The translations under genes and the position numbers were made by a program. From Cryomorphaceae bacterium (GTDB lineage Bacteria > Bacteroidota > Bacteroidia > Flavobacteriales > ECT2AJA-044): a stretch of DNA of 64,000 nucleotides. Numbering within the stretch: the stretch's first letter is position 1; each line of letters opens with the position of its first letter. Shown here piece after piece: positions 1 through 64,000 of the stretch. The DNA lies in assembly GCA_017798125.1 (NCBI GenBank), contig CP059070.1:434001-498000 (forward strand). The letters are read 5' to 3'. The notes beneath the pieces were generated by a model. It was not told the origin of the DNA. It was given only the letters and a program-made list of their open reading frames with translations, and made no database searches.

Positions 1-61
1 GCTACCGAAGGCTCCACATGAAGTTCCGTAGGGCTCATAGACAATACAAAAGTACGGGTTT

Positions 62-733
62 TTAGCGCTTCCCTTCGACCACCAAAACGAGTTCGCCCTT
101 TGCTTTGTTCGCCTCAAATTCGGCGTGCAACTCCCCGAGGGTGCCGCGGTGGTAGGTTTCGTACAGCTTGCTGATTTCCCGGACAAGAGTGGCCCTACGG
201 GCCGATCCAAACACATCGCTCAAATCACCCAAGGTCTTGACAATCTTGTGCGGTGACTCATAGAACACCATGGTCCGCGGCTCTTCCGCCAATTCCTTCA
301 GTCGCGTTTGTCGTCCTTTCTTCACCGGCAAAAAACCCTCAAAGGTGAAGCGATCATTGGGTAGGCCTGCGGCCACTACGGCAGGAATCATGGCCGTGGC
401 ACCCGGCAAGCACTCGACTTCCACCCCAGCTTCCGTCGCTGCACGAGCCAAGAGAAAGCCCGGGTCCGAAATTCCCGGCGTTCCCGCATCGGTGATGAGC
501 GCATAGGTCACTTCTCCGGACAATTCGCGGACCAGCGATTCGCTGATCTTGTGTTCGTTGTGCATGTGGTACGCGCGCATGGGCGTATCAATAGCGTAGT
601 GCTTCAGTAATTTCCCAGAAGTCCGGGTATCCTCTGCTAGAATCAGATCGGCTTGCTTCAATACCTCCAGAGCTCGGAGCGTAATGTCTCCGAGGTTACC
701 AATCGGAGTGGGCACCAGCACCAGCCTTCCCAT
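62..733 (-). CDS. rsmI: 16S rRNA 2'-O-methyltransferase RsmI
   Basis: SAM-dependent methyltransferase of the tetrapyrrole-methylase fold that in known members 2'-O-methylates C1402 of 16S rRNA in the ribosomal P site. Visible motifs are the N-terminal VPTPIGNLGDIT, the AEDTRTS block, the glycine-rich LITDAGTPGISDPG loop near residues 80-93, and FYESPHKI in the second half. The 223 residues cover the catalytic domain; many RsmI proteins are longer at the C-terminus. The gene starts at ATG 733, one base after the stop of the upstream gene on the same strand, so the two are probably co-transcribed. An in-gene palindrome of the dispersed family lies at 191-206. Confidence 0.95.
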   Translation of the reverse strand: MGRLVLVPTPIGNLGDITLRALEVLKQADLILAEDTRTSGKLLKHYAIDTPMRAYHMHNEHKISESLVRELSGEVTYALITDAGTPGISDPGFLLARAATEAGVEVECLPGATAMIPAVVAAGLPNDRFTFEGFLPVKKGRQTRLKELAEEPRTMVFYESPHKIVKTLGDLSDVFGSARRATLVREISKLYETYHRGTLGELHAEFEANKAKGELVLVVEGKR

Positions 734-734
734 C

Positions 735-1307
735 TCAGCTAAAGTGACGTTCGATCAATTCCATGAATCGAGTTTCAAACTCCTCTTGCTCGGACCAATT
801 GTAATCCGGCTTGACGACGTGTTCCACGAAGTTGCGCGCTTCCACGAAGGTGCTCATGGTGTTCAATTGGGAAATGACCCGGTTGAAATCGTCCTGATTG
901 CGATCAAAGAGCTTGTTGACAAAGGCCCATCGATCATTGAAGTCAATTAAAATCTTTGAGGGTTGCGGGCCCTTCTTGTCTCCCGAAGTCACCGCCGGGA
1001 TGGCCGTTTCTACTTGGGCGACCTGCTCGGGTTCTGGTGTTTCCGCTTTTACCTCAACTGCCTTAGGCACCTCAGGTGCAGGAGTTGCGGATTTCGGAGA
1101 TGAAGGCAGGGGATCCGATGCCATCAATCGGTCCGCGGGCGGAGCCGGGGGAATGGCCGACTTTGGATTCTGCTCTTCCGCATAGCGCAATTCCACCAAT
1201 CCCTCGTACACGTCACGGGCCAAATGAACCAATTCACTAGCCTCGGCAGAGTCCCAATTCGTACGCAGTTGTTCCAATCGCGCCGCAAGGCGCTCCTTTG
1301 CTTTCAT
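735..1307 (-). CDS. Conserved hypothetical protein, Pro/Glu/Ala-rich linker
   Basis: A 190-residue protein with no enzyme motif that I recognise. Residues 1-45 look helical and charged. Residues 50-110 form a low-complexity linker rich in Pro, Ala, Glu and Val. The last 80 residues form a compact acidic/aromatic domain (with [16 protein letters not shown] and [10 protein letters not shown]) that resembles short helical domains of hypothetical Bacteroidota proteins. There is no signal peptide or membrane segment, so it should be cytoplasmic. It ends directly before rsmI in the same direction and diverges from tdk across about 55 bases. The function is unknown. Confidence 0.75.
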
Positions 1308-1361
1308 CGATGTCCGTTTATTCTCGTTAAAGGTATATTTTTACGCTATATTTCCCTGACG

Positions 1362-1949
1362 ATGTTTCTGGAAAACACCATAAATCACACCAAGCAGAGT
1401 GGCTGGATCGAGGTCATCACGGGCTGCATGTTTAGCGGCAAGACCGAAGAGCTCATCCGACGATTGAAGCGAGCGAAATTCGCCAAGCAACAGGTGGAGA
1501 TTTTTAAGCCAACGGTTGATGATCGATACGATCAGACCGCTGTGGTGTCCCATGATCAAAACGCCATTCAGAGCACGCCCGTACCTGCGGCGGCCAATAT
1601 TTTGATTCTCGCTCAGAACGTCGACGTGGTAGGGATTGACGAAGCGCAATTCTTTGATGACGAAATTGTCAATGTCTGTAATCAACTGGCGAACGAAGGA
1701 AAACGTGTCATTGTCGCGGGCTTGGACTTGGATTACAAAGGGGTGCCCTTCGGGCCGATGCCCTTTCTCATGGCCCACGCCGAGTACGTCACCAAGGTAC
1801 ACGCCATCTGCGCGGAGACCGGTAACCTTGCTCATTATTCACATCGCATTACCGCCGAAGAAGACCTCATCGTGCTTGGAGAGAGCAATGAATATGAGCC
1901 TCTTTCGCGATCGGCCTTTCAAGAAGCCCAGAAAAAGACCGAGTCGTGA
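1362..1949 (+). CDS. tdk: Thymidine kinase (type II)
   Basis: Phosphorylates thymidine to dTMP in nucleotide salvage. The 195-residue protein carries the P-loop [15 protein letters not shown] near residues 16-30, the Walker-B-like [12 protein letters not shown], and the substrate lasso region near residues 140-170 with [13 protein letters not shown]. Only one cysteine of the usual zinc-ribbon pairs is obvious there, as I recall for other Bacteroidota Tdk proteins. I chose ATG 1362 because the frame upstream shows no family resemblance and the length then fits. The stop overlaps the GTG start of murF-alr (GTGA), so the two are translationally coupled. A TATATTTC sequence at about 1347-1354 may be its -7 element. 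Confidence 0.93.
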
Positions 1950-4360
1950 AGTATTCGGTCCAACAAGTGGCCGAATTCACGCATGGAGAACTCCATGCTT
2001 CCGATGATCATGATCGGGTCATTCAACGCGTCTATTTCGATTCTCGAAGAATCAACAAACCCCTAAATGCCCTCTTTGTAGCGCTCAAGACGGAACAAAA
2101 CGACGGGCATAAGTACCTCTCGGATGCCTATGATCACGGGGTCCGGAGCTTTTTGGTATCCAGTTTGCCCACTGAGGAACTTGAGGGCGCCGCCTTTATC
2201 CTTGTTGAAAACACTCTAGATGCCCTCCAAAATTTGGCCACAGAACATCGCCGAAGCTTTGAGGGGCCCTTGATTGCCATCACCGGTAGCAACGGAAAAA
2301 CCATCGTCAAGGAATGGGCCGCTACCTTGCTCACCGGACACGGAAAGGTGCACAAAACGCCCTCGAGCTACAACTCCCAGATTGGTGTTGCCTTGAGTCT
2401 TTTGGGCCTGCGGCCCGATCACCAGGTCGGTGTGTTCGAAGCCGGGATCAGCCAGCCCGGAGAAATGGCCGCCTTGCGCGAAATGCTCGAGCCCACCATT
2501 GGCCTCATCACCAATATTGGCCAGGCACACGCGGAGAACTTCCCCAACCAGCAAGAGAAGCTCAAAGAAAAGCTGAGCCTATTTGACGGCTGTCCAGTGC
2601 TCATATACGAAGCTGATAATCCCTTGATTGTTCAAGGCATTCAGGACTATCCTTGGGAAGTCAGACCCCGACTCTTGGGCTGGAGCCGAACCGAAAGCGA
2701 CTTTCTAGTCTGGACGGATGAGCTGGCCGAGTTAGTCCCTTATAAGGATGCCGCGCGGCAAGAAGACGCCGCCCACGCTACGGCCATCGCCACCGCCTTG
2801 GGCCTTCACTTAGACAAACTGAAAGCGGAATTGAGCAAACTTCCGGAGGTGGAGATGAGGGTTCAGCTGACCCGAGGCCGAAACAGCAGTACGCTGATCA
2901 ACGACTTTTACAACTCGGATTGGGAATCGATTGAGAATGCCTTGAGCTTTTTGAGCGAACAAAAGCAGAATCCCAAGAAGAGTATTGTTTTGACAGACCT
3001 TGTGGAAAACAGTCACGACGAAGGGCTCTATCGTCGCTTAGCACAACGTCTGAAGGACTTTAATCCGCATCAACTCATTGTCGTAGGGCCCCAATGGAAA
3101 CAGTTCATGGATGAATTGCCCGAGGATGCTCATTGGTTCGATTCCACTGGAAGCCTCCTTGCAGAACTCAACACTTTTGACTTCCAAAATGTCGCCCTCT
3201 TGCTCAAGGGAGCACGCCCCTATGCTCTGGAACGCGTAGCGCGGAGACTCTCATTCCGTGAGCACCCTACTGTCTTGGAAATTCGGACCCATCTGCTCAC
3301 CCACAACTTGCGGTATTTCAGGCAGCGAATCGACAAGGGAACCCAGCTCATGGCCATGGTCAAAGCCTTCAGCTATGGTACGGGAACCTTCGAAATCGCC
3401 AATATTTTGCGCTACCATCAAGTAGACTATTTGGCTGTCGCCTATCCCGACGAAGGGGTTCATTTGCGTCGCCAAGGAATTGACCTTCCGATTCTGGTTT
3501 TAAATTCGGAGCAGCGCAATTTTGAGGTCATCGTTGAGCACGAACTTGAGCCGGAAATCTATTCCCTTGGTCATTTGCAGCGCTTTGTCCTTCAAGCCGA
3601 AATGCTCGGCGTAAAAAGCTATCCCATTCAACTGAAAATTGAAACGGGAATGAATCGTTTAGGATTGGCCGAAGAAGACCTCGAAGATGCCATTCGCATC
3701 ATTCAAGACTCCACTTCTATACAAGTTAAGGCCGCCTTTACTCATCTGGCAGCGGCAGATGATCCGAAAGAACGTGCATTTAGCTTGGAGCAAATTGCCC
3801 GATTTGAACGGTGTACGCAAGCCCTTGAAGATGGCTTGGGCTATTCCTTCTTGAAACATGTCCTCAATTCATCCGGTATCTCCAATTTCCCGCAAGCCCA
3901 GTTCGACCTTGTTCGTTTGGGTATCGGGCTCTACGGAGTATCCAATGACCCTTCGGAGCAGCAGCACTTGCGCCTCGTGGGGCGATGGGTGAGTGAAGTA
4001 GCACAAATCAAGCATGTGAAAGCCGGGGAAACAGTGGGCTATGGACGTGCCTTTAAAGCGGAGAAGGATACGCGAATAGCAACCATATCCTTGGGGTATG
4101 CCGATGGACTTTCCCGACGCTTGGGAGAAGGGGTTGGCCAACTGTACTGGAAAGATCAAGGCTTCCCGATCGCGGGACGCGTGTGCATGGACATGTGTAT
4201 GCTGGACATTGGTGATGCCCCTATTCAAGAAGGTGATGAAATTGTGGTATTTGAACGGCCCGAGCAGCTCTTGGACCTGGCCCGAGCGTTGGGCACCATT
4301 CCGTACGAAGTCTTGACTTCTATCTCGACGCGTGTTCGTCGGGTGTACCTTCAGGAATAG
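1946..4360 (+). CDS. murF-alr: Bifunctional MurF ligase / alanine racemase fusion
   Basis: An 804-residue fusion. The N-terminal ~430 residues are UDP-MurNAc-tripeptide:D-Ala-D-Ala ligase, with the ATP loop TGSNGKT at residues 113-119 and the Mur middle-domain motif [11 protein letters not shown]. The C-terminal ~370 residues are a PLP alanine racemase with the Schiff-base lysine at about K473 ([10 protein letters not shown]), the catalytic tyrosine block [11 protein letters not shown] and the [10 protein letters not shown] motif. Racemase makes D-Ala, and MurF adds the D-Ala-D-Ala dipeptide to the peptidoglycan precursor, so the fusion joins the first and last steps of that branch. It is well known in Bacteroidota. 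The start is GTG overlapping the tdk stop; the 3' end overlaps the convergent membrane gene by about 40 bases. Confidence 0.95.
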
Positions 4361-6095
4361 CCTTCCATCCCAGACCAAAATAAGTGGCGAAAGAGAGCCA
4401 AAACGCATAGAAAAACAAGCCGGTCTCTCGAAGCAGCATATGCTCGGTCATCATCGAACCCATCAAGGCCACGACGAGGACCACAAGCACCCAGTTTTTT
4501 TCCCGAACCGCGTGAATTCCTATGAAAATGAAAATCCCCAGAAAAAGTAGAACGCCAATCCAGCCGTAATCAATACCGATCTGAAGGTATTGGTTATGGG
4601 TGTTGAAATGGCTGTCATAGACCTCTAGGGCATTGTCCAAGCGCTTAGGAACCGGCGCTTGAGAAGGCGTCACAGGTCCTAGGTCCCAAATTTTCATTTG
4701 CCTCAAGCGCACGTCCGAGGCCATGTATTTGCTCGACAGGAACTCCACCTTAGGCTTTCCTGCGACGAAATAGGCATCGCGTTCTAAACCCGCTCCAGCT
4801 GCTTTTTCCCTTGCCCAGGTCACGGCTTTTTTATTGTGCCAGACGGCCACCCCTCCACGAGTGCGGTCGAAGGCCTCGAAGTAGATGCGGTACAAATGTC
4901 CGGGAGTGCATTCGGTGTAGGCCAGACCCACAAAGCCCGAACTATCGTTTTTAAAGCGGGCTTCTTCGCCTTTCCAATCTACTGTAGAAGTGGGTGTCGC
5001 CCGAAAGGAAACGGGAACGGTGTTTGAAGCATCGAGATAGACGGGTGGCGTTTCGGGCCAGGGATAAAAATCGCGTAAGAAGGCCTCCCGAAACTGAAGG
5101 TCAGATTGCACCACTGCTGCGGGAGGTATCGTGTCGGCTGCCTCTTGCAATTGCTGTATGGCCTTTCCACTCAAAAGACGTTCGGCTTCATGGGTTCCCC
5201 ATCCAAGAAGTGGGCGTTCAGACCAAAGCTCAGCAGCAGTGGTCCACAAGTACCAGCGGCTATTGATGCGCTCATGACTCGAAGCCCCAAGTGTAGAGCT
5301 AAGCTCTTCACCCAGCCCTAAAACACGCTTCCGGGTCATCGGTGGTGCCAAGAGTGCCGCGGTAAAACCAAGAACGAAGAGCACCAAAAGAATTCGACTC
5401 TGACGAGGGCTCTTGAGCGGGCTTTGAAGGATAAGCCAAAGGGGAAAGAGAAGAACCAAAAGGGCAATTTGGGTACGGGAGGCCAATAAGAAAAGGCTTG
5501 CGGTGAGAAAGAAGATCGCAAACTTTTTCATCGTGCCGTAGGCACTACTTCTGGTGAATATCCCCAAGGCAAACAATGCATAAAGTGCGGTGTAGGCCGC
5601 TTGCTGTTCCAGGAAGAAGGAGAGTCGGCTGTAAAAGAGGTAGTTGAGTGGTGAGACGGCATCGCCCGTGTCTTTGAATTGGAGGTAGTTGACGCATCCA
5701 AATCCTAAACTCAAAAGGAGGCTGAGCACCACGGACCAGGCGAAGATGTCAAAAATCTGGTCAATGCGGCGCTGCGATAGTCGAGGGCCGAGGGCCACGC
5801 TCAAGGGAGCAAAGAAGAGGGGAGTCATTCGTCCAAATTCATCCCATGCGGATGAGGGGTGGTCCGAAAGGAATGCGCCCAGGGCAATCAAGAAGACTAG
5901 ACCCATTTGACCCGCAAAAAGTACGCGAGCACTTTTGAGCTTGGGTAAAGACCAGGGATACTGAAGGAGCCAAGCTGCCCAAAAAACGATAAGGCCCCAT
6001 GTTGGTGGAACCCATCGTTGAAATGGCATCGTGGCCGCAAAAAAAACAAGGCTATAGAAATACAGCCTTGTCTTTAATTCTTTATCCCATCGCAT
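4320..6095 (-). CDS. O-antigen ligase/polymerase-like membrane protein
   Basis: A polytopic 591-residue inner-membrane protein with about ten hydrophobic segments: most lie in residues 10-240, and the last three in residues 510-580. A large exported loop lies at roughly residues 265-510. The block just after the sixth or seventh helix (HERINSRWYLWTTAAEL followed by RPLLGWGTH) matches the Wzy_C/O-antigen-ligase family, whose members join or polymerise undecaprenyl-linked glycans outside the inner membrane. The exported loop contains a beta-rich insertion unlike classic WaaL. No other glycan genes are nearby, so the substrate is unknown. A possible -7 element TACTTTAG (minus strand, 6111-6118) overlaps the end of ctpA upstream. 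Confidence 0.8.
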   Translation of the reverse strand: MRWDKELKTRLYFYSLVFFAATMPFQRWVPPTWGLIVFWAAWLLQYPWSLPKLKSARVLFAGQMGLVFLIALGAFLSDHPSSAWDEFGRMTPLFFAPLSVALGPRLSQRRIDQIFDIFAWSVVLSLLLSLGFGCVNYLQFKDTGDAVSPLNYLFYSRLSFFLEQQAAYTALYALFALGIFTRSSAYGTMKKFAIFFLTASLFLLASRTQIALLVLLFPLWLILQSPLKSPRQSRILLVLFVLGFTAALLAPPMTRKRVLGLGEELSSTLGASSHERINSRWYLWTTAAELWSERPLLGWGTHEAERLLSGKAIQQLQEAADTIPPAAVVQSDLQFREAFLRDFYPWPETPPVYLDASNTVPVSFRATPTSTVDWKGEEARFKNDSSGFVGLAYTECTPGHLYRIYFEAFDRTRGGVAVWHNKKAVTWAREKAAGAGLERDAYFVAGKPKVEFLSSKYMASDVRLRQMKIWDLGPVTPSQAPVPKRLDNALEVYDSHFNTHNQYLQIGIDYGWIGVLLFLGIFIFIGIHAVREKNWVLVVLVVALMGSMMTEHMLLRETGLFFYAFWLSFATYFGLGWKAIPEGTPDEHASR

Positions 6096-6105
6096 AGCGG
6101 TGTGC

Positions 6106-7770
6106 TTAGTCCGCTAAAGTAAGAATATCGTTGTACTCCTCTGGATTGACCAAGACACGGAGGGCTTCCAAGCGCGACGGATCATTCTCAAGGGAAGCTT
6201 GAATTCTTCCTTTGCGGTAGTAGTAGCGCTGTGCGATTTCTACGCGAAGCGCTTCTTCAATTTCGCTGCGGTACTTGTAAATGTCGTTCTTCTTGTGCTC
6301 ATCAAGCTCTTGCTTCATGCGCTCCAATTCTCCTTCAAGGGCTTCGAAGTATTTCTCCTCCTCTGCCGTCTTGAGCAGTTGGTCGTACTTCTTCTCTGTA
6401 TCGGTTTTGAACTCGAACTCGCGTTCGCGGACAAAGGCGACGAACTCGTCGTACTCCGCATCCGAGAGGGCAAAGGCGTCTGGAGCGTCGATGCTGTCGT
6501 GTTCAAAGTAGTACTTGTTGGCATAGTCAAAGACAATGCTCTGGGAGATGAGTGCTCGAGACACCTCGTGGTAATCACGTCCATCTACGTCTACGTCTGG
6601 TCCAATACCGGCTCCGTCATAAACGGTACGCCCATTGGCTGTTTCAAAGGGAGTACGCAGTGAGTCCGGAATGCGTTTTACTTTACCGTCTTCATCGCGC
6701 TCAGAGTAGTTGATGGCTTGAATGCATCGTCCACTTGGGGTGTAGTACTTAGCGATGGTCACCTTGAGCTGCGCATTGTAGCTCAATTTACGCGGCTGCT
6801 GCACTAGGCCTTTCCCAAAGGTTTGCTCCCCAATGATCACGGCGCGATCCAAATCTTGAAGGGTTCCCGAAACGATCTCAGAGGCCGAAGCCGACCCTTG
6901 GTTGACCAAAATAGCGAGTGGAATTTCAGTATCCAAAGGCTCGTTGATACCACGATAAGTTTTGTCCCACTCCTTAACTTTTCCTCGTGTGCTGACAATT
7001 TCAGTTCCTTTCGGTACAAAGAAGTTCACGATGTTCACCGCTTCGCGTAGGAGTCCACCAGGGTTTCCACGAAGGTCAAGGACTAGACCTTTGAGTTCAC
7101 CATCTTCATTGAGGTCCTTGTAAGCCGCCTTGATATCGCGCGATGCTTTATCCGTAAAGCTCGAAAGCTTAATGTAGCCAACGCCATTTTCCAGCATTCC
7201 GTAGTAGGGCACGCAGTCCACCTGGATTTTTCCGCGGGTCAAGGTCTTGGTAAACTCTTCATCGGTCCACGGTCGACGTACGCGAATTTCTACGTCACTT
7301 CCCGCCTCGCCTTTGAGCACCTCGCTCGTTTGAGAAGTGGTAAATCCTTTCACTGATTTTCCATCTACTTCCAGCAGAATGTCCCCGGCTTTTAGACCCG
7401 CTTCATCAGCGGGGAACCCTAAGTAGGGCTCAGAAATCATAATCATCTCGTCTTGACGGCGAATCAACGCGCCAATTCCACCGTATTCACCGGTGGTCTG
7501 AAAACGAAAGTCTTCGATCTTAGATTCTGGAATGTAATTGGTGTAAGGATCCAGGGATTCCAACATAGCGTCGATACCTGTTTTGACCAGGTCCCCCGGC
7601 TCAATCTCATCCACGTAATACGTGTTGAGTTCCTGAAATAATGTGGTGAAGATGTCCAACTGCTTGGAGATCTCGAAGTAACTGCCTTGAAAAGCGCTGC
7701 CGACCAACAATACCGCTACCAATCCGATAGCCATTAATCCGCGCTTCAAGCTTGTGAGTAGAATTTTCAT
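6106..7770 (-). CDS. ctpA: S41 C-terminal processing peptidase (CtpA/Prc family)
   Basis: Periplasmic serine protease that trims or degrades proteins from their C-termini. The 554-residue product has an N-terminal signal/anchor segment (residues 10-26). A PDZ domain at roughly residues 85-170 contains ADEAGLKAGDILLEVDG. The S41 core has the nucleophile at about S295 within GSASASEI and the general base at about K320 within GEQTFGKG; the spacing of 25 residues is the same as in E. coli Prc. The last 140 residues are charged and helical. ATG 7770 is preferred because the signal segment begins there and the upstream reading frame would overlap rnpA. It starts 7 bases after the rnpA stop, suggesting co-transcription. 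Confidence 0.92.
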   Translation of the reverse strand: MKILLTSLKRGLMAIGLVAVLLVGSAFQGSYFEISKQLDIFTTLFQELNTYYVDEIEPGDLVKTGIDAMLESLDPYTNYIPESKIEDFRFQTTGEYGGIGALIRRQDEMIMISEPYLGFPADEAGLKAGDILLEVDGKSVKGFTTSQTSEVLKGEAGSDVEIRVRRPWTDEEFTKTLTRGKIQVDCVPYYGMLENGVGYIKLSSFTDKASRDIKAAYKDLNEDGELKGLVLDLRGNPGGLLREAVNIVNFFVPKGTEIVSTRGKVKEWDKTYRGINEPLDTEIPLAILVNQGSASASEIVSGTLQDLDRAVIIGEQTFGKGLVQQPRKLSYNAQLKVTIAKYYTPSGRCIQAINYSERDEDGKVKRIPDSLRTPFETANGRTVYDGAGIGPDVDVDGRDYHEVSRALISQSIVFDYANKYYFEHDSIDAPDAFALSDAEYDEFVAFVREREFEFKTDTEKKYDQLLKTAEEEKYFEALEGELERMKQELDEHKKNDIYKYRSEIEEALRVEIAQRYYYRKGRIQASLENDPSRLEALRVLVNPEEYNDILTLAD

Positions 7771-7777
7771 ATTCAAT

Positions 7778-8158
7778 CTATTTTTCCCGTTCGGCCTGCT
7801 GTTGTAAAAACGCCTCAAAAAGTACACATATTTTCCGCTCCAATTCCTCCAATGGTCGGTCCTCAGAATCGAGGTAGACGATCATAGCGGCGGTCGGTTC
7901 TTGCACCTGCCCTAACCACTCTTCTTTGTGAAGTCTGTAGGCTTCGCGCATTTTGCGTTTGATGCGATTGCGCCTCACGGCGCGATTCACTTTTCGCTTC
8001 GGTACGCTCAAAGCCACCTGGAACGGTTGAGTCACCTCAGGCCCAGAATACCAATGCAATCGAAAGGGATATTGTTTCACGGACTGACCTTCGGAAAACA
8101 GCTTTTCCATGACCTGTGGTGCGGTCAATCGTTCGTTTTTCCGAAAAGTAGGACTCAT
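7778..8158 (-). CDS. rnpA: Ribonuclease P protein component
   Basis: The 126-residue basic protein binds the RNase P RNA and assists 5' maturation of tRNAs. The signature RNR-type motif is clear as AVRRNRIKRKMREAYR near residues 55-70, preceded by the family's FRKNERL and VALSVPKRKVNRAV blocks. In most bacteria rnpA lies next to rpmH; here it sits between hemD and ctpA, a context I associate with Bacteroidota. It begins at ATG 8158, 16 bases after the hemD stop. A variant of the dispersed palindrome occurs at 7968-7986 in the region coding for the conserved arginines. Confidence 0.95.
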   Translation of the reverse strand: MSPTFRKNERLTAPQVMEKLFSEGQSVKQYPFRLHWYSGPEVTQPFQVALSVPKRKVNRAVRRNRIKRKMREAYRLHKEEWLGQVQEPTAAMIVYLDSEDRPLEELERKICVLFEAFLQQQAEREK

Positions 8159-8174
8159 CCGTCTAAAGTACGGC

Positions 8175-8933
8175 TTATTTGCGTCCGTTCGCCTTTTTGA
8201 TGTACTGCTCCAAAGCCATGGTCATGGAAGGAGCATCTTTACTCGGGGCCTGGATGTTCAGCGTCAATCCCGCATCTTCAACAGCCTTCCAGGTCGTTGG
8301 ACCAAATGCTGCGATACGCGTTTCGTTTTGCTCAAAATCCGGGAAGTTCTCCAGCAATGACTTAATTCCGGAAGGGCTAAAGAAAACGAGGATGTCATAG
8401 AGCACATCGCTCAAGTCAGACAAATCACTACAAACGGTCTTGTACAAGATAGCACGTGTGTAGTTGATCTTGGCCTCTTCCAGTGCCGAGGGAATGTTGG
8501 GTTTCAAGATGTCCGATGACGGAAGCAAGAAGGTTTCCTTCTTGTGCTTCTTAATGGTGGGCATCAAGTCCTCAAAACGCGTTTTACCGTAGTAAATCTT
8601 GCGCTTGCGATACACAACGTATTTCTGAAGATAGTAAGCAATGGCCTCAGACATACAGAAGTACTTCATGGTGTCCGGCACATTGAAGCGCGTTTCTTCA
8701 GCAATGCGGAAATAGTTGTCTACCGCGTTGCGACTGGTGAGGATAACTGCCGTATAGTCTGCGAGGTTCACTCGATCTTTGCGGAACTCTGCTGCATCCA
8801 CGGATTCTACGTGGATGAAGGGTCGAAAATCGATTTTAACCTTTTGCTTTTCAGCGAGATCAAAATAGGGAGAGCTCTCTGTCTTGGGTTCTGGCTGTGA
8901 AACCAGAATCGTCTTTACCTTCTTTTCCGCCAT
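8175..8933 (-). CDS. hemD: Uroporphyrinogen-III synthase
   Basis: Cyclises hydroxymethylbilane to uroporphyrinogen III in heme synthesis. The 252-residue protein has the two-domain HemD layout. Recognisable blocks are ILVSQPEPK at the N-terminus, YTAVILTSRNAVDNYF near residues 75-90, LLPSSDILKPNIP near 140, and the C-terminal DILVFFSPSGIKSLLENFP with IAAFGPTTWKAVEDAG. HemD is poorly conserved in sequence, so these blocks and the length carry the call. ATG 8933 is chosen: the upstream frame reads through the end of DUF4271 without homology, and from 8933 the two genes are separated by 14 bases. Confidence 0.9.
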   Translation of the reverse strand: MAEKKVKTILVSQPEPKTESSPYFDLAEKQKVKIDFRPFIHVESVDAAEFRKDRVNLADYTAVILTSRNAVDNYFRIAEETRFNVPDTMKYFCMSEAIAYYLQKYVVYRKRKIYYGKTRFEDLMPTIKKHKKETFLLPSSDILKPNIPSALEEAKINYTRAILYKTVCSDLSDLSDVLYDILVFFSPSGIKSLLENFPDFEQNETRIAAFGPTTWKAVEDAGLTLNIQAPSKDAPSMTMALEQYIKKANGRK

Positions 8934-8947
8934 TTCGTTTGCTTCCG

Positions 8948-9619
8948 TTAAACCGAAATAGTCAACCACTTCGCCATGAGCAGAATAGGGGCTATTTCGA
9001 GGCCGCAAATGTACAAAATTAAATAGTAGAAGGAAAGCCGGGTTTGCTTAAGTAACTTTCGGAAAATCTGGACGTAACCCCACAGCAACAACACTCCTCC
9101 AAGCCCCAATCCCAGCCAGATGACCAAACGCTGTCCCAGCGGGAGATACAAGGACAAAAGACTACCCACAAACCAGATCCCTCCAACCAAAACGGCATTG
9201 GAATATCGTCGAAGGAGGGCATAACGAACCAATGACTCTACGCGGAACAAGCGCCCGACAAAGAGGACAATTGCGGTCCGAAAGAGGTAAAAAAGCAAAA
9301 AGAGTGACGATATCAGCCCGAAGGTCAACACATTGGGTCTAGAGAACCAACCGTAGAACTCACCTAAGCGGACGGTCACGAAACCCAAACTCATAAAAAA
9401 TAGAATACCGATCGGAATATTGAAGTTGTTGAACAACCATCGCTCTTCCCGAGCATAGAGGTTCACATACTGCTCGCTGAATAGGCTGCCCGTGAATTGA
9501 CGAAATCGCAGAGGATAAGTCATCCTCACGTAGGCCAAAACTGTAAGCCAAATAAAAGCCAATAGCGTTAGCCAATCTCGGCCGCCAATCGAGCGTTCTA
9601 TAACGTCCAACTCCTGCAT
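8948..9619 (-). CDS. DUF4271 membrane protein
   Basis: A 223-residue integral membrane protein with six or seven hydrophobic helices and no soluble domain. Its position directly upstream of hemD is typical of the DUF4271 family of Bacteroidota, and the sequence (LVRYALLRRY near the middle and the C-terminal FYYLILYICGLEIAPILL block) fits that family. The function is unknown; the constant neighbourhood hints at a link to heme supply or membrane maturation, but this is inference only. The start at ATG 9619 (MQELDV) is favoured over the GTG-like start five codons upstream because it gives a natural N-terminus before helix 1. Confidence 0.8.
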   Translation of the reverse strand: MQELDVIERSIGGRDWLTLLAFIWLTVLAYVRMTYPLRFRQFTGSLFSEQYVNLYAREERWLFNNFNIPIGILFFMSLGFVTVRLGEFYGWFSRPNVLTFGLISSLFLLFYLFRTAIVLFVGRLFRVESLVRYALLRRYSNAVLVGGIWFVGSLLSLYLPLGQRLVIWLGLGLGGVLLLWGYVQIFRKLLKQTRLSFYYLILYICGLEIAPILLMAKWLTISV

Positions 9620-9666
9620 GCCGGCAAGGTACAAAAGGAGTCGGGTAGAAAAATTACCTTAGCATA

Positions 9667-10089
9667 GTGAATCCTTTTAGTTCCCGAATCCACTTCCGCA
9701 ATACGGGTCTGCTCATCCTACGTCTGGGATATGGACTCAGCTTTGCCTTTATTCACGGCATGCCCAAGCTCCTTGGAGGGTATGATCGATGGGAGGCACT
9801 CGGCCGAAAAATGACCTATGTCGGAATTGATTTTTGGCCTGTCATGTGGGGGCTCTCGGCGGCCCTTGCCGAGACCATTGGAGGGCTCTTGATTGCCATC
9901 GGATGGGTCACCAAACCCGCAGCAGGATTCTTGGCCTTCACCATGATTGTGGCGGCAGCTATGCACCTCGGACAAGGCGAAGGCCTCCCAGGCGCGTCGC
10001 ACGCCTTGGAGGCCCTCGTCATTTTCATCGCCTTGATCTTTACCGGATCAGGCAAGTATTCTTTAGAGCAATATTTACTGGACCAGTAA
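9667..10089 (+). CDS. DoxX family membrane protein
   Basis: A 140-residue protein with four predicted membrane helices and the DoxX hallmark: an N-terminal LRLGYGLSFAFIHGMPKL helix in which an arginine and a glycine-rich stretch precede the HGxxKL turn. DoxX-fold proteins are associated with redox or quinone-linked membrane systems, but no exact reaction can be assigned. The start is a GTG at 9667, since no ATG occurs before the first helix. Its end overlaps the convergent T9SS gene by 15 bases. It diverges from DUF4271 across less than 50 bases. Confidence 0.85.
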   Translation: MNPFSSRIHFRNTGLLILRLGYGLSFAFIHGMPKLLGGYDRWEALGRKMTYVGIDFWPVMWGLSAALAETIGGLLIAIGWVTKPAAGFLAFTMIVAAAMHLGQGEGLPGASHALEALVIFIALIFTGSGKYSLEQYLLDQ

Positions 10090-10908
10090 GGGCTTCATTA
10101 ATGAACCCTGCTCACTAGAGAATTCTACCCAGTACGTACCATTGGCAACATCACTCAATTCAAGACGCACATCGTGTGATCCTTTTTGGTCGCTGTACCA
10201 AAGTTGTTGTACAAACTGACCTGAGCTGTTGTACATACGGACGTTCAACCAATCTGTTTGCTGGTCAAAAGAAAGTCTGGTGTAGTCTCGTGCTGGCAAT
10301 GGGTAGAATTTGGCTTGCAGCACATCTTCGGTCAATCCAACGGTCAAATCCTCGCTTACGGTTACTGCACCCATTGGCAATACGATATCGCCACTGTTGC
10401 CGCCATTTCCGTTCGCGAAGAGCAAAACGGCATAGAAGTTCACGTCTCCCGTACCACTTGCTGGAGCCGTCCACTGGAAGGTCCAAGAATTTGAGTTTCC
10501 GCTTGCCGTAATACTGCTGGAGGTATGGGTAATATGGCTCTGCCCATTCCCATTCACTTGGGTTCCCGCACCGGACATGAAGCCTCCGACTTTACTGTCA
10601 TCTGAAGCACGCTCAGCCGTAAAGCTGAATCCGATACGCGGTCCACCGAAAGATCCTCGATCTCCAGAAACGGTAATATCATAGGTCTGACCGGGAATAT
10701 ATCCACTGGCGGGAATTCCGCTGACGTCTACGTCGGCCATTTGATCGGTTACGGTACCGCCTGTGTGGCATCCGTTGGCACAGCTCACACCGTTATCGCC
10801 AGGGCTTCCGGTGCGACCAGAAGGCCCAGCAGAGCTGTTGGTTAAGGCCGGAGTGGCCATAAAGACTGCTGCCGCCGGCAGCAAAAGAAACAAGTAAACT
10901 TTTTTCAT
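10075..10908 (-). CDS. T9SS-secreted choice-of-anchor V protein
   Basis: A 277-residue exported protein. Residues 1-23 form a signal peptide (MKKVYLFLLLPAAAVFMATP). The mature start has the choice-of-anchor V pattern GRTGSPGDNG followed by a C-x3-CH motif (CANGCH) near residue 45, which resembles a heme or metal site, then an immunoglobulin-like beta domain with SGDRGSFGGPRIGFSF. The last ~80 residues are a T9SS type A sorting domain (KFYPLPARDYTRLSF and a closing GTYWVEFSSEQG segment), which directs outer-membrane translocation and surface attachment. It diverges from the acyl-CoA dehydrogenase. The ligand is unknown. Confidence 0.85.
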   Translation of the reverse strand: MKKVYLFLLLPAAAVFMATPALTNSSAGPSGRTGSPGDNGVSCANGCHTGGTVTDQMADVDVSGIPASGYIPGQTYDITVSGDRGSFGGPRIGFSFTAERASDDSKVGGFMSGAGTQVNGNGQSHITHTSSSITASGNSNSWTFQWTAPASGTGDVNFYAVLLFANGNGGNSGDIVLPMGAVTVSEDLTVGLTEDVLQAKFYPLPARDYTRLSFDQQTDWLNVRMYNSSGQFVQQLWYSDQKGSHDVRLELSDVANGTYWVEFSSEQGSLMKPLLVQ

Positions 10909-10961
10909 CTAGAGGACAGTTTAAGAGGTTGTGTTGAATAAGGGCGCAACAATAAATCCAT

Positions 10962-10969
10962 TACATTTG
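10962..10969 (+). promoter_or_regulatory. -7 element for the acyl-CoA dehydrogenase gene
   Basis: TACATTTG matches the Bacteroidota -7 consensus TAnnTTTG and lies 28 bases before the ATG at 10998. A TTG at 10934-10936 could be the -33 box, but the 25-base spacing is longer than usual. Confidence 0.5.
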
Positions 10970-10997
10970 TTCCGTTTTCAAAAGAAGCACTGTTGCC

Positions 10998-12179
10998 ATG
11001 GCCAAAACTGACCAATTTCAATCTCCGGATTACTACCTTTTTGATGATTTGCTTACTGAAGAGCACAAGCTCGTTAGAGACGCTACCCGCGATTGGGTAA
11101 AGCGCGAAGTGAGCCCCATTATTGAGGACTACGCACAACGCGCAGAATTCCCAACACAAATCGTCAAAGGACTAGCAGAAATCGGAGCCTTTGGACCTTA
11201 TATTCCTCAAGAATACGGAGGAGCCGGACTCGATCAAATGTCCTACGGACTTATGATGCAAGAGATCGAAAGAGGCGATTCTGGAGTAAGATCCACGTGT
11301 TCTGTACAGAGTTCGTTGGTTATGTACCCCATTTTCGCCTACGGAAATGAGGAGCAGCGCCAAAAATACTTGCCCAAACTCGCCTCCGGAGAGTTCGTCG
11401 GTTGCTTTGGTTTGACCGAGCCCAACCACGGATCCAACCCGGGAGGAATGACCACCAACTTCGTTGAAGACGGAGACCACTACGTCCTCAACGGTGCTAA
11501 AATGTGGATCTCAAATGCTCCATTCGCGGATGTTGCAGTCGTGTGGGCGAAGAACGAAGAAGGACGCATCCACGGACTCATCGTTGAGCGTGGCATGGAA
11601 GGGTTCTCTACGCCTGAAACCCATGGAAAATGGAGTTTGCGCGCCAGCGCAACGGGCGAGCTCGTATTCGAAAATGTCCGCGTTCCTAAAGCCAATTTAC
11701 TTCCCAATAAATCCGGCCTAGGTGCTCCACTTGGATGCTTGGACAGTGCCCGCTATGGAATTGCCTGGGGTGCACTGGGTGCAGCCATGGACTGCTACGA
11801 TACCGCCCTTCGCTATTCTAAGGAGCGCGAGCAGTTTGGAAGACCGATTGGCGGATTCCAATTGCAACAAAAGAAATTGGCCGAGATGATCACTGAGATC
11901 ACCAAAGCTCAGGCCTTGACCTGGCGATTGGGCCAATTAAAGAATGAGGGACGAGCAACATCTGCTCAGATCTCCATGGCTAAGCGCAACAATGTGGATA
12001 TGGCCTTGAAAGTGGCTCGTGAAGCACGACAAATGTTGGGTGGAATGGGCATCACAGGAGACTACCCCATCATGCGCCACATGATGAACCTCGAGTCGGT
12101 GGTTACCTATGAAGGCACCCATGACATTCACTTACTGATTACAGGATTGGATATTACTGGGCTGAACGCCTTTAAGTAA
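10998..12179 (+). CDS. gcdH: Acyl-CoA dehydrogenase, glutaryl-CoA dehydrogenase type
   Basis: FAD-dependent flavoenzyme that oxidatively decarboxylates glutaryl-CoA to crotonyl-CoA in lysine/tryptophan breakdown. The 393-residue protein shows FAD/substrate motifs GCFGLTEPNHGSNPGGM (about residue 135), KMWISNAPFADVAVVWAK and KEREQFGRPIGGFQLQQ. The catalytic base is expected in TYEGTHDIHLLITG near residue 370. The combination of LTEPNHGSNP with EGTHDIH is closer to GcdH than to short/medium-chain acyl-CoA dehydrogenases. It is monocistronic, with a short leader, and ends 1 base before the convergent ispG stop. Substrate specificity is inferred from the motifs only. Confidence 0.88.
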   Translation: MAKTDQFQSPDYYLFDDLLTEEHKLVRDATRDWVKREVSPIIEDYAQRAEFPTQIVKGLAEIGAFGPYIPQEYGGAGLDQMSYGLMMQEIERGDSGVRSTCSVQSSLVMYPIFAYGNEEQRQKYLPKLASGEFVGCFGLTEPNHGSNPGGMTTNFVEDGDHYVLNGAKMWISNAPFADVAVVWAKNEEGRIHGLIVERGMEGFSTPETHGKWSLRASATGELVFENVRVPKANLLPNKSGLGAPLGCLDSARYGIAWGALGAAMDCYDTALRYSKEREQFGRPIGGFQLQQKKLAEMITEITKAQALTWRLGQLKNEGRATSAQISMAKRNNVDMALKVAREARQMLGGMGITGDYPIMRHMMNLESVVTYEGTHDIHLLITGLDITGLNAFK

Positions 12180-12180
12180 T

Positions 12181-14124
12181 TCAAGAATGCGCCACGGCGG
12201 GCTCTACCCAGTCCCCGTGCTCACGTATCAGTTCAATCAATTCGTCAAGCGCATGTTCCGCTGGAATATTCCGCTTCACGACCTCTTTTTCCTTGTACAA
12301 GGTAATCTTGCCCGGACCGGTTCCCACGTAGCCGTAGTCCGCATCCGCCATTTCACCCGGGCCGTTGACGATGCATCCCATGATGCCGATTTTCACGCCC
12401 TTCAAGTGATCCGTGCGCTGACGAATCATGGCCGTGGTTTCCTGCAGATCAAAGAGGGTACGACCACAACTGGGACAGCTGATGTATTCCGTCTTACTGA
12501 TCCTGGTGCGCGTCGCTTGCAAAATGCCGAACATGGTCGCGTTCACGGTCTTGGCAGAAACCGAAGCATCGGCCTCCGACCAAACGCCATCGCCAAATCC
12601 GTCGATGAACAAGGCCCCTAAGTCCGTCGCTGAGAAGAGTTGAAAATCTTCTGCGCCTACGGCGCGATAAGCCCGTCGAACCACCACAGGAATCTCCAGG
12701 TTCAGTCGCAACAATTCCATAAAAGCGCGACGCTGCTCAGCCATGCCGTGGTCGTGATGGGTCTCGAGCACGAGGATGGCCGTGGCATCGGCCCGTAGGG
12801 CCAAAATAAACTCCTCCTGAAAAAGGTCCTTCAAGTCGGCACGGACAAAATTTCGTTCGGTACTGCGCGGATGATCGCTCAGATACTGCTCCGGAGTCAA
12901 AAGAGGATAGTGCCGGTCTTTCATTTCCCAGAACTGGGCGTTCTGGATGACGCCCAAGGTCCCTGGCAAATCAAAATCGACGCCGTGATCGCCTACGAAG
13001 GCGTAGTCACAGGCCTGGTCGGCCAAGTTCCACTTATCCAAAGGCACGCTGTAGGTGTATCCTACCGGAAAGAGGGTGGCCGGAGTGATTTGATCTCGGT
13101 CGCTGAAATCAGCAACAACCACTGGTACATTTTTACCCCCAACATTACCCACAGCAGCGGTATGCCGGCGCGTGTATTCAAAGGGATTATAGGGAAGCTC
13201 GTCAAGGCTCGGAATAGACTTCGCGTCACTCCGATGCTTATAGCGTTCGGCCAATCGGCGCGCCACGGGAATTTCCGCTTCAGGCTCTTCAGTCAAGGAA
13301 ACGCGAATGGTATCGCCTAAACCGTCCTCGAGCAGTGTTCCAATGCCCACGGCTGACTTGATTCGGCCATCTTCTCCTTCCCCAGCTTCGGTGACTCCGA
13401 GGTGCAAGGGATAGTTCATGCCTTCGCGATAGAAGTAGTGCATAAGAAGGCGATAGGCTTGAACCATGACTTGTGGATTGCTCGCCTTCATGGAGAGCAC
13501 GATGTCGTGATAGTCCAGATCTCGGCATATGCGAAGGAACTCCATCGCCGATTCGACCATTCCCATTGGGGTGTCTCCATAACGGCTCAGAATCCGGTCG
13601 CTCAGCGAACCGTGATTGGTCCCGATGCGCATCGCCGTTCCGTTCTCTTTACAGAGCAAAACCAAGGGCTCAAACCTCTTGCGGATTCGATCTAATTCGG
13701 CCGCATAGCTCTCGTCCGTATAGTCGATTTCCTCGAACTTCTTTTTGTCCGCGTAATTGCCTGGGTTGACCCGAACTTTCTCGACAATACCCGCCGCAAT
13801 TTCTGCAGCATTTGGGGTAAAGTGGATGTCGGCCACCAGGGGCGTATCGTAACCTCTAGCACGCAATTCATCCTTGATGGGTCTGAGGTTTTCCGCATCC
13901 CGCTTGCTCGGGGCGGTAATGCGTACCAATTCACAACCGGCGTCAATCATCCGTATGGATTGCTCCACCGTTCCCTCGGTGTCCATAGTATCGGTTGTGG
14001 TCATGGACTGAAGGCGAATGGGGTTTTCACCACCAAAACCTACTGATCCAATCTGAACCGGACGTGAGGTAAATCTCCTGTGCTGAAATAAACTTTCGCA
14101 GTAGCGATAGTCTTCTGGTGTCAT
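12181..14124 (-). CDS. ispG: 4-hydroxy-3-methylbut-2-enyl diphosphate synthase IspG, long form
   Basis: The penultimate step of the MEP isoprenoid pathway: reductive conversion of methylerythritol cyclodiphosphate to HMBPP by a [4Fe-4S] enzyme. At 647 residues this is the long form with an extra domain between the N-terminal TIM barrel (VQIGSVGFGG, VRVNPGN, RIGTNHGSL) and the C-terminal reductase-like domain, as in plants, Chlamydia and Bacteroidota. Cluster ligands are expected in CPSCGRTLF (two Cys) and GCIVNGPGEMADADYG (one Cys), followed by a conserved Glu. ATG 14124 gives the family N-terminus MTPEDYRYCESL. It starts 7 bases after the stop of the PNGase-like gene. Exact copies or variants of the dispersed palindrome occur at 12652 and 12787. 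Confidence 0.95.
   Translation of the reverse strand: MTPEDYRYCESLFQHRRFTSRPVQIGSVGFGGENPIRLQSMTTTDTMDTEGTVEQSIRMIDAGCELVRITAPSKRDAENLRPIKDELRARGYDTPLVADIHFTPNAAEIAAGIVEKVRVNPGNYADKKKFEEIDYTDESYAAELDRIRKRFEPLVLLCKENGTAMRIGTNHGSLSDRILSRYGDTPMGMVESAMEFLRICRDLDYHDIVLSMKASNPQVMVQAYRLLMHYFYREGMNYPLHLGVTEAGEGEDGRIKSAVGIGTLLEDGLGDTIRVSLTEEPEAEIPVARRLAERYKHRSDAKSIPSLDELPYNPFEYTRRHTAAVGNVGGKNVPVVVADFSDRDQITPATLFPVGYTYSVPLDKWNLADQACDYAFVGDHGVDFDLPGTLGVIQNAQFWEMKDRHYPLLTPEQYLSDHPRSTERNFVRADLKDLFQEEFILALRADATAILVLETHHDHGMAEQRRAFMELLRLNLEIPVVVRRAYRAVGAEDFQLFSATDLGALFIDGFGDGVWSEADASVSAKTVNATMFGILQATRTRISKTEYISCPSCGRTLFDLQETTAMIRQRTDHLKGVKIGIMGCIVNGPGEMADADYGYVGTGPGKITLYKEKEVVKRNIPAEHALDELIELIREHGDWVEPAVAHS
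12652..12668 (+). repeat. Dispersed palindrome, exact copy A (in ispG)
   Basis: TGCGCCTACGGCGCGAT. Its stem TTGCGCC-like arm, TAC loop and GGCGC arm are followed by CGAT. Orientation is opposite to the coding strand; the bases read through a YRAVGA peptide. A 24-base match with one difference is shared with the copy at 58277. Confidence 0.85.
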
Positions 14125-14131
14125 GTATTCT

Positions 14132-16102
14132 TTATTGAATGACAATTTTCTCGGTGCGCAATTCTTGACTGGTACGCGCCTGCAGGAAATAAACACCTGC
14201 GGGCTGATGACTCAGGTCGACCTCCCACCGGTATTCGAGTCTCGGCTCCACTTCTTCGCTGGCCACAACCCGGCCCTGAAGGTCGGTGATGGTCAGTACT
14301 GTGGTTTCCGCACTACTCTGTGCGTACTCCACCGAGAAAACACCTGTGCTTGGATTTGGATAAACCTCCAGCCACAAGGAAAGTTCTTCAGGCACGGAGA
14401 ACCCGCTGGTCACCGTAAACTCGTAGTCGTGACGCGTTCCAAAATCAGGCTTGAACACCTTGAGGATTCCCCCATCTACTGCACGAAGTCGGCAATAGCC
14501 AGAGCCTTCATTGTCCGCCCACCAACTGAGGCCGTTCTTACCGCTATCGTTCAATCGGAAGTGATAACATCCTTGCGACAATTGGAAGGTGTCGCGGTGG
14601 ATGGTGTTGTTGGCCAGATTGTTCCCAGAGTACAAGACGGTTCCATTGTAATCCTCTAAAGTCCAGCTCGTCTGATGTCCCATGAGGTTGGTGCGCAGCT
14701 CTAGGTAGATGTCCTTGGGATGATCGGGCACCAATTCTATGGATCGTTCTTGACGATCGTTCCATGATGTTCCATCCGTCCCTTGACCGTTCACATCGAT
14801 GATTTCCGCATAAAACATCGGAGGAAAAAGGGTCCCGACATATCCCACTGGGAGGTCGACAAGAGCACTCTCCCCATAAGCCAGGTTTCCCGTCCAGGTA
14901 TGGACTGTTGGACCGCCTCCAGCCGCATACTGAATCTCAACGCTGGTCAGTGGCGTGGCCCCGTAGTTTTTAATTTCCACTTGTGCATTTCCGCAAATGG
15001 GGTTCATGCGTCGGTACTCTTCGTGATCACTCGGCGCCAAGACATTCTCAATGGCCGCATCTAGGGTGCGGTTGAATCCACCGTATTGGAACAAGACCGC
15101 ACTGAAAAAATAAGAAGGGGTCTGTGTACCGCTCCAAGCGTAGTTCTGGATTCCCAGATCGACCTCATGGGTTTGACCAGCGGTCACATGTGGAGTTAAT
15201 TCATGCCAATATCCGGTAGCTTTTGACCCCGGACACCAGTTGGCCCGATCATAGAGCCAAGTTCCCCCTTGCGGATAGATGGGGTTTAACCCGCAATCGT
15301 CACGCCACATGCTCTGAGTAACGTGCTGTGTTCCATCGACGAAGACGTAGTAATCACGCGGGCAGAACTCAGCGCAATTGACATTATTATCAAAACCGTG
15401 TCCACTCGTAATAACGCGCATGGCTGCACCCTGCATTCCGGCGTCCATTGCGACATCTTGCGGTGTTAAGAAGAGTGAATCTACCGTTGATTGATTCTGA
15501 TACTGAAAACTTCGATTGACCAAGGTTGTCATGGACAGAACATCTCGTGGCGGTGTTCCTTCAATCATGTGAAACGTCACGGTCGCTGAAAAACCACTCG
15601 ACCATCCGCTGTATCGAGCCCGTATGCGCACACTGTCTTGAAGAAGCATTTGATAGTCGGTCACATCGTAGTAGAATCGATGACTCCAGTTGTTGTTGTA
15701 GCCTTGCTGATTGTTGGCCATATAACCGCCATAAGGAGTAATCGCACGCCCCAGTTCGTAGTCGTCGAAAACTTGAAAGACGTTCCAAGTGGTGTCAATG
15801 ACAGTTCCATTGGTATCAATACTTGCAATGGTCGAATCGAATGTCCCGGTCGGAATTTGAGCGATGATCTGAGTGGTATAATCCCAATCGCTGCAACCGT
15901 TACTGGCGCAGCCCATTTCGTATTCCATGACCACGCGGCCAAAAGTTTGTCCCGACGGAAAAACGGCCCATTCATCGTAGTTTCCATACCAAGTCATGTC
16001 CATAGCCTGCTGAGCCGTAACAATGGTGGTGTCTCCAGGGGCCGCCTGTGCGGAAAATGATAAGCCCAACACAAGGGCGAGCAGTCGTACTTTCCTATTC
16101 AT
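14132..16102 (-). CDS. PNGase F-like T9SS-secreted protein
   Basis: A 656-residue exported protein with a signal peptide (residues 1-20). Residues ~25-355 resemble both domains of Elizabethkingia peptide-N-glycosidase F, which cleaves N-glycans from glycoproteins: CSDWDY at 70-75 aligns with the region of catalytic D60, and NCAEFC at 241-246 with that of E206. The PNGase C-domain patterns WRDDCGLNPIYPQGGTW and NWCPGSKA are present. The residue at PNGase F E118 has no acidic counterpart here (RARYSGWSSG). A CARDB-like segment, a second beta domain and a type A T9SS tail (VYPNPSTGVFSVEY) follow. The ATG overlaps the DUF502 stop (ATGA), so the two are coupled. Activity is uncertain. Confidence 0.8.
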   Translation of the reverse strand: MNRKVRLLALVLGLSFSAQAAPGDTTIVTAQQAMDMTWYGNYDEWAVFPSGQTFGRVVMEYEMGCASNGCSDWDYTTQIIAQIPTGTFDSTIASIDTNGTVIDTTWNVFQVFDDYELGRAITPYGGYMANNQQGYNNNWSHRFYYDVTDYQMLLQDSVRIRARYSGWSSGFSATVTFHMIEGTPPRDVLSMTTLVNRSFQYQNQSTVDSLFLTPQDVAMDAGMQGAAMRVITSGHGFDNNVNCAEFCPRDYYVFVDGTQHVTQSMWRDDCGLNPIYPQGGTWLYDRANWCPGSKATGYWHELTPHVTAGQTHEVDLGIQNYAWSGTQTPSYFFSAVLFQYGGFNRTLDAAIENVLAPSDHEEYRRMNPICGNAQVEIKNYGATPLTSVEIQYAAGGGPTVHTWTGNLAYGESALVDLPVGYVGTLFPPMFYAEIIDVNGQGTDGTSWNDRQERSIELVPDHPKDIYLELRTNLMGHQTSWTLEDYNGTVLYSGNNLANNTIHRDTFQLSQGCYHFRLNDSGKNGLSWWADNEGSGYCRLRAVDGGILKVFKPDFGTRHDYEFTVTSGFSVPEELSLWLEVYPNPSTGVFSVEYAQSSAETTVLTITDLQGRVVASEEVEPRLEYRWEVDLSHQPAGVYFLQARTSQELRTEKIVIQ

Positions 16103-16662
16103 TTCTTCAATTTTTGATCAACTTCCGTGACGCCGCCTGAAACGATAAACTTCATGATCTCCGCCGGATTGGCATCAATCGGGGTCACGTACTGTTTCGG
16201 TACTAAAAAGAGTTGCCCGCTAAACGCGTAACTGTGTGGAACGTAGACGGCGATTAAATCTTCTTCTACGTGAATTCTGCTCAGGTCCTCCTCCGTTACA
16301 AATCCCAGCCTTTCGATGCCCGAGTGTTCGTAGAGCTTTATGCTCACCGGCTTCTTAAATGCCCGCTTGGATCCGACAAAAGCCTGAATGAGATCCTTCA
16401 TCGAGGTGTAAATCAAGTTGACCAAGGGGGCTCTGGTCAACAAGTTTTCAATGAAGGTGATGATGGGCAGGGTAATCAAATACGATCCGATCCAGCCGAT
16501 TATGGTAATGGCCAAGACCATGGTCAGAATGCCCAAACCTGGATATTCAAAAGGTAAAAGACCGTCGACAATCACAAAGGCTTCGTAGAGAACATACACC
16601 GTCACTCCAATAGGCACGAGGTACAAAAGTCCCTGTAGAAAATACTTGGCGAGCGTCTTCAT
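16099..16662 (-). CDS. DUF502 membrane protein
   Basis: A 187-residue inner-membrane protein. Two hydrophobic segments (about residues 8-28 and 38-62) are followed by the DUF502 pattern PLVNLIYTSMKDLIQAFVG and a C-terminal soluble beta-rich part with the typical VYVPHSYAFSGQLFLVPKQ and the ending IMKFIVSGGV. The function of DUF502 is unknown. ATG 16662 (MKTLAKYFLQG) is chosen because the longer frame adds a non-homologous polar stretch. It is coupled by an ATGA overlap to the PNGase-like gene, which may simply reflect compaction. Confidence 0.85.
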   Translation of the reverse strand: MKTLAKYFLQGLLYLVPIGVTVYVLYEAFVIVDGLLPFEYPGLGILTMVLAITIIGWIGSYLITLPIITFIENLLTRAPLVNLIYTSMKDLIQAFVGSKRAFKKPVSIKLYEHSGIERLGFVTEEDLSRIHVEEDLIAVYVPHSYAFSGQLFLVPKQYVTPIDANPAEIMKFIVSGGVTEVDQKLKK

Positions 16663-16710
16663 GGGGCTAAGATAGCCATTCTTACATCGAAGATCACTGC
16701 ATGCAAACAC

Positions 16711-16739
16711 TTGATAATCAGCTTTATTTAGTACTTTCC
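16711..16739 (+). promoter_or_regulatory. Candidate promoter of the secreted 244-residue protein
   Basis: A TTG at 16711-16713 and TACTTTCC at 16732-16739 are separated by 18 bases, close to the Bacteroidota TTG/TAnnTTTG layout although the last two bases of the -7 box differ. The ATG follows at 16767. Confidence 0.35.
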
Positions 16740-16766
16740 ATTCCAAACCAAAACCCAAACTTGACT

Positions 16767-17501
16767 ATGAAAAAAATAATTGCACTCTCGTTCCTGTTCG
16801 CGCTTCCACTGCTGAGCTGGGCGCAAGATGAATCGGCGGAGGAAGACTCGGGTCCTGCGTACATGATGGTTCAGCTCACGTATATTCTTCCTGAAATTGG
16901 CATGGAGGATGATTTTGAGGAGGCCGTCCTTAAACACAACGAAAAGTATCACAGCGAATCTCCCTACACCAGTCAGCTTTGGCGCGTGAGATCTGGTGAA
17001 GACGCGGGCTGGTATATCTGGACTATGGGACCCATGATCTATTCAGACCTGGAAGGTGCTCCCGGAAAAGGAGACCACAATGATGCTTGGAACAAGAATG
17101 TTGCGCCCATGATCTCCGAGTACGGGCACAATGAAAACTGGGTCTATAAAGAGGATTGGTCCCATTCTGACGGTTCCCGAAACGATCATGAAATCGTGTG
17201 GTTTATGGATGTTGAGGAAACCGAAAAGGACCGCTTTGCTGCCTTTATGAATAAAGTAGGTAAATTGTACCAAGAAGTCGACAAGCCCTTCATGAGCTGG
17301 AGTGGTTCGTTTACGTCCTATGGACGAGACTATGCTTTAGTCATCCCATTTGCCGACTACTCGTGGTTTGATACCAGTAATTGGGACATAGAAACCGACT
17401 TTGACGAAATGTACGGAGAAGGCTCATGGGAGATGGGCATGGAGATGATGGACGAAATTGTAGTGAAACAAACCGACGCGCTTTGGGATCGTGTCAAATA
17501 A
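16767..17501 (+). CDS. Secreted protein of unknown function
   Basis: A 244-residue protein with a clear signal peptide (MKKIIALSFLFALPLLSWAQ, cleavage probably after residue 19 or 20). The mature part is strongly acidic and rich in Trp, Tyr and Met. Two related-looking halves (residues 30-130 and 140-244) each hold alternating strand/helix patterns with aromatic clusters (WYIWTMGPM; EIVWFMDVEE; DYALVIPFADYSWFD), which suggests a duplicated dimeric alpha-beta-barrel-like fold; this is inference. There is no T9SS tail or lipobox, so it should be periplasmic or released. It is monocistronic and followed by a strong terminator. I do not recognise a family. Confidence 0.75.
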   Translation: MKKIIALSFLFALPLLSWAQDESAEEDSGPAYMMVQLTYILPEIGMEDDFEEAVLKHNEKYHSESPYTSQLWRVRSGEDAGWYIWTMGPMIYSDLEGAPGKGDHNDAWNKNVAPMISEYGHNENWVYKEDWSHSDGSRNDHEIVWFMDVEETEKDRFAAFMNKVGKLYQEVDKPFMSWSGSFTSYGRDYALVIPFADYSWFDTSNWDIETDFDEMYGEGSWEMGMEMMDEIVVKQTDALWDRVK

Positions 17502-17529
17502 TATTCCCCTTTGATCAAACCCTGAAAGA

Positions 17530-17552
17530 CCCCGCCAAGAGCGGGGTTTTTT
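17530..17552 (+). terminator. Rho-independent terminator
   Basis: The stem CCCCGC/GCGGGG (17530-17535 and 17541-17546) with a CAAGA loop is followed by six T residues at 17547-17552, 28 bases after the stop at 17501. It ends within the last bases of the convergent MmcQ/YjbR gene. Confidence 0.85.
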
Positions 17553-17901
17553 ATTGGAGCTCCTCGCGGACTTTTTTAGGCAAGCTTTTGAAAATAAGGT
17601 CATAGCTGTCTCGAATCCAGCCGAAGATGATTTCCGATTCTATGGAGCCGTCCATAATGACCTGATTCCAGTACTTTTTATTCAAATGCCAGCCGGGCTC
17701 CACCGCAGGATAATCCGCTCGGGTCTCCAGGACATTTTCAGGCGTCATTTTCAGTGAAATTTGAGCTGGCGTTTTTTCGAGCGGGAGAAAGGCAAAAATT
17801 TTATTTCCAACGCGCATGACCAGCGTATCGGCATCAAAAGGAAAATCCTCGGTCACGTGTGGCAAGGACAAACAAGCTTCTCGGAGTTCTTCGTAATTCA
17901 T
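17551..17901 (-). CDS. MmcQ/YjbR family protein
   Basis: A 116-residue cytoplasmic protein of the MmcQ/YjbR (DUF419) double-wing family, which is structurally related to DNA-binding domains. Supporting motifs are LPHVTEDFPFDADTLVMRVGNKIFAFL near residues 13-40, the ISLKMTPE strand, and the C-terminal VEPGWHLNKKYWNQVIMDG with IRDSYDLIF. Members often act as small accessory or DNA-binding proteins of unknown target. It starts at ATG 17901, divergent from the V-type ATPase operon across 87 bases. It stands alone on its strand. Confidence 0.88.
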   Translation of the reverse strand: MNYEELREACLSLPHVTEDFPFDADTLVMRVGNKIFAFLPLEKTPAQISLKMTPENVLETRADYPAVEPGWHLNKKYWNQVIMDGSIESEIIFGWIRDSYDLIFKSLPKKVREELQ

Positions 17902-17988
17902 AGGACCAGGAAATTAATCAAGACCTAACAAAATTCATTTTTTTTCTCTTGAAATTGAACCTAATTAGCCCTAGATAATCACACCCCT

Positions 17989-18594
17989 ATGAGCGATCGA
18001 CTGAAAACTCTTACAGATAAAATCTACCACGAAGGAATCGAAAAGGCGCAAGAAGAGAGCGCGCGAATCCTCGAGCAAGCCAAAAAAGATGCGGCCGATC
18101 TCAAGGCAAAATCGGAACAGGAACGAAGGGACCTGATCGCGCAGACGGAACGCGAAATGGAGAGCTACCGAAAGAAGGTCATGTCGGAAATTCGGATGAG
18201 TGCGCGAAAGACAGCTAATCAGATTAAAAAACAACTGCATGAGCTTTTGGTCGAGAAGGCCATAGAGCGGCCTGCGAAAGAGCGTCTAGACGACCCCGAG
18301 GTGATGAAGGATATTTTGAGTTCCGCCGCCGGCGCATTGACTCGAGATGGCAGTGGTGGTTGGAAGATCGAAGTATCCACGGAACTCTACAGCAAAATTC
18401 AACCGGCTGTTGAGGCTACGGAACATCACATGTTGCGCGAGGGTGTTGAACTTCGGGGAAGCGCCGACATCGAGAGCGGATTTGTCATTCGAGAAGAAGC
18501 AGGTCAATACAAGATCGTATTTGATGAGGCTACGTTCACGGCTTTTCTTGGACAGTTTCTCAAAGTTGAGACTCGGAACCTTCTGGAAGAATGA
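17989..18594 (+). CDS. ntpE: V-type ATP synthase subunit E
   Basis: Peripheral-stalk subunit that links the catalytic head to the membrane part of the rotary ATPase. The 201-residue protein begins with a long charged coiled coil (residues 1-95, with regular Glu/Lys/Arg repeats such as EKAQEESARILEQAKKDA) and ends with a small globular domain, as in subunit E of A/V-type ATPases. It is the first gene of a tight seven-gene operon. Its stop overlaps the next start by 4 bases (ATGA). No clear promoter could be fixed in the 87-base gap upstream, which is AT-rich. Confidence 0.85.
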   Translation: MSDRLKTLTDKIYHEGIEKAQEESARILEQAKKDAADLKAKSEQERRDLIAQTEREMESYRKKVMSEIRMSARKTANQIKKQLHELLVEKAIERPAKERLDDPEVMKDILSSAAGALTRDGSGGWKIEVSTELYSKIQPAVEATEHHMLREGVELRGSADIESGFVIREEAGQYKIVFDEATFTAFLGQFLKVETRNLLEE

Positions 18595-19382
18595 AGTACT
18601 ACGGACTCATCAGCGGGCTTCCAACATTGCGGATTATGCGTCCAGCACAGCCGCCTGTAGCAGATCTTCGGGCCATGCTGGATCAATACCTCAGTGGCCG
18701 AGATTCCGCGGTGGTTCATCACTTCTTCTATCAGTGGGACTTGACCAATTACAACGCTTACGTACAAGCCAAAGATTGGTGGATGGAAGGTGGAAATCTC
18801 GATCGAGCGGCCATTGAAGAATGGTACAAAAAAGACAAAGCGCCGGACACACCCTTCGGCGAAGAAGCGCCTACCGCCCTCGGAGAACGAAAGACCCCTA
18901 TTCAACGCATACAGGATCACTGGGAAACCTACTACGCGGTGATGAGTGAGCTGAGCGATGGGCGACTGGATCGTTTACTCATTGCCGATAAAACGCTCAA
19001 GAATTTCTTCAAAGGGACCATGGAGCGGAAAACGGGTGCCAAAGCCGGAGTCCATTATTTGAGCGGCGGACTCTTCGATCGCTACAGTTACAACAAACTC
19101 CTCATCGCGGACATCCAAGCGGAGTACCCCCAACTCGCCCAAGTGCTCACCTTCTTTGAAGAAGGCGATCCCTTCGTTCGAGAGCAAAAAATGCTGGAGG
19201 TCAAATGGAACTTCTTGGACTACCTCGCTTTTTTTGACCCCTTCGGCATGCCCGGGCTAATCTCTTGGCTCATGAAGTACCTGGACCTGGCAAAATGGGG
19301 GCAAAACAACCCTAAGCGCGGCGCGCTTTACGTTCGTGAATTCGAAAACAATATTGTGAATCAAATCCCACATACGCCATGA
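18591..19382 (+). CDS. DUF2764 protein of the V-type ATPase operon
   Basis: A 263-residue soluble, helix-rich protein at the place in the operon occupied by DUF2764 in Chlamydia and Bacteroidota V-type ATPase clusters. Visible landmarks are the N-terminal YYGLISGLPTL, the LDQYLSGRDSAVVHHFF helix, and a C-terminal EVKWNFLDYLAFFDPFGM block. No subunit C gene is present in the operon, so this protein may take the role of subunit C (the socket for the central stalk); this is inference from gene order and size. It overlaps both neighbours by 4 bases. Confidence 0.85.
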   Translation: MKYYGLISGLPTLRIMRPAQPPVADLRAMLDQYLSGRDSAVVHHFFYQWDLTNYNAYVQAKDWWMEGGNLDRAAIEEWYKKDKAPDTPFGEEAPTALGERKTPIQRIQDHWETYYAVMSELSDGRLDRLLIADKTLKNFFKGTMERKTGAKAGVHYLSGGLFDRYSYNKLLIADIQAEYPQLAQVLTFFEEGDPFVREQKMLEVKWNFLDYLAFFDPFGMPGLISWLMKYLDLAKWGQNNPKRGALYVREFENNIVNQIPHTP

Positions 19383-21142
19383 AAACCCGTGGAGTCATCA
19401 AAGGAATCATCGCCAACCTCCTGCTGGTGGAAGCAGAGAACGCGGTTGGGCAAAACGAGATCTGCATGATTGAACATCAAGGCACAGAGCTCATGGGTGA
19501 GGTGATCAAGATCGCCGGTAAAACGGCCTATGTCCAGGTATTTGACAGTACTCGTGGACTGCGTGTTGGCACGGAAGTCGTCTTTACAGGTAGCCTTTTG
19601 GAGGTGACCCTAGGTCCAGGCATGCTATCTAAAAACTACGATGGCCTGCAAAACGATCTAGCTGAGATTGACGGTCTATTCCTGGATCGGGGAGCTCGAT
19701 CCAGAGCTTTAGACCCCAAGGCCGAGTGGCACTTTCATCCGGCCGTGAAGGCCGAAGAAAAAGTCATCGCGGGAAGCTGGCTAGGCCATGTCGACGAGCA
19801 CGGGATCCAACACCAAATCATGGCACCCTTCGACTTAGAGGGAGAATGGATCATCGAATCGGTTGTTGAGGCTGGAACCTACCAAGCGGATAGCGTTTTA
19901 GCAAGGCTTCGAAAGGGGGACGAACAACGCGAGGTGAACATGATCCAACGATGGCCGGTCAAACTGGCCCTTCATCGATTCAAGGACAAGCCACGCCCCA
20001 GTCGACTGCTCGAAACAGGAGTGCGCACCATTGACAGCTTGAACCCCATGCTCGAAGGTGGTGTGGGTTTCATACCCGGGCCATTTGGATCTGGAAAGAC
20101 CGTACTGCAGCACGCCATTTCAAAGCAAGCGGAGGCCGATATTGTGATTGTAGCCGCCTGCGGCGAGCGCGCCAACGAAGTGGTGGAGATCTTCAAAGAG
20201 TTCCCCGAGCTGGATGATCCGCACACGGGAAAGAAATTGATGGACCGGACCATCATTATTGCCAACACTTCCAATATGCCGGTCGCTGCCCGAGAGGCCT
20301 CGGTCTACACGGCGATGACCCTTGGAGAATACTACCGTCAAATGGGGCTTCGAGTACTATTACTTGCAGACTCTACGAGTCGATGGGCGCAGGCCTTACG
20401 CGAAATGAGTAATCGCCTGGAAGACCTCCCCGGACCCGATGCCTTCCCTATGGATCTGACCGCCATCATCTCCAATTTTTACGCCCGCGCCGGACGGGTT
20501 GAACTGCACAACGGAAGCTACGGCTCCATCACCTTCATCGGAACCGTTTCGCCCGCAGGTGGTAACCTGAAAGAACCGGTGACCGAGTCTACCAAAAAAG
20601 CCACCCGCTGTTTTTACGCGCTGGCGCAAAGAAGGGCGGACAGCAAACGCTATCCGGCTATTGACCCCATACTCAGTTACTCCAAATACCTCGAGTATCC
20701 GGAATTTCAGGCCTATGCCGCCGAGCACATTTCCAACCATTATGTGGACGCCATTCAGGAGATGAAAAACCTGCTTCAGCGAGGAGGCGAATCCAATGAT
20801 CAAATCAATATTCTCGGAGATGATGGGGTCCCCTTAGCCTACCATGTTCACTTCTGGAGGGCCGAGTTGATCGACTTCGTCATTCTGCAGCAAGATGCCT
20901 TTGACCAAATAGACGCCATGACGCCTATGGCCCGCCAGATGGAAATGTTAGACCTCGTCCTGGACATCTGCCGAAGAGACTTGCCCTTTGAGCACTTCGA
21001 AGAGGTATCGAGCTTTTTCAAGGGTCTGATCAACGACTGCAAACAGCTCAACTACACTGCCTATCAAACCGAAGATTATGCTACCCGAAAAGCGGCCATA
21101 GAGACGATCGTTCGGGAGCGTGCTGAACCCGTAAACGCCTGA
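19379..21142 (+). CDS. ntpA: V-type ATP synthase catalytic subunit A
   Basis: Catalytic subunit that binds and hydrolyses (or makes) ATP at the A/B interface. The 587-residue protein has the N-terminal beta barrel, the bulge domain specific to A subunits (about residues 110-200), the P-loop GPFGSGKT with the key lysine at about K240, and the downstream IVAACGERANEVVEIFKEFPEL and LLADSTSRWAQALREMSNRLEDLPG blocks. The length matches the family. It overlaps DUF2764 by 4 bases and ends 2 bases before subunit B. Confidence 0.97.
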   Translation: MKTRGVIKGIIANLLLVEAENAVGQNEICMIEHQGTELMGEVIKIAGKTAYVQVFDSTRGLRVGTEVVFTGSLLEVTLGPGMLSKNYDGLQNDLAEIDGLFLDRGARSRALDPKAEWHFHPAVKAEEKVIAGSWLGHVDEHGIQHQIMAPFDLEGEWIIESVVEAGTYQADSVLARLRKGDEQREVNMIQRWPVKLALHRFKDKPRPSRLLETGVRTIDSLNPMLEGGVGFIPGPFGSGKTVLQHAISKQAEADIVIVAACGERANEVVEIFKEFPELDDPHTGKKLMDRTIIIANTSNMPVAAREASVYTAMTLGEYYRQMGLRVLLLADSTSRWAQALREMSNRLEDLPGPDAFPMDLTAIISNFYARAGRVELHNGSYGSITFIGTVSPAGGNLKEPVTESTKKATRCFYALAQRRADSKRYPAIDPILSYSKYLEYPEFQAYAAEHISNHYVDAIQEMKNLLQRGGESNDQINILGDDGVPLAYHVHFWRAELIDFVILQQDAFDQIDAMTPMARQMEMLDLVLDICRRDLPFEHFEEVSSFFKGLINDCKQLNYTAYQTEDYATRKAAIETIVRERAEPVNA

Positions 21143-21144
21143 TT

Positions 21145-22455
21145 ATGGAATTGCCCAAACACTACACGGCCATTAAGAACATGACCAAGGCAACCTGCAC
21201 GCTGGAAGCGGAAGGCGTGGGAAATGAAGAACTCGCCTTGGTTGGAGGTAGACTTGCCCAGGTGGTTAAAATCATCGACCGAGAAGTGACCCTCCAAGTC
21301 TTCGGCGGTACCGAAGGCCTCTTTACCGATGCCGAAACCGTCTTCCTAGGCAAGGCCCCGACCCTTCACGTCGGCGACGACCTCATCGGGCGTTTCTTCA
21401 ACGGATACGGAGCACCTATAGATGGTGGACCCGAGCTCATGGGTAAAGAAACCGAGATCGGTGGACCTACAGTCAATCCCGTACGACGTAAACAGCCCTT
21501 CCAACTCATTGCCACGGGAATTGCGGGGATTGACTTGAATAACACCCTGGTTGCGGGTCAAAAAATCCCCTTCTTCGCCAACAGCGATCAGCCTTACAAC
21601 GAAGTGATGGCTACGGTGGCCCTACGGGCCGAAGCCGATAAAATCATCCTCGGCGGAATGGGATTGACCAACGACGACTACCTCTACTTCAAACAACTTT
21701 TTGAAGAGGAAGGCGTGCTGGACAAGATTGTGGGATTCGTCAACACCACCGACAACCCACCACTGGAGCGCCTACTGGTTCCGGACATGGCCTTGACGGC
21801 AGCGGAGTACTTTTCCATCCAGAAAAACGAGAATGTCTTGGTCCTGTTGACCGATATGACCCTCTATGCCGATGCCCTCAGTATTGTGAGCAACCGTATG
21901 GATCAAATTCCTTCCAAGGACTCTATGCCTGGATCCTTGTATTCTGATCTGGCCCGCATCTATGAGAAAGCGGCGCAGTTTCCGGAAGGCGGCTCCATCA
22001 CCATCATCGCGGTAACCACCTTGAGCGAAGGGGACATCACGCACGCCATTCCAGACAACACGGGATACATCACCGAAGGACAGCTATTCCTTCGGAAAGA
22101 TGCGGAAGTCGGGCGAGTCATCGTTGACCCTTTCCGTAGCCTTAGTCGACTGAAGCAGCTGGTTATTGGAAAGCAGACTCGTGAAGACCATCCACAGGTG
22201 ATGAATGCCGCGGTTCGCCTCTACGCCGATGCCGCCAACGCCCGGACCAAGTTGGAAAATGGCTTTGACCTCACGGACTACGACAAACGCGCACTGGACT
22301 TTGCCAAAGAATACGCACGCACCATCTTGAGCATCGATGTCCAACTGGATACACATTCGATGCTCGAACAGACGTGGACGCTGTTCAGCAAATACTTCAG
22401 TGTTGAAGAACTCGGTATCAAAGCAACCTTCACGGATCAATACTACACCGACTGA
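21145..22455 (+). CDS. ntpB: V-type ATP synthase subunit B
   Basis: Non-catalytic nucleotide-site subunit alternating with A in the head. The 436-residue protein has the family's N-terminal barrel, lacks a consensus Walker A loop as expected (KIPFFANSDQPYNEVM in its place), and has TDMTLYADALSIVSNRMDQIPSKDSMPGSLYSDL-type blocks near residues 230-275, where the arginine contributing to the catalytic site is expected. The stop and the subunit D start are immediately adjacent. A copy of the dispersed palindrome lies at 21618-21632. Confidence 0.97.
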   Translation: MELPKHYTAIKNMTKATCTLEAEGVGNEELALVGGRLAQVVKIIDREVTLQVFGGTEGLFTDAETVFLGKAPTLHVGDDLIGRFFNGYGAPIDGGPELMGKETEIGGPTVNPVRRKQPFQLIATGIAGIDLNNTLVAGQKIPFFANSDQPYNEVMATVALRAEADKIILGGMGLTNDDYLYFKQLFEEEGVLDKIVGFVNTTDNPPLERLLVPDMALTAAEYFSIQKNENVLVLLTDMTLYADALSIVSNRMDQIPSKDSMPGSLYSDLARIYEKAAQFPEGGSITIIAVTTLSEGDITHAIPDNTGYITEGQLFLRKDAEVGRVIVDPFRSLSRLKQLVIGKQTREDHPQVMNAAVRLYADAANARTKLENGFDLTDYDKRALDFAKEYARTILSIDVQLDTHSMLEQTWTLFSKYFSVEELGIKATFTDQYYTD

Positions 22456-23041
22456 TGGCCATCCAATTTCAATACAACAAGACTTCTCTGAACGACCTCG
22501 GCAAGCAGCTGAAGGTGCGCGAGGGAGCCTTGCCTATATTGAAAAACAAGGAAAGCGCTCTTCGGGCCGAGGTGATCAAGCACAAGTCCCTACTCAAAGG
22601 TGCTGAAAGGTCCCACGCGCAGGTGCGCGAAGAAGGTGAACACCTGCAGCCCCTCATTGGCCGCTTTCCCATTGAGTGTATTTCCATTGATCAGGTGGCG
22701 ATCGAGAACCGCAAAATCGCCGGAGTCAGCATACCTGTTTTTCAGGCCGTGGCGCTCAAGTTTTCGGAAATCCTCTGGCATGAGGCGCCCCACTGGTACC
22801 CGGATGTCTTCGCTCATTTAGAACGAGAAGCCGAAGAAGCGGTAAAGCTGGAATTGGCTCGCCGCCAATTGAAAATTTTGGAACGCGAGCGCAAGCGCAC
22901 GACGCAAAAAGTCAACCTCTATGAGAAGGTTCAGATTCCGGACCTCAGAGAGGCAGTGAAGAAAATCAAACGCTTCCTCGAGGATAAGGAGAACCTCTCC
23001 AAGGCCGCACAGAAAATTGTCAAAGCCCGAAAGATGGACTC

Positions 23042-23045
<4 letters not shown>
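22455..23045 (+). CDS. ntpD: V-type ATP synthase subunit D
   Basis: Central-stalk rotor subunit. The 196-residue protein consists of N- and C-terminal long helices (residues 5-65 and 125-190, with RRQLKILERERKRTTQKVNLYEKVQIP) that should form the antiparallel coiled coil reaching into the A3B3 head. LNDLGKQLKVREGALPILKNK near the start is typical of the family. The gene begins at 22455, sharing a base with the end of subunit B, and ends with an ATGA overlap with subunit I. Confidence 0.92.
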
Positions 23046-25281
<2,236 letters not shown>

Positions 25282-25291
25282 GACCCCGAAA

Positions 25292-25795
25292 ATGGCCTTC
25301 AAAATCGAAACCGATAGACTTCGAATCGTCGAGTTCGGAGTAGCGGATGCACCCTTCCTCTTTGAACTCATGAATACTCCCGGATGGCTTCAGTGGATTG
25401 GAGACCGGAATATTCGGGAAGTGTCCGATGCTGAAAACTTCATTACGGAGAAGTTCCTCGCGAGCTACGTAGACCTCGGGTTTGGTCTGTGGAAAATGGA
25501 ATTAGCGGAATCCGGAGCACCCATCGGCATGATGGGGTTTGTGAAGCGCGATACGCTTCCCCATCCGGATATTGGGTTCGCTTTACTCCCAGGCTTTGAA
25601 GGACGAGGATATGCCTTGGAGGGGGCTCAAGCTACGATGATGTACGGAACGGAAACATTGGAATTTCCAGTGATCATGAGCATTGTCATGGAAGAAAATA
25701 CGCGCTCCATTTCACTTATTGAAAAGCTAGGCCTTCAGCGCACCGGTGAAGTTTTGGAGGATCACGGGGATCGGGTACTGGTTTTTAGTTCTTAG
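25292..25795 (+). CDS. GNAT family N-acetyltransferase
   Basis: A 167-residue GNAT enzyme of the RimJ/RimL type, which uses acetyl-CoA to acetylate an amine. The beginning (FKIETDRLRIVEFGVADAPFLFELMNTPGWLQWIGDRNI) and the acetyl-CoA-binding region IGFALLPGFEGRGYALEGAQA near residues 90-110 are characteristic, with the ENTRSISLIEKLGLQRTGE motif near the end. The substrate cannot be inferred. It lies 10 bases after ntpK and may be read with the ATPase operon. Its 3' end overlaps the convergent HxlR gene by 11 bases. Confidence 0.9.
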   Translation: MAFKIETDRLRIVEFGVADAPFLFELMNTPGWLQWIGDRNIREVSDAENFITEKFLASYVDLGFGLWKMELAESGAPIGMMGFVKRDTLPHPDIGFALLPGFEGRGYALEGAQATMMYGTETLEFPVIMSIVMEENTRSISLIEKLGLQRTGEVLEDHGDRVLVFSS

Positions 25796-26123
25796 CCATA
25801 TCCTCTAGTCCCCAATCCTGCATGCTATCAATAATAGGAAACAGGCTGCGCCCATATTCGGATATAGCGTATTCGACCCTCGGTGGTACCTCTGGAAACA
25901 CTGTTCTTGTAATTATGCGATCCGCCTCGAGTTCCCTCAATTGATTCACCAACATTTGCTTGCTGATTTCCGGAATTGCTCTCTGGAGCATGGAAAAACG
26001 ATTACAGTCCTTTCGAAGGAGAAAAATAACAACGGGTTTCCACTTACCTCCAATTAAATTGAGGGTATGCGTCACCGGACAACTATTTGGATTGAAATTC
26101 TTGTTTTTCCTCACTACCGCCAT
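25785..26123 (-). CDS. HxlR family transcriptional regulator
   Basis: A 112-residue winged-helix regulator. The family signature is present: a single Cys near the start (NSCPVTHTLNLIGGKWKPVVIFLL, C15), the recognition region RFSMLQRAIPEISKQMLVNQLRELE, and the wing PRVEYAISEYGRSLFPI. HxlR members of the YodB/QorR type use this N-terminal Cys to sense quinones or electrophiles and repress a neighbouring reductase gene; that role is inferred here from the divergent oxidoreductase. Base composition is visibly more AT-rich than in the surrounding genes. Confidence 0.93.
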   Translation of the reverse strand: MAVVRKNKNFNPNSCPVTHTLNLIGGKWKPVVIFLLRKDCNRFSMLQRAIPEISKQMLVNQLRELEADRIITRTVFPEVPPRVEYAISEYGRSLFPIIDSMQDWGLEDMAKN

Positions 26124-26186
26124 TAGTCTATTTTTTTATACTACATCCAATTATTTAGAGTAGCCTAAAAGATAAGACCAAGATAG

Positions 26187-26203
26187 TAGTTTTGAGAAAA
26201 CTA
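26187..26203. promoter_or_regulatory. Candidate HxlR operator (17-bp palindrome)
   Basis: TAGTTTT-GAG-AAAACTA, a perfect inverted repeat with 7-bp arms and a 3-base centre, lies in the 94-base divergent gap, 15 bases upstream of the oxidoreductase ATG. Size and place suit an operator at which a dimeric HxlR protein would repress the reductase. No binding is shown. Confidence 0.55.
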
Positions 26204-26217
26204 TAAGTACCAAGACA

Positions 26218-27198
26218 ATGAAAGCTATTATTCGGACTAAGCCCGGCAAAGAGTTTACTACAATGAAGGTTCTCGATATTGATATGCCAAAATTGAGTTC
26301 TGGTCATTTGAGAATTCGTATGATTAGCAGTCGAGTAAATCCTGTGGACATGGACTTGATGAAAGGATTTCCCGGCTTAAAATATAAAGATCCACAACTC
26401 GGCGGTGTCGATGGTTCTGGAGAAATCATTGAGATCGCACCAGACGTGAGCGAGTTCTCTCTAGGAGACAAGGTTATGTTTTATCGTCTATTCACAGATA
26501 TTGGAACTTGGGGAGAGGAAATTACCATTCCGGCTAACCATTGCGCTCTGATTCCTGACCATATTGATGCGAAAAATGCCGGAGGAGTCGCTCTTCCCTT
26601 GTTGACCGCGTACGAAGCCTTGAAATCATTGAGCCCTAAACCAGGGGCTTCTATCCTCATACATGGAGCGGGAGGCGGTGTTGGGTTTCAAGCAGTTCTA
26701 CTCGCGAAAAGCATGGGTCTACGCATTATAGCCAACGCCTCAGAGCGAGATCGGAAAGACCTAGAAGAACTTGGGACCGAACAGTTCATAGATTATAAAA
26801 AAGTCAATTTCGAAGAGGTCCTCCATGGAAATCCTCCAGACTACATATTTGATGTTCTCGGTGGTCAAACATTGAGGAAATCGATTCTTCTTCAGTCGAA
26901 TAAGGTGGTTTCTACGTCCTTTCCAGATGTGCAAAACATGCACAAGACGGGAGTGAAATTGCCGGGGCCACTAAAATGGCTGATGAAGCTGATGAATAGG
27001 AAATACGAAAGGCTAGCATCCAAACTTGGCGTTCAGCTCATAGGCCAAGTCACAGGAGCAAATGGCTCTGGCCTTCAAAGGGCCATTGTGACTCTTGGGG
27101 AAGACTATTTTGCACGCCCCCAAAGGGAAATTTCTCTAGAGGAGATTGAGGTTAAAGGCTTGTCGAAATCCGACTTAGGGAAAACCATTGTATTCTAG
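26218..27198 (+). CDS. Zinc-type alcohol dehydrogenase / quinone reductase-like MDR oxidoreductase
   Basis: A 326-residue medium-chain dehydrogenase/reductase without the structural or catalytic zinc cysteines, so probably an NADPH-dependent quinone or enone reductase. It shows the GroES-like N-domain with SRVNPVDMDLMKGFPG, the GGVDGSGEIIEIAPDVSEF block near residue 62, and the nucleotide-binding loop ILIHGAGGGVGFQAVLLAK near residues 142-160. Paired with the divergent HxlR gene, it looks like an electrophile-response unit. AT-rich codon use differs from the flanking genes and suggests acquisition by transfer. The stop shares CTAG with the convergent cyclase gene. Confidence 0.88.
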   Translation: MKAIIRTKPGKEFTTMKVLDIDMPKLSSGHLRIRMISSRVNPVDMDLMKGFPGLKYKDPQLGGVDGSGEIIEIAPDVSEFSLGDKVMFYRLFTDIGTWGEEITIPANHCALIPDHIDAKNAGGVALPLLTAYEALKSLSPKPGASILIHGAGGGVGFQAVLLAKSMGLRIIANASERDRKDLEELGTEQFIDYKKVNFEEVLHGNPPDYIFDVLGGQTLRKSILLQSNKVVSTSFPDVQNMHKTGVKLPGPLKWLMKLMNRKYERLASKLGVQLIGQVTGANGSGLQRAIVTLGEDYFARPQREISLEEIEVKGLSKSDLGKTIVF

Positions 27199-27956
27199 AG
27201 GAGACGATACAACACCGGTCGGCTTGGACTGGCATCGTTTTCAAAGGGCGCTACTTGAAGGCTCAGCATGTAGGATCCGTCGACGGCTCGATCCGGAATG
27301 TAGATAAGCTCGGTAATCGTAGCATCGAGCCGCGGAGCATCCGGATAGTTCCAAAAGGCGTGATGAGATAGAAGCTTGCCTTCGTCGTACTCCCGGTCCA
27401 CCGAAGGAAGATCAATCAATAAGTGCTTAACATCATTCATGCGAAGGAACAGCGCGGCATGATGATCTAGGTAAGGCGGGTTTGTATTGCTGTACTGACG
27501 CTCGCGCTTGCCATCGGGGTTTGGGAGGGTTCGAAAAACGACGGCCTCCGGCTTCTTTCCAGCGAGGGCCGCTTCCACTTGATCCAACATGATGACTTCA
27601 TCCTCACCGCGAACTTCGGGTTGAATGCTGATTAGCTCTGCGGAGAAAAAGAACTTCTTCAAGGATTTGTTGACGCTGTACCATTCCTTCGAAATGTGGC
27701 CCACACACTCGGTGTGCGACCCGTTTCCATGGGGGTTAAAGGTGACATCCCTGAAATTCACGGATCCTCCGCGGCTCACTTCACCGACAAACTGATCGGT
27801 CACCACCGGCTCAATTTTGACGGGTGGCACATACCAGGCTCGAGCTGTGTATTCCTCGGTGCTCAATGGAAGTGATAGGTCTATAGGATCACTGAGATCG
27901 AAGGCCAATTCGCCTTCGGGATAAGAAATGCGTGCAATCATGGAATCCGTGTTCAT
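27195..27956 (-). CDS. Cyclase family protein (kynurenine formamidase-like)
   Basis: A 253-residue metal-dependent hydrolase of the cyclase/KynB fold. The metal-binding motif HGxxTHxDxxxH appears in variant form as FNPHGNGSHTECVGHI near residues 72-88, with Glu in place of the usual Asp. FRTLPNPDGKRERQYSNTNPPYLDHHAALFL in the second half is the substrate-side region with the conserved HHAA. Substrates in the family are N-formylkynurenine and other amides or esters; the variant makes KynB activity uncertain. ATG 27956 is supported by an ATGA overlap with the stop of the pseudouridine synthase upstream. Confidence 0.85.
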   Translation of the reverse strand: MNTDSMIARISYPEGELAFDLSDPIDLSLPLSTEEYTARAWYVPPVKIEPVVTDQFVGEVSRGGSVNFRDVTFNPHGNGSHTECVGHISKEWYSVNKSLKKFFFSAELISIQPEVRGEDEVIMLDQVEAALAGKKPEAVVFRTLPNPDGKRERQYSNTNPPYLDHHAALFLRMNDVKHLLIDLPSVDREYDEGKLLSHHAFWNYPDAPRLDATITELIYIPDRAVDGSYMLSLQVAPFENDASPSRPVLYRLL

Positions 27957-28792
27957 GACTCCCAAGGTACAAAAGGGAATATTTTGGCGTACTTCTTATG
28001 GGGATCCGCTTGAACGAGAACTTCATCGCCAGAAACGGGATGCTCAAAAGCAAGACTGAAGGCGTGTAAGTACATGCCCTTGCCTGTGAGGAGCTGATCG
28101 GGCTTGCAGTATTTACGATCCCCCAGGATGGGATGTCCGGCCTCCGAGAGGTGGATGCGTAATTGATGTCTTCGCCCCGTTTCAGGCGTCAAGCGCAGTA
28201 GGCTGAGGCTTCCAAATCGCTCCGAGGGCGTGCTGGCCAATCGCTCAAAATAAGATCGGGCTGGTTTATCTTGAATAGGACGGTCAAAGGTCCCGTGATC
28301 CGGCGGAGTTCCCAGAACAATGGCATAATACGTTTTGTGCACCTTCCGATGAGCAAACATCTCACTTAGCGCTTGGACCGCCGAACGCGTTTTACCAGCG
28401 AGAAGGGCGCCGCTTGTCTCGTAATCCAGGCGGTGAATGGTCCTCGGCGAACAGGCGTCACGCTGGGTACTTGGCTGCAGATTTGGAGGTAGTGCATTCA
28501 TCAAAGTACGCCGACGATTTCCACTGACGCTAATACCCACCGGTTTGTGAACCACGGCCAAAAAATCATCTTCATACAGAACGGGAATGTCCATTTCGAA
28601 TATAGTTCCCGGCGGCACATCAGGAACACCGAGTAGCGTAATCTCATCTCCCGTATGAACCAATCGCGCTGTACTCGCTTCCACTCCATTCAAAAGCACC
28701 TTGCGCGCCTTGATGGCCTTCTTCCAAGCCGACTTTGTGGCGCATTCTTCAAAGAGTCCCACGCCGTATTCTTGAAGGCGCATCGGCTCCAT
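27953..28792 (-). CDS. RluA family pseudouridine synthase
   Basis: Isomerises specific uridines in RNA. From ATG 28792 the protein has 279 residues: an S4-like RNA-binding segment (residues 1-60, with KAIKARKVLLNGVEAS), then the catalytic core with the active-site aspartate in TIHRLDYETSGALLAG near residue 120, and the ending RRHQLRIHLSEAGHPILGDRKY. An alternative start is ATG 28783; a longer frame reaching into the upstream hemW gene has no homology. Which site (23S rRNA or tRNA) is modified cannot be told from the sequence. It is coupled to the cyclase gene downstream. Confidence 0.9.
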   Translation of the reverse strand: MEPMRLQEYGVGLFEECATKSAWKKAIKARKVLLNGVEASTARLVHTGDEITLLGVPDVPPGTIFEMDIPVLYEDDFLAVVHKPVGISVSGNRRRTLMNALPPNLQPSTQRDACSPRTIHRLDYETSGALLAGKTRSAVQALSEMFAHRKVHKTYYAIVLGTPPDHGTFDRPIQDKPARSYFERLASTPSERFGSLSLLRLTPETGRRHQLRIHLSEAGHPILGDRKYCKPDQLLTGKGMYLHAFSLAFEHPVSGDEVLVQADPHKKYAKIFPFVPWES

Positions 28793-28826
28793 TTCCTCTT
28801 CTACAATGTGGACGAAGGAGACCAAA

Positions 28827-29960
28827 TTAGTCGTCTTGGATATAAAATAAGTCGCTGGCGATGCCGTCTGAACGAAAGCGCCTCCACGGCGCGATACGAA
28901 TGTATCCGTCCTCTTCCACCAACTCCCCTGCGGCCTGAGCCGCTGAGACTTCTTGATCAAAGTGGGCCCTAAGGGCCGATGAGAATTCAGAAATCCCCTC
29001 GCGACGAATACCATCTGAAAGGCGAAGCCCTGTCATGACCCATTCATTATAGCGATCAGCTTCGGAAAGCTCTTCCTGCTCGTGAAAGGTTCCACCCTCT
29101 TCAAGGGCTTCTAAGTAGTGGGCATTGTTCGCCACATTCCACCGACGCATCTTTCCGTCATAGCTGTGGGCACTTGGGCCGATACCCAAATAAGGCACTC
29201 CATGCCAATAGCTGGTATTGTGCTTGGAGCGATGCCCTGGGCGCGCAAAATTGGACACTTCGTAATGCTCGTATCCAGCGGATTCGGCGGCCTGAACAAG
29301 GGCGTGGAATTGATCTTCTACAAGACCGTCCTCCGGCATCTGAACGGTTCCCTTTTCAACTTGATGGGCCAGTGCCGTGCGCGGCTCAACGGTCAAAGCG
29401 TAACTCGAGAAATGAGGCAGCTCAAAGTCCAACAGACGCTTGACCTGCTCCTTCCACTGATTCAGATTCATTTGGGGCATTCCATAGATCAGGTCCGCCG
29501 TCAGATCTCGAAAACCAAAGCTTCTCGCCTCTGAAATGACGCGAATGGCCTGGGCCGAGTCATGGCTTCGGTTCATCATCGAAAGCCAAGTGTCGTCAAA
29601 AGCTTGGATCCCGATAGAGAGCCGATTGATGGGGCTTTCGGAAAGGTACTGAAGCCGAGTCATGGTGAGGTCGTCCGGATTGGCCTCGAGGGTCCATTCG
29701 GCATCGGGGTTGATGTTGTATTCAGAATGGAGGGCTTCAAACAATTCATCGAGCTGAGCCGTGGTCAACATGGATGGAGTACCGCCACCGAAGTAGAGGG
29801 TTTGGAAGGTCCGGGTAGACCAAGCATCGCGCCGTAGGCGCAATTCCTGCTTCAGGCCCTCGACCATCTCAGGAACCCGATGGAGGGTGGTGCTGAAGTG
29901 AAAGTCACAGTAGTGACAGGCTTGGCGACAGAATGGAATATGGACGTAGAGGCCCGCCAT
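28827..29960 (-). CDS. hemW: Radical SAM heme chaperone HemW
   Basis: A 377-residue radical SAM protein, formerly annotated as coproporphyrinogen oxidase, that binds heme and is thought to deliver it to respiratory enzymes. The N-terminus GLYVHIPFCRQACHYCDF holds the C-x3-C-x2-C cluster motif (C11, C15, C18), followed by TLYFGGGTPSML, IEANPDD-like TLEANPDDLT and the GIQAFDDTWL block. ATG 29960 shares one base with the stop of the kinase gene; a GTG one codon upstream is an alternative. An exact dispersed palindrome lies at 29826-29842, with variants at 28878 and 28965. Confidence 0.92.
   Translation of the reverse strand: MAGLYVHIPFCRQACHYCDFHFSTTLHRVPEMVEGLKQELRLRRDAWSTRTFQTLYFGGGTPSMLTTAQLDELFEALHSEYNINPDAEWTLEANPDDLTMTRLQYLSESPINRLSIGIQAFDDTWLSMMNRSHDSAQAIRVISEARSFGFRDLTADLIYGMPQMNLNQWKEQVKRLLDFELPHFSSYALTVEPRTALAHQVEKGTVQMPEDGLVEDQFHALVQAAESAGYEHYEVSNFARPGHRSKHNTSYWHGVPYLGIGPSAHSYDGKMRRWNVANNAHYLEALEEGGTFHEQEELSEADRYNEWVMTGLRLSDGIRREGISEFSSALRAHFDQEVSAAQAAGELVEEDGYIRIAPWRRFRSDGIASDLFYIQDD
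29826..29842 (-). repeat. Dispersed palindrome, exact copy C (in hemW)
   Basis: The 17-mer on the minus strand, sense with respect to hemW and again encoding LRLRRDA, within a 20-base exact match to copy B in an unrelated gene. Confidence 0.85.
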
Positions 29961-31120
29961 CACTTGTTCAGAACGATGCGGAAGGTGGTGCCTTTGTCTT
30001 TTTCAGAGCGGACGATGAAGATGCGTCCTCCGTGGTAGTCCACGATGATGCGGCGAGCTAGGGATAATCCAAGACCCCAACCGCGTTTCTTGGTCGTGAA
30101 GCCGGGGTTGAAAACAGTTTTCCATTGGGTGCTTTTGATCCCCTTACCGCTGTCTTGCACGTCGATTTGTACCTGCTTGCCCTTGTCTCGGACCGTGATG
30201 CAAATCTTACCCGCTCCCGCCATCGCGTCAATGGCGTTGCGAATGAGGTTCTCGATGACCCACTCGTACAGTGGAACGTTCAAAGGCACTTGGACGCTTT
30301 CGGTGATCTCAGGCGTATTGAACTCGAAGTCCACTTTGCGGCCCGAACGCGCTTTGAGGTATTGCATCGCGCTTTCGGTGGTGGCAACAATGTCCTCAGG
30401 TCGGATCGTCGGCATAGATCCAATCTTGGAAAAACGATCAGTAATCACGTTTAGGCGATGAACATCCTTTTCCATCTCGCCCAACATGTCCTCCGGCACT
30501 TCTTGGGTGCGCAGAATTTCAATCCATCCCAATAAGGAACTGAGTGGGGTGCCAATTTGGTGAGCTGTTTCTTTCGCCATTCCTGCCCAGACTCGGTTTT
30601 GCTCCAATCGTCTCGAGGTGCTGAAGGCGTAATAGGCGATGAGAATAAAGAGGGTCATGACCAAGAGGATGACCAAGGGATACCACTGAAGCTGCTGGAG
30701 TAGGAGGCTGTCTTTGTAGTAGATATAGACCCGTTCCCCTTCGAGGTACTCGATTTCGATGGGCTCTTGTTCGGCCTTCATTTCCTCGAGTTCGTTTTCG
30801 AGGTAGCCGGGACGCTGGACCTTATTGGTGTCGAGGTTGTTCCATCCATTGATGTTTCCTTCGGCATCGGTCAGGATAACGGGAACGGTTTTGTTGTCGC
30901 GGATGACCTGGAAAACGAAGCCCAGGTATTCATCGTTGTCTCCGACGTTGGCGAGCAACTTGGAGGCCTCAGCCCACAGGCGAACCTTCTGGCGCTCGAC
31001 TTCGCGAAGCTTTCGCACGAAGTTGTTGGTGTACCACATCGTAACCGCACCAATGGATAGGGCAATCACAAAGAGCACCCATTTCCAGCGGTTTTTTTCG
31101 GCGTAAATGTTCCGAGACAT
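29960..31120 (-). CDS. Membrane sensor histidine kinase
   Basis: A 386-residue sensor kinase with helix 1 at about residues 13-31, an extracytoplasmic domain of ~115 residues containing the PAS-like VILTDAEGNINGWNNLDTNK, and helix 2 at about 146-166. The H-box has phosphorylated His at H187 (MAKETAHQIGTPLSSLLGW). N-, G1- and G2-boxes follow (NLIRNAIDAM, DSGKGI, GWGLGLSLARRI). There is no response regulator gene beside it, so the partner is elsewhere. It ends in an overlap with hemW and begins 3 bases after the AsmA-like gene, in a leftward operon with both. The signal sensed is unknown. Confidence 0.92.
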   Translation of the reverse strand: MSRNIYAEKNRWKWVLFVIALSIGAVTMWYTNNFVRKLREVERQKVRLWAEASKLLANVGDNDEYLGFVFQVIRDNKTVPVILTDAEGNINGWNNLDTNKVQRPGYLENELEEMKAEQEPIEIEYLEGERVYIYYKDSLLLQQLQWYPLVILLVMTLFILIAYYAFSTSRRLEQNRVWAGMAKETAHQIGTPLSSLLGWIEILRTQEVPEDMLGEMEKDVHRLNVITDRFSKIGSMPTIRPEDIVATTESAMQYLKARSGRKVDFEFNTPEITESVQVPLNVPLYEWVIENLIRNAIDAMAGAGKICITVRDKGKQVQIDVQDSGKGIKSTQWKTVFNPGFTTKKRGWGLGLSLARRIIVDYHGGRIFIVRSEKDKGTTFRIVLNK

Positions 31121-31123
31121 GCC

Positions 31124-33634
31124 TTAAAAGTCGTAAAAATTGGGGGAGTTGAGGGTGTCTGGCTCTTCCTCCTCATTCCATTCAATGATGAAATCGGGCT
31201 CCTCTTGAGTTTTGTCCGTCGTGGTATCGGGCTTGAATTCGCTTTGAAAAGCCTCTTTGATTTCCTGGCCTTCATTCTTGAATTCGGCGGCGATGTTCTT
31301 ACTGGCGGATTTAGCGTCGTACTTAATCGTTGGACTGTAGACGTCACCGGTCATGGTCAAGAACAAAAGTGGGCCTGGGGCGGAATCTTCGAAAACGTAG
31401 TGCTCTTCGAGGTCGGGTCGTTCCTTCTGCTGTTTGCGGACGAGGACATCACTCAGGCGCATGCGCACGTGGTAGTCGATCTGATTGTCAAAGGTGTGCG
31501 TTCCATTTCCAGCGAAGTCCAACGCCGAAGAATTGATGCTCATGTCGGGAATCAATATGGTTTGACGTCGAATCTCAATGCGGTTTCGCAAGGTCTGGAA
31601 CTCCACATTCTCCAATTCTTCAACTTCCACAAAGTCACCTAGAGCCTTGAGCGGCTCAAACCCAATCAGAGCACCGTTGCGAATGGTCAAGTCAGCCGTC
31701 GTGGTCAAACGATCGAGGTCCGCTACGAGTTGCGGTGACCAGTAGGAATTGAACTGAATAGAGGCATCGGTTCGCCCGCGAAGATTATCGCTGGCCAAGG
31801 TAGTCTGGCCGAAGTTGTTGAATTCATCGAAGAGACGTCGAATGTCGATATCGGTGACCTCAGCGTCCACAAGGACTTGAAGATCTTGCGGGTCCCGGCC
31901 GTTCACGACCATACGTCCTTTGAACGAACCGTCAACCGCCTGGAAAGTCAGGGGTTGTGCGCGCAGTACTCCAGCCTTTTGGATGAAGCGACCGCGGATG
32001 TTCTGAGCCGTGAATTTCTCGAAGCCGAGATTGGCCACATCGACGTTCAAATCGTACGATACGCGAGGCGAGAGTTCTAAGGAATACTCCGACTCACTTT
32101 CACTGTCGGCGAGTAGATCATCGAGCTGAAGATTCTGACTCTTAAATTCAGCCTCTAGGGCCACGGGTTCACCTGGTATCAAGGCATACGCCAGGGTATT
32201 TCGGAAGTATCCCGTGATCTCGAAGTCGCTTTCCGATACCCGTCCACTACAGCGCTCAATTCTCAAATCTCGGTTGGTGAAGGTAAAGCGGCCCGTTAGA
32301 CCTTGCACCGGATGTTTGAGGTAGTCGGTGGTCCATTGAACACTGTTGAGCTCCAACGAACCGTTCATCTTGGCTCCGACCAAGTCGCGTTGTTGAACCT
32401 CGTCAAGTCGGTAGAATCGGTTTTCAAAATTCAAGTCGAGCTGAGCGGAACCGTAGAGTTCTCGGCTGAGTGTCGGTGGCAAAAAAGCACTGATCTGTTC
32501 CAGATCCAAATCCGCCTTGAGTTCAGCTTTGATCAAAGGCGACTCAAATCCACTCATGCTAAATGTTCCCAGAAAGGTAGATCCTTGTGCCGTACCGCTG
32601 AATTCGGTGAGTTCCAAGACGGCGCTGCTCGCCTGACCGGCACCGTCGTCGTAGCGACCTTCAATTTCGAGGTCTTGGAGGGTCTGTTTGCTCGAGGGGT
32701 CATACAGTCTTCCGTTGTTGACGTGAAAATCGGCGTATAACCTCGGGCGCTTTTGGGGGTCGCCCATCAGGTGCGCGCGGAAGTAAAAAGTGCCCTGCGC
32801 TTCATATCCTTGGAAGTGGTCCGTAAAGCGTTCCGGCAAGCGCGAAAGAAGGTGCTCCAGGTTTAGGTCGTCACCGGTCAAGTAGAGGTCGACCAATTCG
32901 GGTCGATATCCGCCGTTCGCCTTAAAGGGCATCCCGTCCACTTCGAGGTTGGCTCGATCAACGAGGACGGTATCGCCAGAAACATCGAGCCGTAGGCTCC
33001 AAGACAAAGGCAAAGCGGTGGGCAATGAGGTCTCTTGAAATTGCGTCTGGACAAGCTGCCCCTTTCCAGAGGTTTCGAGCTCAAAACGACCCGCACTGAA
33101 GTTTCCGCTGACGTCTGCGTCCAGACCAGTGCCTTCAAAAATGAGTTCGTTGGCCCGATCCGTGTAACGCACTCGCATATTGTTGAGGCGGACCTTTTGC
33201 AAGTCCAATTGAAAGTCTGCTTCGGTCTCGTTCTCCGTGGCTTTGAGGATCAAATAATTAGGCCGGCCCCAAGGGTCACGGTCGGGGTAGGCGACGCCCG
33301 AACTCAGCGTGAGTCCGTCGACGATGTACTGCCCGCGAATGAGGTTGAAGAGGTTGACTTCTAAATACAGATCGTCCACCGCAATCAGCGTATCGCTCGA
33401 TTCGGGAACGGGTATAAAGACGTTTTGGAAACGCAGTGCGGCATTGGGGAAGCGGCGCCAAAGCGTCAAGTCGATTTCCTCTACGGTGACCTCGGTCCGA
33501 AGCTGGTCATTCAAGGCCTGCGTGACCCGGCCGACAAGCTGATCGCCATATTGGGTCGTGATGATCCATCCACCCGCGAGGGCAAGAACCATCAGGATCA
33601 GGAGGACGGTAAGGATTTTACGGACGATGCGCAT
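31124..33634 (-). CDS. AsmA-like/DUF3971-type envelope protein
   Basis: An 836-residue protein anchored by one N-terminal helix (residues 7-27, MRIVRKILTVLLILMVLALAGGWI), with the remainder exported to the periplasm. The mature part is a long series of beta strands with repeated 'LxLDxxxxxL' patterns and a C-terminal AsmA_2-like domain (SIQFNSYWSPQL through FAGNGTHTFDNQIDYHVRMRL). AsmA-like proteins form long grooves implicated in phospholipid transport between membranes; this assignment is by architecture. It is the first visible gene of the leftward kinase-hemW-pseudouridine synthase-cyclase run. Confidence 0.85.
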   Translation of the reverse strand: MRIVRKILTVLLILMVLALAGGWIITTQYGDQLVGRVTQALNDQLRTEVTVEEIDLTLWRRFPNAALRFQNVFIPVPESSDTLIAVDDLYLEVNLFNLIRGQYIVDGLTLSSGVAYPDRDPWGRPNYLILKATENETEADFQLDLQKVRLNNMRVRYTDRANELIFEGTGLDADVSGNFSAGRFELETSGKGQLVQTQFQETSLPTALPLSWSLRLDVSGDTVLVDRANLEVDGMPFKANGGYRPELVDLYLTGDDLNLEHLLSRLPERFTDHFQGYEAQGTFYFRAHLMGDPQKRPRLYADFHVNNGRLYDPSSKQTLQDLEIEGRYDDGAGQASSAVLELTEFSGTAQGSTFLGTFSMSGFESPLIKAELKADLDLEQISAFLPPTLSRELYGSAQLDLNFENRFYRLDEVQQRDLVGAKMNGSLELNSVQWTTDYLKHPVQGLTGRFTFTNRDLRIERCSGRVSESDFEITGYFRNTLAYALIPGEPVALEAEFKSQNLQLDDLLADSESESEYSLELSPRVSYDLNVDVANLGFEKFTAQNIRGRFIQKAGVLRAQPLTFQAVDGSFKGRMVVNGRDPQDLQVLVDAEVTDIDIRRLFDEFNNFGQTTLASDNLRGRTDASIQFNSYWSPQLVADLDRLTTTADLTIRNGALIGFEPLKALGDFVEVEELENVEFQTLRNRIEIRRQTILIPDMSINSSALDFAGNGTHTFDNQIDYHVRMRLSDVLVRKQQKERPDLEEHYVFEDSAPGPLLFLTMTGDVYSPTIKYDAKSASKNIAAEFKNEGQEIKEAFQSEFKPDTTTDKTQEEPDFIIEWNEEEEPDTLNSPNFYDF

Positions 33635-33691
33635 GGTTTAGAGGCTCGTACAGGAACGACGAAAAAGTACAAATATGATGCCGCCTTAGGC

Positions 33692-34783
33692 TCATTTTGG
33701 CTTACTCATCATGGCCATACGCTGCAATTCTTCGCGGGTGAGGAATCGCCACTGACCGCGCTTGAGGTTGCGTTTGGTCAAATTGGCAAAGACGACCCGG
33801 TCCAAACGAACAACCTTGTATCCCAAATGCTCAAAGATTCGGCGCACAATTCGGTTACGTCCACTGTGGATTTCAATTCCCACTTCCTTGCGGCTTGCCG
33901 CTGATTCAATGTAGCTGATCTCATCCGCAGCAATTGGTCCGTCTTCGAGCTTGATGCCCTTTCGGATGTCGTCCAAATGGTTCGGCTTGAGGGTTTGATC
34001 GAGCACGACGTGATACACTTTGCGCACATTGTACCGCGGGTGCGTCAAACGCTTGGCCAAATCACCGTCGTTGGTAAACATCAAGAGTCCCGTAGTCATA
34101 CGATCCAATCGTCCCACCGGATAGATGCGCTCCGGCCCGTGGCCTTGGACGAGCTGCATGACCGTTTTGCGGTTCTGAGGATCATCCACCGTGGTGATGA
34201 AATCCTTCGGTTTATTCAAGAGCACATACACCTTCTTTTCTGGCGAAATACGCTCATTGTTGAAGCGCACCTCATCATTGGGCTGCACTTTATATCCCAT
34301 CTCGGTCACCACCTTGCCATTAACTTGGACCAGTCCAGTGGCAATAAGGTTATCCGCCTCACGGCGCGATGCTACTCCAGCATGCGCTAGATATTTATTC
34401 AAACGGGTATCGGCACTTCCCTTCGATTCGTCTTTTTTAGGTCTGGGCTTTCGGAAAGGTTTTCCTTTCTGATTGCCACCGCGCCATGCATTGGGTCTGG
34501 ATTTGAAGGCTCCATCGCGACGTGGGCGATCATCTCTGCGCTCACCACCCGCTCTCTTGGGTCGACGATCTTCTCCGTCTCTCTTGGGTCGGCGATCTTC
34601 TCCGTCTCTTTTGGGTCGACGATCTTCGCCTTCACGGCGAGGACGATCTTCAAATTTCTTACCTCCGGGGCGATTTGAGCGACCACCTGGCTTGCGGCCA
34701 CGAGGGCTATTGTCGCTGTTGCTTTTTCTTCGGTCGGATCCGGGCTTACCTGCGGGCCTGCGGTTCTTGTTTGGGCGATCCAT
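33692..34783 (-). CDS. rluB: rRNA pseudouridine synthase, RluB/RsuA family, with repeat-rich N-terminus
   Basis: A 363-residue enzyme. Residues 1-125 are a disordered, very basic extension built from EDRRPKRDG-like repeats. Residues ~130-190 are an S4 domain (RLNKYLAHAGVASRREADNLI), and the rest is the RsuA/RluB catalytic domain with the active aspartate in YPVGRLDRMTTGLLMFTNDGDL. Members modify U2605 of 23S rRNA (RluB) or related sites. The basic tail probably adds RNA affinity. ATG 34783 lies just downstream of a TACCTTTG promoter element, which rules out the longer frame. Confidence 0.92.
   Translation of the reverse strand: MDRPNKNRRPAGKPGSDRRKSNSDNSPRGRKPGGRSNRPGGKKFEDRPRREGEDRRPKRDGEDRRPKRDGEDRRPKRAGGERRDDRPRRDGAFKSRPNAWRGGNQKGKPFRKPRPKKDESKGSADTRLNKYLAHAGVASRREADNLIATGLVQVNGKVVTEMGYKVQPNDEVRFNNERISPEKKVYVLLNKPKDFITTVDDPQNRKTVMQLVQGHGPERIYPVGRLDRMTTGLLMFTNDGDLAKRLTHPRYNVRKVYHVVLDQTLKPNHLDDIRKGIKLEDGPIAADEISYIESAASRKEVGIEIHSGRNRIVRRIFEHLGYKVVRLDRVVFANLTKRNLKRGQWRFLTREELQRMAMMSKPK
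34555..34635. repeat. 27-bp tandem repeat (3 copies) inside rluB
   Basis: Three consecutive 27-base units at 34555-34581, 34582-34608 and 34609-34635 encode the nine-residue EDRRPKRDG motif. Units 1 and 2 differ at one position, and unit 3 is more diverged at its end. Being in frame, copy-number change would alter the length of the basic tail without a frameshift. Confidence 0.9.
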
Positions 34784-34797
34784 AGATAAAATTTTTG

Positions 34798-34805
34798 CAA
34801 AGGTA
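34798..34805 (-). promoter_or_regulatory. -7 element for rluB
   Basis: TACCTTTG on the minus strand, matching TAnnTTTG exactly, 14 bases upstream of the ATG at 34783. The leader would be only about 8 bases long. Confidence 0.55.
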
Positions 34806-34884
34806 GTCTTTTCCGAGTCCTCAGAGGTCATTTTAAGTCCCTGACTTGCTGTTGGTTGCGTCTTAAATCAAAACCTCGTCATCC

Positions 34885-36282
34885 ATGTCCCATTTCCGAG
34901 CCTTTCACATTCCGATAATCTTCACCTTCACTTTGCTATTCTGCGCGCCCGCTTCAGGGCAAACCACATTGTGGCTGGAGTCCTTTGAGACGGATGGCGA
35001 CGGAGGGATGCGCTACCAATCCAGCAGCGCTTTTAACGACGGCCTCAATGATCACTTTCAGCGGACTGATGGATCGGATATTTCAAACGTGAGTGGACCC
35101 TATCTCGGTGCCCTTGGCAGTCACTACTGGGCCGCAGAGGATACCGATGACAACGGTGGAGATGGCCTTGACGAAAAGAGCATAGTCTTTCCCAGTATCG
35201 ATATTTCGGGCTACGAACAACTGGTATTCTCTGGTCTATTTGCCGCTGGAAATGAAGGTGGCCCAGGTGCTTCGAACTACGATGCCTCCGATTATATCCG
35301 AGTTTACTATTCGCTAAATGGCGGAGCGACCTGGCAAAACGTCCTTTGGTGCAGCTATGAAAATCACGGAGACGGGTCCAACGAGCCCATGGGACTCGAC
35401 CTCGATTTTGACGGACAAGCTGACACCATTGGAATCCATCGACTGAGTCGGACCTTCCAATTGTTTTCTGTTTCTATACCCGCAGGCGATAGCGTCCAAT
35501 TTCGGATTGAGGTACATGCCGAATCCTCCTCGGAAGAGCTGGCTTTCGATGCGCTCCGACTCGAAGGAAATCCAGTACTTTCCGCTGTACCCTACGCTAC
35601 GAATGCACTTCATCACACAGACAGTCTGTGGTTCTGCTCCTTCGACACCGCACTTACCGGCATCTTGGGCAGCGCCTTTTCAGGAGCGGGTTTAAGCAGT
35701 GATTCTTCGGACCTCCTTTCTTCCCAAGCTTTTAGGATACTTGGCCTGAGTGATGGAAATACTCAGTTTGGAAACGAATACACTTCCGGTGATTGGGCTC
35801 GGGGTCTTTCGGACGGGACCGACACCCTTGGGGGGCTCTACGCCTTTGAATCCGGGACTATGGGAAACCGAATGCTCGGCATACGCCCGAGTGGACAGGA
35901 CTTTGCACCAGGGGCTATCTTATTCCGTGTTGAGAATCAAACGGGACATATCATTCGCCACGTGTGGATCACCTTCACGATCTACACGCGGAATGATGGG
36001 GAGGCCTCAGAATCAATTGCTTTTTCTTCAAGGACAGGGGCCGAGAGCTTTCGTGGAAGAGCTTCGGGAGATCATCAATCTCCGGGACCGTCCATGGTAA
36101 ATGCTCCCTGGCAGTCCAGCCAAAAGACGGTTCGGTTCAATACCGCCTTAGCACATGGAGAACAGCTCATTTTGCGCTGGCGAAATAACACCGGGGATTA
36201 TGGGCAGTCACGAGATGCCTGGGGCTTGGATGATTTGAGTATTCAATTCTCGGAGGAACCCGTATGCCCCTGCTCTTACTGA
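34885..36282 (+). CDS. Secreted beta-sandwich protein without sorting tail
   Basis: A 465-residue protein with a signal peptide (residues 1-25, ending CAPASGQ). The mature part has two beta-sandwich regions. The first (residues ~30-230: LWLESFETDGDGGMRYQSS, IDISGYEQLVFSGLFAAG, DYIRVYYSLNGGATWQNV, FRIEVHAESSSEELAFDALRL) resembles MAM/concanavalin-like modules of Bacteroidota surface proteins. The second, near 250-455, repeats that pattern (DAWGLDDLSIQF). Unlike its counterparts here it has no T9SS tail, ending shortly after EEPVCPCSY. It may be periplasmic, released, or have lost its tail. The function is unknown. Confidence 0.75.
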   Translation: MSHFRAFHIPIIFTFTLLFCAPASGQTTLWLESFETDGDGGMRYQSSSAFNDGLNDHFQRTDGSDISNVSGPYLGALGSHYWAAEDTDDNGGDGLDEKSIVFPSIDISGYEQLVFSGLFAAGNEGGPGASNYDASDYIRVYYSLNGGATWQNVLWCSYENHGDGSNEPMGLDLDFDGQADTIGIHRLSRTFQLFSVSIPAGDSVQFRIEVHAESSSEELAFDALRLEGNPVLSAVPYATNALHHTDSLWFCSFDTALTGILGSAFSGAGLSSDSSDLLSSQAFRILGLSDGNTQFGNEYTSGDWARGLSDGTDTLGGLYAFESGTMGNRMLGIRPSGQDFAPGAILFRVENQTGHIIRHVWITFTIYTRNDGEASESIAFSSRTGAESFRGRASGDHQSPGPSMVNAPWQSSQKTVRFNTALAHGEQLILRWRNNTGDYGQSRDAWGLDDLSIQFSEEPVCPCSY

Positions 36283-36291
36283 TGCGCGATC

Positions 36292-36987
36292 TTATCGATT
36301 GATCTCGATAAACTTCTCGATGTTCTTGGTCAGTCCAAAGAGCACGAGCGTATCCGTCGAATGGACCACGGTGTCCGATGTAGGAACTCCGAGGATGTGC
36401 TGTTCGCAAACTTGTTCGCCTTTGCGAACCACCTTCTCTTCGCGCAATATGGTCACTACATTGAGTCGGTATTTCTTCCGCAAGCCGATGTCCGCCAAGG
36501 ATCGATTCACGATTTGTCTCGGAGGCTTGACCTCGACAATCTCAAAGTCATCCGGAAGAGTCATGCACATGAGTACATTTGGGTTGAGCAGGTTCTCAGC
36601 CACGCTGGCTCCTACTTCCATCTCAGGCGATAAGATGTCCTCTAGCCCCATTTTTTCCAGAATCTGACGTTGATTCGGACCAGATGCTCTCGCTATAATT
36701 CGCTTTACACCAATCTCTTGAAGCGCATACGTACACAACAGTAGCCCTTCAAAGTTTTCACCAATGGCTACCACCACAGCATCCAAATCAGCTACCCCTT
36801 GGGCCTCTAAGGCTTTTCGGTCCGTGGCGTCCATCATCACGGCGTGTGCTACCTCATTCTTGATGGCCTCGACGCGTTCTTCACTAGAATCAATGGCCAG
36901 AACTTCCGCTCCACGGCCGGAGAGGATTCGGGCGATAGCCGAGCCAAAATAGCCCAGTCCTACTACTGCAAACTTGTGTTCATTCAT
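36292..36987 (-). CDS. TrkA/KtrA-family potassium channel regulator
   Basis: A 231-residue cytoplasmic gating subunit of a Trk/Ktr-type K+ uptake system. The N-terminal RCK_N domain has the dinucleotide-binding motif VVGLGYFGSAIARIL followed by the acidic VLAIDSS near residue 33. RCK_C occupies residues ~135-231. Binding of ATP/ADP or NAD(H) in this family controls a TrkH/KtrB pore. No pore gene lies beside it, so the partner is elsewhere. It starts 12 bases after the cystathionine synthase stop on the same strand and converges with the secreted beta-sandwich gene. Confidence 0.92.
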   Translation of the reverse strand: MNEHKFAVVGLGYFGSAIARILSGRGAEVLAIDSSEERVEAIKNEVAHAVMMDATDRKALEAQGVADLDAVVVAIGENFEGLLLCTYALQEIGVKRIIARASGPNQRQILEKMGLEDILSPEMEVGASVAENLLNPNVLMCMTLPDDFEIVEVKPPRQIVNRSLADIGLRKKYRLNVVTILREEKVVRKGEQVCEQHILGVPTSDTVVHSTDTLVLFGLTKNIEKFIEINR

Positions 36988-36999
36988 TGCTCAAGGCAT

Positions 37000-38151
37000 T
37001 TAGGCGCCAAGCTGAGCAAATGCTTGGCGTAAATCTTCAATCAAATCATCGGCGTCTTCAATACCAACGCTCAAACGAATAAGTGAGTCTACGACCCCGG
37101 TTTTTGCGCGCTCTTCAGCGGGAATTGCCGCATGGGTCATACTTGCTGGGTGTCCAATTAGGCTTTCCACACCACCGAGGGATTCGGCAAGAGTAAAATA
37201 CTTCGTCGATGAAACCAATTTGAAGGCATCTTCGAGTCGGTCACCTACGAGGGAAAACGAAACCATTCCCCCAAAATCTCGCATTTGACTCGCAGCGACG
37301 TCGTGGTTTGGGTGGTCTTCGAAGCCTGGCCAATACACCTTGTCCACTTGAGCCTGTGTTTTCAAGAAATGAGCAACTTTAGCTCCGTTCTCGCAATGAC
37401 GCTGTACACGCAGGTGGAGCGTCTTAATCCCGCGTAAAACCAAGAAGGAATCTTGGGGTCCAGGAACCGCCCCTGAACTGTTCTGAATGAAGGCCAAACG
37501 TTCGTTCAACTCGTCATCCTTCACGACAAGCGCACCCATGACCACATCAGAATGTCCGCCTAAATACTTGGTCACCGAATGCATGACAATGTCCGCTCCT
37601 AAGTCGAGCGGATTCTGGAGGTATGGCGTGGCAAAAGTGTTGTCCACGGCCAGCATTAGGTCATGCGCTTTCGCGAGCTCCGAAAGCTTGGCGATATCCA
37701 CCACGTTCATCATGGGGTTGGTGGGTGTTTCCGTCCAGAGCAGCTTCGTTTTATCATTGATGGCAGCGCGCACCTCATCCAAGTCACCCATGGGGACGAA
37801 GTGGAACACAATGCCATACTTCTCAAAGATCTTGGTGAAGATCCGGTAGGTTCCTCCGTAAAGGTCATTGGTCGAAACCACTTCATCTCCGGGCTCCAGA
37901 AGCTTGATAACCGCATCAATGGCAGCCAATCCGCTACCAAAAGCCAATCCGTGCTTTCCATTTTCAAGGGCAGCCAAGCTCGCTTCAAGGGCTTGCCGCG
38001 TTGGGTTCTGCGTCCGTGAATATTCAAAGCCCTTGTGGTCGCCTGGACTCGCCTGTACATAGGTCGAGGTTTGAAAGATTGGCGTCATGATGGCTCCTGT
38101 GCCTTCGTCCGGCTCTACACCGGCGTGAATCGCTTTTGTCCCGAATTTCAT
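37000..38151 (-). CDS. metB: Cystathionine gamma-synthase / trans-sulfuration PLP enzyme
   Basis: A 383-residue Cys/Met-metabolism PLP enzyme. The PLP lysine is K195 in [45 protein letters not shown] and [13 protein letters not shown] are family signatures, and the N-terminus [29 protein letters not shown] is complete. The sequence is compatible with cystathionine gamma-synthase (MetB) or gamma-lyase; I favour synthase because of the [14 protein letters not shown] region, without certainty. An exact TACCTTTG promoter element lies upstream and diverges from the ArsC-fold gene. Confidence 0.88.
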
Positions 38152-38181
38152 AAGTGTGTTCTTCTAGAGGAATAGTCCGCT

Positions 38182-38189
38182 CAAAGGTA
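38182..38189 (-). promoter_or_regulatory. -7 element for the cystathionine gamma-synthase gene
   Basis: TACCTTTG on the minus strand, 30 bases upstream of the ATG at 38151. It forms an exact inverted repeat with the plus-strand element at 38201-38208, separated by 11 bases. Confidence 0.6.
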
Positions 38190-38200
38190 TGAAAATGACC

Positions 38201-38208
38201 TACCTTTG
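38201..38208 (+). promoter_or_regulatory. -7 element for the ArsC-fold gene
   Basis: TACCTTTG 20 bases upstream of ATG 38229. Its -33 region must lie within or beyond the opposite promoter's -7 element, so the two divergent promoters overlap. Confidence 0.6.
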
Positions 38209-38228
38209 GGGGGCAAACGCAACACCCC

Positions 38229-38582
38229 ATGAAAAAGATCTATCACCTGGGCACCTGCAGCACCTCTCAGCGACTCATCAAAGAGTGGAACCCAGGGCCA
38301 GAAGTCCTTCTTCAAGACATAAAAACGGAATCCATGACCGAGGAGCAAGTGGATGAAATGGCCCGATTGGCCGGTAGCTATGAAGCTCTTTTCAGCCGCA
38401 GGGCGATGAAGTTCCGAAGCATGGGATTGAATGAAATGGAACTGAGCGAAGAAGACTACCGCAAGTATATTTTGGAAGAGTATACCTTTTTGAAGAGACC
38501 GGTAGTGCTTGTAGGAGATCAGATCTTCGTGGGAAACGCTAAAAAGACGGCGGAACAAGCCGGAATTGCCCTTCGTGCCTAA
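38229..38582 (+). CDS. ArsC/Spx-fold thioredoxin-like protein
   Basis: A 117-residue protein of the arsenate reductase/Spx thioredoxin-like fold. The redox site is HLGTCSTSQRLI, with a single Cys at C9 (C-x-x-S type, as in the ArsC family rather than Spx CxxC). The C-terminal TFLKRPVVLVGDQIFVGN is the family's closing signature, equivalent to the 'RPI...G' segment. Glutathione-dependent arsenate reduction or a related disulfide role is possible; the exact activity is unknown. It is translationally coupled to the EamA gene that begins inside its last codons. Confidence 0.85.
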   Translation: MKKIYHLGTCSTSQRLIKEWNPGPEVLLQDIKTESMTEEQVDEMARLAGSYEALFSRRAMKFRSMGLNEMELSEEDYRKYILEEYTFLKRPVVLVGDQIFVGNAKKTAEQAGIALRA

Positions 38583-39489
38583 TAGGTATCGCGCTCATAT
38601 TGCCCTCTTTGTTGTCAACCTCATCTACGGCATCAACTATACCGTGGCCAAGGATGTCATGCCCACCTACATAGAGCCTCTTGGCTTTATTCTGATTCGA
38701 GTTACGGGGGCCGTGGCCTTGTTTTGGTTGGTGAGCGCACTCTTCCCGAGGGAGCGCATTGCTCGAAAGGATTACCCACGCCTCATCCTATGTGGGGTTT
38801 TTGGGGTAGCGGCCAATCAAATGCTCTTTTTTGAAGGGCTCAACTTGACCACACCGATCAACGCGGCGATCATCATGACCAGTAACCCCGTTCTGGTTCT
38901 CATCATGTCTGCCCTCCTCATTCGCGAGCGCATCACTTGGGTGAAAATCTTGGGTATTCTCCTCGGTGCAACAGGAGCCATTATGCTGATTGCTGGTGAC
39001 GGGGCCATAGACCTTCTAGACAACGACAAACACTTTGGAAACTTCTTGGTCTTCCTGAACGCTACGAGCTACGCCTTGTACTTGGTAGTGGTTAAGCCCC
39101 TAATGAATACCTATTCACCCATTACGGTGATTAAATGGGTCTTCACTTTTGGTCTTTTGATGGTGGCGCCCTTTGGTTGGAATCAACTATCGGGAGTGGA
39201 ATGGGGAACCATGCCTCCAGAGATTTACGGAGCGGTTGCTTTCGTGGTGCTTGGAACAACCTTCCTCGCCTATTTACTGAACACCTATGCGCTCAAAACC
39301 GTAAATCCTTCAGTAGTCTCCATCTACATCTACCTCCAGCCGGCCTTGGCGGCCATTTTCGCCCTAGCCGTGGGAAGCGACCGCCTAACGCCGATCATGC
39401 TGGCCAGTGCTGCGATGATCTTTACCGGCGTGTATTTGGTGAGTCGGAGGCCAAATCGCGCATCGCGCCGTGAGGCGCAAATCGAATAA
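38575..39489 (+). CDS. EamA/DMT family transporter
   Basis: A 304-residue inner-membrane exporter with ten predicted helices in two EamA repeats (residues ~5-135 and ~150-285). Typical segments are LYGINYTVAKDV near the start, NAAIIMTSNPVLVLIMSALLI before helix 4-5, and PSVVSIYIYLQPALAAIFAL in the second repeat. Drug/metabolite transporters of this group export amino acids or other small molecules; the cargo is unknown. I use GTG 38575, overlapping the ArsC-fold stop by 8 bases, rather than the TTG at 38566. A palindrome variant at 39462-39480 encodes the arginine-rich C-terminus. Confidence 0.88.
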   Translation: MPNRYRAHIALFVVNLIYGINYTVAKDVMPTYIEPLGFILIRVTGAVALFWLVSALFPRERIARKDYPRLILCGVFGVAANQMLFFEGLNLTTPINAAIIMTSNPVLVLIMSALLIRERITWVKILGILLGATGAIMLIAGDGAIDLLDNDKHFGNFLVFLNATSYALYLVVVKPLMNTYSPITVIKWVFTFGLLMVAPFGWNQLSGVEWGTMPPEIYGAVAFVVLGTTFLAYLLNTYALKTVNPSVVSIYIYLQPALAAIFALAVGSDRLTPIMLASAAMIFTGVYLVSRRPNRASRREAQIE

Positions 39490-39512
39490 ACAAGGCCTCA
39501 GAGGTGATTTCG

Positions 39513-39520
39513 TACCTTTG
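39513..39520 (+). promoter_or_regulatory. -7 element for the yicC-gmk-nadD operon
   Basis: TACCTTTG, an exact TAnnTTTG match, ends 20 bases before the ATG at 39541. No convincing -33 TTG is visible upstream. Confidence 0.55.
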
Positions 39521-39540
39521 TGCCTTCAAAATAATACGCC

Positions 39541-40404
39541 ATGGTGCTATCGATGACGGGCTTCGGAAAAGCCTCGAATAGGTTTGGAAATAAGAAGATT
39601 ACGGTTGAAATCCGTTCGCTAAACAGCAAGGGAATCGACATCAATACACGACTTCCGCAGGTCTATCGTGAGAAAGACCTAGAGCTGCGCAATCGAGCGT
39701 CTGGCGAGTTGGTTCGAGGTAAGGTCGATCTGAGCGTTTTTGTGGAATCTGAAGGAGCGGACTCGGGTCATCAATTGAATGCCGAACTGATCAAGTCTTA
39801 CTACGGCCAGTTGAAGGCCTTGGCCGATGAGCTCGGAGATTCCAGCGACCTGATGACCGCCGTGTTGCGCTTCCCAGAGGTACTGCAAAGCGAGCGGGAG
39901 GAACTCAGTGAAGATGAATGGAGGGCATTGGAAGAGACCCTGAAGGAGGCCATGGTTCGATTGACGGAGCATCGGGCCGAAGAGGGACGCGCCATGGATC
40001 AAGATTTGCGCGGCAACGTGGCCTTCATTGAGGAGCAACTCATGGCTATTGAGCCTTTGGAAACCGAGCGGAAGGAAGCCGTCCGTGAACGACTGCGGAA
40101 AAACTTGGATGACCTTAAAGAAAAGGTGGACGAGAATCGCTTTGAGCAAGAACTCATCTACTACCTCGAAAAGTTCGACATCAACGAAGAGAAGGTGCGT
40201 TTGCGGAAACACTGCAGTTACTTCTTGAGTATTCTGAATGAAGAGAAAAGCCAGGGCAAGAAGCTCGGGTTTATCGCTCAAGAGATGGGTCGCGAAATCA
40301 ACACCATCGGCTCCAAAGCCAATCACGCGGGCATTCAAAAACACGTGGTTCAGATGAAGGATGTCCTGGAACAAATCAAAGAACTGGTTCTCAACTGCCT
40401 CTAA
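39541..40404 (+). CDS. yicC: YicC/YloC family endoribonuclease
   Basis: A 287-residue protein of the YicC/YloC family, shown in other bacteria to be an endoribonuclease. The beginning MVLSMTGFGKAS and NSKGIDINTRLPQVYREKDLELRNRA, and the C-terminal DUF1732 domain with EKFDINEEKVRLRKHC and FIAQEMGREINTIGSKANH, are unmistakable. A long central helical region (residues ~140-210) fits the family's funnel. It is the first gene of a tight operon; its last base overlaps the first base of gmk. Confidence 0.96.
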   Translation: MVLSMTGFGKASNRFGNKKITVEIRSLNSKGIDINTRLPQVYREKDLELRNRASGELVRGKVDLSVFVESEGADSGHQLNAELIKSYYGQLKALADELGDSSDLMTAVLRFPEVLQSEREELSEDEWRALEETLKEAMVRLTEHRAEEGRAMDQDLRGNVAFIEEQLMAIEPLETERKEAVRERLRKNLDDLKEKVDENRFEQELIYYLEKFDINEEKVRLRKHCSYFLSILNEEKSQGKKLGFIAQEMGREINTIGSKANHAGIQKHVVQMKDVLEQIKELVLNCL

Positions 40405-40973
40405 TGAGCGGGAAAGCCGTCATATTCAGCGCCCCATCAGGCTCAGGCAAAACGACCATCGTTCGCGAATTGATGAAGCGTATGCCAGGCCGTTTTGGAT
40501 TCTCCATTTCGGCGACCAGCCGCGATCCTCGTGGGCAAGAACAGCATGGTGTGGACTACTACTTTTTGTCTTCTGAAGATTTTCGAGCGGGCATTGCTCG
40601 GGACGAATTTCTCGAGCATGAAGAGGTATATGCCGACACCTTTTACGGAACCCTGAAGAGTGAGGTGGATCGCTTGCACGGAGAAGGAAAAGCCGTCTTA
40701 TTCGACATTGACGTCGTGGGTGGTGTGAACCTCAAAAAGTACTTCGGCAATGAGGCTCGTTCGATGTTTATTATGGCGCCCTCACGGGCCGATTTAGAAC
40801 AGCGCTTGAGGGGACGTGGAACCGAATCCGAAGAGCAAGTTCAAAAACGTCTGGCCAAGGCTGATTTAGAATTGAGCTACCGGGATCAATTTGATCATGT
40901 CATCGTCAACGATGACTTGGAACGTGCGGTGTCAGAGGTCGAGGGGATTCTTCGTGATTTCTTGGATTCATGA
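40404..40973 (+). CDS. gmk: Guanylate kinase
   Basis: Phosphorylates GMP to GDP. The 189-residue enzyme has the P-loop IFSAPSGSGKTTIVRELM (residues 6-23), the GMP-binding ISATSRDPRGQEQHGVDYYFLS motif, and the FDIDVVGGVNLKKYF Walker-B region. The length is normal. It begins at 40404, on the last base of yicC, and overlaps nadD by 4 bases. The yicC-gmk pairing is widespread in bacteria. A palindrome variant lies at 40778-40793. Confidence 0.97.
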   Translation: MSGKAVIFSAPSGSGKTTIVRELMKRMPGRFGFSISATSRDPRGQEQHGVDYYFLSSEDFRAGIARDEFLEHEEVYADTFYGTLKSEVDRLHGEGKAVLFDIDVVGGVNLKKYFGNEARSMFIMAPSRADLEQRLRGRGTESEEQVQKRLAKADLELSYRDQFDHVIVNDDLERAVSEVEGILRDFLDS

Positions 40974-41545
40974 AAAAAGTAGGGCTATACTTCGGCAGCT
41001 ACAACCCGATTCACATGGGCCATTTGGTCATTGCCCAGTTCATGCAAGCCTACAGTGAGTTAGACGAAGTCTGGTTGGTGGTCACCCCGCACAACCCTTT
41101 CAAGAAAAAAGCCAATTTACTCGACGATCGCGCGCGCTTTCATTTAGTCCGTTTGGCCCTGGAAGCGCATCCCAACTTGCGGGCGACAGATGTTGAATTC
41201 AGCTTGCCTCAACCTAGTTATACGGCGGACACTTTGGCTCATTTAAAAGAGCAACATCCCGACCATGAATTTGGACTCATCATGGGTGGGGACAACTTGG
41301 CCAACCTGCACAAGTGGAAGAATGCGGAGTATCTGATCGAACACTACCCCATTTACGTGTACCCTCGCCCAGAAAGCGGTGAAGGACCTTATTCCAATCA
41401 CCAAAATGTCCGTATTGTAGAAGCTCCGCTGATGGACTTATCGAGCAGTTTCATCCGCAAGGCGATTGCGGAAGGAAAGGACGTATCGGCCATGGTTCCC
41501 CCAGCCACTTGGCAGGAGATCCAATTGATGCACTATTACGAATAA
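40970..41545 (+). CDS. nadD: Nicotinate-nucleotide adenylyltransferase
   Basis: Joins nicotinate mononucleotide to ATP to form NaAD in NAD synthesis. The 191-residue enzyme has the nucleotidyltransferase signature GLYFGSYNPIHMGHLVIAQ near residues 4-22 and the closing motif LSSSFIRKAI (the ISSTxIR equivalent) near residue 160; TPHNPFKKKANLLDDRARFHLVRLA is the family's substrate loop. It overlaps gmk by 4 bases (ATGA) and is the last gene of the operon, 3 bases before the convergent purQ stop. Confidence 0.96.
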   Translation: MKKVGLYFGSYNPIHMGHLVIAQFMQAYSELDEVWLVVTPHNPFKKKANLLDDRARFHLVRLALEAHPNLRATDVEFSLPQPSYTADTLAHLKEQHPDHEFGLIMGGDNLANLHKWKNAEYLIEHYPIYVYPRPESGEGPYSNHQNVRIVEAPLMDLSSSFIRKAIAEGKDVSAMVPPATWQEIQLMHYYE

Positions 41546-41548
41546 GAA

Positions 41549-42244
41549 TTAGGCTTCTTCGAGAATTCCGCTCAAGATGGACTCGAAGATTCGACGACCG
41601 TCCGTATTGCCCAAGTTTGCGTCGGCGGCGCGCTCTGGATGAGGCATCATCCCAAAGACATTTTTACCCTCGTTACATACCCCTGCAATGTTTTCTGCTG
41701 ACCCGTTCGGATTGCTTCCGGCGTTCATGTCTCCAGTAGCATCACAGTAACGGAACATGACTTGGTCATTCTCATTGATGGCCTTTAGGGTCGCCTCGTC
41801 AGCGAAGTAGTTCCCTTCGCCATGGGCAATGGGAATCTCCAGAACATCACTGCTTTTCAATTCCGCTGAAGGCAGAGCCGTTCCGCTTTGAGGCTTCAGG
41901 TAAATGTTCTTGCAAATGAACTTGTGAGAAGGGTTGTGCATGAGCGTTCCAGGCAACAAACCTGCTTCGCAAAGCACTTGGAATCCGTTACACACACCCA
42001 TGACATATCCACCTTTGTTGGCGAAGTCAATGACTTCGTTCATGATGGGTGAAAAACGAGCGATCGCACCCGAACGCAAGTAATCTCCGTAGCTAAAGCC
42101 CCCGGGTAGCATGATGAAATCGACGCCTTGTAAATCATGATCCTTGTGCCAAAGTTCAACAACTTCGTGCCCGAAACTGCGGAGCACGTAAATCATGTCT
42201 TGATCACAATTTGAACCTGGAAAAATGACTACACCGAACTTCAT
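41549..42244 (-). CDS. purQ: Phosphoribosylformylglycinamidine synthase subunit PurQ
   Basis: Glutaminase subunit that supplies ammonia for FGAR-to-FGAM conversion in purine synthesis, working with separate PurL and PurS proteins. The 231-residue class I amidotransferase has the nucleophile Cys in GVCNGFQVLCEAGLLPG near residue 86 and the His-Glu pair in MMPHPERA near residues 205-212; the N-terminus FGVVIFPGSNCDQD is typical. A stand-alone PurQ implies the small three-subunit enzyme, not the fused PurL. The promoter overlaps the terminator of the upstream gene. Confidence 0.95.
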   Translation of the reverse strand: MKFGVVIFPGSNCDQDMIYVLRSFGHEVVELWHKDHDLQGVDFIMLPGGFSYGDYLRSGAIARFSPIMNEVIDFANKGGYVMGVCNGFQVLCEAGLLPGTLMHNPSHKFICKNIYLKPQSGTALPSAELKSSDVLEIPIAHGEGNYFADEATLKAINENDQVMFRYCDATGDMNAGSNPNGSAENIAGVCNEGKNVFGMMPHPERAADANLGNTDGRRIFESILSGILEEA

Positions 42245-42263
42245 GAGGTCTAAATTTTAGGGC

Positions 42264-42291
42264 AAAAAAAAGCCGTGAACGAATTCACGGC
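42264..42291 (-). terminator. Rho-independent terminator of the universal stress gene
   Basis: On the minus strand, GCCGTGAA-TTCG-TTCACGGC (42272-42291) is a perfect 8-bp stem followed by eight T residues (42264-42271). It ends transcription 24 bases after the stop of the gene at 42316. Confidence 0.85.
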
Positions 42292-42298
42292 AAAGGTA
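42291..42298 (-). promoter_or_regulatory. -7 element for purQ, abutting the terminator
   Basis: TACCTTTG on the minus strand, 46 bases upstream of the purQ ATG (42244). It shares base 42291 with the terminator stem, so purQ transcripts would begin inside the hairpin and escape it. Confidence 0.5.
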
Positions 42299-42315
42299 CG
42301 ATATTTTCGTCCGGA

Positions 42316-43140
42316 TTAAGTTCCGATCACCCCACCCAAAGTCGTAATCGCCTTGGGGTTGATCACCATCACTGGAATCTCAGATTTGTTCGTGATTAAC
42401 TGCTGTTCAAAAGAGCTTCCGAACAGCGCGCCTACGGCATCTTCATGATTGATGATGGAAATGAGGTCCGCATTTACTTTTTCGGCAAAGGCCACCACTT
42501 CTTGGTCAAAACTCCCTGTGTCTTCCAAAATATGGCTTTCGTGCTTCACGCCTTCTTCTTCTAGGAAGGTCTCTGCGTAGTGCATATTTCTTTGTTGCTG
42601 ATTGCGCAGGAATTCATCACTGTGGATTGGGCTGACAATGTGGACCATACTGTTGAAGAACTTGGCAATCTCCACAGCTCCTTTGAGTTTTTGCTTTTCC
42701 TCCTTGGAAAGATCAATCGGGAGAACGATCACGTCGTATCCTCCCTCTTCAATAGTGCGTTCTTGAACTACAATAAAAGGAGTTGTGCTGTCTTTAATCA
42801 CGCGAAGTGCATTACTCCCGGTCAGGAATTGCCATCCTTTCATTCCGTGCGTGCCCATGAGGATCAAACGAGCCTCTAATTCACGAGCGATGTTTCCGAT
42901 ATCATCAAAAATGCTTCCGACATGGGTCAAATACTCGACCGTAACACCCGAGTCCTGAGTAGCGGCCTCGGCAATGTCGCTTAGTTTGTTTTCTGCTTCA
43001 GCTCGGTCGGCGTCGCTCTTCAGGATATGAAGCAAGACGACTTTACCGTCCATTGGCTTAGCAATATATAGTGCGTGATTCAGGGCCGTATCAGCGACAG
43101 AGGAGAAATCGGTCGGCACGACCAAGGTTGTTTTACTCAT
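42316..43140 (-). CDS. Universal stress protein (tandem UspA domains)
   Basis: A 274-residue cytoplasmic protein with two UspA domains (residues ~1-140 and ~145-270). The first has LVVPTDFSSVADTALNHAL at the start and the nucleotide-binding loop LILMGTHGMKGWQFLTGSNALRVI (the G-x2-G-x9-GS pattern). The second is less conserved and lacks a clear loop, as in many tandem Usp proteins. Such proteins bind ATP and respond to starvation or stress. ATG 43140 is used; the TTG three codons upstream is less likely. It stands alone with its own terminator. Confidence 0.92.
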   Translation of the reverse strand: MSKTTLVVPTDFSSVADTALNHALYIAKPMDGKVVLLHILKSDADRAEAENKLSDIAEAATQDSGVTVEYLTHVGSIFDDIGNIARELEARLILMGTHGMKGWQFLTGSNALRVIKDSTTPFIVVQERTIEEGGYDVIVLPIDLSKEEKQKLKGAVEIAKFFNSMVHIVSPIHSDEFLRNQQQRNMHYAETFLEEEGVKHESHILEDTGSFDQEVVAFAEKVNADLISIINHEDAVGALFGSSFEQQLITNKSEIPVMVINPKAITTLGGVIGT

Positions 43141-43173
43141 GGTATTCAAATTGATCTAGTTCCAAAGATAGAA

Positions 43174-43767
43174 TTAGTCCACATAGCCTGCAACAATCTC
43201 TTTCACCTGTTCTAGGTGCTGTTGCTTGAGTGGTTCTCTGTGGGCACGAGAATAGTCCGTATGATAGTGGTGTACGGATAAGAATTGGACCTGTAGATGA
43301 TTCCATTCTCGTTCGTCTTGGACAATTCCAAGGCTTTTGAATTCAGAAAACAGACGGTTTCCGGTAACGAAGAAGTCCGAGCGTCCAAGATAATCTAGAT
43401 CCGCGTCGCAAAGGAGTCGTCCGAGCAAGTCCGTAGGCGACTGAGGTACACGGGTGACCATGATTAGCTCTATTATTCGCTGGATTTGCTCAGGCCCATA
43501 CCCGAACTGTGGCAAAAGTTCTCGAGCAATCTGTGCACTGGCCTCTTCGTGTCCTTTATAGGTGCGAACGAACCCAATGTCGTGAAGCAGCGCGGCTGTC
43601 CCCAGAAGCTCTCGATCCTCTTCACTAACCTTGCTATGTCCGGCCAATTCCATACAGACCTGGTACACATCAAGTGTATGATCCAAGCTATGATAACTCA
43701 GATGCTCTGGGAGATGTTCCTCGAGGTACAGGAGAATGGCCTCCTTTGCTTTTTTAAATTCCGCCAT
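43174..43767 (-). CDS. HD-domain phosphohydrolase, PDE-like metal site
   Basis: A 197-residue cytoplasmic HD-superfamily protein. The metal site is YHSLDHTLDV (H26, H30, D33), then ALLHDIGF (H62, D63) and a late aspartate in CDADLDYLG (D121/D123). The first motif closely resembles the YHNxxHxxDV box of class I cyclic-nucleotide phosphodiesterases. It lies 63 bases after an adenylate cyclase gene on the same strand, so cAMP hydrolysis is an attractive but unproved role. Other HD proteins of this size hydrolyse nucleotides or are uncharacterised. Confidence 0.85.
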   Translation of the reverse strand: MAEFKKAKEAILLYLEEHLPEHLSYHSLDHTLDVYQVCMELAGHSKVSEEDRELLGTAALLHDIGFVRTYKGHEEASAQIARELLPQFGYGPEQIQRIIELIMVTRVPQSPTDLLGRLLCDADLDYLGRSDFFVTGNRLFSEFKSLGIVQDEREWNHLQVQFLSVHHYHTDYSRAHREPLKQQHLEQVKEIVAGYVD

Positions 43768-43830
43768 AGACTAATGCGCTAAGATCGATTGATCCCCCAG
43801 GATACATCTGCAATCATGTTGCATTTACTT

Positions 43831-45747
43831 TCACTCTTGTTCACTTCTTTCGATGTAGTACATATGCATCGAACCCTTGTTCTTGACCTGAAGCGAACCT
43901 CGAGGTTCAAAATACAAGGTCTCCACATTTTTCACAAGTTCGTAAGTGCTTTGGGAGATATTAATCTTATCAGGCTCAGAATGTTGCTCCATTCGAGCCG
44001 CTGTATTTACCGTGTCCCCCCAAATGTCGTATTGGAACTTTTTGGTTCCGACAACACCAGCAACAACAGGACCGCTGGACAAGCCAATCCGTACGTCGAA
44101 ATAAGGCTCTTGGCGAGCCTGGTTATCGCGCCGTAGGCGCATCATAAATTCCCGCATTTTAAGCGACACTTCGACCATGATTTGGGCGTGTTTTTCCTCA
44201 CCGTGAGGGAGGCCGCAGACGCACATGTAGGCGTCGCCAATGGTCTTGATTTTCTCTATGGGGTAGTCGTCGATGATTTCGTCAAACCCGCGGAAACAGT
44301 GGTCAATCAAGTCGACCAGCCGCTGGGGTTCCAACTCTTCAGCGAGCTTGGTGAAGCCCACGAAATCGCTGAAAAGAACGGTTGTCTCAGGATAGAGATG
44401 GGCTCGGGCCCGGCCTTCGACTTTGAGCTCTTCCGCGGTTTCGGCCGGAAGAATGTTGAGCAGAAGAGCTTCAGATTTCTCCTGCTCCTCTTTGATCTCG
44501 CGAGTCCGCTCTCGAACGCGCATTTCGAGGATGGACTTTTGCTGGCTGAGGACATCGAGCCGTTTGGCACGCTCAAGGTTGAAACGATCGGCAAAACTGA
44601 GACTAAACAGAAAGATCTGAGAGGTAATTCCGGTGAAGAAGAAATTGAAATCCGTGGGAACGATGTCGAAGAAATCGAGGCCAAACAGGATCAAAAAGAC
44701 AAACATGACGATGAAACTCAACATCACAAAACGCATGTGCTTGACTCCGTTGAGGTAGATCTTCAAGGCCGCCAAGACCGCACAGAAGAACATGACCAAG
44801 GCCAAAAGAACGTTGATGTTTCGGGTGGTTTCTTCATAGTCTGGATTGAAAAGCCAAAGCACGAAGTTGATGACAAAAATGGATAGAAGGCCCAAGATTA
44901 CCTGTCGTATTCTGGGATGCCGTTCCCTCAAATTCATGTAGTTCATGGTGAAGGCACCAAAGCTGACCAATAGGGTTAAGGTCAAAAGTCGGTTCAAGAT
45001 GGACCCGAGACTATGGCTTTCTTCAACCGTGGCAAAAAGGACATCCGTCTGAAAAAAGTTGATACAGAGAACGGTCGCCGCCAATACATAGATGAGGAAG
45101 TAGGCATTTGAACTCGACCGAGTAACCAAGAGAAAAAAGAAGTTGTACAAAAGGAACGTCACCAGGATACCGAAAAAGGCGTAAAACGAGTTCTGTTGCC
45201 CCGCGATCAAATCGATCATTTCGTAGGATCGCGAACTGTATCTTCCTCCAATCTCATTGTAGCCAGATTCAGCATCGTAGGTCACCGAAAACAAAAGAAA
45301 CTGTGCTTTGTCGGGTAGCCCTTTGAGTTGAAAAACTTGAACGTCTCCTGTGGTTGCGCCCTTTCTTCTGGACTGGAGCCGAACGGAGCTCGGGCCTGTA
45401 TATTCCAAGATACGGCTGGTAGAACCCCTGTAATACAGATGGGCTTTGGACCCGTTGAAAGTGATGTAGGGTTCAACACCTTCAGAAGGTTCATATTTCA
45501 GGAACATCCAATAGGTTCCGACCAGGGGTCGCTCAAAATTGAAATCAGTGAGTGGCTTAAAACTCGTGCGTTCTCGAAGCCAAACCCAGCGGACATCGCG
45601 TTCTCCCGTGGTATCCTTCCAGACGACTAAATAATCGTCCAACGGGATCTCTCGCCCTGAATCCTCCAGTTCTGAGGATTTGAGAATGGGTTGGGCATTG
45701 AGTACCCCTGATAGGAGGAAGAAAAGTGCGAAGAATAGTCTATTCAT
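43831..45747 (-). CDS. Seven-helix membrane adenylate cyclase (7TMR-DISM + class III)
   Basis: A 638-residue protein with a signal peptide (residues 1-18), an extracytoplasmic beta domain of the 7TMR-DISMED type (20-180), seven membrane helices (~187-385), a short coiled coil, and a class III cyclase domain (~445-635). Metal aspartates are D461 (LFSDFVGFT) and D505 (KTIGDAY). K501 and D574 (QYDIWGD) are the adenine-selecting pair, and N581/R585 are the transition-state residues, so adenylate rather than guanylate cyclase is predicted. ATG 45747 begins the signal peptide and overlaps the hybrid kinase stop by 8 bases. An exact palindrome copy lies at 44125. Confidence 0.92.
   Translation of the reverse strand: MNRLFFALFFLLSGVLNAQPILKSSELEDSGREIPLDDYLVVWKDTTGERDVRWVWLRERTSFKPLTDFNFERPLVGTYWMFLKYEPSEGVEPYITFNGSKAHLYYRGSTSRILEYTGPSSVRLQSRRKGATTGDVQVFQLKGLPDKAQFLLFSVTYDAESGYNEIGGRYSSRSYEMIDLIAGQQNSFYAFFGILVTFLLYNFFFLLVTRSSSNAYFLIYVLAATVLCINFFQTDVLFATVEESHSLGSILNRLLTLTLLVSFGAFTMNYMNLRERHPRIRQVILGLLSIFVINFVLWLFNPDYEETTRNINVLLALVMFFCAVLAALKIYLNGVKHMRFVMLSFIVMFVFLILFGLDFFDIVPTDFNFFFTGITSQIFLFSLSFADRFNLERAKRLDVLSQQKSILEMRVRERTREIKEEQEKSEALLLNILPAETAEELKVEGRARAHLYPETTVLFSDFVGFTKLAEELEPQRLVDLIDHCFRGFDEIIDDYPIEKIKTIGDAYMCVCGLPHGEEKHAQIMVEVSLKMREFMMRLRRDNQARQEPYFDVRIGLSSGPVVAGVVGTKKFQYDIWGDTVNTAARMEQHSEPDKINISQSTYELVKNVETLYFEPRGSLQVKNKGSMHMYYIERSEQE
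44125..44141 (-). repeat. Dispersed palindrome, exact copy D (in adenylate cyclase)
   Basis: The 17-mer on the minus strand, sense to the gene, encoding MRLRRDN in a loop of the catalytic domain. Confidence 0.85.
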
Positions 45748-47344
45748 TCGCGGACTCTTTTTGTACCTCAGTTGGCGTTTTCCCACACCATTCACTGAAG
45801 CACTTACTGAAGTAGGCTGGGCTGCTAAATCCAAGCTCGTAGGCCACCTCGCTGACGGGTTTATCCACATCCCGAAGCAGTTCCATCGATTTGGACAGCT
45901 TGTAGTTTCGAACGTAAATACTGGTGCTGAGTCCTGTCAGGGCCTTTATTTTTCGGTGGACTTGAGTGCGGCTCATAAAGAGCTCTTGACTCAATTCTTC
46001 TACGCCAAACTCGCTTTCGTCTAGGTGTGCATCGACCACCTGCTGGATGCGCAATAGGAAGCTCTCCGCTTTCGTGAGCGGTCGCTCTTCTTCTTGCTTC
46101 TGATGCTCAATGACCTTGCGCAAGTGCTTGTACATCTTGTCGCGCAGGTCCATCATGCTTCGGCAGACGCTCTTTAATTCGTCTTCATTGAAGGGCTTTG
46201 TCAAATAAGCTTGAGCACCTTCTTCCCAACCTTGTTGTCGGTCTTCATCGGCCCGGCGGGCCGTCAGAAAAATTATAGGCACGTGGTTGATGACCTCCTC
46301 TTCCCGAATCAAGCGAAGCATTTCGAAACCATCCATCTCGGGCATATTGACATCGCTGACAATCAAGTCCGGAACTTGTTCTATGGCCATTTGAAGTCCT
46401 TCCTGACCGTTTCGCGCCGAAATAACTTCGTATTCCGCTTCGAGAAGGCTTCGCACGAACTCGCGCATTTCATTGTTGTCCTCCACGACCAGGACAAGAG
46501 GAGCTTCTTGATCCTTGGTTTTGGGGTCTACGATGGGGTATACATCGGACCGCAACTTGGGTTGGGCGTTGGCTGACTCGGACACTTCATCGAGTTGAGG
46601 AGGAAGAACGACCCAATCTTCGGGTAAGTCTCCTTCGCGCCGTAAGGCGGAAAACTTCACAGTAAAAGTGGTGCCTTGAAACTTCACGCTGGAAACGTCA
46701 ATGGTTCCGCCCATCATTTCGACCAGTTCCTTGACCAGAGACAAGCCGATACCCGTTCCTTGGTACAAACGGACATGGGTTTCTTCTTGGTAAAAACGAT
46801 CGAATACGTGGGGAAGCTTACTCTCCACAATGCCAATTCCGGTATCGCTCACTTGAAGCTCCACCTCATTACCGTGATCGTGCAGACGGACAAAAACGCT
46901 GCCGCCCCCGTCGGTAAACTTGATAGCGTTAGAGATCAAGTTGTAGAGCACTTTTTGCCATTTACGATGGTCAAAAAAGAGAAGCAGGTCATCCTCTGGC
47001 CCCTCCCACTGAAGCGATAATTGCTTCTCTTCAGCGATGGGTTGAAAAGAGAGGAAAAGTCCGTGCATGAACCGGGCGAAATCGGCGTTCGAGGCCTCTA
47101 CGGCAACGTCTTCATTTTCTATTTTACTGATGTCGAGTAATTCATCGATCAGCCTTTGAAGCTGGAGCGCGTTTCGCTGAACAAGTAACAAGCGCTGACG
47201 TGTATGTGCGTCCAACTCCGTACGCAAAAGTTGTTCTACAGGCCCTAGAATGAGGGTCAGTGGTGTTCTAAACTCATGCGTGATGTTGGAGAAAAACTTG
47301 TCTTTGATCTTTTCTAGATCCTCTTCCCTTGGTTCTTGACCCAT
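45740..47344 (-). CDS. Sensorless histidine kinase / receiver / AraC hybrid
   Basis: A 534-residue soluble protein carrying a whole two-component system in one chain: HisKA with H23 (SNITHEFRTPLTLILGP), HATPase near residues 125-235 (NLISNAIKFT, DTGIGI, GTGIGLSLVKEL), a receiver at ~282-400 with phosphoacceptor D331 (LIVSDVNMPEMDGFEML), and an AraC-type helix-turn-helix at ~430-534. It is the cytoplasmic half of a Bacteroidota hybrid two-component system without any input domain; the start lies only 22 residues before the phosphorylated His. It is coupled to the cyclase gene by an 8-base overlap. The input is presumably supplied by another protein. Confidence 0.93.
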   Translation of the reverse strand: MGQEPREEDLEKIKDKFFSNITHEFRTPLTLILGPVEQLLRTELDAHTRQRLLLVQRNALQLQRLIDELLDISKIENEDVAVEASNADFARFMHGLFLSFQPIAEEKQLSLQWEGPEDDLLLFFDHRKWQKVLYNLISNAIKFTDGGGSVFVRLHDHGNEVELQVSDTGIGIVESKLPHVFDRFYQEETHVRLYQGTGIGLSLVKELVEMMGGTIDVSSVKFQGTTFTVKFSALRREGDLPEDWVVLPPQLDEVSESANAQPKLRSDVYPIVDPKTKDQEAPLVLVVEDNNEMREFVRSLLEAEYEVISARNGQEGLQMAIEQVPDLIVSDVNMPEMDGFEMLRLIREEEVINHVPIIFLTARRADEDRQQGWEEGAQAYLTKPFNEDELKSVCRSMMDLRDKMYKHLRKVIEHQKQEEERPLTKAESFLLRIQQVVDAHLDESEFGVEELSQELFMSRTQVHRKIKALTGLSTSIYVRNYKLSKSMELLRDVDKPVSEVAYELGFSSPAYFSKCFSEWCGKTPTEVQKESANE

Positions 47345-47357
47345 GAAAACGAAGATA

Positions 47358-48344
47358 TCAAATTCCTGAGGTCGACCATGCAGAAATCAACGCGGTAATC
47401 AAGAGCGTAATCGCCAGGACATTTCCCCAGAAAGGTTTTCGAAAGTAGTAGAACAGGTTGGCCAGAACCAGTGATACAGGAAGGCCCAAAATGGCAAAGT
47501 GGGAAAGTTCATTCGCCGGGGCCAGAACAAAACCGACAAGGGCGGCTACCGTGGCCCAGAGCATCAGGAGGAAATTTTTCCGGTTGCTCACTCTTTTTTT
47601 ACTCAGGTGAAGCGCTAGTTCTACACCTCCCGTTACGGCTAAAATCAGCACGACGATCATCAGGGGAAGACGAGATCGAGACAGAGTCAAATCAATAGCC
47701 CCTTGCTGAAAGGCGCTCCAGTAGTTGATGTAATTGAACTCCATTAAGTCCGGATACCAAACCCAAAAAGAGTAAGCGATGAAGGCCGGTGCCACATAAC
47801 CGATTAGGATGACTGAGATATGTCGCCAATCGGTATGTCCATTGATCAAAATGGCAATGAACAGCAAGGGGAAAAAAGTTACGGAAGGCGCGTACATCAA
47901 GGTTGCCAAAGACAGGAAAATACTCGCGTTAAATGCAATCATCAAGCTCCCTTCATCAAAATACAGGCGAAAAAGCTCACGCATGGTCAAGGCTAAAAAC
48001 GGAAGTGCCCAAATGGCCGGTGAGGAAGCTAAAACTTCAGGAATAGCGGCGGCGAGGAACACGCCAAAAAACAAGGCAAAGTTGTTTTTGACCTTAAACA
48101 TGTCCTGACGATTCACGGCATTACTGAAAACGACACAGGCCCAAAATAACATGACCGCGGTCAGCACCCTGAAGATGATGGCCGAACCGCCCAACAATTC
48201 ATAAAGAAGGCCGAATAGGGGCATCCCGCCACTGGAGTGGACTTGATCTGGAGACCACCAGCCCGGTAACCAAAGAAGCAAGAAGATCAACAAAATCATG
48301 ACCGCCGAAGCGGGCTTCTGATTTCTGAAGACGTTGATCAACAT
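47358..48344 (-). CDS. DUF6427 membrane protein
   Basis: A 328-residue polytopic membrane protein with nine or ten hydrophobic segments and very short loops. The N-terminus MLINVFRNQKPASAVMILLIFLLLWLP, the loop PGWWSPDQVHSSGGMPLF and its place beside purD fit DUF6427, which is widespread in Bacteroidota. The function is unknown. It lies 13 bases upstream of the hybrid kinase on the same strand and may be transcribed with it. It diverges from the 54-residue membrane protein across 45 bases. Confidence 0.8.
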   Translation of the reverse strand: MLINVFRNQKPASAVMILLIFLLLWLPGWWSPDQVHSSGGMPLFGLLYELLGGSAIIFRVLTAVMLFWACVVFSNAVNRQDMFKVKNNFALFFGVFLAAAIPEVLASSPAIWALPFLALTMRELFRLYFDEGSLMIAFNASIFLSLATLMYAPSVTFFPLLFIAILINGHTDWRHISVILIGYVAPAFIAYSFWVWYPDLMEFNYINYWSAFQQGAIDLTLSRSRLPLMIVVLILAVTGGVELALHLSKKRVSNRKNFLLMLWATVAALVGFVLAPANELSHFAILGLPVSLVLANLFYYFRKPFWGNVLAITLLITALISAWSTSGI

Positions 48345-48389
48345 TGTGCTTTTTTTACTTAATTTTGACCCGATTCAAATGAACTTGCC

Positions 48390-48554
48390 ATGACGGAATT
48401 CTGGACTGGACTCGGAGATTTTCTACAATTCACCTTTCAAATTTTCCCAACATTGGGAAATAGTGCCAACCTGGCCTTTGTCTTGATTATGTCAGCAGCC
48501 TTTATCTACTGGATGGGGCAACTCTTCAAGTACAAACGAGCAGGGCAAGAATAA
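48390..48554 (+). CDS. 54-residue membrane protein (DUF6341-like)
   Basis: A short frame from ATG 48390 to TAA 48554 encoding 54 residues: an N-terminal amphipathic part (MTEFWTGLGDFLQFTFQ) and a single hydrophobic helix (residues ~27-46, with FVLIMSAAFIYWMGQLFKYK). Size, the YWMxQL ending and the position between DUF6427 and purD match DUF6341 small proteins of Bacteroidota. It is too short for usual size cut-offs, but the conserved neighbourhood supports it. Convergent with purD, with 3 bases between the stops. The function is unknown. Confidence 0.75.
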   Translation: MTEFWTGLGDFLQFTFQIFPTLGNSANLAFVLIMSAAFIYWMGQLFKYKRAGQE

Positions 48555-48557
48555 GCT

Positions 48558-49829
48558 TTACTCCAAGTCGAAACCGATATCCTTTCGGTAATACTTCCCT
48601 TCAAATTCTATTCGCTCAGCGTTCAAAAAGCTGGTTTTTAAAGCTTCTTGACGGTTCTTGGCTATAGAAGTAACCGCTAAAACCCGTCCTCCGGCCGTTT
48701 GCAGTTCGCCATTCACGTCTTTCGTACCCGCGTGAAAGATGGTACTCCCTTCAACACCATCAATACCCGAAATGGCCATACCCTTGGCATAAGCCTCCGG
48801 ATATCCTCCGCTGACCAGCATTACGGTGACGGCGGAATTGTCTCCAAATGTGGTCGTGACCTCATTCAACTTGCCCGTTCCAGTAGCTTCAAGAATCTCG
48901 GCTAGATCTTCTTCCAGTCGTGGCATGACCACCTCTGTTTCTGGATCGCCCATGCGCACATTATACTCAATCACGTAAGGCTCTCCTTCTACATTCATCA
49001 ATCCGATGAAGATGAAACCACAATAGGGAATTTCATCTTTCTTCAGGCCTTCAACGGTTGGTCGGACAATACGTTCTTCGACCTTACCTAAAAACTCTTC
49101 ATCTGCGAACGGGACAGGGCTGATGGCACCCATGCCTCCGGTGTTTAATCCCGTATCTCCTTCACCAATTCGCTTGTAATCCTTTGCAGAAGGCAAAAGC
49201 TTATAAGTATCCCCATCGGTCAAAACAAAGACCGAAAGCTCTATTCCCGGCAAGAATTCTTCGATGACGACTTTTGAACTGGCCGACCCAAACTTTCCGT
49301 CGAGCATGGCCTTTAGTTCAGACTTTGCTACTTCAAGGTCATCGAGAATCAAAACGCCTTTTCCGGCAGCAAGCCCATCCGCTTTTAGCACATAGGGAGG
49401 ATTAAAGGACTCTAGGAGTTCGATTCCTTCGGAAATGTTTTCGGCGTTAACACTCTTGTATTTTGCTGTCGGAATATCATGGCGCTCCATGAAGTCCTTT
49501 GCAAATTCCTTGGAGCCCTCCAATTCCGCGCCGCTCTTTCCAGGACCAATGATCCACAATTGGTCCGAAGAGAATTGCGTTTCCAGGGCATCCCGAACTC
49601 CATTCACCAAAGGATCTTCTGGCCCAACAACGAGGCCATCAATTCCTTCTTCACGAATAAAGGCGGCCACGGCGTCAAAGTCATTGGGATTTAAGGCAAC
49701 GTTCGTACCTACTTCATGCGTACCGCCATTTCCAGGAGCAATGAACACGTGCTCAACCCGAGGACTCTGCGCCAGCTTCCAGCTCAGCGCATGCTCTCGA
49801 CCTCCCGATCCAAGAACGAGGATCTTCAT
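48558..49829 (-). CDS. purD: Phosphoribosylamine-glycine ligase
   Basis: ATP-grasp ligase joining phosphoribosylamine and glycine to form GAR in purine synthesis. The 423-residue enzyme has the N-terminal KILVLGSGGREHALSWKLAQS, the ATP-grasp region AADGLAAGKGVLIL (about residues 147-165) and MNVEGEPYVIEYNVRMGDPE near 285, which carries the Mg2+-binding Glu/Asn. The length is normal. It starts at ATG 49829, 20 bases after the stop of the redoxin gene. Confidence 0.97.
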   Translation of the reverse strand: MKILVLGSGGREHALSWKLAQSPRVEHVFIAPGNGGTHEVGTNVALNPNDFDAVAAFIREEGIDGLVVGPEDPLVNGVRDALETQFSSDQLWIIGPGKSGAELEGSKEFAKDFMERHDIPTAKYKSVNAENISEGIELLESFNPPYVLKADGLAAGKGVLILDDLEVAKSELKAMLDGKFGSASSKVVIEEFLPGIELSVFVLTDGDTYKLLPSAKDYKRIGEGDTGLNTGGMGAISPVPFADEEFLGKVEERIVRPTVEGLKKDEIPYCGFIFIGLMNVEGEPYVIEYNVRMGDPETEVVMPRLEEDLAEILEATGTGKLNEVTTTFGDNSAVTVMLVSGGYPEAYAKGMAISGIDGVEGSTIFHAGTKDVNGELQTAGGRVLAVTSIAKNRQEALKTSFLNAERIEFEGKYYRKDIGFDLE

Positions 49830-49849
49830 ACCAAGATGTTAAATGTGAA

Positions 49850-50467
49850 TTACTGCTTAACGCGCTTAATGCTGCACCCTTTGTTCTGGGTAGTTTCAGG
49901 GTCTATTGTCCCATCTCCCATATAGGCTTGGATGGCATCTGTCAAATAGGTTTGGGTAACCTCTTTAGCACTATTTTCATAACGGTCATCAATGGCACCG
50001 GTATAAACAAGCGTCATGTTTTTATCGAAGAAGTAAACGTGAGGAGTCGTATTGGCCCCGAAGGCATCCGCAACAACATGGTCCTTATCCACAACATAAG
50101 GCATGCTGTATTTCTGAGCTTTGGCGTGCTCCATCATTTCTTTCATGCTATCGTCACCATCTCGCTTAGCTTCGTTCGAATTAACGAGTATCATACCCAC
50201 GTCGTTTGCAGAAGCCACAGCATTGATATCATTGTAGGTTTCTTCCCATTCTATAACAAATGGACAAGTATTGCATGAGAAAATGACAACCAATCCTCCG
50301 GGCTTCATGGCCTCGCGAAGATTCAGTTCTGTACCGTCAACATTAGTCATTTTCACATGCGGTAAAGGCATGGAATCTCCTATTTCCAGTTTATCACCAG
50401 CTGGGGCAGAAGACATCAATGCCAATCCAGTCACAAAAGCGGTAGCTAAGGCAAATACTCTTTTCAT
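49850..50467 (-). CDS. Exported thioredoxin-like protein (AhpC/TSA or ResA type)
   Basis: A 205-residue periplasmic redox protein with a signal peptide (MKRVFALATAFVTGLALMSSAPA, residues 1-23). The thioredoxin fold has the C-x-x-C site IFSCNTCPFVIEWEETY near residues 68-84 and the cis-proline region ANTTPHVYFFDKNMTLVYTG near 135-155. A further Cys near the C-terminus (NKGCSIKR) could form another disulfide. The class acts as a disulfide reductase or peroxidase-like protein; the exact partner is unknown. It has its own start at 50467, 28 bases after the carboxylase stop. Confidence 0.9.
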   Translation of the reverse strand: MKRVFALATAFVTGLALMSSAPAGDKLEIGDSMPLPHVKMTNVDGTELNLREAMKPGGLVVIFSCNTCPFVIEWEETYNDINAVASANDVGMILVNSNEAKRDGDDSMKEMMEHAKAQKYSMPYVVDKDHVVADAFGANTTPHVYFFDKNMTLVYTGAIDDRYENSAKEVTQTYLTDAIQAYMGDGTIDPETTQNKGCSIKRVKQ

Positions 50468-50495
50468 TTTCGGTTCAATTTATATCAGTTCATAT

Positions 50496-52037
50496 TTAGA
50501 GCGGAATGTTCCCGTGTTTCTTTTTGGGAAGAACATCCACTTTGTTTTTGAGCATCTCAAACGCGCGAATCAACTTTTCACGGGTAACTTCAGGTTTGAT
50601 GACCTCGTCTACATAACCACGTGCCGCAGCGTTATATGGATGGGCGAAGAGCTCCGCGTATTCCGCTTCTTTCTCCGCATGCTTGGCAGAAGGATCATCT
50701 GCTGATGCAATTTCTTTTCTAAAAATTATTTCCGCTGCACCTTTAGCGCCCATGACAGCGATCTCTGCTGACGGCCATGCAAAATTCATATCCGCTCCGA
50801 TATGCTTGGAGTTCATCACGTCATAGGCTCCACCATAGGCTTTTCGCGTAATTACCGTCACGCGCGGCACGGTTGCTTCACTAAAAGCATAGAGCAACTT
50901 GGCTCCGTGAGTAATGATTCCATTCCATTCTTGGTCTGTTCCAGGCAAGAATCCCGGCACATCTTCAAATACCAAAAGAGGAATATTAAAGCTGTCGCAG
51001 AAGCGGACAAAGCGCCCCGCTTTTTGGGAAGCCTCGATGTTTAAAACTCCAGCTAAGAAGGCTGGCTGATTCGCTACAATACCAATACTCTTACCGGCCA
51101 ATCGTGCAAAACCAACAACGATATTTTCAGCATAGTCCTTATGGACCTCCATGAAGGAATCCGAATCACAAACGCCGTTGATCACGTCTTTAATATCGTA
51201 AGGCTGGTTGGGGTTTTCCGGGATGATCTGATTGAGGTCTGGACGCTTTTCATCTCCCGCTTCATAAGGCAATGCCGGTGGTTCTTCTTCGCAGTTTTGA
51301 GGAATAAACGCTAAAAGCTCTTTGAGCTGCTGGATCAGGGCTATTTCGTTAGCGGCAGTAAAATGAGCCACCCCGCTCTTCGTAGAGTGTGCCGAAGCTC
51401 CTCCAAGCTCTTCTGCTGTGACCTCCTCATGCGTGACTGTTTTTACAACATTCGGGCCTGTAACGAACATGTAGCTCGTTCCTTCCACCATGTGAATGAA
51501 ATCCGTAAGCGCAGGACTGTATACTGCCCCACCAGCACAAGGGCCCATAATCGCACTAAGCTGAGGAATTACCCCGCTGGCACGAGTATTTCGGAAAAAG
51601 ATATCTGCATATCCGCCTAGGGAAACAACGCCCTCTTGGATGCGAGCACCTCCAGAATCATTCAACCCAATGATGGGTGCTCCATTCTGCATGGCCAAGT
51701 CCATGATGCGACAAATCTTCTGAGCGTGGGCTTCCGCCAAGGATCCGCCGAGAACGGTAAAGTCCTGAGCAAAGACATAGATCAATCTTCCGTTCACTCG
51801 GCCATAGCCCGTGACGACTCCATCACCAAGGATCTTTTGTTTGTCAAGGCCAAAATTGGTGGAACGGTGAGTGACCAGCATACCGATCTCCTCAAATGAG
51901 CCTTCGTCCAATAGAAAGTGTATCCGCTCACGTGCGGTTAACTTTCCTTTGTCGTGTTGGGCTTGTATGCGTTTTTCACCTCCCCCGAGTTGGGCTTCGG
52001 CAACCTTTTTATCGAGCTCCTGAAATTTGTCAGACAT
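50496..52037 (-). CDS. pccB: Acyl-CoA carboxylase beta (carboxyltransferase) subunit
   Basis: A 513-residue carboxyltransferase of the propionyl-/methylmalonyl-CoA family: it moves the carboxyl group from biotin to an acyl-CoA. N- and C-terminal crotonase-like halves each have an oxyanion-hole region: [24 protein letters not shown] near 120-145 and [16 protein letters not shown] with [15 protein letters not shown] near 355-430. The chain length is typical of PccB. No alpha (biotin carboxylase) subunit is adjacent, so it must be elsewhere. Substrate preference (propionyl-CoA likely) is inferred. Confidence 0.93.
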
Positions 52038-52066
52038 CAGTCCTTATTTGTCGTTGAAATGGACCC

Positions 52067-52074
52067 CTAAAGTA
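52067..52074 (-). promoter_or_regulatory. Possible -7 element of pccB
   Basis: TACTTTAG on the minus strand, 29 bases upstream of the ATG at 52037; it differs from TAnnTTTG only at the seventh position. The same octamer lies before the aminopeptidase gene at 61025. Confidence 0.35.
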
Positions 52075-52089
52075 GCAAACAAAAGGGAC

Positions 52090-53886
52090 TTAATTGTCCA
52101 ATTTAAGCACCGCTAAAAAGGCCTGTTGTGGAATTTCAACGTTCCCTACTTGACGCATTCGTTTCTTTCCGGCCTTTTGCTTTTCAAGGAGCTTTCTTTT
52201 ACGTGAAATATCTCCTCCATAACACTTGGCCGTAACATCCTTTCGAAGAGCCTTAACAGTTTCTCGAGCGATGATCTTGGATCCAATCGCAGCTTGGATG
52301 GCAATGTCAAACTGCTGGCGTGGGATGAGCTCTCGAAGCTTAGCGCACATCTTTTTACCGATGTCGTATGCATTGTCTCGGTGGATAAGCGCTGAAAGTG
52401 CGTCTACCTGATCTCCGTTCAAAAGAACATCAACTTTGACCAAATTGGACTCTCGATAACCGATCGGTTGATAATCAAAACTGGCGTATCCTTTTGAAAC
52501 CGTTTTTAAGCGATCGTAGAAATCAAACACGATCTCAGCCAAAGGCAAGTCAAAGCTGAGCTCTACGCGATCTGAAGTCAGATAAACCTGATTCTTCATG
52601 ATCCCGCGCTTTTCAATGGCCAAGGTCATGATAGAACCAACAAACTCAGATTTCGTAATGATCTGCGCGGTAATATACGGCTCTTCAACACTGGTCAATA
52701 GGTTTGGATCTGGGAGGTCTGAAGGGTTGTTTACCCATTCAAACTCATCACCACTGCTCTTTGAATACGCTTTATACGATACGTTGGGAACGGTGGTAAT
52801 CACCGTCATTTTAAACTCGCGCTCCAAGCGTTCTTGAATGATCTCCATGTGTAGCATTCCCAAGAACCCGCAGCGAAATCCAAAGCCCAAGGCCGCTGAA
52901 CTCTCCGGCTCAAAGGTCAAGCTGGCATCGTTGAGTTGGAGCTTTTCCATGGCGCTGCGCAACTCTTCGTATTCTTCGGTATCCACAGGGTATACCCCGG
53001 CAAATACCATGGGCTTCACATTCTCGAATCCGGCAATGGCTTCAGGGGTAGGCCGCTCAAATGAAGTAATCGTATCCCCCACCTTCACCTCTCTGGCGTC
53101 CTTAATTCCAGAAATGATGTACCCTACATCACCAGTCTTGATTTCTTTTCGGGGCTCTTGGTTCAGTTTGAGTACTCCGATTTCATCGGCGTTGTATTTC
53201 TTCCCCGTGTTGACGAATTGGACAATCTCTCCTTTGCGAATGGAACCGTTCATCACACGGAAGTAGGCCTCAACACCGCGGAAAGGATTGTATACAGAGT
53301 CAAAAATCAGGGCCTGCAAGGGTGCCTTGGGATCACCTTCGGGGGCAGGAACCCGCTCTACAATGGCCTCCAAGATTTCCTGTATTCCGATACCTTCTTT
53401 GGCTGAAGCGGGAATGATCTCGTCTAGATCGCAGCCGATTAGATCGATGATCTGATCTGAAATTTCCTCAGGGTTTGCACTGGGCAGATCAATTTTATTC
53501 AGAACCGGAATGATCTCCAAATCATGTTCTAAGGCGAGATAGAGATTGGAGATGGTTTGCGCTTGAATTCCTTGTGCGGCATCCACCACCAACAGAGCTC
53601 CCTCACAGGCAGCAATGGAACGAGATACCTCATAGCTGAAGTCGACGTGTCCAGGAGTATCAATCAAATTCAGGGTATACTCTTCACCTTCATTCGAAAA
53701 GGTCATTTGGATCGCATGAGACTTGATGGTGATTCCACGCTCTCGCTCCAAATCCATGCTGTCCAAGATTTGGTCCTTCTTCTCGCGATCCGATACACTT
53801 TGGGTTGCATCCAACAAACGATCTGCCAAGGTGCTCTTACCGTGGTCGATGTGTGCGATGATGCAGAAATTCCGGATATTCTTCAT
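52090..53886 (-). CDS. lepA: Elongation factor 4 (LepA)
   Basis: Ribosomal back-translocase/assembly GTPase. The 598-residue protein has G1 [19 protein letters not shown] (residues ~7-25), G3 DTPGHVDF, G4 NKIDLP, and the LepA-specific C-terminal domain with [21 protein letters not shown] and [32 protein letters not shown]. The length is right for the family. It ends with a charged tail ([20 protein letters not shown]). It is transcribed leftward as a single gene. Confidence 0.98.
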
Positions 53887-53978
53887 AAGCCGCGAAATTA
53901 CGCCTTTTTCCGCTCTGATTTCGCGTTCAAAGACTCATTCATTTCCATAGCCAACCATTCAGGGACGACTTTCGTTTA

Positions 53979-54010
53979 TTGGAGCGCCGTAGCAGTTTTT
54001 ATTATATTTG
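53979..54010 (+). promoter_or_regulatory. Bacteroidota-type promoter of the secreted-protein/CHU_C pair
   Basis: TTG at 53979-53981 and TATATTTG at 54003-54010, 21 bases apart, match the TTG/TAnnTTTG consensus well. The first start codon is at 54054, giving a leader of about 37 bases. This is the best-formed promoter seen in the window. Confidence 0.65.
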
Positions 54011-54053
54011 CTGTTCTTGGCGAAATAGCGTCAAACCTAAACATCGACGGAAT

Positions 54054-54491
54054 ATGAAAAAATGGATTCTTTCCTTAGCGGGTGCTCTATGGATGGCCAC
54101 AGCTGTAGCAGGAGCTCCGGAGGGAATCAACAGCCTTGAGTGGACATTGTATACCACTGAAAACGGCGTCGAAATCTACATGAAGAAGCAGGCTTGTGAC
54201 GATCCTGCTAATGGGGTTTATCTGGAGTATGTCTTGATTAAAGTGGTGAACACCAATAATCAAGACGCTGAGGTTTCTTGGGTTCCTCATCCTTTTCACG
54301 ACAACATGCCCGCCTTTGATTCAAACTCGGACGACGAGCGCAGTGCAAGCTTTACTCTTTCCGCTGGTTCAGCATTGGAAGGAACTTGCGGCGATCAACG
54401 TTTATCTGAGTATAAGAGGTTCACGGACAAGGACGATATGCGTGAGCTGACCGACTTGGAATTGGCCAACTTGACTGTGACCCTTAAATAA
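54054..54491 (+). CDS. Small secreted protein, unknown function
   Basis: A 145-residue protein with a signal peptide (MKKWILSLAGALWMATAVAG, residues 1-20). The mature part is an acidic beta-rich domain, with GVEIYMKKQACDDPANGVYLEYVLIKVVNTNNQDAEVSW resembling a single immunoglobulin-like fold, and two Cys (around residues 51 and 112) that may form a disulfide. No sorting tail. The next gene follows 8 bases later and encodes a large surface protein, so the two are probably expressed together. I do not recognise the family. Confidence 0.75.
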   Translation: MKKWILSLAGALWMATAVAGAPEGINSLEWTLYTTENGVEIYMKKQACDDPANGVYLEYVLIKVVNTNNQDAEVSWVPHPFHDNMPAFDSNSDDERSASFTLSAGSALEGTCGDQRLSEYKRFTDKDDMRELTDLELANLTVTLK

Positions 54492-54499
54492 CGACTACT

Positions 54500-56566
54500 G
54501 TGAAGAAATTTCTACTCGTATTAGCTCTAGCGTTCGGTTTTTCTTGGTCTTACGGTCAAGGATTGAACATCACGATTATTTCACCGGGACAAGACACGAC
54601 AATCTGTGAAGGTGATACTGTGTTTTTGGAATGTACATCTGCATTCCTATTTAACGATTTTAACAACGGAACCATCGGTATCGGTTGGAGTTCGACGCAG
54701 GCAAACCCTGTATTTACCAATCCATGTGGTCCTGGCCCAGTGGGCTCGCACCTTTGGGTAGGAACAACTCCATCGAACAACCGTACGCTTGTAACGAACA
54801 CCTACGATTTGACGGCTGGTGGTGCCTGTTATATTGAATTCTGGATGAGGTATGGTCTTGTACCTGGAAACGGGCCGTGTGAGGACCCGGATGCCGCGAC
54901 GGAAGGAGTCCACCTTCAGTATTCTACCAATAACGGTTTGACTTGGACGGATTTCCCCGGACCGAATGTAGCACCCGTAGGAAACTTGAGTACGGTTCCA
55001 CCATTTCTAACGACCGTTCCTGGATCGGGAGGTTATTGGCAGCCATTCCCTACTTTGGCTCAACAACAGCAAAGCACGCTTTATCACTGGAACTTATACC
55101 GATGCCCTATCCCTGCGGCAGCGGTGACAAACGCCACATCGTTCCGATGGGCTCAGTTGGTAACCAGTAGTACTGGTTTCGACGCTTGGGGAATTGACGA
55201 AGTATTGATCGGGTGTGCACCGCCAAACTTGATTTGGAGTACGGGTAACACAACGACAACAGATACCGTAGTACCTTCTCAATCGACCACGTACTGGGTG
55301 CAAGCCACAGATCAAAATGGAAACACGGTTACGGATACCGTCGACGTTATTGTAAGCCCTCGTCCAGCTCTTGGACCGGATATCACCATTCCATGTGGGG
55401 ACAGTACGTTTGTGATCACTATCGACCGTCCTATTGACTGTAATTCCATCAGCCCAGACGGGTCTGACTTCCGTATGTCCTTCCCTGGCGGTAATCCACT
55501 ACCAGTAGTTGGGGCTCAGGGCATCAACTGCCAGAACGGACAAACACAGCAAATCGCAATTACCACCTTGTTCCCCATGAACAACAATGGTCAGTATGTT
55601 TTCTGGTCAAAGTTGGGGAATGACCAAAATTCATTGACTTCAGAATGTGGTACACTGCCGGAGTTTGATACGGTATTGGTCAACATTTTTAACTGCTACG
55701 ATGTCGACATTGATTTGAAGAATGTCACCGTAGTAGACGATGATCATCCAATGGTCGAATGGGGAATCTCTACGGATACAAGCTGGAGTGCACTTTCTGG
55801 TTTATTTACAGAATACCAAATCTACCGTGCACTGAATCCAGGAGGACCTTATGCACCTGTTGGAACGGAGAACAACTTCAATGCAACCAGCTGGGAGGAT
55901 TTAACTCTTGGTCAAGCCGATGTGAATACGAACGCATACAACTACTATGTGCGCATCGTATATGATGGAGGACAATCGCGTCAATCTGATTCCATTGCGA
56001 CCATTTTATTGGATTGCGCAGACAACAGTGACACCTTGTTCCTCGATCTTCAGTGGAGTGACTACTGGGGTTGGCCGAATCCAGAGTACTATGTCCAAAT
56101 TCAGGGTTCAAATGGGGTTTGGAACACCATGGATACAGCGACTACAACGAGTACCACGATTGAGAAGCCCTATGATGCAGATACGTACACCGTTCGCATC
56201 CAGACAGCTGAGTTTGTCGATACCGGAGGTGTGTACGTCAGCCAGTCGAACTACTGTGAGTTTATCGTATATCAGCGTGAGCCAAGGTTGAAAATGCCGA
56301 ACGTATTCACGCCTGACGGAAACTTCCCATACTATAATGCGGTTACAGCCAACGACTCAACGCAAAACTTGGTTGAGTTCCAAGGACAGATCTTCAACCG
56401 CTGGGGTAATATGATCTACGAATGGACCGATTGGGAAAACCCAAGCAGCGGATGGAGTGGTGAAGGCCACCCAGAAGGAACATATTACTACGTCGTTAAA
56501 GCCATTGGCGAGGAAGGTGAAGAGCTCGAAGCTCAGGGAACCTTGATGCTGATTCGAAACGACTAA
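54500..56566 (+). CDS. Cell-surface protein with CHU_C (gliding motility-associated) C-terminus
   Basis: A 688-residue exported protein with a signal peptide (residues 1-19, MKKFLLVLALAFGFSWSYGQ). Region ~25-240 is a jelly-roll/MAM-like beta domain with paired cysteines. An Ig-like segment with TTTDTVVPSQSTTYWVQATDQNGNTVTDTVDV and fibronectin-like regions fill residues ~250-590. The last ~85 residues are CHU_C: MPNVFTPDGNFPYYNAV, IFNRWGNMIYEW, and GTYYYVVKAIGEEG. CHU_C/type B sorting domains are read by T9SS. The start is GTG 54500. It is followed by a strong terminator. Confidence 0.9.
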   Translation: MKKFLLVLALAFGFSWSYGQGLNITIISPGQDTTICEGDTVFLECTSAFLFNDFNNGTIGIGWSSTQANPVFTNPCGPGPVGSHLWVGTTPSNNRTLVTNTYDLTAGGACYIEFWMRYGLVPGNGPCEDPDAATEGVHLQYSTNNGLTWTDFPGPNVAPVGNLSTVPPFLTTVPGSGGYWQPFPTLAQQQQSTLYHWNLYRCPIPAAAVTNATSFRWAQLVTSSTGFDAWGIDEVLIGCAPPNLIWSTGNTTTTDTVVPSQSTTYWVQATDQNGNTVTDTVDVIVSPRPALGPDITIPCGDSTFVITIDRPIDCNSISPDGSDFRMSFPGGNPLPVVGAQGINCQNGQTQQIAITTLFPMNNNGQYVFWSKLGNDQNSLTSECGTLPEFDTVLVNIFNCYDVDIDLKNVTVVDDDHPMVEWGISTDTSWSALSGLFTEYQIYRALNPGGPYAPVGTENNFNATSWEDLTLGQADVNTNAYNYYVRIVYDGGQSRQSDSIATILLDCADNSDTLFLDLQWSDYWGWPNPEYYVQIQGSNGVWNTMDTATTTSTTIEKPYDADTYTVRIQTAEFVDTGGVYVSQSNYCEFIVYQREPRLKMPNVFTPDGNFPYYNAVTANDSTQNLVEFQGQIFNRWGNMIYEWTDWENPSSGWSGEGHPEGTYYYVVKAIGEEGEELEAQGTLMLIRND

Positions 56567-56586
56567 GCAAGCATAACGTTAAAAGA

Positions 56587-56617
56587 AAGCCGGCTCCAAA
56601 AGGGGCCGGCTTTTTTT
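56587..56617 (+). terminator. Rho-independent terminator
   Basis: An 11-bp stem AAGCCGGCTCC/GGGGCCGGCTT (56587-56597 and 56602-56612, one G-U pair) with an AAAA loop ends in seven T residues at 56611-56617. An A-rich stretch on the other side may allow partial function for the convergent ribE. Confidence 0.9.
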
Positions 56618-56642
56618 ATACACTAAAACTCGAATCAAGAAT

Positions 56643-57227
56643 TTACTTACCCATTAAACGAGCGACGTACTTCCCGACGATATCAAATTCCAAGTTGACT
56701 CGGGATCCCTTTTGGATATCCTTGAAATTGGTGTGCTCGTAGGTGAATGGAATAATGGAGACCGAGAAACCCCGGCTTGTGCTCTCTACAACAGTCAGCG
56801 AAACACCATTGATGGTGATGCTTCCTTTCTCTACCGTGATTCGGCCTTCGCCCGGATCGTATTCGAAATGAAAGTTCCAAGAACCGTCTCGCTCCTCAAC
56901 AGAAACGCACGTGGCTGTGGTGTCCACATGTCCTTGAACGATGTGACCATCAAAACGACCTCCTGCCGTCATGCATCGCTCCAAATTAACGTTTGAGCCA
57001 GGCTTCCAATCACCGAGGTTTGTGCGCTTCAAAGTTTCTTCAATGGCCGTTACTTCGTAGGTATCGCCTTGGATGTCGACCACGGTCAAGCAGACACCAT
57101 TGTGCGCTACACTTTGGTCGATTTTGAGTTCTGGGGTCATCGCTGCACGGACGCGGATATGGACGTTTGTACCATCGGGCCGTAGGTCCAAAACTTCGCC
57201 CATTTCTTCGATAATGCCGGTAAACAT
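56643..57227 (-). CDS. ribE: Riboflavin synthase alpha subunit
   Basis: Dismutates two 6,7-dimethyl-8-ribityllumazine molecules to riboflavin. The 194-residue protein has two tandem lumazine-binding barrels: the first starts MFTGIIEEMGEVLDLRP with the SVAHNGVCLTVVDIQGDTYEVTAIEETL motif, and the second begins near GGRFDGHIVQGHVDTTATC, with GSITINGVSLTVVE. The length fits the family. It starts at ATG 57227, 12 bases after the stop of the large CHU_C gene on the same strand. Confidence 0.96.
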   Translation of the reverse strand: MFTGIIEEMGEVLDLRPDGTNVHIRVRAAMTPELKIDQSVAHNGVCLTVVDIQGDTYEVTAIEETLKRTNLGDWKPGSNVNLERCMTAGGRFDGHIVQGHVDTTATCVSVEERDGSWNFHFEYDPGEGRITVEKGSITINGVSLTVVESTSRGFSVSIIPFTYEHTNFKDIQKGSRVNLEFDIVGKYVARLMGK

Positions 57228-57238
57228 GTGCTTGTGTT

Positions 57239-59842
57239 TTAGTCGCGGAACAAGTGGATGAAGCCGGTGATTTCACGGACCTCGAGACCCGTTAGTCGTA
57301 CTTCATTCACGCGGACGACATAATAATATACGCCTTCGGGAACATCTTCGCCCGTTTGATAGTTCGTGCCGTCCCAATTGATGTCTACATCCGTGGTCTG
57401 GTATACGATGGTTCCCCAGCGGTTGTAGATGGTCGCCTCCACCCCTTCAACATATTTATTGCTGATGGGTACAACGAAGTCGTTATCCATATCCCCGTTT
57501 GGCGTGAAGACGTTCGGAAGCTCATATTCCGGACAGTTGTCAACGCAAACCACGTTGGAGAAATCGCTAACGTTCAGGAAGGAATCCACGGCAACCACGG
57601 CATAGCAGCCCGCAATACTCATCAAATCGTTGTGTGTGAAGGACGAATCTGAAGGATCGGTGATCACGGTCAGAAGCTCGAACTCGCCTCCTTCAATCGG
57701 CGTGTAGTACACTTCGTATTCAATGGCATCGATCGCACACTCATCATCCGGGAATCCCCAGTTCAGCTGGTTGAAGTTCTCCTCGCAATTCTTCTCCACA
57801 CGCAAGATTGGCGGACAAGGTGGAGTGGTATCGTTCGGTGCCCCACAGGTCTCCTGACTCAAATTGATCAACGGCGCAGGCAAGCCCGATCCTGAATAGG
57901 CCCCTCGAGTTTCCACGTAATAGCAGTACGTCCGATTATTTTCCAGCCCGCCATCCAAGTAATTATTGGTCGAGCTCACACCCACGGAATCGTAAGTGGT
58001 GGCACCGGGGTCCTGGCGGTAAATGACATACTCCGCATTGATCCAAGGCACATTGACCGACCAATTGATGATCATGGCTTGATCTGTCGGAACCAGACTA
58101 ATAAATACGCTCGAAGCTGGGTCGGACTGCGAAATGGGCTCCAAGGTGCCTCCATTGTTCTGGAAGAAGTCAATTCGATAGCGATAGCCGTTATCCACTG
58201 TGTTGATTCCCGCGTCTACGTAGAAGGTGTCGTTGATTCCATTAAGGGTAGCCAACTCGGTATAGTTGGTTCCATTTGCGCCTACGGCGCGATAAACCCG
58301 ATACGCGTATGGTCCGGGATAAAGCACGCTATCAAACTCAATCGGTTTTACCCAGCGGACTTCTATCTCACCATTCCCAGCACCCGTATTGTTGACGGTG
58401 ACATTGGTGATCAGTGGTTGATCCCGCAACAGCTCCGCGCACACTTCTACTGAAGCGTAGCTCTCGGCACCATCCGGATATTTGGCTACAATCATGTAGC
58501 AATAGGTGTTTCCTTTGGTCAATCCCGCACCACCATTGTCGTCGAAATAGCTCGTGGCGTTCAGTCCATTGGTGGAACCGATCAACTGGTATCCCGTATA
58601 CGCAGGAACACCCGTCTCACACTCGTCCGGTACAAAACCAAAGAATTGGTTCTTGCGGTACACATCATAGCCAATGGCCTGGGTACACGCTGAGGCATCC
58701 CACGAAACATCCATGGCATTACCAGCGGGAATTGCTTGCGGGTTTTGTGGCGCCGGTCCTACGACGGTAATGTTCATGGTCTCCTGATCCACAAGGGAAG
58801 GGAACACTCCAATGTCCTCCGCACGGAAAACAACTTGCCAGGGTTGTTTGCGCACATGCAAACAGCTCGTTTGCCACCCGAAAATTCCAGTCACCTGTCC
58901 TTGTCCTTGCAGGTTCGGTGGGAAAAAGGCAGGGTCGTCGACCTCAAAAGGTCCGCCAAAGGCCATCAAGGACACCCCATCCGCATCGGGGTCGATCGCC
59001 ACTACGGGGAAGAAGATGGAGTCCCCGGCTTCGACACAGCGATCATCCAAAGGCTGAATTTCCGGTGGATTGTTGTTGCATCCGGCGATGTCGATTTGCA
59101 TGTCCCGAACCATTCGCCCAACAATGGACCAGTTGCCATTGTCGTCCTGTCGATGCTCGGTAATTTCGATAGCGATATTGTACTCCCCTGCTTGGATGGG
59201 CGAATCCCAGAGAAACTCACCGGAAACAGGGTCTATGGTAATGCTGCTGCTCGCCGCGGGCAAGGTCCAAAGGGGAATGGGAGCGCCGTTTGCCCCAGCA
59301 CAAGGAATTAAAGAGTAACTCAAACTATCCCCATCAATATCAAAAGCCGTTGGGTTGTGGATGAAGGGCACATTCACACATCCGTTATCAATCGGTGGAT
59401 ATAACAGGTCCGGTGAGTTGTTGAATCCCAAGTTGGGGTTAACCGCTAGCGTTGTACTGATCGCAAAGGGAATCTGAACAGAATTTGGGATATTGACCAC
59501 GTTTGCATTCCGGTTCGGATCTTCCATGGTCACCGTATAGGTGCCCGGTGCTGGATACAAGTGACGGCCGATGTAAATATTGCGCTTAATGTCGTTCCCA
59601 ATGGGTTGACCATTTCCACCACCATTACTACGCGTCAAGGTATCACTGGTACCATCACCCCAAAAAACGACAAGTTCGGGGCGATCCGCTGGTGCGGAGT
59701 CCTTGGTGTAGGTCACCAAAACAAACTCGTATTCCAACCCATTCAAGTGCTTGTAGGTGATCTCACCAGCTCTATTGTGCGTTGCGAACACGACAGTGCT
59801 CGTCCACAACAAAAGGGCGACAAAGGAGATCCACTTTTTCAT
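57239..59842 (-). CDS. Large surface protein with fibronectin domains and CHU_C tail
   Basis: An 867-residue exported protein with a signal peptide (residues 1-21) whose mature N-terminus HNRAGEITYKHLNGLEYEFVLVTYT is typical of the gliding motility-associated family. Residues ~25-360 hold beta domains. Fibronectin type III-like repeats occupy ~370-770 (patterns such as IEVRWVKPIEFDSVLYPGPYAYRVYRAVG and NQLNWGFPDDECAIDAIEYEVYY). A CHU_C tail from ~775 reads YELPNVFTPNGDMDNDFVVP, IYNRWGTIVYQT and GVYYYVVRVNEVRL. An exact palindrome copy sits at 58277 within a fibronectin repeat. Adhesin or surface scaffold is the likely role. Confidence 0.9.
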   Translation of the reverse strand: MKKWISFVALLLWTSTVVFATHNRAGEITYKHLNGLEYEFVLVTYTKDSAPADRPELVVFWGDGTSDTLTRSNGGGNGQPIGNDIKRNIYIGRHLYPAPGTYTVTMEDPNRNANVVNIPNSVQIPFAISTTLAVNPNLGFNNSPDLLYPPIDNGCVNVPFIHNPTAFDIDGDSLSYSLIPCAGANGAPIPLWTLPAASSSITIDPVSGEFLWDSPIQAGEYNIAIEITEHRQDDNGNWSIVGRMVRDMQIDIAGCNNNPPEIQPLDDRCVEAGDSIFFPVVAIDPDADGVSLMAFGGPFEVDDPAFFPPNLQGQGQVTGIFGWQTSCLHVRKQPWQVVFRAEDIGVFPSLVDQETMNITVVGPAPQNPQAIPAGNAMDVSWDASACTQAIGYDVYRKNQFFGFVPDECETGVPAYTGYQLIGSTNGLNATSYFDDNGGAGLTKGNTYCYMIVAKYPDGAESYASVEVCAELLRDQPLITNVTVNNTGAGNGEIEVRWVKPIEFDSVLYPGPYAYRVYRAVGANGTNYTELATLNGINDTFYVDAGINTVDNGYRYRIDFFQNNGGTLEPISQSDPASSVFISLVPTDQAMIINWSVNVPWINAEYVIYRQDPGATTYDSVGVSSTNNYLDGGLENNRTYCYYVETRGAYSGSGLPAPLINLSQETCGAPNDTTPPCPPILRVEKNCEENFNQLNWGFPDDECAIDAIEYEVYYTPIEGGEFELLTVITDPSDSSFTHNDLMSIAGCYAVVAVDSFLNVSDFSNVVCVDNCPEYELPNVFTPNGDMDNDFVVPISNKYVEGVEATIYNRWGTIVYQTTDVDINWDGTNYQTGEDVPEGVYYYVVRVNEVRLTGLEVREITGFIHLFRD
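58277..58293 (+). repeat. Dispersed palindrome, exact copy E (in large CHU_C gene)
   Basis: The 17-mer on the plus strand, antisense to the gene, translated as YRAVGA within a fibronectin-like repeat. Confidence 0.85.
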
Positions 59843-59889
59843 GCGTTCGGGTTGGTACTTAGTAAAACCGACTTTAAGGTCGGAATATT

Positions 59890-61014
59890 TTAATAATCAA
59901 TGACTTGTTGCACCATTTGTTCAGGAAGCTCGCGATACTCGTATTCCTGATTTCTCAATTGAGGCTCGAAGCCAGCTTCGCGGATGGCTCGCTGAATTCC
60001 CTCCGAAGTAAATCGGTGAGGGGCTCCCGCGGCGGACACCACGTTTTCTTCAATCATGATGGAGCCGAAATCATTCGCTCCAGCATGCAAGCACATTTGC
60101 GCAACTTGTTCACCAACGGTGAGCCATGAGGCTTGAATGTTCTGGACATTCGGCAACATGATTCGACTGATGGCAATCGTTCTGACATACTCATCATCGG
60201 TCACCGAATTCCGAACACCTCGAATTTTGCGTAACAAGGTGCCATCGTCTTGAAACGGCCAAGGAATAAAGGCGATGAAACCTTTTGCGTGCTCGGGCTT
60301 TTCACTCTGAACTTCACGCAACCAAACCAAGTGCTCAAATCGCTCTTCAACCGTTTCGATATGACCAAACATCATGGTCGCTGAAGTAGTGATATCCAAT
60401 TGGTGTGCTGCGCGCATTACATCGAGCCACTCCTGTCCTCCGCATTTCCCTCTCGAAATCAATCGGCGAACCCGGTCGTTCAAGATTTCCGCCCCAGCTC
60501 CAGGAAGACTATTCAATCCCGCCTCCTTGAGCTTCTCTAATACATACGTATGAGAGGCCCCTTCGAGTTTGGCTATGTGTGCAATTTCGGGTGGCCCCAA
60601 CGCGTGAAGCTTCAGGTTCGGGAACATTTCTTTTAAATCACGAAAGAGTTGGCTGTAATAGTCCAAACCAAGATCAGGGTGGTGTCCACCCTGCAACAGC
60701 AACTGCTCCCCGCCATAGTCAAAGGTCTCTTGGATCTTGCGTTTATAGGTTTCTAAATCTGTGATGTACTGCTCCGGGTGACCGGGAGGTCTAAAGAAGT
60801 TGCAAAACTTGCAGTTCGCAATACACACGTTCGTGGTATTCGTGTTGCGATCGATAATCCACGTCACCTTTCCACTGGGAACCGATTCTTTCCGCAGCTC
60901 GTTCGCCACGAACATTAACTCGGGAGTCGATACCTTTTCAAACAACAAATGGCCTTCTTCTGCACTAAGGAAATCGCGCTCTAGCGCCCGTCCCAACAAC
61001 TGATCCGTATTCAT
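59890..61014 (-). CDS. mqnC: Cyclic dehypoxanthinyl futalosine synthase MqnC
   Basis: Radical SAM enzyme of the futalosine menaquinone pathway that cyclises dehypoxanthine futalosine. The 374-residue protein has the C-x3-C-x2-C cluster motif at C64, C68 and C71 (RNTNTTNVCIANCKFCNFF), then LLLQGGHHPDLGLDYY and LHALGPPEIAHIAKLEG, and the C-terminal MIEENVVSAAGAPHRFTSEGI that is characteristic of MqnC. MqnE is an alternative, but these last motifs favour MqnC. The pathway replaces the MenF-MenE route. It diverges from the aminopeptidase gene. Confidence 0.92.
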   Translation of the reverse strand: MNTDQLLGRALERDFLSAEEGHLLFEKVSTPELMFVANELRKESVPSGKVTWIIDRNTNTTNVCIANCKFCNFFRPPGHPEQYITDLETYKRKIQETFDYGGEQLLLQGGHHPDLGLDYYSQLFRDLKEMFPNLKLHALGPPEIAHIAKLEGASHTYVLEKLKEAGLNSLPGAGAEILNDRVRRLISRGKCGGQEWLDVMRAAHQLDITTSATMMFGHIETVEERFEHLVWLREVQSEKPEHAKGFIAFIPWPFQDDGTLLRKIRGVRNSVTDDEYVRTIAISRIMLPNVQNIQASWLTVGEQVAQMCLHAGANDFGSIMIEENVVSAAGAPHRFTSEGIQRAIREAGFEPQLRNQEYEYRELPEQMVQQVIDY

Positions 61015-61024
61015 TGAATTTACC

Positions 61025-61032
61025 TACTTTAG
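61025..61032 (+). promoter_or_regulatory. Possible -7 element of the aminopeptidase-pdxA operon
   Basis: TACTTTAG, one mismatch from TAnnTTTG, ends 21 bases before the ATG at 61054, giving a leader of about 15 bases. Confidence 0.4.
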
Positions 61033-61053
61033 CGTCGATAAAACTACAAAGAA

Positions 61054-62502
61054 ATGAGGACTTTTGTTCGCAGGAAAGCCACGCTGGATGCGGGAGATGA
61101 CGCGATTCTCTTATTCGATCACGCCGCCCAATTGGAGTATTACATTCCGGAACAAAAAGAACGGGATCATATTGACCAAACGACAGGGGCCTCTGGCAAG
61201 AAATATCTGGTGCTGGATCGAACCGTTCACGTCCACTTTCCCGCACGTGCAGTGGGCAAAGACGAGCGATCTGCAACCCTAGAAGCATGGCGCTGTCTGG
61301 GTGATGAGCTTCAAGAAGAGCTCAATCGCCAAAAGGCCAAAAACATCACCTTAGTCGACCTCACCGAAGATCAAGAAGCGGGACTGTACGTCCTGGAAGG
61401 TTTAGTTCTGGGGAATTACCGTTTTACCAAGTACTTCACCAATCCCGACCGCAAGCGCTCACTCACCGAATACTCGGTCATCTCTCGATGCTCGGACGAG
61501 CAACTGGATCATCTAAATGCCGTACTGGACGGAACATTGCGCGCACGCGATCTCAGCAACGAACCACTCTCTACCCTCACAGCTCCTCGATACGCCGAGA
61601 TTATGAAAGAGTGGGGAGAAGAACTTGGAATCAAGGTCACTGTTCTGGAGAAGAAACAAATTGAGTCCCTCAAAATGGGCGGTCTTTTGGCGGTGAACCG
61701 AGGGAGTATGGACCCTCCGACCTTTACCATCATGGAATGGTCGCCCGAGGACGCTGTGAATGAACAGCCCGTTATCCTCGTTGGAAAGGGGGTTGTCTAC
61801 GATACTGGGGGTCTTTCCCTAAAGCCAACGGCCAACAGCATGGACTTCATGAAGGTCGATATGGCGGGTTCTGCCGCTGTAGTAGGCGCCATGGTGGCTG
61901 TTGCCGAAACCAAATTGCCGATCAAAGTGATTGGTCTTATCCCCGCAACGGACAACCGGCCCGGTCAAAACGCCTACGCTCCAGGGGATGTTATCAAGAT
62001 GTTTGACGGAAGTACCGTCGAAGTGCTGAATACGGATGCCGAAGGGCGAATGATTATGGCGGACGCCTTGGCTTACGCGAAAAAATTTGACCCCGAACTC
62101 GTCATTGACCTCGCCACCCTAACGGGCTCTGCTGCAATGGCCATTGGCAAATACGGCATTGTCGCCATGGGTAACGCTGGGGACGATGTGTGGAACGAAT
62201 TACACACAGCAGCCAATACCGTGCATGAACGCCTGGCCGTTTTCCCATTCTGGCCGGAATACAGAGACCTGCTGGACAGCGATATTGCTGACCTAAAGAA
62301 TATCGGTGGCCCCGAAGGTGGAGCCATTACGGCCGGAAAATTCTTAGAACACTTTACGGACTATCCATACGTACACTTTGACATCGCCGGACCTTCTTGG
62401 CTCAAGAAAAAAGACAAGTACCGCACCAAAAATGCTACCGGCGTCGGGGTAAGATTGCTATTTGAATACTTCTTGCAACGCACCCGCTACAATGAGCGCT
62501 AA
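61054..62502 (+). CDS. M17 leucyl aminopeptidase family protein
   Basis: A 482-residue dinuclear metallo-aminopeptidase. Metal and catalytic residues lie in VGKGVVYDTGGLSLKPTANSMDFMKVDMAGSAA (about residues 245-275) and NTDAEGRMIMADAL (about 325-340), the M17 signature. The N-terminal domain is less conserved, as usual. It cleaves N-terminal residues from peptides; in Bacteroidota it is probably cytosolic. It is co-transcribed with pdxA, which starts inside its last codons (11-base overlap). Confidence 0.95.
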   Translation: MRTFVRRKATLDAGDDAILLFDHAAQLEYYIPEQKERDHIDQTTGASGKKYLVLDRTVHVHFPARAVGKDERSATLEAWRCLGDELQEELNRQKAKNITLVDLTEDQEAGLYVLEGLVLGNYRFTKYFTNPDRKRSLTEYSVISRCSDEQLDHLNAVLDGTLRARDLSNEPLSTLTAPRYAEIMKEWGEELGIKVTVLEKKQIESLKMGGLLAVNRGSMDPPTFTIMEWSPEDAVNEQPVILVGKGVVYDTGGLSLKPTANSMDFMKVDMAGSAAVVGAMVAVAETKLPIKVIGLIPATDNRPGQNAYAPGDVIKMFDGSTVEVLNTDAEGRMIMADALAYAKKFDPELVIDLATLTGSAAMAIGKYGIVAMGNAGDDVWNELHTAANTVHERLAVFPFWPEYRDLLDSDIADLKNIGGPEGGAITAGKFLEHFTDYPYVHFDIAGPSWLKKKDKYRTKNATGVGVRLLFEYFLQRTRYNER

Positions 62503-63553
62503 CCCAAGTGGCCATAGAATCCGCGTTGGTATATCGGTAGGAGACCTCAATGGCGTAGGCATGGAAGTCGTGCTCAAAACCTTGAGCGATAAGCGCCTTA
62601 ACGAGCTCATGACACCCGTGATCTTTGGGTCTTCTTCAGTACTGTCTTTCTACCGAAAGCAGCTCGATTTGAAAGAGCTTCCCGTCCGGGTCATCAAGGA
62701 CTGGAGTGAAGTCAAGAATGATCAAGCCAACCTTTTTGACTGTATTTCAGACCAACCGAAAATTGAACTTGGAAAGTCCACTCCTGAGGGAGGCCAATAC
62801 GCCTTGAAAAGTCTTCAAGCTGCGGCTGATGCCTTGGAAGCTGGTCACGTTCAAGCCCTGGTCACCGCACCCATTGACAAGCACAACATCCAATCAGACG
62901 ACTTTAAATTTCCCGGACACACGGAGTACTTAGGACAGAAATTTGGCGGTGGCCAGAGCTTAATGATCCTCTGTCGTGATGCGTTCCGAGTGGCTTTAGT
63001 CACGGGCCACATCGCTTTGAGTCAGGTCGAATCCCAGATTACTTCGCAGTCCATTGGCGCCAAGCTCCGATTGTTTGAGCAGAGCCTACGGCTCGATTTC
63101 GAAATTCGAAAACCTCGAATTGCCGTCTTAGGGTTGAACCCCCATGCCGGTGATCAAGGACTCATCGGTGATGCCGAGTCCAAAATCATTGAACCCACTG
63201 TGCGCAAGCATTTCGACGAAGGCCTTATGGTATATGGCCCTTACGCTGCGGATGGTTTTTTCGGGGCGCAAAAGCACTTGGAGTTTGACGGAGTTCTAGC
63301 CATGTACCACGATCAGGGATTGATTCCATTTAAAGCCCTAAACTTTGGTGGCGGAATCAACTTCACCGCCGGTTTACCCGTCGTTCGAACCTCACCTGAC
63401 CACGGAACGGCGTATGACATTGCTGGGAAAGGAATCGCCAACGAAGAATCGTTCCGCGAAGCCCTTTATTTGGCCAAGGATGTTTACGTTCGTCGTCAGA
63501 GGCACGCTGAGGCGGCTAAAAATCCGCTAATCAAGCAAGAAGAGTCTAAATAG
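62492..63553 (+). CDS. pdxA: 4-hydroxythreonine-4-phosphate dehydrogenase
   Basis: Oxidises 4-phosphohydroxy-L-threonine in pyridoxal-phosphate synthesis (DXP-dependent route). The 353-residue enzyme has the start IRVGISVGDLNGVGMEVVLKTL, the metal-binding FPGHTEYLGQKFGGG (His near residue 150) and YHDQGLIPFKALNFGGGINFTAGLP with the conserved HD near residue 275. ATG 62492 overlaps the aminopeptidase stop by 11 bases; the ATG ten codons upstream lies inside that gene and is less likely. Confidence 0.95.
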   Translation: MSANPSGHRIRVGISVGDLNGVGMEVVLKTLSDKRLNELMTPVIFGSSSVLSFYRKQLDLKELPVRVIKDWSEVKNDQANLFDCISDQPKIELGKSTPEGGQYALKSLQAAADALEAGHVQALVTAPIDKHNIQSDDFKFPGHTEYLGQKFGGGQSLMILCRDAFRVALVTGHIALSQVESQITSQSIGAKLRLFEQSLRLDFEIRKPRIAVLGLNPHAGDQGLIGDAESKIIEPTVRKHFDEGLMVYGPYAADGFFGAQKHLEFDGVLAMYHDQGLIPFKALNFGGGINFTAGLPVVRTSPDHGTAYDIAGKGIANEESFREALYLAKDVYVRRQRHAEAAKNPLIKQEESK

Positions 63554-63577
63554 GATTCGGTTTTTCCATTCTTTTAT

Positions 63578-63585
63578 TATCTTTG
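63578..63585 (+). promoter_or_regulatory. -7 element of the DUF177 gene
   Basis: TATCTTTG, an exact TAnnTTTG match, ends 22 bases before the ATG at 63608. The 54-base gap after pdxA thus seems to hold its own promoter. Confidence 0.5.
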
Positions 63586-63607
63586 CAGGCCCATTGAAAT
63601 CGCGATG

Positions 63608-64000
63608 CTATGAAGGATTTGAAGGAGTTTAGCATCCCGTTTACGGGATTGGCGCTTGGAAAGCATCAATTCGATTTCCATGTGGGAGATGAGTTCTTTG
63701 GTTTTTTTGGACCGCTGGAGTATCGAAATTTCGACATCCAGGTGGATATGGAAATGGACAAAAGCGAGCGCATGCTTGAGCTGGCGTTCACTTTCAAAGG
63801 TTCCGTGGAGTTGCGCTGCGACCTGACGGATGAGCCCTTTAACCACCCCTTTGACGAGCACGTCAATTGGATTGTCAAATTCGGACCTGAGTTCAACAAT
63901 GATGACGAAGAAGTACTGGTGTTGCCTTATGAAGCCGTGGAGGTGGACGTGGCGCCGTTTATTCGAGACATCATTTCCCTGGCCATACCCATGAAAAAAG
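63608..64000 (+). CDS. yceD: DUF177/YceD family protein (partial, runs off the window)
   Basis: A frame opening at ATG 63608 continues without a stop to the window edge, 131 codons. It begins MKDLKEFSIPFTGLALGKHQ and includes FDIQVDMEMDKSERMLELAFTFKGSVELRCDLTDEPF near residues 40-76, the YceD/DUF177 pattern (single strand of CD-type residues), then DEEVLVLPYEAVEVDVAPFIRDIISLAIP. YceD genes usually precede rpmF and are linked to 23S rRNA or L32; the rpmF that probably follows lies outside the window. Confidence 0.85.

Follow-up and report, generated by a model that had tools for sequence, protein, structure and literature searches.

Do a sensorless hybrid kinase, a membrane-bound class III cyclase and a small HD-domain protein, encoded side by side in a Cryomorphaceae bacterium, form one system that makes, removes and responds to cAMP under a single external signal? 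This was the original prediction for the locus, made from a 64,000-nucleotide stretch of DNA (here called the window). Three same-strand genes, the first two overlapping by 8 bases, were indeed present, and open reading frames and Pfam agreed on each of them (Table 1). The genes and domains of the operon score far above cut-offs, and chance is excluded. The length of the cyclase is counted from the ATG within the overlap. Two further parts of the unit, absent from the cluster as first described, were found downstream: a usp gene that starts 33 bases beyond the HD gene and, directly behind it, a hairpin with a perfect 8-bp stem and an 8-T tail. Since this strong terminator-like hairpin lies just behind usp, the transcription unit likely ends after usp, and we infer that the operon genes, including usp, are co-transcribed. 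The setting is chromosomal, between purine-synthesis genes.

Table 1 Features of the operon and its borders (positions are those of the window)
Feature	Coordinates	Strand	Basis and remarks
DUF6427 membrane protein	47358..48344	-	PF19992, E 2.3e-11; 13 bases upstream of hybrid
Hybrid HisKA-HATPase-receiver-AraC HTH protein, sensorless, soluble, 534 aa	45740..47344	-	Pfam; genus-specific neighbour
Overlap of hybrid end and cyclase start, 8 bases	45740..45747	-	ORF positions
7TMR-DISM class III cyclase with adenylate-type residues, 638 aa	43831..45747	-	Pfam and residues
HD-domain protein, 197 aa, candidate cyclic-mononucleotide phosphodiesterase	43174..43767	-	Pfam HD, E 4.7e-13
Tandem Usp protein, 274 aa	42316..43140	-	Pfam; recurrent neighbour of HD family
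Terminator-like hairpin closing the unit 3' of usp	42272..42291	-	Sequence match only

The cyclase gene product was predicted to combine a 7TMR-DISM sensor with a class III cyclase of the adenylate type (K501/D574), and domains and residues agreed with this. The 7TMR-DISM_7TM region (PF07695) was matched at E 1.3e-21 (77.9 bits against a cut-off of 29) and the Guanylate_cyc domain at E 1.4e-56 (191 bits against 21.9). All catalytic residues are present: the metal ligands D461 and D505, the adenine-selecting K501 and D574, and the transition-state residues N581 and R585. Judged by these residues, the cyclase is of the adenylate type, and its product in the window is likely cAMP. The protein thus resembles 7TMR-DISM receptors with class III cyclase output in its PF07695 7TM region, its cyclase domain and its complete set of catalytic residues. 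It differs from them at the N terminus, where a signal-like segment and then an extracytoplasmic stretch of ~170 aa, with no Pfam DISMED match up to E 0.1, precede the 7TM region.

Genomic neighbourhoods of HD relatives were compared in two samples. One comprised 80 HD relatives from named genomes with 8-kb flanks; for the other, 297 genomes were drawn evenly from the Bacteroidota and examined for the HD family and for PF00211 cyclases, with 60 HD loci taken at ±5 kb. Flanks were annotated with purpose-built domain models, and clustering of all neighbours was confounded by fusion proteins. In the 297-genome sample, a cyclase lay within 2.5 kb of the closest HD family, or was fused to it, at 10 of 20 loci, while half of the close HD loci had no cyclase within 2.5 kb. 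In the 80-locus set, a cyclase was equally near or fused at 33 of the loci. Adjacency would be expected at about 0.005 per locus (binomial P ~8e-19 for 10/20), an expectation based on ~0.6 cyclase per Mb, itself an estimate from the 297-genome counts with a mean genome of 4.6 Mb assumed. PF00211 cyclases were present in every genome with the close HD family (18/18) and in 134 of the 279 others (Fisher 3e-6). A comparison within the same class gave 15/15 with the close HD family versus 7/22 (2e-5). Since related genomes are not independent of one another, these P values serve as guides.

Single-chain fusions of cyclase and HD were also found (L073/L098, L134/L171, L140 and L205). They fall in at least three separate branches of the HD tree, and one of them, L134, has the order Reg_prop sensor-cyclase-HD. 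L113 and L143 repeat the cyclase-HD-Usp order seen in the window, and HD and Usp adjoin in several further loci. Recurrent neighbours of HD also include cNMP-binding proteins, among them transporter-like HEAT proteins, whose phosphate cassettes are intact and canonical (e.g., FGELALLDxEPRS). Neighbourhood, fusions and co-occurrence agree with the predicted functional pairing, and the HD protein is very probably a partner of class III cyclases. Genome context of this kind shows partnership, not reaction.

The place of the hybrid is different. It carries HisKA, HATPase_c, Response_reg and HTH_18 domains, with intact H-box, N, G1 and G2 boxes and receiver aspartate. No transmembrane segment was predicted and no sensor precedes HisKA, so the original description of a kinase with no input domain is correct; hybrid two-component system (HTCS) proteins, by contrast, have an extracytoplasmic sensor in the same chain. 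The conserved order across Bacteroidota by which the prediction was to be checked was found for the cyclase-HD pair but not for the three genes with the hybrid. Outside the genus, 140 HD-centred and 40 cyclase-centred loci contained no sensorless hybrid next to a cyclase on the same strand. The nearest case was a full-length 958-aa AraC hybrid convergent to a cyclase in locus L254. Since the hybrid-cyclase pair was seen only in the genus, the hybrid was ruled out as a conserved module component beyond it. DUF6427, suggested earlier as a possible cluster member, was absent from all 80 HD loci of the first sample and was likewise ruled out as a component.

The order DUF6427-hybrid-cyclase-HD-Usp, between purD and purQ, is kept in a sister genome, the one other genus member compared, where DUF6427 again lies beside purD. 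In that genome (L212:9276-12795; G014:C8), the hybrid gene contains two frame changes and the cyclase gene two in-frame stops; the HD, Usp, DUF6427, PurD and PurQ genes are all open. Either the hybrid and cyclase genes were lost recently or the breaks are assembly errors; the genome is in 140 contigs. Between the window and the sister genome, pN was 0.10-0.27 in all genes, with hybrid and cyclase constrained about like purD. So few amino-acid-changing differences indicate that constraint acted on both over most of their divergence; synonymous sites are saturated, which makes dN/dS unusable and leaves the low pN as the sole statement.

These results bear on whether the hybrid borrows the 7TMR-DISM sensor of the cyclase, so that one signal would lead to both cAMP and AraC-type transcription. 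The 8-base overlap, the missing sensor, the order kept in the sister genome and the breakage there of both genes amid intact neighbours, as if they had been lost together, would fit such an arrangement. Two-component operons with receiver-cyclase fusions also recur beside HD. We nevertheless consider a borrowed sensor quite improbable: overlaps are common in operons, the hybrid has no recognisable docking domain, and no pair of this kind was found in the loci elsewhere. With the same-strand pair seen only in the genus and its two genes disrupted in the sister genome, control of the hybrid through the cyclase membrane protein, as first proposed, is unsupported. By flank domain annotation, HK-RR-(receiver-cyclase) operons are repeated partners of HD; two-component control of a nearby cyclase is therefore recurrent, in an architecture unlike that of the window hybrid.

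The phosphodiesterase assignment had been based on the HD site, whose YHSLDHTLDV box was said to resemble cyclic nucleotide phosphodiesterases. The assignment remains plausible. The motif lends it little weight, however, since an H-x3-H box aligns at the same place in YpgQ-type HD hydrolases, and the box was rejected as sufficient proof. The HD superfamily assignment itself is clear: the protein, which consists of one HD domain, has the H...HD...D metal site and an all-helical predicted fold (AF2 model, pLDDT 97.6, all helices). With class I phosphodiesterases (PDEase_I, PF00233; PDE4 and PDE5) it shares the HD fold and the Y-H-x3-H ... HD ... D ligand pattern, and the family gives weak Pfam and PDB matches to them. 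PDEase_I was weakly matched by 11 of 50 family members (best E 0.0023), below the Pfam cut-off, and the window protein had no such match among those listed even at E 10. Class I enzymes are also longer (~330 aa, compared with 197 aa). Annotation does not readily show how Bacteroidota dispose of cAMP: about half of the 297 genomes have class III cyclases, and no protein in any of them passed the PF00233 cut-off. Three of the five best sub-threshold matches to this model were, by coordinates, members of the HD family.

Foldseek with the HD model placed small HD hydrolases first (2pq7 and YpgQ with ADP) and class I phosphodiesterases next, and sequence profiles echoed this picture. An enzyme in the cyclase pathway with another substrate, such as a nucleotide pyrophosphohydrolase or a nucleotidase that cleaves ATP, AMP or another nucleotide, must therefore be weighed. 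The best structural matches are 2pq7 and a Bacillus YpgQ structure solved with ADP; 2pq7 and B. subtilis YpgQ (5dqv/5dqw) are also among the best PDB sequence matches, and they have the H-x3-H box and HD core in common with the window protein. GppA/Ppx-type HD matches were commoner in the family than phosphodiesterase matches (23 versus 11 of 50 members). Identity to the small hydrolases is, however, ~20-26%, the genome context bears no trace of their substrate class, and Q159, Y126 and E142 are invariant residues peculiar to the family. A YfbR-like nucleotidase was matched by 1 of 50 members. Cyclic-nucleotide turnover accounts best for the fusion of HD to cyclases and for its place beside cyclases and cNMP receptors, and we regard another substrate as unlikely. 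Hydrolysis of the product of the cyclase by the HD protein is, on this sequence and context evidence, the probable reaction. A small alarmone hydrolase was rejected as a precedent for cAMP hydrolysis by an HD protein: alarmones and NADPH are the substrates given in the abstract (PMC9765508), and no cAMP hydrolysis was found there.

Two clades were resolved in a tree of 142 HD domains. The cyclase-linked clade (103 domains) includes the window protein; the other (39) includes both fusions of HD to PycTM and stand-alone HD proteins. Every one of the 142 domains keeps the core metal site and has H26, H30, H62, D63, E74, T105, D121, D123 and E142. All members of the cyclase-linked clade (103/103) have Q159 and F162; at the Q159 position the other clade mostly has N, T or S. 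Likewise, Y126 is present in 103/103 of the former and is mostly H in the latter, and D125 and R177 also differ between the clades. In sequence, the Q-x2-F spacing of Q159 and F162 equals that of the glutamine/phenylalanine base clamp of phosphodiesterases. The natural reading of these differences would be that the two clades are alike in chemistry and differ in substrate.

The fusions to PycTM bring in Pycsar, with its PycC cyclase and PycTM effector, which shares class III cyclase chemistry with the operon. If the operon were a phage defence of this type, the cyclase would produce a cyclic pyrimidine that acts on a PycTM effector, and HD would limit it. Members of the sister HD clade are fused to PycTM, and in L197 and L198 a cyclase (with a TolB-like part), PycTM and HD are separate adjoining genes; the window cyclase has a weak PycC match, and its own genome encodes a PycTM protein whose HD-like part is degenerate. 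Against this, K501/D574 are residues of the purine, adenylate type, no PycTM or other effector gene lies in the operon, the chromosomal setting is between purine-synthesis genes, and the window HD protein belongs to the other clade, with different pocket-type residues. In addition, members of the HD family are very rare in phages, plasmids and viral contigs. We consider a defence role very improbable.

The wider claim concerns the family. The cyclase-linked HD proteins may be an unnamed family of bacterial cyclic-mononucleotide phosphodiesterases, structurally near class I enzymes and paired or fused with class III cyclases throughout Bacteroidota, with a sister clade (Q159 replaced by N, T or S) joined to PycTM effectors and turning over or sensing a different cyclic nucleotide. 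This is put forward tentatively, at a little less than even confidence. The family looks like an uncharacterised bacterial relative of phosphodiesterases, and as a cyclase partner it seems to be undescribed, its parts being of known kinds. A targeted literature search, with subscription journals mostly outside its coverage, found no description of an HD-type cyclic-nucleotide phosphodiesterase of Bacteroidota.

At its core, the operon would then encode two enzymes, one to make a cyclic mononucleotide and one to remove it. Through its 7TMR-DISM part, the membrane cyclase would sense a signal from outside the cytoplasm and make cAMP, and the HD protein, as a metal-dependent phosphodiesterase, would hydrolyse the product and so end or shape the signal. 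The genome encodes three class III cyclases and a single intact copy of the HD protein, which would serve the window cyclase and probably also the other two. CRP/FNR-type cNMP-binding proteins elsewhere in the genome may be the receivers; ten cNMP-binding domains were found, including a CRP-like protein with an FGEMALL...RRS cassette. The Usp protein, probably encoded on the same transcript, may bind nucleotide. It resembles the cAMP-binding Usp proteins Rv1636/MSMEG_3811 (PMC11107214) in placing a Usp fold beside cAMP enzymes and differs from them in being tandem. The hybrid kinase with AraC output would be a lineage-specific addition, probably co-expressed, any contact with the cyclase being hypothetical. 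No class II phosphodiesterase was found in the genome, and its seven metallophosphatases could include a CpdA-like phosphodiesterase. As a small, soluble group that tracks with cyclases and in places shares a chain with them, the HD family offers a concrete candidate, simple to assay, for the missing off-switch. If it proved active, it would be a minimal bacterial relative of human phosphodiesterase drug targets (targets of drugs such as sildenafil), and its activity would help to explain the HD domain of many PycTM proteins.

Several further observations were made in the same genome and samples. One of the cyclases of the genome is a 1707-aa protein (L213:6289-11412) with, by eye, protein-kinase-like, AAA/TPR-like and GAF-like parts. 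The PycTM protein of the same genome (487 aa, L217:1426-2889, near C1:1354729-1355052, minus strand) is encoded ~0.88 Mb from the operon. By eye, its N terminus is HD-like and lacks the metal ligands, with YHN kept and HD changed to YN; this part is perhaps a binding rather than a cleaving domain. HD-PycTM fusions of ~400-450 aa are common (L016, L017, L024, L201-L204, L206-L209 and L211). Several genomes with a long-frame HD family member had no PF00211 cyclase at E 1e-10.

A mobile or defence-island origin is not supported, given one weak phage match, four plasmid records and one viral contig. The phage match, in Salicola phage SCTP-2 (MF360958.1:111507-112037; 25.6% identity, E 7e-7), is to a distant HD relative, possibly a counter-signalling enzyme.

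Among the HD loci, proteins of 900-1180 aa with transporter-like, HEAT and cNMP-binding parts repeatedly adjoin HD (L071, L078, L095, L115, L117, L132 and L192). HD is fused to a YitT/DUF2179 membrane protein in L085, L128, L155 and L166, and HD-YitT adjacency is very common beside cyclases. Chains of 860-910 aa combine TIR-like, TolB-like, TPR and HD parts (L089, L100, L123, L127, L139, L160 and L164); HD occupies in them the usual place of the cyclase domain of such TPR proteins, and several adjoin an opposite-strand cyclase. Tandem arrays of 3-5 class III cyclase genes with no HD nearby were seen in L252 (G007:C24:199000-216000), L228, L230, L231, L232 and L262.
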